Virus record (IMG/VR): IMGVR_UViG_3300032164_000087
Location: 1-21,057 of that record
Length of the DNA: 21,057 bases
Source: a virus
Strand: one strand, 5' to 3'
In this document: positions 1-21,057 of the stretch, one piece after another
How positions within the stretch are numbered: the first letter of the stretch is position 1
Layout: every line of letters starts with the position of its first letter
Translations under genes and position numbers: made by a program
Notes under the pieces: model-generated
What the model saw: only the letters and a program-made list of their open reading frames with translations
Database searches by the model: none
Told to the model about the DNA's origin: nothing

Positions 1-343
1 ATTGCGCTTGTCTTGGGTGATCCTTAAGACTCATCTCCCATTTAAGATAAAACAAACCACGCAGAGCATTACGGGGAGGCATGATGAACCAGTGGAGCAA
101 TGGTAAATTTGAAACCCTTCGGAACCATTTCTTCCATCCGGTTTCGAAACACTGGTTTGGTAAAAGTGCACCACATTCAATTTCAATAAAGTTCACAACC
201 ATCTGGAACATTACAAACATCATGATATAATCTGCATCGTGATAGTGTCCACGTTTACAGTCGGGGTGCTTGATTATGACTCGATTACTCGGATTCATCC
301 AATAGTTATGGATGAAGGAGAGAATTTTAGTTGTGATCTTCAT
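1..343 (-). CDS. Hypothetical phage protein, 3' end outside the window
   Basis: An open frame of 114 codons starts at the ATG at 343 and runs off the window start, so the C-terminus is missing. An in-frame TGA lies two codons upstream of that ATG, so the frame cannot start earlier. An AGGAG site lies about 11 bases upstream, which is longer than usual; a nearer ATG at 350 opens only a 7-codon frame that overlaps the real start. The protein starts MKITTKILSF and is rich in Trp, Phe and Met. The stretch with DADYIMMF and VVNFIEIE (about residues 36-55) resembles a conserved segment in uncharacterised tailed-phage proteins, from memory only. No catalytic motif or signal peptide is visible. It follows the HNH-like gene and probably shares its late promoter. 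Function unknown. Confidence 0.7.
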   Translation of the reverse strand, partial: MKITTKILSFIHNYWMNPSNRVIIKHPDCKRGHYHDADYIMMFVMFQMVVNFIEIECGALLPNQCFETGWKKWFRRVSNLPLLHWFIMPPRNALRGLFYLKWEMSLKDHPRQAQ

Positions 344-362
344 AGTTCATAAGCTCCTACTG

Positions 363-650
363 CTATATATGCCAACTATTTTTGCGACGTAAATGTTTTT
401 TCTTTCGCTTTGGAGGATTCAGTTTCTTCTCTTGTTGAGTTTTGCGTTTTAGGAGAATCCCTGCACAGGCTTGGTGAGCAATAAGGTCATATTCATTATG
501 ATTCAATTCATAGAGGAGTAAATGGACTTCTGAGTGCTGAGCGACTGTGAGATTACATATATTGTCTTTTGCATTGACACCTTTAAGGTTACCAAAACGT
601 TCTAACCATTCATGTTTAGGTATGCAGTGATGCCGTGGCAAATTATACAT
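363..650 (-). CDS. Small HNH-like protein
   Basis: A 95-residue protein. The N-terminal half has the spacing of short phage HNH-type proteins: the pair H7-H8 followed by IPKH, then Asn30 in a DNI context, then LTVAQHSEVH with H39 and H43. Such domains use a beta-beta-alpha metal fold to cut DNA. The C-terminal 30 residues are very basic (runs of Lys and Arg), suitable for nucleic acid binding. The ATG at 650 has only an AGGGG almost touching it; a TTG four codons in would have better spacing, so the start is uncertain. It lies 19 bases downstream of a perfect late promoter motif and alone after a 540-base non-coding stretch, a setting typical of homing-type insertions. Nuclease activity is inferred from the motif pattern only. 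Confidence 0.6.
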   Translation of the reverse strand: MYNLPRHHCIPKHEWLERFGNLKGVNAKDNICNLTVAQHSEVHLLLYELNHNEYDLIAHQACAGILLKRKTQQEKKLNPPKRKKKHLRRKNSWHI

Positions 651-668
651 CCCCTAGATTTTAGACAT

Positions 669-676
669 TATTTATA
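669..676 (-). promoter_or_regulatory. T4-type late promoter TATAAATA
   Basis: On the minus strand the bases read TATAAATA, the exact T4 late promoter core recognised by gp55 together with gp33 and the clamp gp45. It is intergenic, lies about 19 bases upstream of the HNH-like start codon, and is the only perfect copy I found in an intergenic position. The gene for the matching sigma factor, gp55, is in the same window at 16862-17407. The expected transcription start is about 5-7 bases downstream, close to 662. Confidence 0.65.
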
Positions 677-681
677 GAGGA

Positions 682-798
682 TCGTTTCCGAACGCGAACA
701 AAGTTCGCAAGTGACACTACAGGAAACTTAGGGAACTACAGGAAACTTAGGGAACTACAGGAAACTTACGCTCACGGGGTTCGCTCGTTCGGAAACGA
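682..798. repeat. Long imperfect inverted repeat (13-bp plus 5-bp arms)
   Basis: Bases 682-694 (tcgtttccgaacg) are the exact reverse complement of 786-798. The pairing continues inward with cgaac at 695-699 against gttcg at 779-783, with a two-base bulge at 784-785. The roughly 80-base interior holds a perfect small hairpin (gcgaac, 3-base loop, gttcgc; 694-708), which would compete with the inner stem, and a 19-bp tandem repeat. The foot of the structure is only 5 bases from the late promoter motif on its low-coordinate side. Confidence 0.75.
721..768. repeat. Tandem repeat of 19 bp, two full copies and a partial third
   Basis: The unit aggaaacttagggaactac occurs at 721-739 and 740-758 and again for its first ten bases at 759-768. 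A partial copy (actac) also precedes the first unit at 716-720. The repeats form the apex of the inverted repeat and show no open reading frame. They could be protein-binding iterons or a product of slippage. Confidence 0.9.
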
Positions 799-809
799 GT
801 TTCTTTTTC
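784..809 (+). terminator. Intrinsic terminator pointing against the genes
   Basis: On the plus strand CTCGTT (784-789), a four-base loop and AACGAG (794-799) form a 6-bp stem, followed at once by TTTCTTTTTC. This is a simple rho-independent terminator shape in plus orientation, although every gene here is on the minus strand. It would stop antisense transcription coming from lower coordinates. It shares bases with the right arm of the larger inverted repeat, so the two folds would compete. Confidence 0.4.
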
Positions 810-848
810 AGGAGCTTATAATCCGCTTGGTCTCAAATGGGCAAAACT

Positions 849-877
849 TTGCTATCAAAAAAGGATTGGCGTGTCAA
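849..877 (-). promoter_or_regulatory. Weak candidate sigma-70 promoter
   Basis: On the minus strand TTGACA (877-872), 17 bases, then TAGCAA (854-849), with TGA directly before the -10. The geometry matches the stronger promoters in this window, but the -10 hexamer agrees poorly with TATAAT. It lies in the non-coding stretch and would read towards the HNH-like gene. Confidence 0.3.
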
Positions 878-1167
878 CACCACTCTCTGCTATACAGACG
901 GGGCAGGTTAGCGGTCTCCCCGATTAAGAGTGTCCTTCTCATTCTCATGAGTAACGCAGTTTCATAAGTCGGTGTTTTCGATTTATGAACCTCACAGGTT
1001 TCCAGTTATGGAGAGCCTGCTCACTATTTCAGCATCATCAGGGATACTTGTTTGTCTACGCCTGAGATGCCTTCTTGTGGTGCATCATTCCTTTTTAGTG
1101 GAGGAGATTGTGTTGAGACACAGCACCTTTTTACTGACGATATAAGCGAACTCGTATTAGTGGGGAA

Positions 1168-1196
1168 ATTGTATCATAATATTTCAGAAAAGTCAA
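1168..1196 (-). promoter_or_regulatory. Extended -10 sigma-70 promoter after regA
   Basis: Minus strand: -35 TTGACT (1196-1191), 17-base spacer, -10 TACAAT (1173-1168) preceded by TGA. The regA stop codon TGA (1195-1193) is inside the -35 box. Transcription would start near 1161 and enter the non-coding stretch rather than a gene. Confidence 0.7.
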
Positions 1197-1597
1197 GTGT
1201 GTGGGGGTTGTTTCTTTCCAATCGTGTATTTTGGTACTAATGTCCAGGAGCCCTTTTCTTTGTGTGTGAGAATCTTGATCTGATGGAGAGGAGCAATATT
1301 GACCATTACAGAGGGATTCAAGATGGTCAGGAGTCCCCAATCAGCAAGAAGACGGGCAATGGTATTCGTTCTTGCAACATCATCATCTGATATGTCCGTG
1401 GGCTTCCCATCAAGAGCAAATAAATGTTTGAAGTGAAGTATGTAATATCGTTGTCGTTTATGGAGGATATGACAGGATTGGAACAACAAATTGTCCTTCC
1501 GTGAGGCAATTCCAATGCGGGAGAGTGTTTCACGGACCTTAAGGAAATCATCGGGGGTTTTGAGGGAGATTTCCACACAGGTAGATAAGTCGAGCAT
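1193..1597 (-). CDS. regA: RegA translational repressor
   Basis: A 134-residue protein closely matching T4 RegA (122 residues) along its whole length. Shared stretches include the N-terminal EISLKTPDDFLKVRETLSRIGIA pattern in two blocks (residues about 9-31), LLFQSCHIL (residues 38-46), YYILHFKHLF and the C-terminal WTLVPKYTIG. RegA binds the ribosome-binding regions of many early phage mRNAs, including those of genes 44, 45 and its own, and shuts off their translation. The ATG at 1597 follows a GAGG site 5 bases upstream. As in T4, the gene closes the 45-44-62-regA cluster. Unlike T4, gene 43 (DNA polymerase) does not follow; a promoter and a non-coding stretch do. Confidence 0.95.
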   Translation of the reverse strand: MLDLSTCVEISLKTPDDFLKVRETLSRIGIASRKDNLLFQSCHILHKRQRYYILHFKHLFALDGKPTDISDDDVARTNTIARLLADWGLLTILNPSVMVNIAPLHQIKILTHKEKGSWTLVPKYTIGKKQPPHT

Positions 1598-1627
1598 AAT
1601 AACCTCATAGTGTTAGGTGAGTGCAAG

Positions 1628-2020
1628 TTATTTATGCTTTCCTGTAAGTCCACCTTTGTCCAAGGCTTGTTTGATACACTTGATTTGATCCTCGGAGAGG
1701 ATTTTCAGTGCTGTGATGGCTTTTTTATCAGAGAAGTGATAAAACTCTTTTACCGTTTCAAGGTCATCATTTCCCACTGGCTTTGCCCATTTCTGGAACG
1801 CACGTCTACGGGAACGGACTGTGCAGAGTAAATAGTGAAATTGGAGTACCTTGTCCAGATGATGCCTTCTGTTCATCTCATTCGCTTGCATCACACAATC
1901 ATATTCATACGAGAGCGCCCGATTTATGACAAACGGCACATACTCCTTCTCTGCAAGAGAGTCCGTCATGATGTCGTTTTTTCCGAACTGAATTTCTTTA
2001 ACAAAATCGTAGGGTGTCAT
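1628..2020 (-). CDS. 62: Clamp-loader small subunit gp62
   Basis: A 130-residue protein starting MTPYDFVKEI. With gp44 it forms the loader that opens the gp45 ring and places it on primed DNA; gp62 itself has no ATPase site. The pattern EKEYVPFVINRALSY, then ANEMNRRHHLDK and QFHYLL and the later KWAKP (about residues 78-82) match gp62 of marine T4 relatives, which are shorter than T4 gp62 (187 residues). The start ATG overlaps the gp44 stop in the sequence ATGA, the same coupling used by T4 genes 44 and 62 to balance subunit numbers. Identification rests on the family pattern and on its place between 44 and regA. Confidence 0.9.
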   Translation of the reverse strand: MTPYDFVKEIQFGKNDIMTDSLAEKEYVPFVINRALSYEYDCVMQANEMNRRHHLDKVLQFHYLLCTVRSRRRAFQKWAKPVGNDDLETVKEFYHFSDKKAITALKILSEDQIKCIKQALDKGGLTGKHK

Positions 2021-2952
2021 AGAAAATCACAAGTAGCCATGAGTTCCACTAGCAGAGCAGTGAGGTTTATTTGGTGATCTGCAACAAATGCGCTCTTGTA
2101 CTGATAGTCTGCAATCAGAAGTACCGCCTGGGGTACTGATTCGGGTTTCAAGAAAGTTGTTAAGTTATCATAAAGCTTGCGGAAGAATGTCGAAGATTCG
2201 ATATCGTGTGTTCCGACCCATCTTCTGAGTGAACCAAAGTCCTTGTCCTTCAGATATTTGACAATCTCTGTGACATCTGCATCACTCAGTTGTGCAAGAA
2301 TCCCCACATCGATCTTCCCAAACGTCGAATAGCGTTGCAGTTCACCGATAGTGCGCCGAAAATCGGGGAAGAATTTCATAATGAATTCCACAAGAGAAGA
2401 CTTATCAAACTCCACAGATTCATGTTTCAGAATGTGTTGAATGCGTGCAAAGAATTCCGCGGCCATCTTTTGCTTTTCAGTACCCTTGAGCGTGAAGTCC
2501 ACAACTGCACATCTAGAGTGCAGGGGAGAAATAATTCGATCCTTGAAATTACACGTAAAAATGAACGAACAGTTTCCTGCAAATTCTTCCATTGCATTAC
2601 GAAGAGCAGGTTGTATGGAATTTGGATTGAGATAGTCCGCTTCATCGATGATAATGACTTTGCGGCCGTTTCCCTCCAAGGAAAGTGAGGAAGCATAGTG
2701 CTTAATCTTGTTCCTAAAAAGTTCGATACCATTTTCGTCAGACCCGTTTACAAGGAGATAGTCACAGCCGACCTCTTTGCACATGGCGATGGCAATGGTG
2801 GTTTTCCCAATTCCCGCACCTCCATGTAGGAGCAGGTTCGGAATCATTTTCTGCTTCACATACTCACTGAATGGATGCTTCAGTCGTTCTGGTAAAATAC
2901 ACTCCGCGACCGTAGAAGGACGATATTTTTCAGTCCACAAAACATGTTCCAT
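2017..2952 (-). CDS. 44: Clamp-loader ATPase gp44
   Basis: A 311-residue AAA+ ATPase of the replication factor C type. Visible motifs are the N-terminal WTEKYRPST, the Walker A loop GGAGIGKTT (residues 44-52), the Walker B IIDEADYL (about 101-108) and the SRC arginine-finger motif (146-148). Four copies plus one gp62 load the sliding clamp. Length is close to T4 gp44 (319). The ATG at 2952 has AAGGAG six bases upstream. It follows gp45 with a 24-base gap and overlaps gp62 by four bases, so the three replication accessory proteins are made from one message starting at the promoter at 3703. Confidence 0.97.
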   Translation of the reverse strand: MEHVLWTEKYRPSTVAECILPERLKHPFSEYVKQKMIPNLLLHGGAGIGKTTIAIAMCKEVGCDYLLVNGSDENGIELFRNKIKHYASSLSLEGNGRKVIIIDEADYLNPNSIQPALRNAMEEFAGNCSFIFTCNFKDRIISPLHSRCAVVDFTLKGTEKQKMAAEFFARIQHILKHESVEFDKSSLVEFIMKFFPDFRRTIGELQRYSTFGKIDVGILAQLSDADVTEIVKYLKDKDFGSLRRWVGTHDIESSTFFRKLYDNLTTFLKPESVPQAVLLIADYQYKSAFVADHQINLTALLVELMATCDFL

Positions 2953-2976
2953 TAAAACTCCTTCTTTGAGTGCATA

Positions 2977-3645
2977 TTATTTGGTACGTTTTTCTAAGGC
3001 AACCCAATACTGAAGCTTGCGAGACGTATTTGAAAAATGTGCGGCATTCTTGGAGGAGATTGTCACCGTATACGAACCCGGCATCATCACCCAGTTTGCA
3101 GTCTTAAATAGGAAATGAAAATCATCACCAGTATGAGGACAGATTTGAATGGTGTCTGTGTGGGCGGAATCGTCCTGTGCATCCATCGCTCGTAAACTAA
3201 TGAAACCATCAACCCCCTCTACTGTGATGTTCGGTGACCCTAGCACAGAAGCGGATCGCATAATCCAGTTATAATCAACCTCAGTTAATAGGAAGGTTGC
3301 GTCTGAGGTCAGCAGTTCAATATTTTTTTCTGGAGGAGTCTTGATGTTTGTCTCATTGCAGCAACGGTAGGTGATTTTACTTCGTCCGTCGAGACCTTCA
3401 ATAACAATGTCATTTCCACGGAGGGTCCACTCAGGACTCCCCTTCGATAGTGATAGGATGCCGAGAAGTTGATTGAGTTCATACACACAGAAGTCAGCGG
3501 GTATTGTTTCGTCAATGGTGGCTTCAGCTAGGACAGTTTTCCCTGTGCTGAGGCTTCTTAGAAGGTTGCCCTTCCTGAAAAATATACCAGTGTTAAATGT
3601 CGCGTAATTCTTAAGAATTTCAAGCGTATTCACAGAGAGTTTCAT
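2977..3645 (-). CDS. 45: Sliding clamp gp45
   Basis: A 222-residue clamp subunit that trimerises round DNA, tethers the polymerase and, in T4, also activates late transcription by contacting gp33 and gp55. It begins MKLSVNTLEI, matching MKLS of T4 gp45; GILSLSKG (about residues 62-69), the W-M-M-PG-YTV segment and the C-terminal YWVALE also fit. The frame is open four codons further up to a GTG at 3657, but GAGGT, 5-6 bases before the ATG at 3645, is a proper ribosome site and overlaps that GTG, so 3645 is chosen. It is first in the 45-44-62-regA unit behind its own promoter. Confidence 0.95.
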   Translation of the reverse strand: MKLSVNTLEILKNYATFNTGIFFRKGNLLRSLSTGKTVLAEATIDETIPADFCVYELNQLLGILSLSKGSPEWTLRGNDIVIEGLDGRSKITYRCCNETNIKTPPEKNIELLTSDATFLLTEVDYNWIMRSASVLGSPNITVEGVDGFISLRAMDAQDDSAHTDTIQICPHTGDDFHFLFKTANWVMMPGSYTVTISSKNAAHFSNTSRKLQYWVALEKRTK

Positions 3646-3674
3646 AAAATACCTCACAAGTTAATAATAAATTC

Positions 3675-3703
3675 AGTGTAGCACAACAGAGCAGAGAAGT
3701 CAA
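3675..3703 (-). promoter_or_regulatory. Promoter of the clamp and clamp-loader operon
   Basis: Minus strand: -35 TTGACT (3703-3698), 17-base spacer, -10 TACACT (3680-3675) preceded by TGC, an extended -10. The -35 box touches the TGA stop codon (3706-3704) of the dNMP kinase gene. The start point would be near 3668, leaving a leader of about 20 bases before the gp45 ATG. Confidence 0.7.
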
Positions 3704-4369
3704 TCACATTCGTATGCGGTTATCAGATGTTGTTCTTACTGGTAAGATTCGTTGAAACACTTCATGATTTTGAACAACAAAACGCACATTGTCTCGTAGA
3801 TCGGAAAGTGTACCGTCGTTGTAGATTGTGTGATTGATCGGGCATCCAATCCAATCCCATTCGGATTGGTGTACCCCAATCATTTCGGTGGGTGAGAGTC
3901 CTTCGCAATTCACCTTCCAAGCAGTCTCGTACCACACAGGGTCAGGTCCGCGACGAACCCGTACAATGATCCCACCTTCCTCTTGAATTGCTCTGATTTC
4001 GTTCCTGAATCGAACATCAGTGACTACGGTAGAATTCGTGCCTTGATTGTGTCGATTCAGTAAACTTATTACCCACAAGTCCTGATGAAACACATTGCGT
4101 CCTGCTTCAGTGCCCATCAGTTGCAGAGCAAGCCGCGGAGTGAAGGGGTAGTTGAATTTCCCACTCCAGAATTCATCGGGTTGTTCGCGCCAGTCACGCG
4201 ATGCTTTGGATGCACCTTCTAGCATCTGTCGATCCCACCCAAAGATATTAGCCACGGCATCTTTGAGCGGTGCCGCAAAGGAGTCTTGGACAAAGCCGTG
4301 ATCCTGTACGAGAAAATCTCCTACAGTTCCCTTGCCCGCTCCTATCAGCCCAACTAATCCCAAGATCAT
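3704..4369 (-). CDS. Deoxynucleoside monophosphate kinase (gp1-like)
   Basis: A 221-residue P-loop kinase. MILGLVGLIGAGKGTV holds the Walker A motif (GLIGAGKGT, residues 7-15). The AAPLKDAV segment and a TDVRFRNEI motif (central, about residue 119) are typical of phage dNMP kinases such as T4 gp1, which phosphorylate dNMPs, including modified ones, to diphosphates for replication. The frame is open 45 codons further upstream, but that part lies inside the neighbouring gene; AGGAG seven bases before the ATG at 4369 and the P-loop directly after it fix the start. It is last in the operon with dCMP deaminase and the glycosyltransferase. Confidence 0.85.
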   Translation of the reverse strand: MILGLVGLIGAGKGTVGDFLVQDHGFVQDSFAAPLKDAVANIFGWDRQMLEGASKASRDWREQPDEFWSGKFNYPFTPRLALQLMGTEAGRNVFHQDLWVISLLNRHNQGTNSTVVTDVRFRNEIRAIQEEGGIIVRVRRGPDPVWYETAWKVNCEGLSPTEMIGVHQSEWDWIGCPINHTIYNDGTLSDLRDNVRFVVQNHEVFQRILPVRTTSDNRIRM

Positions 4370-4383
4370 AATATAGACTCCTC

Positions 4384-5178
4384 TTAGAGTTTGCCTGTCA
4401 ACTCGGCAATTTTTGCCATGTTCCCAGTGAACGCGTAAGTCCCAATATGCTGAGTTTGAATCCAGGGACACAACCAAATCTTTCCACCAATGCGACGATA
4501 CCATTGGCAGAAGGCGTAATCTTCCGAGAGGTATCGCTCTGACACCTTATCAATTTCCGTGTCAAAAAAGGCGTGTATGTAACGATCCCCACTGAAATTC
4601 TTCTGACCAACGTGATCTGGACGATACCTCTTCTCAGGATACGCAGCAGCCCATATGTCGAATACTTCTCGCTTGATAAGCATATACCCCGTGCCAATCT
4701 CCATGACTTCCAGTGGTTCAGAGACTTGGATTCTCTCAGTGCCTTTTACGACATTGAAAACATAATCACCGACAACAGCCTCAAGTTCCTTGGGGTCCAA
4801 ATTCGGGTGATTGCGGGCAGCAGTGGCCACGTTTCCCCAGTTGATTGCCTTCTTCGGGTAGGGGGCACCAATAACTTCCTTATCCAAAGCCAACATAGCA
4901 ATGATATCTTGAGGATTAAAGTGAACGTCCGCATCGATGAAAAGAAGGTGTGTGAAGTCCGTTCGCAGAAACTCATCAACGAGATAGTTGCGGGCGCGGG
5001 TGATGAGGGATTCATTGAAAATGAACGAGAACCTAGACGTGATTCCATATTGTTGAAAAATGGTCTGGAGGTCAAGCGCCGATTTCATATACATACCGAG
5101 ACACATCCCCCCATACATGGGGGTCGCAATGAAAATTCTGTTCTTGCGTAACTGCTCAATGTCAATTTTTATCTCCAA
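4384..5178 (-). CDS. GT-A type glycosyltransferase, probable TTG start
   Basis: A protein of about 264 residues. IFIATPMYGG at the N-terminus, LITRARNYLVDEFL and then THLLFIDADVHFNP with the metal-binding D-A-D are the layout of GT-A glycosyltransferases found in many phages. These move a sugar from a nucleotide sugar to an acceptor: DNA base, protein or glycan; the acceptor cannot be read here. A GTG at 5184 is in frame, but it is part of the Shine-Dalgarno GGAGGTGA itself; the TTG at 5178 sits 5 bases after GGAGG and gives MEIKIDIEQL, so TTG is chosen. It lies between a membrane peptide and dNMP kinase, in an operon with dCMP deaminase, which makes a role in DNA modification possible. Confidence 0.75.
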   Translation of the reverse strand: MEIKIDIEQLRKNRIFIATPMYGGMCLGMYMKSALDLQTIFQQYGITSRFSFIFNESLITRARNYLVDEFLRTDFTHLLFIDADVHFNPQDIIAMLALDKEVIGAPYPKKAINWGNVATAARNHPNLDPKELEAVVGDYVFNVVKGTERIQVSEPLEVMEIGTGYMLIKREVFDIWAAAYPEKRYRPDHVGQKNFSGDRYIHAFFDTEIDKVSERYLSEDYAFCQWYRRIGGKIWLCPWIQTQHIGTYAFTGNMAKIAELTGKL

Positions 5179-5180
5179 GT

Positions 5181-5188
5181 TCACCTCC
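5181..5188 (-). promoter_or_regulatory. Ribosome site that decides a TTG start
   Basis: Minus strand GGAGGTGA, an eight-base perfect match to the usual 16S rRNA 3' end. It overlaps the in-frame GTG at 5184, which therefore cannot be an efficient start, and stands correctly before the TTG at 5178. Confidence 0.65.
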
Positions 5189-5222
5189 GTTAAATAAAAT
5201 AGCTCATAGCACTATATAGTCG

Positions 5223-5315
5223 TCAGTTTCTTGGGTCACTCAGGTACCATTCAATAATTCCTAGGAAGATAAGACCTAGACCGATCAAAATAACAAACCA
5301 AACCCACGCTTCCAT
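5223..5315 (-). CDS. 30-residue single-span membrane peptide
   Basis: A short gene too small for usual gene finders. It encodes MEAWVWFVIL followed by a hydrophobic run (IGLGLIFLGI) and ends IEWYLSDPRN, so residues 3-21 form one membrane span with an acidic, polar tail. Its ATG overlaps the dCMP deaminase stop in TAATG, and AGGAA lies about 8 bases upstream, so translation is probably coupled. Phages make many such peptides that act on the host membrane, but no family is recognised and the function is unknown. Confidence 0.6.
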   Translation of the reverse strand: MEAWVWFVILIGLGLIFLGIIEWYLSDPRN

Positions 5316-5797
5316 TATGCTGTTCCTGCTTTTTCTATAAGACTCGGAATCAAGACAACTTGCACCGCAGCTTCGTGATATAGCGTTTGACTCAGTTCAA
5401 TAGACTTTTCCCATCGGGGATTGAAACTTAAAGGAGCGACGACTCGCTTGATCCCTGCATTGATGATGATGGCAGTGCATTTCGAGCAAGACAAGAACGG
5501 CCATAGGTAGAGTGTCGTTCCCTCTAATGGTTGAGTTGCAAAGAGGAGTGCATTGATTTCCGCATGGACGACCATGGAATACTTAACTTCACGGTCATTC
5601 AAGCGTTCGGGAGTGTCCTTCACACCGCGAGGGAACCCATTGTACCCCATGCTAATTACACGGTTGCGTCTGTCTACAATCACAGCACCGACCTGTGTAG
5701 AGGGGTCCTTTGAAGCAGTTGAGGTATATTGAGCCATTCCAATAAACCACTTATCCCAAAATCCAATGGGACGTTTTGACTTCTCACCATTCCACAT
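5315..5797 (-). CDS. cd: dCMP deaminase
   Basis: A 160-residue zinc-dependent deaminase that turns dCMP into dUMP, feeding dTMP or a modified pyrimidine. Catalytic site: H78-A-E80 in VVHAEINALL, and the second zinc site C104-x-x-C107 in PFLSCSKC. The N-terminal DPSTQVGAVIV and GYNGFPRG are standard for the family. The length is typical, slightly shorter than T4 Cd (193). The ATG at 5797 follows an AGGG site. It is followed by the coupled 30-residue peptide and lies two genes before dNMP kinase, so the operon is one of nucleotide supply. Confidence 0.95.
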   Translation of the reverse strand: MWNGEKSKRPIGFWDKWFIGMAQYTSTASKDPSTQVGAVIVDRRNRVISMGYNGFPRGVKDTPERLNDREVKYSMVVHAEINALLFATQPLEGTTLYLWPFLSCSKCTAIIINAGIKRVVAPLSFNPRWEKSIELSQTLYHEAAVQVVLIPSLIEKAGTA

Positions 5798-5818
5798 GCT
5801 TCATTCCCTTCAATATAG

Positions 5819-6211
5819 TCAATTGTTTTCCTCACCCATGTACAAAAAGCGCATGTGTTTGGCATCAGGCCATTTGGAGTTGCTGTGAGGACAGACTGCA
5901 TAGTGTGTGCATTGCAACTTCGTTAATTTGATTGGATAGAGAGACACAGCCCACTGAGGAAACCAGCGTTGTTTGAAATGATCCCACCATGTTGCAGGAA
6001 CATAATAAAAAGTTTCCGCACCCTTGGGACCCTGTAACATATAGGTTCGTAGTCCGAGTCTGAAAGACATAGAAGCGTAGTCGATCATGTGGTCAATGGA
6101 AGCTTTATCTGCGAGGCTGTAATTGAGTGGGAAATCCACAGAGCAATTGATCCGATGTCGTTCTAGCAGCACTTCCTTGATGTGGACGATAGAATTCTCA
6201 TCATAAGTCAT
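5819..6211 (-). CDS. Conserved phage protein of unknown function
   Basis: A 130-residue protein starting MTYDENSIVH. The segment VPATWWDHFKQRWFPQW (about residues 76-92) resembles a block I recall in uncharacterised proteins of many tailed phages. A Cys-His cluster follows (C104, H106, C110, H112 by my count) and might bind metal. No signal peptide or membrane span. The frame is open five codons further up, but AGGAG lies inside that extension and is seven bases before the ATG at 6211, so 6211 is used. It is the first gene after the leader terminator at 6227-6263, so its expression depends on read-through. Confidence 0.7.
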   Translation of the reverse strand: MTYDENSIVHIKEVLLERHRINCSVDFPLNYSLADKASIDHMIDYASMSFRLGLRTYMLQGPKGAETFYYVPATWWDHFKQRWFPQWAVSLYPIKLTKLQCTHYAVCPHSNSKWPDAKHMRFLYMGEENN

Positions 6212-6226
6212 GATACGTCTCCTCAT

Positions 6227-6263
6227 AAAGAAAAGTAGGGAACCCCATTGCGAGGTTCCCTAC
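6227..6263 (-). terminator. Strong intrinsic terminator in a leader
   Basis: Minus strand GTAGGGAACC (6263-6254), 9-base loop, GGTTCCCTAC (6244-6235): a perfect 10-bp stem, followed directly by TTTTCTTTA. It stands only about 100 bases after a strong promoter and 16 bases before the next start codon, so it should act as an attenuator or end a small RNA. Confidence 0.8.
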
Positions 6264-6360
6264 CTGCGAGCGGAACGAATCTAGAATGATTCGCGCTTCA
6301 CTATCCCTGAGATCGCATAAAACCCTCCATTTGAATAAAAGGTTTAATGCACAAACGACA
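6227..6360 (-). ncRNA. Predicted attenuated leader or small RNA, about 130 nt
   Basis: The RNA is bounded by the promoter at 6367-6396 and the terminator at 6227-6263. It contains a GGAGG ribosome site (6328-6324) followed by the five-codon frame ATG CGA TCT CAG GGA TAG (6318-6301), then a hairpin (CGAATC 6293-6288 against GATTCG 6281-6276), then the terminator. A translated mini-frame before stem-loops is the usual plan of translation-controlled attenuators. The boundaries are predicted, not measured, and no known RNA family was recognised. Confidence 0.5.
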
Positions 6361-6366
6361 AGGAAT

Positions 6367-6396
6367 ATCATAACACATTTTTTACTCATTTGTCAA
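6367..6396 (-). promoter_or_regulatory. Strong promoter of the nucleotide-metabolism operon
   Basis: Minus strand: perfect -35 TTGACA (6396-6391), 18-base spacer, -10 TATGAT (6372-6367) preceded by TGT, an extended -10. The -35 is inside the last codons of the upstream 69-residue gene. The start point is expected near 6360. It is the only promoter seen before the unit containing dCMP deaminase, glycosyltransferase and dNMP kinase. Confidence 0.75.
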
Positions 6397-6595
6397 GTGC
6401 TTTCTCATCTACAGATTTTGCGAACGGGACGTGAAATAATCCGCGTCCAGCACGGGCGCACTTGTCCTTTGTGAGCCATTGGGGCTCCTTCATGTTGTGC
6501 TGCTTCATAATCCCCTGAATATCCTTCATATCGACGACTTGTTTGCCCGTTTCAATCAATAGGGAAGTGAATTTTAGGACGTTCTGGACACTCAT
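6386..6595 (-). CDS. Small hypothetical protein, 69 residues
   Basis: Starts MSVQNVLKFT with GGAG six bases upstream of the ATG at 6595. The middle reads KEPQWLTKDKCARAGRGLFHVPF (in two halves about residues 36-58) and the ends are helical and charged. It is small and soluble with no signal peptide or known motif. It could be a small DNA- or protein-binding factor, but nothing shows this. It is the last gene of the PLP enzyme and methyltransferase unit, and its 3' end contains the -35 box of the next promoter. Confidence 0.65.
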   Translation of the reverse strand: MSVQNVLKFTSLLIETGKQVVDMKDIQGIMKQHNMKEPQWLTKDKCARAGRGLFHVPFAKSVDEKALDK

Positions 6596-6626
6596 ATGTG
6601 CTCCAATGTATGGTTAACGTGAAATC

Positions 6627-6660
6627 GGGGTTCCTGAGCCCGTTTTAACCCCTACTGGGG
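6627..6660 (-). other. Two mutually exclusive hairpins between genes
   Basis: In the gap after the large methyltransferase gene, GGGG at 6652-6649 (minus strand) can pair with CCCC at 6660-6657 over a four-base loop, or, extended as GGGGTT (6652-6647), with AACCCC at 6632-6627. The second fold is not followed by a real T-run, so it is not a clear terminator. It may tune expression of the 69-residue gene. Confidence 0.35.
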
Positions 6661-8265
6661 CTTCTTAAAGATGAAGATGGGTTCATATTTGAGCCACAAT
6701 TTAGGTTTATTTCCATCCTTGATCTTACAGAAGTGTTTTGCTTTCGGTAATCCAGTTTCTTTGTCAAGTCGATTGCCCCCCGGCATAGACGCGAGACACA
6801 TTTTAAGCGGAGTCTCCTCAATCATTCCCAGTTCCTTGAGAAATTTCCTGGAATCTTCCTCAAGCGGAAGCGTCTCCCCCGCAAACACAACATCAGCAAT
6901 GTTCCACGCAAGATAGCCCCCTGGACGCAACCATTCCACGGCAGTTTTCAGTGTCTCTTTGAGGAATCCATCTCTCCATGCTGCATACTCCCCAAACTTC
7001 TTATAGGATTGACCCTCATCTTCCGAATATGCTTCCTTTGAAAAGTACGGGGGACTGGTAAATACGAGACTCAACTTTCCACGAAAGAGTTGAAACCCAG
7101 GATCAAATTGCATCTCCTCAGAACCCATCTGCCAAAAACCGAATTCAGTGTGTTTTTTCGGCCATAGATTTCCTGTATCCCTGTTTACATTGTCTCGGTA
7201 GAAATCATACAATTCATGGTACTTCGTGCGTCCAGGAGTTGTATTATGATCCGTGTTAGGATCGTTCGCAAGATAGACGATGTGCCTATCCATGTCCACG
7301 GACATAGCACCAAGCAAACGTCCTCCCCATCCCGCAGAGGGGTCCCATACAAAAATCTTCTTTTCATGCTTCCATTCTTCAGTATACTTTTCAAAGACGT
7401 ACTTAGCAATGAGCGGGGGAAAGTTGACTGCATATTGACAGAAGCTAATACGGAACGCTTTCAGACCAATGGGGAATAATTTTTGTCCCTTCTCATAGAC
7501 ACGGATAACATAAGACTCCCCTTCTTTGTTGCTGACTTGTGTTTTGCAGTGTTCGGGAAGGATGGAGAGTTCTTTCACGTCTTGTTGAGTCACACGAAGA
7601 TTTGTGAGTGCTCGCATCTCCTCACTGTATCCTGTGTATTTTTCTTCAGAATTTGCACAGAGGAAATAATCCCACTTGCGTTGACGAAACGTACCCGCTT
7701 CAAATGCTTTGATCCACTCTGGACCTGTTTCTGCTACGGGCAACACTCCATATCGTTCATTCTCCATGACTCGCACAGGAACCGAGTACGAGTAGAAGCT
7801 GTCACGCTTAAAGTGCCGCTTTGCATATGTATGGAAGGTATTAAATAGTTCGTCCTTTGAGAAGAAATCATAGATGGACTTCCCTGCTGATGTATCGGAA
7901 GTATAGTTGATTCGCGTTTTCATCATCGTAGGGAAGAATTGATTCACCGCGTTCCCTAGTGTTTTAGTGGAACGAAAGACAGAACCTTTAGCCTTTGTTG
8001 TTTCACCCGCATGAAGATCATTGAATATGGATTTTGTGAATGTCTCTTTTTCCATCCCTCTAAACTGTTCGATGATTTCGGATTCATCGTATCCTACTCG
8101 CGGTGGTTGCCCCCTCTCATCCCACAAGTAGACTACAAACTTCCTGAGATCACGCACCCATTGTTCAAAGTCTGCATCGGACATGAGTAAGATGTCCTCA
8201 AACTTCTTGTTGAGGTCACTGTCGATCATCTCACTGTTGCGTTCGTAAAAGTATTTTTTACCCAT
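6652..8265 (-). CDS. Large DNA methyltransferase (amino-methylating type)
   Basis: A 537-residue protein. Motif I, the S-adenosylmethionine loop, is VWDPSAGWGGRLLGA (residues 306-320); motif IV, the catalytic SPPY, is at residues 404-407 in VFTSPPYFS. SPPY/DPPY enzymes methylate the exocyclic amino group of adenine (N6) or cytosine (N4). A WLRPGGYLAWNIADV strand pattern follows, as in the family. The first 260 residues are a large domain without motifs that I recognise; it could hold target recognition. The start ATG at 8265 is 3 bases after the preceding stop, with only a weak GGAA site. It may protect phage DNA against host restriction. The adjacent 207-residue gene could be a partner. Confidence 0.85.
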   Translation of the reverse strand: MGKKYFYERNSEMIDSDLNKKFEDILLMSDADFEQWVRDLRKFVVYLWDERGQPPRVGYDESEIIEQFRGMEKETFTKSIFNDLHAGETTKAKGSVFRSTKTLGNAVNQFFPTMMKTRINYTSDTSAGKSIYDFFSKDELFNTFHTYAKRHFKRDSFYSYSVPVRVMENERYGVLPVAETGPEWIKAFEAGTFRQRKWDYFLCANSEEKYTGYSEEMRALTNLRVTQQDVKELSILPEHCKTQVSNKEGESYVIRVYEKGQKLFPIGLKAFRISFCQYAVNFPPLIAKYVFEKYTEEWKHEKKIFVWDPSAGWGGRLLGAMSVDMDRHIVYLANDPNTDHNTTPGRTKYHELYDFYRDNVNRDTGNLWPKKHTEFGFWQMGSEEMQFDPGFQLFRGKLSLVFTSPPYFSKEAYSEDEGQSYKKFGEYAAWRDGFLKETLKTAVEWLRPGGYLAWNIADVVFAGETLPLEEDSRKFLKELGMIEETPLKMCLASMPGGNRLDKETGLPKAKHFCKIKDGNKPKLWLKYEPIFIFKKPQ

Positions 8266-8268
8266 GAA

Positions 8269-8892
8269 TCATTCCGGTAATTGTCCAGAAGTAGACTTTA
8301 TTATAGTTGAGAGTGAATTCGGTTTTGCGTTAGAACGTGTGCTATCATGTGCCACATTCATCAATGTTGATTTACCAAACATTCTATGATACAACCAAAT
8401 GCACAATGATTCTAACATGTGTGTATCTACTAACATATCTTTGCGTTCTTGATCTGGAAGGTTTGTATCTGGTGCTAGGACATTTATGTATAGTTTCCAA
8501 GTAGGATTTGCTCGTTCAACTGCAACAAGATCATGATATTTTTTTTCAACTTTTGGATCATCTAATCTTGCTTTCTTTATATTGGGGTGATGATCCCTCC
8601 AACGATCATGCACTGGTGTTTTTGCCATGTCTCCTCTTCTGGTTCTTCCATTCTTTACGTCAATTCTATATAGGTTGCAATTTCCTCCCGCTCGTCCAAA
8701 ATAAAGTGTATATACCAGCCATTGTGGGAAATCAAGCTCAGAAGGACGCTTTGGACAAACTGCCAGGGCATAATTACACACTGAATGGTGCTTTGAAAAC
8801 TCTCCCATCTCCTCTTCAGAGAACCATCCTTTATTATCGAATTTAGTCCATGACAGTAGAAGTTTGAATACCAACTCACGAATAATTTGCAT
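8269..8892 (-). CDS. Unknown protein, possibly a divergent GIY-YIG nuclease
   Basis: A 207-residue protein next to a DNA methyltransferase and visibly richer in A and T than its neighbours, which suggests a later arrival. The order YALAV (41-45), VYTLYFGR (60-67), DRWRDHH (96-102), MLESLCIWLYHRMFGKSTLMN with Glu161 and Asn179 loosely follows the GIY-YIG nuclease plan (GIY, YIG, Arg/His, Glu and a final Asn), but the first two motifs are unusually far apart and weak. No signal peptide or membrane span. It could equally be a novel fold. The nuclease idea is a low-confidence inference; the reading frame itself, tightly packed between two genes, is convincing. Confidence 0.6.
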   Translation of the reverse strand: MQIIRELVFKLLLSWTKFDNKGWFSEEEMGEFSKHHSVCNYALAVCPKRPSELDFPQWLVYTLYFGRAGGNCNLYRIDVKNGRTRRGDMAKTPVHDRWRDHHPNIKKARLDDPKVEKKYHDLVAVERANPTWKLYINVLAPDTNLPDQERKDMLVDTHMLESLCIWLYHRMFGKSTLMNVAHDSTRSNAKPNSLSTIIKSTSGQLPE

Positions 8893-8894
8893 AA

Positions 8895-9806
8895 TTACAG
8901 TCCCTCTCTGATGATTTGCTCAACTTCCCCAATGCGAGGACGTTTCCCCACGCACCAGAACATCGTCTTTTCTTTTGAAACATCGATGTTCTTTGTCAAC
9001 CAGTCATAAGCCTTACCCTCATAGAGGTCATCCATGTAGTCTCCGTTTACAAGGAAGTCGAAGGGTTTAGAATATGGTGATTTATGCGCTACCATTTCAA
9101 CGGGGTGATACTCGGAAGGAGTTGTCTGGTAAATGTCTCTGAAGTATCCTGTGAGTTGCTTTTCGCGTGTCGGCCCGACACAGACACTTACAATGCGCTT
9201 GACTTTTTTGTGATAGCGTTTGAGTCCAAGCAGAATACCAGTGAGTTGAATTGCGACACCGGAAGGAATGATGAGATTATCGAGTTCATCGGGAATGTTA
9301 ATCACTTGCTCCGCAGTTGATTCAAAGATCGCCCTCGGATTCTCGTCCATGAGTTCACCCATCTCAATAGGGAGATAGTTCAATTCCTCGGCAATCTTGT
9401 GCATACGGGCATGAATCACTGCGGTCATTCCATGTCCTGCAACAATGCGAATCGTAGACCCATAGTAGCGAGTCAGCTTCATCATATGATGAGTCAGTAG
9501 CTTCTCCGGTGTCGTTCCTCCCACACAGGAGATGCACTTCACGCCGTAGTGCTGAGCGACTTTTGCGATGTTCGCTGATTGAGGGGAATAGACGGAGGCC
9601 GCTGTCACAACTCCATTGTCATAGCGGCCCCTCAGTTCGTCTATCTTTGCACGGAATACCATGATCGCTTGACGCACTTTACCACCATTGACGTGAAAAT
9701 CTCCAAATGGTTTGAAGAGATCATCACGCTTCCAGTAGAGTCCAGCATATTCCTGAACAGGAGTTACGCTGTTTAATGCGTTATCAATATCAGCTTCCGT
9801 AGTCAT
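8895..9806 (-). CDS. PLP-dependent enzyme of the ACC deaminase/cysteine desulfhydrase fold
   Basis: A 303-residue protein of fold type II (tryptophan synthase beta family). YWKRDDLFKPFGDFHVNGGKVRQA holds the expected PLP lysine in NGGK (residue 43 from the chosen start), and VTAASVYSPQSANIAKVA is the typical loop following it, which binds the substrate carboxylate. Such enzymes deaminate, desulfhydrate or replace beta groups of amino acids. Substrate unknown. The ATG at 9806 follows GGAG by eight bases; an in-frame GTG at 9815 lies inside that site and is rejected. It heads a short unit behind its own strong promoter and is followed by an unknown protein and a DNA methyltransferase. A metabolic enzyme of this fold is unusual in T4-like phages. 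Confidence 0.85.
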   Translation of the reverse strand: MTTEADIDNALNSVTPVQEYAGLYWKRDDLFKPFGDFHVNGGKVRQAIMVFRAKIDELRGRYDNGVVTAASVYSPQSANIAKVAQHYGVKCISCVGGTTPEKLLTHHMMKLTRYYGSTIRIVAGHGMTAVIHARMHKIAEELNYLPIEMGELMDENPRAIFESTAEQVINIPDELDNLIIPSGVAIQLTGILLGLKRYHKKVKRIVSVCVGPTREKQLTGYFRDIYQTTPSEYHPVEMVAHKSPYSKPFDFLVNGDYMDDLYEGKAYDWLTKNIDVSKEKTMFWCVGKRPRIGEVEQIIREGL

Positions 9807-9843
9807 AACAAGCACTCCATAATATAATTACACACAATCACGT

Positions 9844-9872
9844 ATTATAACAAACTTTACTTAGGAAGTCAA
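9844..9872 (-). promoter_or_regulatory. Consensus extended -10 promoter before the PLP gene
   Basis: Minus strand: -35 TTGACT (9872-9867), 17-base spacer, -10 TATAAT (9849-9844) preceded by TGT. The stop codon of the VWA gene (TGA, 9871-9869) is inside the -35. The start is near 9837, about 30 bases before the PLP gene's ATG. Confidence 0.8.
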
Positions 9873-10483
9873 GGATTTACTGCATCAGGGCCCGTCATAT
9901 CCACAGTTTTTGTGACTCCTGTTCGGTAGCTCCCCAAGGATTGTGAAGTCGTGCAATATGCGGCACGCACACCATCGGGAGTTGCAACGAATTGTCTTGA
10001 ATTCACAGCCGCGAAGTTCATCTTTGATCCTGCTGCAAACGCATCGATGTTTGCTCCCAAGAACACGAACTGCCACTTGTAGATGTCCTGCTGATGTTTC
10101 ACAGTATTCTTGACATCTTCCAGTTTTGCAACTTTCGACGTATTCTCTTCTCCATCTGTGATAATCACGAACACGACACGGTCAGGACGATCCTGTTCTG
10201 CTTTTGCACTCAGTCTCTCCCCTTCCTTCGTGATCGCTTCTGCGACTGCATCCAAGAGAGCGGTTGATCCACTAGGAACATAGTTCCAAGTCGTCAGAAG
10301 ATCGAAATTCTTCACTTCCTGCACGTTCCCATCAAACGTATAGAGGGAAGTTGTAATTGTGCCGGGTATGTCTTTCTGTGCTGCAACGAGGGAATTGACT
10401 CCCTCAATCGTCGCTTGCTGCAAGTGTCCCATTGAACCGGACTTATCGAGCACAAGAACCAAATGCGTGTAATTCTGCTTCAT
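9869..10483 (-). CDS. VWA-domain protein with intact metal site
   Basis: A 204-residue single von Willebrand factor A domain. The metal-ion-dependent adhesion site is complete: LVLDKSGSMG (D13-x-S15-x-S17), the Thr in GSTALLDAV and the Asp in FVIITDGEENT. It binds partner proteins through a divalent cation. No signal peptide, so it acts in the cytoplasm or inside particles; in phages and plasmids such proteins are found with little known about them. The ATG at 10483 has a GGGGG site five bases upstream. Its last ten codons (DMTGPDAVNP) are coded by one copy of a 28-bp direct repeat whose other copy lies just upstream of the gene. Confidence 0.85.
   Translation of the reverse strand: MKQNYTHLVLVLDKSGSMGHLQQATIEGVNSLVAAQKDIPGTITTSLYTFDGNVQEVKNFDLLTTWNYVPSGSTALLDAVAEAITKEGERLSAKAEQDRPDRVVFVIITDGEENTSKVAKLEDVKNTVKHQQDIYKWQFVFLGANIDAFAAGSKMNFAAVNSRQFVATPDGVRAAYCTTSQSLGSYRTGVTKTVDMTGPDAVNP
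9873..9900. repeat. 28-bp direct repeat, copy 1
   Basis: Identical over 28 bases to 10537-10564; the match stops exactly at both edges. This copy encodes the C-terminus of the VWA protein and ends directly against the -35 box of the next promoter. Confidence 0.9.
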
Positions 10484-10536
10484 ACGTACCCCCGTTGGTT
10501 AATAAACTGACTATGCTCATGGGGTCACCACCACAT

Positions 10537-10564
10537 GGATTTACTGCATCAGGGCCCGTCATAT
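10537..10564. repeat. 28-bp direct repeat, copy 2
   Basis: Exact second copy, 664 bp from the first, placed upstream of the VWA start. Here it is read in a different frame and supplies the end (YDGP and stop) of a 26-codon frame, so the identity is kept at DNA level, not for a shared peptide. Confidence 0.9.
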
Positions 10565-10629
10565 AATCGCTCCACATATTCTTGTGCGGTTTCGACATAT
10601 GTTCCATTGAGCATCCTACGTAGGCTCAT
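10549..10629 (-). CDS. 26-residue ORF of unknown function
   Basis: The frame starts MSLRRMLNGT one base after the stop of the 87-residue gene, with AGGAG about ten bases upstream, and ends ERLYDGP. It is charged and helix-prone with no motif. The last codons lie in the 28-bp repeat, so the frame may be a truncated older gene cut by the event that brought in the VWA gene. Plausible but not certain as a real gene. Confidence 0.4.
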   Translation of the reverse strand: MSLRRMLNGTYVETAQEYVERLYDGP

Positions 10630-10630
10630 C

Positions 10631-10894
10631 TTACGCTGCTCCTTTCACGAAAGCTCGCATGGGTAATGGTCGATGCTGTCCATTGGCATCACCACGTCTC
10701 AGAAGTTCTTTAGCAATATGTCGGCTTTGAATATCGGCGGGAGTGCCTCGCTTGTAGGTTTTCTGACCAAAGATTCGATGTAATGTGGCTAGTTGTTCAT
10801 GATCCATTTCCCAGACTCGTCGAATGACTTGTTCAGGTTGAGTTTCATATCCCAAACTGTATTTGAATCTGAGCCACCATCCCATGATTTTCAT
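10631..10894 (-). CDS. Hypothetical protein, 87 residues
   Basis: Starts MKIMGWWLRF with AAGGA seven bases upstream, and its ATG overlaps the stop of the preceding tiny gene in ATGA. The protein is basic and mostly helical: EQVIRRVWEMDHEQLATLHRIFG in the middle, then Arg/Lys-rich RHIAKELLRRGD. No signal or membrane span despite the Trp-rich start. It could bind nucleic acid, but no family is recognised. Its first fifteen bases are an exact repeat of bases just upstream. Confidence 0.6.
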   Translation of the reverse strand: MKIMGWWLRFKYSLGYETQPEQVIRRVWEMDHEQLATLHRIFGQKTYKRGTPADIQSRHIAKELLRRGDANGQHRPLPMRAFVKGAA

Positions 10895-10920
10895 ATTATT
10901 TTCCTTCCCATGATTTTCAT
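10880..10920. repeat. Pair of 15-bp direct repeats at a start site
   Basis: Minus strand ATGAAAATCATGGGA occurs at 10894-10880 (start of the 87-residue gene) and at 10920-10906 (end of the 33-residue frame), 26 bp apart. Both read MKIMG. This looks like a local duplication that created or extended one of the two reading frames. Confidence 0.85.
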
Positions 10921-10992
10921 AAGTTTTTGTGACTCCTCAGCAACAGCGAGCGATGCAAACAGTGTTTTCAAAAAGTTGCGTCTATTCAACAT
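10891..10992 (-). CDS. 33-residue peptide with a Tat-like N-terminus
   Basis: Starts MLNRRNFLKT, continues LFASLAVA and ends EESQKLMKIMGRKII (in order). RRNFLK fits the twin-arginine consensus (RRxFLK), and AVA before EE could be a signal peptidase site, though the hydrophobic stretch is short (about nine residues). An AAGGA site lies seven bases before the ATG at 10992. The frame overlaps the gene before it by 11 bases and the gene after it by four (ATGA), the close packing of a translated gene. If cleaved, only about 15 residues would be exported. Function unknown. Confidence 0.5.
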   Translation of the reverse strand: MLNRRNFLKTLFASLAVAEESQKLMKIMGRKII

Positions 10993-11380
10993 AGAGAGTT
11001 CCTTCATATGGTTGATAGATTGTTTGAAGCCCCTGCTCAGTGTAGACAAACACTTTTATGTTCTGCTTTCGTGCTTGATTCACCATGTTGAGGGTACCCT
11101 TTGAATTCTTGATGTCATTATGGAACGCAACAACTAGGTCGGGCTTCCCCTCAGTGAGCATTTGTGTGTTGCGAATTGGACCAGCGGCTCTACCGTACTT
11201 ATCCCAATCGGCGGGAAACTTTAGCACTTGAATACCAAAATACTCAGCCGCATCCCTGGACAAAGAATCTGCTCCTTTAGTTTCCCCCTCAATCACAACA
11301 TCAGGCTTAAAGTACGTCATTATATCACAAATGACTTTGTAATTGGTCCAATTTCTATCTCCACAAAATAAAACTCTCAT
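10982..11380 (-). CDS. SLOG-domain protein (DUF2493, YspA-like)
   Basis: A 132-residue single-domain protein with the full family pattern: VLFCGDRNWTN at the N-terminus, PDVVIEGETKGADSLSRDAA, then FPADWDKYGRAAGPIRNTQML and GKPDLVVAFH. This Rossmann-like fold is thought to bind nucleotides or nucleotide-derived ligands; members are common in phages but their reaction is not known. The ATG overlaps the preceding stop in ATGA, so it is translationally coupled to the oxygenase fusion gene. Confidence 0.85.
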   Translation of the reverse strand: MRVLFCGDRNWTNYKVICDIMTYFKPDVVIEGETKGADSLSRDAAEYFGIQVLKFPADWDKYGRAAGPIRNTQMLTEGKPDLVVAFHNDIKNSKGTLNMVNQARKQNIKVFVYTEQGLQTIYQPYEGTLYVE

Positions 11381-12522
11381 AATATCAGTCCCTCCGCAAT
11401 CATCTTTTCGAGTTTCGGAGTCACGATTGTATCCACGACTAGGTGGATTCGTTCTTCTGCTCCTCCATTGATCGCCATATGAGGTTTGCGTGTGTCAATC
11501 AACCAACATTCACCTAGCCCATAATGGTATTTCTCTTCGATATCATTTCCGTTCCATGTGCTGAAGAGGACTTTCGGATTTGTTTTGAGAGGGAAATGCA
11601 AGCGAGCTAGGGCGCCTAGTGAGTTTCCGGCGTCAGGATCAACCTGATCGGTATGTTTCAATAACTCTCCCCCAGCAGGAGCCAACCGCATAAGTCTAAC
11701 CCGGTGCACATCCCCATCTAAAAATGAGAGAAGTTCCCGTACTTCAGGAAATTCTGAGTAGAGTGCTGTGTCTTGGAGTTCGTAGTGTTCATCTTTGTGT
11801 TCTTCCTTCCACTTTTTATTCATCTCTATGGGTTTCGTGATAAACGCCGGGTCCGCTGAATATCCCCGTAGTGCAAGTGCAGACCACGCATTCATGGTGT
11901 TATAATTGCTGTAATGATTCGTGTACTTCAAAGCTTTCTGTTCGATCTTCTTGAGGATTAAGAGAGGAAGTGTTGATCCTACAGATGCAATCTTTGCCAT
12001 GCCAATGAGTTCAGCGGGAGGCACAATCGGATGCACTCTAGGTCCACCACATCCCCATTTGTTGTCACGGTAATAGACAGACATGATTTCCGCAAAGGAT
12101 GAGACTTTATATCCAATCTTTTTGAACCCATGATGTTCTGCAAGCTCACATATATAGCGGTCTGCTGCCCAGGAAAATAACCAACATGGTTCATGACTAT
12201 GATCGTCGAGAGCCAATCCTAAACTATATACCCCCCCGCAGAGGCGAGAGAAAGAAACGTCACCCTTCTTTTTCTCTCCAATGACCGTATCTCCGTGCAT
12301 GTAAATCTTAGAGTTCACTTTTGCACGTTCCACCACTAATCCCGCTTCTATTTTTTTCCCATAGTCTAAGTATTGCAGCGTTCCTGTGCGGAGTCGTTCA
12401 GCGATGTTGTTCTTCTTGAATTTGGAGAATGGAGAGACCGCAAATTTGTTGTAGGGTGCATAGAACGCCTCAATTTCCTTGAGATAGTCGAGATCGTATC
12501 CGCGCTGCCAGTTTTTCATCAT
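11377..12522 (-). CDS. Acetyltransferase-like/2-oxoglutarate Fe(II) oxygenase fusion
   Basis: A 381-residue two-part protein. The C-terminal part is an aspartyl/asparaginyl hydroxylase-like oxygenase: LLKHTDQVD with H290-x-D292, the distal iron ligand H348 in DTRKPHMAINGG and the 2-oxoglutarate-binding R358 in ERIHLVVD. The first 160 residues (SRLCGGVYSLGLAL, then ICELAEHHGFKKIGYK and EIMSVYYRD) look like a GNAT acetyltransferase-type fold, a weaker call. It would hydroxylate an amino acid, protein or base; the substrate is not evident. The ATG at 12522 overlaps the deformylase stop (TAATG) and follows GGGAG by five bases; a second ATG follows directly. Confidence 0.75.
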   Translation of the reverse strand: MMKNWQRGYDLDYLKEIEAFYAPYNKFAVSPFSKFKKNNIAERLRTGTLQYLDYGKKIEAGLVVERAKVNSKIYMHGDTVIGEKKKGDVSFSRLCGGVYSLGLALDDHSHEPCWLFSWAADRYICELAEHHGFKKIGYKVSSFAEIMSVYYRDNKWGCGGPRVHPIVPPAELIGMAKIASVGSTLPLLILKKIEQKALKYTNHYSNYNTMNAWSALALRGYSADPAFITKPIEMNKKWKEEHKDEHYELQDTALYSEFPEVRELLSFLDGDVHRVRLMRLAPAGGELLKHTDQVDPDAGNSLGALARLHFPLKTNPKVLFSTWNGNDIEEKYHYGLGECWLIDTRKPHMAINGGAEERIHLVVDTIVTPKLEKMIAEGLIL

Positions 12523-13211
12523 TAGTTCTCCCTATTGGACTGTACCGATGTTACGGGAATTTGATGTGGGGAGGATGAGTTAGTATCTGTTCGTCCATAC
12601 GTCTTATCCTTCCCCGAAATCCGCAATAGTTGTGCCTTCCGGTCTACAACTTGTTGAATCTTCTTGAACAGCTTCTTGCGCTTCTTCTGCGCCATTTGTA
12701 ACGTTAAGTTTCCGACTAGCTTCGTGAATACACGTCCTTCAAGGTGATCGTATTCGTGTTGTGCTGCACGGGCAGTCGCTCCGGTCCAATTCGCTTCAAT
12801 TCGCTTTCCGAATTCATTCGTGTACTTGATATGGATAGACTCAGGACGAGTGATGTTCAAATACAGACCAGGGAAACTCAAACATCCTTCCTTTGTGAAG
12901 TTTGTTTCCTTTGACGATCCAATAATCACTGGGTTGATACAGACGATACCCCCAATCAACACAAAAATGCGATAAGGAAATCCGCATTGAGGAGCCGCGA
13001 GACCCACACCCCCATAATGACTCATCGTGTAGAGGAGTTGATTACAGAAGTCGATAATATTGACAGGTGAATTCTTGATATCGAATTCCTTATGCTTCAA
13101 CGCGAGCATAGGATTTTTGTCGTTGTACAAGGGGAATAGCTCCGGTTTCTTAGCATCAATCTTCGGAGCAACCTCTGTATTGTAGACAAAGTTCTTGAGT
13201 TCATCGTTCAT
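12522..13211 (-). CDS. def: Peptide deformylase
   Basis: A 229-residue enzyme that removes the formyl group from new proteins. All three motifs are present: GVGLAAPQ (68-75), EGCLS (108-112, zinc Cys110) and QHEYDHLEG (151-159, zinc His152 and His156, catalytic Glu153). Compared with bacterial enzymes (about 170 residues) it has a 45-residue lead and a basic, then Ser/Thr-rich C-terminal tail of about 60 residues (KKRKKLFKKI, RTDTNSSSPHQ). The frame is open to 13313, but that part lies inside gene 46; the ATG at 13211, with AGGGG six bases upstream, is the start. It probably speeds maturation of phage proteins. Confidence 0.95.
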   Translation of the reverse strand: MNDELKNFVYNTEVAPKIDAKKPELFPLYNDKNPMLALKHKEFDIKNSPVNIIDFCNQLLYTMSHYGGVGLAAPQCGFPYRIFVLIGGIVCINPVIIGSSKETNFTKEGCLSFPGLYLNITRPESIHIKYTNEFGKRIEANWTGATARAAQHEYDHLEGRVFTKLVGNLTLQMAQKKRKKLFKKIQQVVDRKAQLLRISGKDKTYGRTDTNSSSPHQIPVTSVQSNREN

Positions 13212-13221
13212 ATGGCACCCC

Positions 13222-14925
13222 TTATCCGATCCGTGAAAAGTTTTGTTGCCTGCTAAATCTGACCACGTTTTGGAACTTATCCTGCAATAGGTCTCCGCGG
13301 TGACTAATGACAAATACGTTTGTTGCTTCCAAATTATGCAGGATTTTCATGAGTTCTTCTGTTCCGGTATTGTCTAGACTGGAATCGAAAATCTCATCCA
13401 GAATCAATAGATTCGTTGCCGCTGAATTCTTCAATTTCGCTACGGCTCTCCATGTGAGAACGAGTGCCATATCTATGCGTTGTTTTTCTCCTTCAGAGAA
13501 CGAGTGATACGTGAATTCGTCACGATGTCGAGACTTGATCGTTTCCTTAAACGTCTCATCCAAATTGAAGTTGACGAAAAAATCCATTCCCGCTAAGTAT
13601 TTATTCACTAACGTATTGATGATAGGAAGATATTGACGAATAATCTTCGTTTTGATCCCCGTATCCTTCAATAAAGTACCCGCAGCTTCATGATACGCTG
13701 CTGTTTCGAGCAAGTCTTTTTTATCCTGCTCCAACCTCGTCAGTTCAAGTTTGTACTCCTCAAGTCGTGACTGATTCACAAGAGGCGTCGTATGTGTGCT
13801 GAGTGCATGGAGTCGCGTATTAGATTTTGCATTGAACTTCTCAATTTCTCGGATGGACGTTTCGGCTGTTGCGATGTGTCTTTCATTATCTGAAATTAAC
13901 GCTTCGATTTTGAAGAATGCTGATAATTGTGTTTGAGCCGACATGACCTTCTCGTTGAGTTGCCCCAATCCTGTTGTGCATTCGTCGATCTTGTTGTTGA
14001 GGTCTTCATACTGAGACTGCTTAAAGATTTTATCAATGACTTGACTACACGTTGGGCACTTTGTTTCTGTTGCGTAGAAGTTCGCGGTTTTATGATGCCT
14101 CGTGATCGCATTTTCAATCTGTGACTCTAGCTGTGTCAGCTTTTTCAGTGCATTGGTTATTTTCGCTTTGTCCTTGATTTGGACAATAAGTTCTTGTGAA
14201 TCCGAACGATGGATAGCGATTTCCTCATTGAGTCGTGCGACTTCGAGATTATTATGAAGCTTCTCTTGCTCGATAGACCTGATCTGAGCATTCACGTCTT
14301 GCTGTGCTTCTATGATGTAACGTTCCTGCATAGAAATTTTTTCGAGTTCCGCGACGATTGCAGCTTTGTTTAACAAGCGAGCATTTAGATTTTCCGACAT
14401 CCACGTTTTAAGGAGTTTGTTCATGCGGGAAAAAATTTGAATATCGAGCAAGTCCTCAATGACTTCACGCCTATCGCTCGCTTTGAGTTGCATGAATGGA
14501 GTGAAACCCGCTGTTCCAAGAATGACGATCTGTGTAAAACTTTTGTAGTTCAGCTTGAGAATTGTTTGCTCAAGGTCGCCCTGATAATCCACAGACGCCG
14601 TTTGATCTTTGAGAACCCCATCCCGGTAGATTTCAAACACGTCTGGTTTGATCCCTCGGACCACTTTATATTCATGGTTATCCGCACGGAATTCCACTTC
14701 AACAAGCGTATCCTTCGTGTTGATGGAATTGACGAGTGCTCCCTTGTTAATGTCCCTGAAAGGAGTATTGTACAGACTGAAACAGAGAGCATCCAGTAAT
14801 GTTGACTTACCTGATCCATTTTGTCCAACAACGAGGGTATTCTGTGTCTTGTTGAGATTTACTTCCGTCCAGTAATTCCCTGTACTTAGAAAATTCCGCC
14901 ATCGCAAAGACTTGAAATGTAACAT
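13222..14925 (-). CDS. 46: Recombination nuclease subunit gp46 (Rad50/SbcC-like)
   Basis: A 567-residue SMC-type ATPase. Walker A GQNGSGKST (34-42), long coiled coils around a zinc hook CPTC (290-293), ABC signature SFSEGEKQR (475-483), Walker B LLILDE (506-511) and H-loop SHR (541-543). With gp47 it resects DNA ends to start recombination-dependent replication. Length and order match T4 gp46 (560). The ATG at 14925 is preceded by a GGAG about 11 bases upstream. In T4 it directly follows gene 47; here a methyltransferase gene lies between them. Confidence 0.97.
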   Translation of the reverse strand: MLHFKSLRWRNFLSTGNYWTEVNLNKTQNTLVVGQNGSGKSTLLDALCFSLYNTPFRDINKGALVNSINTKDTLVEVEFRADNHEYKVVRGIKPDVFEIYRDGVLKDQTASVDYQGDLEQTILKLNYKSFTQIVILGTAGFTPFMQLKASDRREVIEDLLDIQIFSRMNKLLKTWMSENLNARLLNKAAIVAELEKISMQERYIIEAQQDVNAQIRSIEQEKLHNNLEVARLNEEIAIHRSDSQELIVQIKDKAKITNALKKLTQLESQIENAITRHHKTANFYATETKCPTCSQVIDKIFKQSQYEDLNNKIDECTTGLGQLNEKVMSAQTQLSAFFKIEALISDNERHIATAETSIREIEKFNAKSNTRLHALSTHTTPLVNQSRLEEYKLELTRLEQDKKDLLETAAYHEAAGTLLKDTGIKTKIIRQYLPIINTLVNKYLAGMDFFVNFNLDETFKETIKSRHRDEFTYHSFSEGEKQRIDMALVLTWRAVAKLKNSAATNLLILDEIFDSSLDNTGTEELMKILHNLEATNVFVISHRGDLLQDKFQNVVRFSRQQNFSRIG

Positions 14926-14968
14926 TATTGTGTTGACTCCATTTTATGAGGGCAAACTCCCTGCGATT

Positions 14969-15724
14969 TTATAGATTTTCATTTATTCGCTTCTCTGCAA
15001 TTTTGAAATACTCAGCATCAAGTTCAATGCCGATAAAATTGCGGTTTAGATTTTTACAAGCTACTCCTGTTGTTCCAGAACCCATGCAGTTATCAAGAAC
15101 TAAATCACCTTCATTGGTGTAGGTCTTGATAAGATATTCAAACAGGGCTACTGGTTTTTGGGTGGGGTGGAGTTTCTCTGCGTCTTCTTTTATATCCGTT
15201 AGTGTTTGTTTTGGGTACCCCGTAAATTCTTGTATGTATTCTTTTCCTTCTGTTCTTAAGCTACCTTTATTTTTACTATCATCTATACTCATTCTTAAAC
15301 TTTCACCCCCACGATTTTTACTATTTTTACACTTCTTGTCTATTCTAATTAAATCTTGTGGAAAGTAATTTGTTCGTTCTTTTGAGAAAACTAAAATATC
15401 TTCATAATTTCTAAGGGGTTGTTTTTTTGCATTTGCAAATCCTGTGATTCCATTTTTTACCCACACCCACTCATACTTAAACATCTTGATATTACTCATA
15501 ACCAAAGCACTGGTAAAAGGTTGGCTCGCTGTTAGGACTATCGCTCCGTTGTCTTTTATAATTCTTTTATATTGCTCCCACAACGGCTCAAAGGGGATTA
15601 TTGTATCCCATTTGCAAGCAGTAGTCCCATAGGGCAAATCACAAAGTATCATGTCAATACTCTTATCAGGAATATCTTTCGTCTTCTCCAAGCAATCTCC
15701 TTGTATTAGTTTAATGTTTGTCAT
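14969..15724 (-). CDS. Inserted DNA adenine/cytosine-N4 methyltransferase
   Basis: A 251-residue beta-class enzyme: the catalytic motif comes first (MILCDLPYGTTACKWD, a DLPY variant of DPPY at about residues 29-32), a target-recognition middle follows, and the S-adenosylmethionine site comes last (DLVLDNCMGSGTTGVAC, about 210-226). HPTQKPVALFEYLI is typical of the group. It methylates an amino group of A or C. The DNA is clearly richer in A and T than genes 46 and 47 around it, which points to recent transfer, yet its ATG overlaps the gp47 stop in ATGA. It probably protects the phage genome from restriction. Confidence 0.93.
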   Translation of the reverse strand: MTNIKLIQGDCLEKTKDIPDKSIDMILCDLPYGTTACKWDTIIPFEPLWEQYKRIIKDNGAIVLTASQPFTSALVMSNIKMFKYEWVWVKNGITGFANAKKQPLRNYEDILVFSKERTNYFPQDLIRIDKKCKNSKNRGGESLRMSIDDSKNKGSLRTEGKEYIQEFTGYPKQTLTDIKEDAEKLHPTQKPVALFEYLIKTYTNEGDLVLDNCMGSGTTGVACKNLNRNFIGIELDAEYFKIAEKRINENL

Positions 15725-16800
15725 TGAGCATCAACCTTATCATTTACAGCTTCCACATAGAGTTGCTGTAGGATATTCTTCAGACATTCGGGTTTCACGG
15801 ACCCCGGCATCACCATTCCATCGACACACTTGCGAATGATCGTGATAGTGTCCTCGGCTTGATCTACGACCCCCTGTGTTGTATCTAGGGCTGCTTCTGT
15901 ATAGTCCTCCACCACAGTTACGTCAATCGGACTTGCTTTATAGAGAAAGTCCATGACGGTATCGAACAGGTAGGGGTTCTGCTTGCGTAACACAACAACT
16001 TTAACGAAACTCTTACTGTACTTACTGAAGTCGTGATGCTTCCAGAATTCAAAGTTCTGGGTTGAGTCGTCATAGACGAACTTGTGGAACAATCGGAATG
16101 GATTCAGCACAAATGTCAATTCACGGGTCTCCGTGTCGAACACATGGAAGCCGCGAGGATCATTGTAATCCACCCAAGTGATTTCCACTTGATTGCCGAG
16201 ATAGTAGATCAATCCATTATCGCTCTTGTGGTGGAAGTGTCCTGAGAGAACCATATCAAAGCGATTGAATATTTCCTTGTGCATTCCATCGAAACACACA
16301 TTCCCCTGATCCATCTCAAATCCTCTGATTTCCAAGTGACCAAAGATAACCGGTGCGTCTGTCGTGCGGAGAAAGTTCAGGGACTCTTCCATGTTTCCTG
16401 AGTTCATCCAGGGCACCATGGCGACTTTCAAACTATCGAAGTAGACATTCTCTACACCCGTATAAATTGCGATATTAGGGTAGCCTCCACACAATTCACC
16501 CAGAGCATTGACTTCGTTCGTATTTCGATAGTAACAGTCGTGGTTCCCTGTCAGCATATGCACGTCGATGTTGCGACCGAGTAGTACATCGAAGAAGTTC
16601 TTGCGCCAGGAATTCCACGTTGCATAGTTGATGAACTTACGTCGATCCACCACGTCACCTAGATGCACCACAGTCTTGATGGAATGCGTCTCAAGGTATG
16701 GGAAGAATATCTCCCGATAGAATTTATGAAAGTACTCGTTGACGTTCGGATCATCACCGCGAGCCCCAAAATGACTGTCGGAAATTAAGGCCACTAGCAT
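15721..16800 (-). CDS. 47: Recombination nuclease subunit gp47 (Mre11/SbcD-like)
   Basis: A 359-residue metallophosphoesterase. Metal ligands lie in ISDSHFG (D8, H10), HLGDVVDRR (D49), TGNHDCYY (85-88 GNHD), GHLE (154-157) and GHFHH (187-191). It is the nuclease partner of gp46; T4 gp47 has 339 residues. The ATG at 16800 follows GGAGG by about seven bases, and that site lies inside a 22-codon frame that overlaps the start. It belongs to the unit uvsY-uvsW-55-47-46. Confidence 0.97.
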   Translation of the reverse strand: MLVALISDSHFGARGDDPNVNEYFHKFYREIFFPYLETHSIKTVVHLGDVVDRRKFINYATWNSWRKNFFDVLLGRNIDVHMLTGNHDCYYRNTNEVNALGELCGGYPNIAIYTGVENVYFDSLKVAMVPWMNSGNMEESLNFLRTTDAPVIFGHLEIRGFEMDQGNVCFDGMHKEIFNRFDMVLSGHFHHKSDNGLIYYLGNQVEITWVDYNDPRGFHVFDTETRELTFVLNPFRLFHKFVYDDSTQNFEFWKHHDFSKYSKSFVKVVVLRKQNPYLFDTVMDFLYKASPIDVTVVEDYTEAALDTTQGVVDQAEDTITIIRKCVDGMVMPGSVKPECLKNILQQLYVEAVNDKVDAQ

Positions 16801-16862
16801 GTATAATCCTCCAAAATTGCTGCCAGTCGATTGGTGCGAGACTGAGATGGAAACTGGTTCAC
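16794..16862 (-). CDS. 22-residue coupled ORF between genes 55 and 47
   Basis: A GTG at 16862 overlaps the gp55 stop (TAGTG) and has AGGAG seven bases upstream. The frame reads MNQFPSQSRTN, then RLAAILEDYTC, and ends 7 bases inside gene 47. The spacing and the good ribosome site suggest ribosomes pass from gp55 to gp47 through this frame. It could be a real micro-protein or only a bridge; no motif is seen. Confidence 0.45.
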   Translation of the reverse strand: MNQFPSQSRTNRLAAILEDYTC

Positions 16863-17407
16863 TACAAGTCTCCTATAAATCTGAGTGTTCCGTAAGTGCT
16901 GCTCATTTTCACTTTCACTTTCTTACGGCTCTTAGCTTCCCGCTTTGCCTCGAATGTGTGGATGAAGTCTGAGATATTCTCATATACCTGAAATGGGCGC
17001 ACCTCGTCAGTTTCGTGCATATTGGAATGTTGGAGGAGTCCTAGTTGCTCAGTAGCTTTGTACTTCACGTAGAGTTGTGTTTTTTCGCGGCTGATTCGTC
17101 GGAGAAATGCCCAGTAGATGATCTTAGTAAAGTAACCGAATGGATTTCTAGAAATACTGGGATTAAAGTTATGAACATACTGAATGCAATTCTCCACCGC
17201 ATCGGAGATCATATCCTCTCTGAATGTATAGGACGAGAAGTTCGCTTTACGACTCAGGTGTTCGGCTATCTTGAAGAAGCACAACCCAATATAATCACTC
17301 AAACAGGGGGGTGTTCGCTTTTCCTTTTTTGCCTTTGTGATTTCTTTACGGTGTTTAATGAGTGCATTTAGAAGGTCGGAATTATTGACGTAATGTGTTG
17401 ATGACAT
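16862..17407 (-). CDS. 55: Late-transcription sigma factor gp55
   Basis: A 181-residue protein matching T4 gp55 (185 residues): YVNNSDLLNALI, IGLCFFKIAEHLSRKANFSSYTF, DMISDAVENCIQYVHNFNP (in overlapping blocks about residues 6-85) and NPFGYFTKIIYWAFLRRISREK, the sigma region 2-like part that recognises TATAAATA. It joins host RNA polymerase with gp33 and needs gp45 on DNA as its activator. AGGAG stands just before the ATG at 17407. A perfect target site lies at 669-676 in this window. Confidence 0.95.
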   Translation of the reverse strand: MSSTHYVNNSDLLNALIKHRKEITKAKKEKRTPPCLSDYIGLCFFKIAEHLSRKANFSSYTFREDMISDAVENCIQYVHNFNPSISRNPFGYFTKIIYWAFLRRISREKTQLYVKYKATEQLGLLQHSNMHETDEVRPFQVYENISDFIHTFEAKREAKSRKKVKVKMSSTYGTLRFIGDL

Positions 17408-17415
17408 AATCTCCT

Positions 17416-17916
17416 TTAATGTGCAGTATTCGAATTTCCCCAGTTTTCATTGGTTTCAAAAAACTGAATAATTGAATCCGACACGTTATCCTTAGTTGAG
17501 GTTTTATTCTTCAGTTGTTCTTCTTTGAAGGATTTGTAGTTGCGCTCCTCTATTTTCTCAATATATCTAAGACGTTCTCGAAAATCACTTCCAAAGGTCT
17601 TTAGATTGTCTATTTCTATGTCGGCCCACGTCATATATAGTTTCACACATTCAGGAGAGGCATTAAGAAAGCCGGAAATTTCACACTCCTTGATAGAGGT
17701 TCGAGTATCTGAAAGGAGTTCGAAGGGCACCCATGGTACTAATCTCATCATGACAGTCCTCGTGGGTCCTCGTTCCACTACGATGTGAGCGGGGGTAACA
17801 AAGGACACTGGGTCTTCCGCGTTTTTCCCCATCTGAAGCTCTGTGATAATAAGTTCCCCTGTTCTCATGCGGATCATTTTAATTATTCTGAACGTCTCAC
17901 TCTTTGTTTCATCCAT
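17416..17916 (-). CDS. Conserved T4-type phage protein, perhaps Sm-like fold
   Basis: A 166-residue protein. The beginning (FRIIKMIRMRTGELIITEL), then PVSFVTPAHIVVER and MMRLVPWVPFELL, is a short beta-strand pattern that I associate with small uncharacterised proteins near gene 55 of marine T4 relatives; it recalls the Sm/Lsm barrel, but only by eye. The C-terminal half is charged and helical (DFRERLRYIEKIEERNYKSFKEE, in two blocks). The start overlaps the uvsW stop by eight bases and gp55 follows after eight bases, so it is part of the same unit. Function unknown. Confidence 0.75.
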   Translation of the reverse strand: MDETKSETFRIIKMIRMRTGELIITELQMGKNAEDPVSFVTPAHIVVERGPTRTVMMRLVPWVPFELLSDTRTSIKECEISGFLNASPECVKLYMTWADIEIDNLKTFGSDFRERLRYIEKIEERNYKSFKEEQLKNKTSTKDNVSDSIIQFFETNENWGNSNTAH

Positions 17917-19378
17917 GTGACCCCAATTCTATTATGTATTGTTTGAAATTGTATTTTTCAGAGTTATACAATGTAGCGCGGAACTTGAAATGTTGGAGGA
18001 GTAAATTTTCGTGTTTTCCAATTCGCAAATCATCGACAATATCAAACAATGTTACGTGTGTTTTTCCCTCTGCATTCCTCAGACCCCGTCCGATGGATTG
18101 TAAGTTTCGAATACGTGACTTCGAGGGGGACGCAAAGATGATGTTATGGAGATTTCTGATGTTGATACCCGTGCTGAATGTACCATATGACGCTACAACA
18201 ATCGCGTTTGTACTTCCCTCGGTAATCTTTCGGACTTCTTCACGTTCTAATGCCTCAACTCCCCCATGCACAAAAAATACAGGTCTTCCCTCAGTCACAT
18301 GGTCACGAATATCCTCGAACATCGGTTTTCCGTGGCTTTCGACAAGCTTAAACAGGATGAGAGTGTTGCCAACCAATGATAGTGCAAGATTCCGAACGAA
18401 CATATTCCGTGGTGCATACTTCACGGCAAAGTCATACTCTTCTTTATAGTCGTCCTTCTTGTGCTCTCTGCAAACTTCTTCGGGGTATTTCAATATCAAA
18501 CAATTGATCTTGAGTTCTGCAAGCTTCCTCTCATCCATTAGACCTTTTGTTGTCGCTGCAACGTATTTTGGTCCAAAGTGTCCCTCAATCACTAATTGGT
18601 GTGTTTTTGTCCCATCCAGCGTTCCCGTTGTTCCAATTCGAACATCCGCGTTAATGAGATTTGACATAATACCATTCAGTGATTTTGCTTTGAATCCGTG
18701 TGCTTCATCCCCAATTACAAAGTCAAATTGGTGCATGTAGTCACTGGGTTGGAGATGGAGAGATTGCCAGGTCGAAATCGTGAGGAAGTTACTGGTTTTC
18801 TTGTCTTTTCCTTCATACAGTCGGTGTACAAATTTGTCCGAATCCCAACCATAGTCTTTGAAGTCTCCGAACAACTGCTCTACCAGTCCTGTGTTAGGAA
18901 CAATGATGAGTCCCCGCTTATGACTGAGTTGTAGAAATCGAACAATGAGATACATGAGGAGAGATTTACCGGATGCTGTTGGACTGACAACAAGAATACG
19001 ACGTTTGCGAATGCTCTTGGCGAACGCTTCAATCTGATGATCGTATGGGATATGAGGTAGTTTGAGTGAGTCGGCGAACTTCTTAGCTTCAGCAATCGAG
19101 AAGTTGGTGGTTAAGCGAACGGCATCATCGATAGAAAGAGTGTATTGACGATCCGCTGCAAATTGTTCGAGATAATCGACAATACCAAAAGGGAGAGTAC
19201 GAGTCCGAAGATTAGCAAGATATATTTTTCCATCCCACATACCACTTTTGAAAAGGGGCATGAACTGATGTCCTGGGACAAAAAACGCAAAATACTCGGA
19301 CAACTCCTGTGCAATACCATCACTGCAAGAGAAAAAAAGAAATGCTTCATTTTTTTTGCTTATCAGTATATCAGGCAT
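17909..19378 (-). CDS. uvsW: UvsW DNA/RNA helicase
   Basis: A 489-residue superfamily 2 helicase. The N-terminal part (FAFFVPGHQFMPLFKSGMWDGKIYL, residues about 30-54) is the UvsW-specific DNA-binding domain. Helicase motifs: SPTASGKS (132-139), GDEAHGF (223-229), GTTGTLDG, VASYGTFSTGINI and QSIGRGLRN. UvsW unwinds branched DNA and R-loops, shuts off origin-dependent replication and allows strand-exchange repair. The frame is open 12 codons further to a GTG, but the ATG at 19378, one base after the uvsY stop, is the natural start. T4 UvsW has 503 residues. Confidence 0.95.
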   Translation of the reverse strand: MPDILISKKNEAFLFFSCSDGIAQELSEYFAFFVPGHQFMPLFKSGMWDGKIYLANLRTRTLPFGIVDYLEQFAADRQYTLSIDDAVRLTTNFSIAEAKKFADSLKLPHIPYDHQIEAFAKSIRKRRILVVSPTASGKSLLMYLIVRFLQLSHKRGLIIVPNTGLVEQLFGDFKDYGWDSDKFVHRLYEGKDKKTSNFLTISTWQSLHLQPSDYMHQFDFVIGDEAHGFKAKSLNGIMSNLINADVRIGTTGTLDGTKTHQLVIEGHFGPKYVAATTKGLMDERKLAELKINCLILKYPEEVCREHKKDDYKEEYDFAVKYAPRNMFVRNLALSLVGNTLILFKLVESHGKPMFEDIRDHVTEGRPVFFVHGGVEALEREEVRKITEGSTNAIVVASYGTFSTGINIRNLHNIIFASPSKSRIRNLQSIGRGLRNAEGKTHVTLFDIVDDLRIGKHENLLLQHFKFRATLYNSEKYNFKQYIIELGSHG

Positions 19379-19379
19379 G

Positions 19380-19844
19380 TTAGTGTACACCTGAGATGAA
19401 TTTTTCCCACCCACAAATCTCTTTCATCTGCCAGGTGCGATTATTCAATTCCTTCATAATAGATTCACAGACGGAGATGATTTCTTCATGGTTCGCTAGG
19501 ACTGCTTTAGCATTCAATAACTCTGTGTCACTCTCCATGTACGTGGTGAGATCACCCGTTTTGAGAGTATAGGGGAAGGGTTCCCATTTATACTTTTCGA
19601 GCGTCGGAGAGTCGAGCCGACCCATGTAATATTCGTACTTCAATCGTCGAAACTTGATGGCTTTTCGCTCATTTTCCTTGAGGGCGCGTCGATGAGTCGA
19701 GAGGATATTGAGATATTTCGAATGAAGGAGACCGATCTTTCTTACATCATCAGCAGGAGATGTTCTGTCGATCTGGACATCCTTCTTCCATTCCTCAAGG
19801 AGTGCTTCCACTTGTGATGTTGGAGAAACATTGGTGTTGTTCAT
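19380..19844 (-). CDS. uvsY: UvsY recombination mediator
   Basis: A 154-residue protein matching T4 UvsY (137 residues): EALLEEWKKDVQIDRT near the start, HSKYLNILSTHRRALKENERK, the YYMGRLDSPTLEKY segment and, at the end, the HEEIISVCESIMKELNNRTWQMKEI helices. It loads UvsX recombinase on gp32-covered single strands. The frame is open to 19880, but the sequence upstream of the ATG at 19844 is a consensus promoter, and neither this ATG nor the one at 19853 has a ribosome site. The predicted message starts at or within two bases of the ATG at 19844, so it may be leaderless. Confidence 0.88.
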   Translation of the reverse strand: MNNTNVSPTSQVEALLEEWKKDVQIDRTSPADDVRKIGLLHSKYLNILSTHRRALKENERKAIKFRRLKYEYYMGRLDSPTLEKYKWEPFPYTLKTGDLTTYMESDTELLNAKAVLANHEEIISVCESIMKELNNRTWQMKEICGWEKFISGVH

Positions 19845-19851
19845 TTGAGAC

Positions 19852-19880
19852 ATTATAACATACTGAAAACTAAGAGTCAA
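19852..19880 (-). promoter_or_regulatory. Consensus extended -10 promoter touching uvsY
   Basis: Minus strand: -35 TTGACT (19880-19875), 17-base spacer, -10 TATAAT (19857-19852) preceded by TGT. The -35 touches the stop codon of the gene upstream (19883-19881). The start point falls at about 19844-19846, right at the uvsY ATG. It should drive the long uvsY-to-VWA unit. Confidence 0.8.
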
Positions 19881-20414
19881 TCACAAAATCTCTATTTCGT
19901 AGAGATCAAAGCGAAATGTCGCATCTGCTGTTATTGGTTCTTCTGGAGCGGAAGTGGACGATAATAGGATGTCGGTAAGTGAAGTAGGAAAGCAGTTTTG
20001 AAGTTTGATACGAATATGCGGGTTTTGTTTTGAATCGAGTATCAGTAATGTTGCATCGGAGTATTGGGGAAGTGTGGCATGAAACACACCCGGGCGGTTG
20101 GGAAGTTTTCCGTATTCAGAGAAATCCTTTGGAAATGTCAAATCTCGTAGCCACTGATAAATTTCCATCCACCCCCTTAAGTCCTCATCAACGATAAATG
20201 TGATTGAGAGGGGATTGATTTGCAACTTCTCTCCAGGAACGAATAGATCAATAAAGGGGGTTGAACGTAGCACTTCTCCACCCGAGAGCCCAGGTACATT
20301 GACAGAAAGCGCCCAGTATTCTATTGTCGGAAGTGCTGTAAATGACAATATGAATTTGTTCGGGTGCATCCCATTGGGATTTGCTGGGGTGTGTGGAACT
20401 CCTGGAATGGACAT
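19881..20414 (-). CDS. Virion structural protein, tail-tube-like
   Basis: A 177-residue protein. NKFILSFTALPTIEYWALSVNVPGLSGGEV, then PGEKLQINPLSITFIVDEDLRGWMEIYQWLR (each in two blocks), YSDATLLILDS, FPTSLTDILL and the ending ATFRFDLYEI follow a pattern I know from structural proteins of marine T4 relatives; the alternating strands, a mid helix W-x-x-IYQWLR and the final strand recall the gp19/gp54 tail-tube fold. Its size and place between the capsid gene and uvsY would also fit gp3, the tail completion protein. Which one it is cannot be decided by eye. The start, one base past the preceding stop, has AAGGA 11 bases upstream. Confidence 0.6.
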   Translation of the reverse strand: MSIPGVPHTPANPNGMHPNKFILSFTALPTIEYWALSVNVPGLSGGEVLRSTPFIDLFVPGEKLQINPLSITFIVDEDLRGWMEIYQWLRDLTFPKDFSEYGKLPNRPGVFHATLPQYSDATLLILDSKQNPHIRIKLQNCFPTSLTDILLSSTSAPEEPITADATFRFDLYEIEIL

Positions 20415-20415
20415 A

Positions 20416-20895
20416 CTATGCTTGATCCTTTGTTGAGTTCGATTCCGCGTCCTCCACCTCTACTGGTCCTTCGTCGATCCACCCCATCACCCCTTTATCC
20501 TTGATAAAAAGGGAGAATGATTCTGCTTTTTTCGGGGTTTTTCCATATTCAATATAAAGCTCAAGTGAGATAATGGATGAATCACCGTGGACGTTTTTGA
20601 TATGATCCGCACTCATTATACCAACTTGCAGGGGGGTTGCTTTGGGGAACCTTTCTCTGGCGAAGGTTTTCGCAATATCCTCAATCTCTAATCTAGTGAT
20701 CTGGGCGGGGTGAGTTTCCCTACATTCAATTCCAAAGGTCTTGTCTCCTGGGTATGATTTTGACATATCTCCAGATATTCTTTCTTTTTCTATTACACAC
20801 TCTTCCTTTGAATCAAATGTGTTGAGTAGTGTGGTGGAACTGATTCCTGATACTGGTGTCAGTATAATCATAAGCAGTACCCATACAGAAGTCAT
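20416..20895 (-). CDS. Exported protein of unknown function
   Basis: A 159-residue protein with a clear signal peptide: MTSVWVLLMI, ILTPVSGISS, cut probably after SG or IS near residue 16-18. The mature part is charged, with two Cys (in KEECVIEKE and GIECRET) that could form a disulphide outside the cytoplasm. The ATG at 20895 follows GGGAGG by four bases; an upstream ATG at 20907 lies within about five bases of the predicted transcription start and is rejected. It may act in the periplasm, for example in exclusion of other phages, but no family is recognised. Confidence 0.75.
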   Translation of the reverse strand: MTSVWVLLMIILTPVSGISSTTLLNTFDSKEECVIEKERISGDMSKSYPGDKTFGIECRETHPAQITRLEIEDIAKTFARERFPKATPLQVGIMSADHIKNVHGDSSIISLELYIEYGKTPKKAESFSLFIKDKGVMGWIDEGPVEVEDAESNSTKDQA

Positions 20896-20919
20896 AAAAC
20901 CTCCCATTAAATAAGTTCG

Positions 20920-20948
20920 AGCATATCACTATTTAGGAGTGTTGTCAA
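20920..20948 (-). promoter_or_regulatory. Promoter after the capsid-gene terminator
   Basis: Minus strand: perfect -35 TTGACA (20948-20943), 17-base spacer, -10 TATGCT (20925-20920) preceded by TGA. It lies directly downstream of the terminator and restarts transcription for the exported-protein gene; the start is near 20912. Confidence 0.75.
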
Positions 20949-20950
20949 GG

Positions 20951-20982
20951 GAAAAGAAAAGGGGACCCCTTTCGGAGTCCCC
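20951..20982 (-). terminator. Strong intrinsic terminator with GAAA loop
   Basis: Minus strand GGGGACTCC (20982-20974), loop GAAA, GGGGTCCCC (20969-20961): nine pairs including one T-G, closed by a stable GNRA tetraloop, then TTTTCTTTTC. It ends transcription of the gene that enters from the right edge. Confidence 0.9.
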
Positions 20983-21013
20983 TCAACTTTGAAACACTCT
21001 ACTGCTGGCTCAA

Positions 21014-21057
21014 TTACGCAATGTTTGCGACTTTGAGTGCTCGGTAGTACATGTTCG
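21014..21057 (-). CDS. C-terminal end of a gene, probably major capsid protein gp23
   Basis: Only the last 13 codons are inside the window: NMYYRALKVANIA and a TAA stop. The ending, aromatic pair, Arg, then alternating hydrophobics with Val-x-Asn, resembles the end of gp23 proteins of T4-type phages. A very strong terminator 30 bases downstream and the following tail-like and uvsY genes fit the place of gene 23 in T4 relatives. The piece is too short to be sure. Confidence 0.4.
   Translation of the reverse strand, partial: NMYYRALKVANIA

Follow-up and report, generated by a model that had tools for sequence, protein, structure and literature searches.

A gene-free island in the replication gene cluster of a T4-like phage fragment encodes a structured RNA of ~290 nt, whose ~190-nt core is tied together by two pseudoknots. 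Computational comparison shows that the fold is kept in four homologues, the window included (here the window is the whole 21,057-nt stretch of DNA that was analysed), and is matched in topology by a fifth. We consider it probable that the island yields a gene-strand noncoding RNA that is accessory to the phage, is separately promoted in the window, would be expressed early in infection and would act in trans.

Results

Genomic setting of the island

The core replication genes of the fragment lie on the minus strand, and the features that frame the island are as follows.

2977-3657, minus strand: gene 45, core gene
2017-2952, minus strand: gene 44, core gene
1628-2020, minus strand: gene 62, core gene
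1193-1597, minus strand: regA, translational repressor (Pfam PF01818, E 6.7e-40; PHROG 242)
838-1127, minus strand: structured RNA, from P1 to the conserved tail (homology to L011, L067 and L234; covariation)
363-650, minus strand: small HNH-like gene downstream of the RNA (PHROG 12434, HNH endonuclease; weak match, E 0.016)

A preliminary description of this DNA had reported a gene-free island after regA that ends at an HNH-like gene. Both statements stand: the 542 bases from regA to the HNH-like gene (651-1192) contain no minus-strand open reading frame of 40 aa or more wholly within them, and the gene at the border encodes a 95-aa protein whose homologues are adjacent to regA in most relatives, mostly at 69-75% identity. 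Second small HNH gene copies lie upstream of regA in two relatives (L225:752-943 and L232:2406-2609). Elsewhere in the window, a DNA-methylase-like gene (14969-15724, minus strand) sits between 46-like and 47-like genes, as judged by translation alone.

Gene 43, which had been expected in the island, is displaced rather than missing. In the sister contig L064 (the same contig as L002; 98% identical to the window), gene 43 starts at ~4450 and regA ends at 863, ~3.6 kb apart, and in other relatives gene 43 lies 2.3-3.8 kb beyond regA. In most relatives read, gene 43 has a sigma-70-like promoter of its own in front. Such promoters are found near the start codon in L064 (about 4450), L231 (3765), L233 (5789) and L234 (3148), and several of those in the clade leave room for a very short leader only, with no T4-type operator.

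A conserved fold with two covarying pseudoknots

The 542-base minus strand folds better than 100 of 100 shuffled sequences (z −2.9), and positions 830-1145 alone give z −3.2; overall, single-sequence fold z scores are only −2 to −3. The spacers between regA and the HNH gene are mostly short and unrelated among relatives, with that of L011 being 81% identical to the window over 188 nt; L067 was found by a pattern scan of viral contigs. The preliminary description had proposed a structure search with covariance models, and this recovered further copies of the RNA. With just the window and L011 as input, the model matched L067 with 110 bits (E ~1e-26) and L234 with 39 bits (E 7e-8; 0.68 Mb of loci searched), and found nothing in RNA-minus relatives of the L004/L005/L010/L012 type with filters off.

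In the alignment fitted by the covariance model, 95.5% of 133 cells pair and both-sided changes occur in 17 of 36 pairs, a level of covariation matched by 0 of 500 shuffles. A MAFFT alignment, which is blind to structure, gave 93.8% pairing and 12 double changes, compared with 35-42% pairing when the partners were slid. For the P1-P2 domain and the core, comparison of the window lineage with L011 gave 99% pairing and again 12 double changes. The differences between these two sequences are RNA-like because pairs in P1, P2 and P3 change on both sides. Covariation thus exceeds both shuffled and slid controls, as expected of a structured noncoding RNA, and constraint at the RNA level is well supported. 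The elements of the RNA, all on the minus strand, are listed below.

1079-1127: P1 domain, three-way junction GGUGC/GCACC with hairpins GUGU/ACAC and UCC/GGA
1032-1070: P2 hairpin, five adjacent compensatory pairs relative to L011
995-1019: P3, CAGG-CUCU-CCA-UAAC-UGG-AAA-CCUG, outer-stem covariation
959-990: P4 hairpin, 9 of 11 pairs covary in the covariance-model alignment
952-955: PK1 5′ strand GUUA, in the P4/P5 linker UGC-GUUA; its partner is UAAC of the P7 loop
938-951: P5 hairpin with a GNRA loop; CUCAU/AUGAG becomes CUGUC/GACAG in L067
881-932: P6 (CACUCU/AGAGUG), enclosing P7 and P8; compensatory changes in P6, P7 and P8 (L067/L234)
876-880: PK2 3′ strand GUGUU, directly after P6; its partner is the P4 loop
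838-854: conserved tail UAGCAAAGUUUUGCCCA, near-invariant in the window, L011 and L067

From 5′ to 3′ the order is therefore P1 three-way junction, P2, P3, P4, linker, P5, P6 around P7 and P8, and tail, and the shared core consists of hairpins P3-P8 tied by the two pseudoknots, both of which covary. P1 and P2 were detected in no carriers other than the window lineage and L011; in L011, P1 reads GGGGC/GCCCC (U-A to G-C) and P1a changes from U-A to C-G; the P1 domain was not found in L067, L234 or L242. The outer stem of P3 occurs as CAGG/CCUG, UGGG/CCCA (L011) and UAGG/CCUA around CCAUAACUGGAAACC, which is invariant in the window, L011 and L067 and has the tip CCA-UAAC-UGG; this UAAC hairpin is missing in L234.

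PK1 pairs as GUUA/UAAC in the window, L011 and L067, as GCUG/UAGC in L234 (read by hand) and as GUCC/GGAC in L242; its 3′ strand (UAAC, 910-907) lies in the 14-nt loop (917-904) of P7, a GGGG/CCCC stem that shares the interior of P6 with P8 (CUG/CAG). The P4 loop AACAC (976-972) provides the 5′ strand of PK2, which is AACAC/GUGUU in the window and L011, AUCAAAC/GUUUGAU in L067 and L234, and CAAUCACA/UGUGAUUG in L242, with two covarying pairs in the MAFFT alignment. The GNRA loop of P5 is GAGA in the window, GCGA in L011 and GCAA in L067 and L234, and the tail of L234 reads UGGCAAGGUUAUGCCCA. The invariant loops of the RNA are the pseudoknot partners.

Several candidates were discarded: a long-range stem closing the 5′ and 3′ ends (AAAAAGG/CCUUUUU) had no support in L011 and L067, a contact between the P7 loop and the tail (GCUA/UAGC) showed no covariation in L234, a hammerhead-like CUGAUGA..GAAA string occurs in the window only, and a sequence-only profile (R1) was superseded by R2.

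The spacer between regA and the HNH gene of L242 (2955-3215, plus strand) has no covariance-model match. It is very stable (folding z −4.9) and pseudoknotted, with the topology of the window RNA and without sequence match: an 8-bp PK2, PK1 after UGC, and P6 around P7 and P8 come in the order of the window, and a long hairpin with a U-run follows the structure. A descriptor requiring both pseudoknots, scanned over 2.9 Mb on both strands, recovered the window, L011, L067 and L242, with L242 scoring highest (32; best in shuffled sequence, 27) and with 92 hits in real and 43 in shuffled sequence. Since L242 had already come to attention when the descriptor was composed, we regard it as a probable member of the family, recognised by topology.

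Predicted transcription and relation to the neighbouring genes

The promoter proposed to read from the regA border into the island is the following.

1168-1196, minus strand: sigma-70-like promoter TTGACT-17-TACAAT with extended TG, into the RNA (10 of 12 matches)

The preliminary description had called this promoter strong. The motif is present, and L011 carries TTGACA-17-TATAAT (12 of 12 matches) at the same place, ahead of an open reading frame and the RNA; by itself, the site in the window does not rise above chance, as shuffling yields 1.0 ± 1.0 such sites per region. We regard the promoters as credible because their position is repeated and the same promoter style precedes gene 43 of the relatives. 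The predicted transcript probably starts near 1160. No promoter was identified just ahead of the RNA in L067 and L234, so that their RNA would belong to the regA message.

A terminator facing against the genes had also been described, and a terminator-like hairpin facing the plus strand is indeed found at 783-800. Another terminator-like hairpin, with a U-run, lies at 867-882 on the minus strand; its 5′ arm overlaps the PK2 strand, so that the two would be mutually exclusive.

The RNA follows regA directly in the window, L067 and L242, and one gene intervenes in L011 and L234. Downstream, at a distance of 100-200 nt, the next gene encodes an HNH protein in the window, L011 and L242 and is a different gene in L067 and L234. 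The constant proximity to regA (5 of 5 carriers, directly after it in three, with the L067 RNA starting at the regA stop) would be explained if the RNA were no free molecule but part of the regA operon message, acting in cis as a structured leader or 3′ element that serves stability, processing or a transcription switch. The terminator-like hairpin over the PK2 strand would also suit such a switch. However, this overlap with a U-tract terminator is not seen in L067, regA and the RNA are set apart by intervening genes in L011 and L234, and a strong promoter of its own, placed after regA in the window and before the open reading frame and RNA in L011, would separate the RNA from regA. The variable and distant downstream gene likewise speaks against a cis element, which we hold to be fairly unlikely. 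With downstream genes that vary among carriers and start only after 100-200 nt, we consider action in trans likelier than control in cis, an argument drawn from what is lacking.

Distribution of the RNA and exchange at the regA/HNH site

Rfam searches of four carriers at permissive E values gave no credible match, and a scan with all 4227 Rfam models found nothing that reached the gathering score in the window, L066, L233, L238, L239 or L234. blastn detected no homologue of the RNA in INPHARED (50,697 phage records) or among PLSDB plasmids, and two exact patterns had zero matches in ~85,000 bacterial and archaeal genomes, a weak test to which near-exact copies only are visible. Five pattern scans of viral contigs returned more than 200 stretches, of which only the window-type, L011, L067 and L234 sequences were real, as judged by reading or by the covariance model; the remainder look like coincidences. 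The carriers among the searched records are thus four sequence-level homologues, including the window, and one topological match, all metagenomic. They define a real structured RNA family of T4-like phages, previously uncatalogued as far as Rfam and the present searches reach.

The RNA is absent from most close relatives, and its carriers are scattered on the RegA tree, which requires at least three changes of state. L066, which has the RNA and an extra open reading frame, and L227, which has neither, are 99.4% identical over 2.36 kb downstream and 91% identical through regA upstream. They differ in the interval from regA to the next conserved gene (L066:541-2013, L227:2100-2960), a clean module swap. 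L234 and L235 are ~92% identical over 4.2 kb downstream and mostly 93-100% identical in the next genes; an additional homing-endonuclease-like gene follows regA in L234, and the RNA allele of L234 is only ~70% alike. That gene (L234:171-650; 159 aa, HNH type) overlaps the 3′ end of regA, directly precedes the RNA and is absent in L235. Because both pairs differ there despite closely similar flanks, we conclude that the stretch after regA is exchanged as a unit, as would be expected from co-conversion of flanks near homing endonucleases (PMC2988022). These sequence comparisons show that the RNA is swapped at a fixed, HNH-associated hotspot, and it looks like an accessory.

Relatives were also compared for joint presence of the island and the HNH gene, as the preliminary description had proposed. 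The RNA occurs without HNH in L067, and HNH occurs without the RNA in L004, L005, L010, L012, L233, L236 and L238. Since each occurs without the other, the RNA and the HNH gene are, by their distribution, not one element; the earlier reading as the scar of a homing element therefore holds for the site, an exchange hotspot with HNH genes, and fails for the RNA, which is found independently of them.

The same distribution bears on a further explanation, in which a mobile element would encode the RNA for catalysis or as a guide, as a self-processing RNA or nuclease scaffold moving with the HNH endonuclease. The pseudoknotted core, the GNRA and UAAC loops, the invariant linkers, the sharp borders of the swapped segments and the nearby HNH genes, including the longer homing-endonuclease-like version that adjoins the RNA in L234, would all fit. 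Besides the independent occurrence of RNA and HNH, the strand order is not group-I-like, no second copy of the RNA was found in the records searched, and no Rfam match was obtained, including to group I and II introns, HEARO and self-cleaving ribozymes. We consider this explanation improbable.

Repeats and small signals outside the conserved RNA

The remaining features of the island lie between the RNA and the HNH-like gene.

682-798, no strand: inverted repeat whose apex carries 19-bp tandem repeats; not part of the conserved RNA
669-676, minus strand: TATAAATA, T4-late-promoter-like, ahead of the HNH-like gene

The repeats and the palindrome of the preliminary description are all present: a 13-bp perfect inverted repeat (arms 682-694 and 786-798), 19-bp direct repeats (716-734, 735-753 and 754-772, the third at 84%) and a short palindrome (958-971 and 979-992). 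The inverted and tandem repeats nevertheless lose their standing as key features, being strain-variable and outside the conserved RNA: the sister contigs L002 and L003 (98.4-98.5% identical) lack one of the 19-bp copies, and neither repeat type of 682-798 was found in the other relatives read. The late promoter reported at the foot of the island corresponds to TATAAATA, which resembles that of T4; among the relatives read, no spacer showed one of this type.

Small hairpins precede the HNH gene in nearly every relative, many with tips of the GCGAAGC or CCGAAGG type, the letters differing each time (682-798 in the window and the corresponding site in L004, L005, L010, L011, L012, L238 and L242). 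The RNA-minus relatives L004, L005, L010, L012, L233 and L240 share a palindrome like AACATTA(TAATTCTC)TAATGTT soon after regA.

The preliminary description had offered a replication origin as one reading, in which a promoter and a folded transcript would supply a primer or R-loop. The strong promoter, the predicted structured transcript and an inverted repeat beside replication genes are in its favor. Against it, the element is absent from most close relatives, its fold-back and tandem repeats vary between strains, the pairing constraint includes RNA-type pseudoknots, and GC skew, uninformative in the 21-kb window, shows no clear turn; we judge an origin very improbable. A decayed gene or random functionless hairpins, suggested by the lack of an open reading frame and the single-sequence fold scores, can be dismissed, as 12-17 pairs carry compensatory changes, the covariance model recovered distant copies, the invariant loops are the pseudoknot partners, and a search among relatives for a normal coding gene here, with no conserved structure, found none.

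Discussion

Of the three readings in the preliminary description, the RNA fits best, its fold being kept by compensatory changes; the regulatory role also named there is one that we infer. Based on these data, we propose a plausible course of events. In the window, host RNA polymerase would transcribe the RNA early from its own sigma-70 promoter just after regA, and in L067 and L234 the RNA would be co-transcribed with regA. On folding of the transcript, the P4 and P7 loops would be tied back to linkers, giving a compact double-pseudoknot core. Controlling no one particular downstream gene, the RNA would act in trans by binding a protein or another RNA of the host or the phage, perhaps serving as a decoy or regulator early in infection, and would spread and be lost via recombination at the regA/HNH hotspot.

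According to a 2010 review of post-transcriptional control in T4, none of the phage's small trans-acting regulatory RNAs had a characterised function at the time, and the review voiced the hope that related genomes would point to candidates (PMC3014915); few candidate regulatory RNAs exist for T4-type phages (PMC3014915). The present family supplies a concrete one, pseudoknotted, with defined homologues, RNA-plus and RNA-minus phages with near-identical flanks, and compensatory pairs that can be tested. It also indicates that HNH-adjacent exchange hotspots in core replication clusters can hold RNA cargo that is invisible to gene-based annotation.

Between regA and gene 43, T4 has the gene 43 operator, a UAAC-loop hairpin bound by gp43 (PMC3014915). 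Its loop A-UAAC-U (AGCCUAAUAACUCGGGCU) resembles P3 here (CCA-UAAC-UGG), also after regA; in contrast, gene 43 of the present phages is 2.3-3.8 kb away, mostly under its own promoter, and the hairpin here belongs to a much larger RNA rather than standing ~40 bases before the gene 43 start and overlapping the ribosome site. No UAAC hairpin was seen before gene 43 in L234 or L235. The likeness involves six bases, is missing in L234 and could be chance, and we treat it as a lead only. A more daring version of our proposal is that these RNAs make up a new trans-acting class in T4-like phages, which passes between phages as a module of its own and sequesters a protein of replication or of the host. 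That protein might be the phage DNA polymerase gp43, and the operator-like A-UAAC-U hairpin that binds it would have stayed behind at the ancestral regA/43 junction when gene 43 moved away; we put this forward as a doubtful conjecture. The RegA operator is an A+U-rich, unstructured site near an AUG (PMC3014915), whereas the conserved parts of the RNA are highly structured.

Free-standing HNH and Mob homing endonucleases of T4-like phages occupy intergenic sites among core genes, with co-conversion of the flanks (PMC2988022), like the exchange observed here, but the RNA is no endonuclease gene and occurs independently of HNH. HEARO and the IscB omega-RNA are likewise structured RNAs near an HNH gene; the window RNA differs in having no Rfam match, and the 95-aa HNH-like protein is too small for the further nuclease domain of IscB. 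The Rfam models of group I and II introns, self-cleaving ribozymes, HEARO, tmRNA and RNase P gave no match at gathering score, nor did those of GOLLD, ROOL and OLE up to E 5 in the window, L067, L234 and L066 regions.

By its features the RNA belongs to a known kind, the structured noncoding RNAs of phages without known function. This kind also includes RNA C and RNA D of T4 (PMC3014915), which are small, lie in the tRNA cluster and were set against the window RNA by description only. GOLLD and ROOL are much larger (many GOLLD RNAs exceed 800 nt) and are usually near tRNAs, compared with ~290 nt and a position after regA here; like the window RNA, they are elaborate, pseudoknotted noncoding RNAs encoded by phages or prophages, with a conserved core and a variable flank (PMC12286853).
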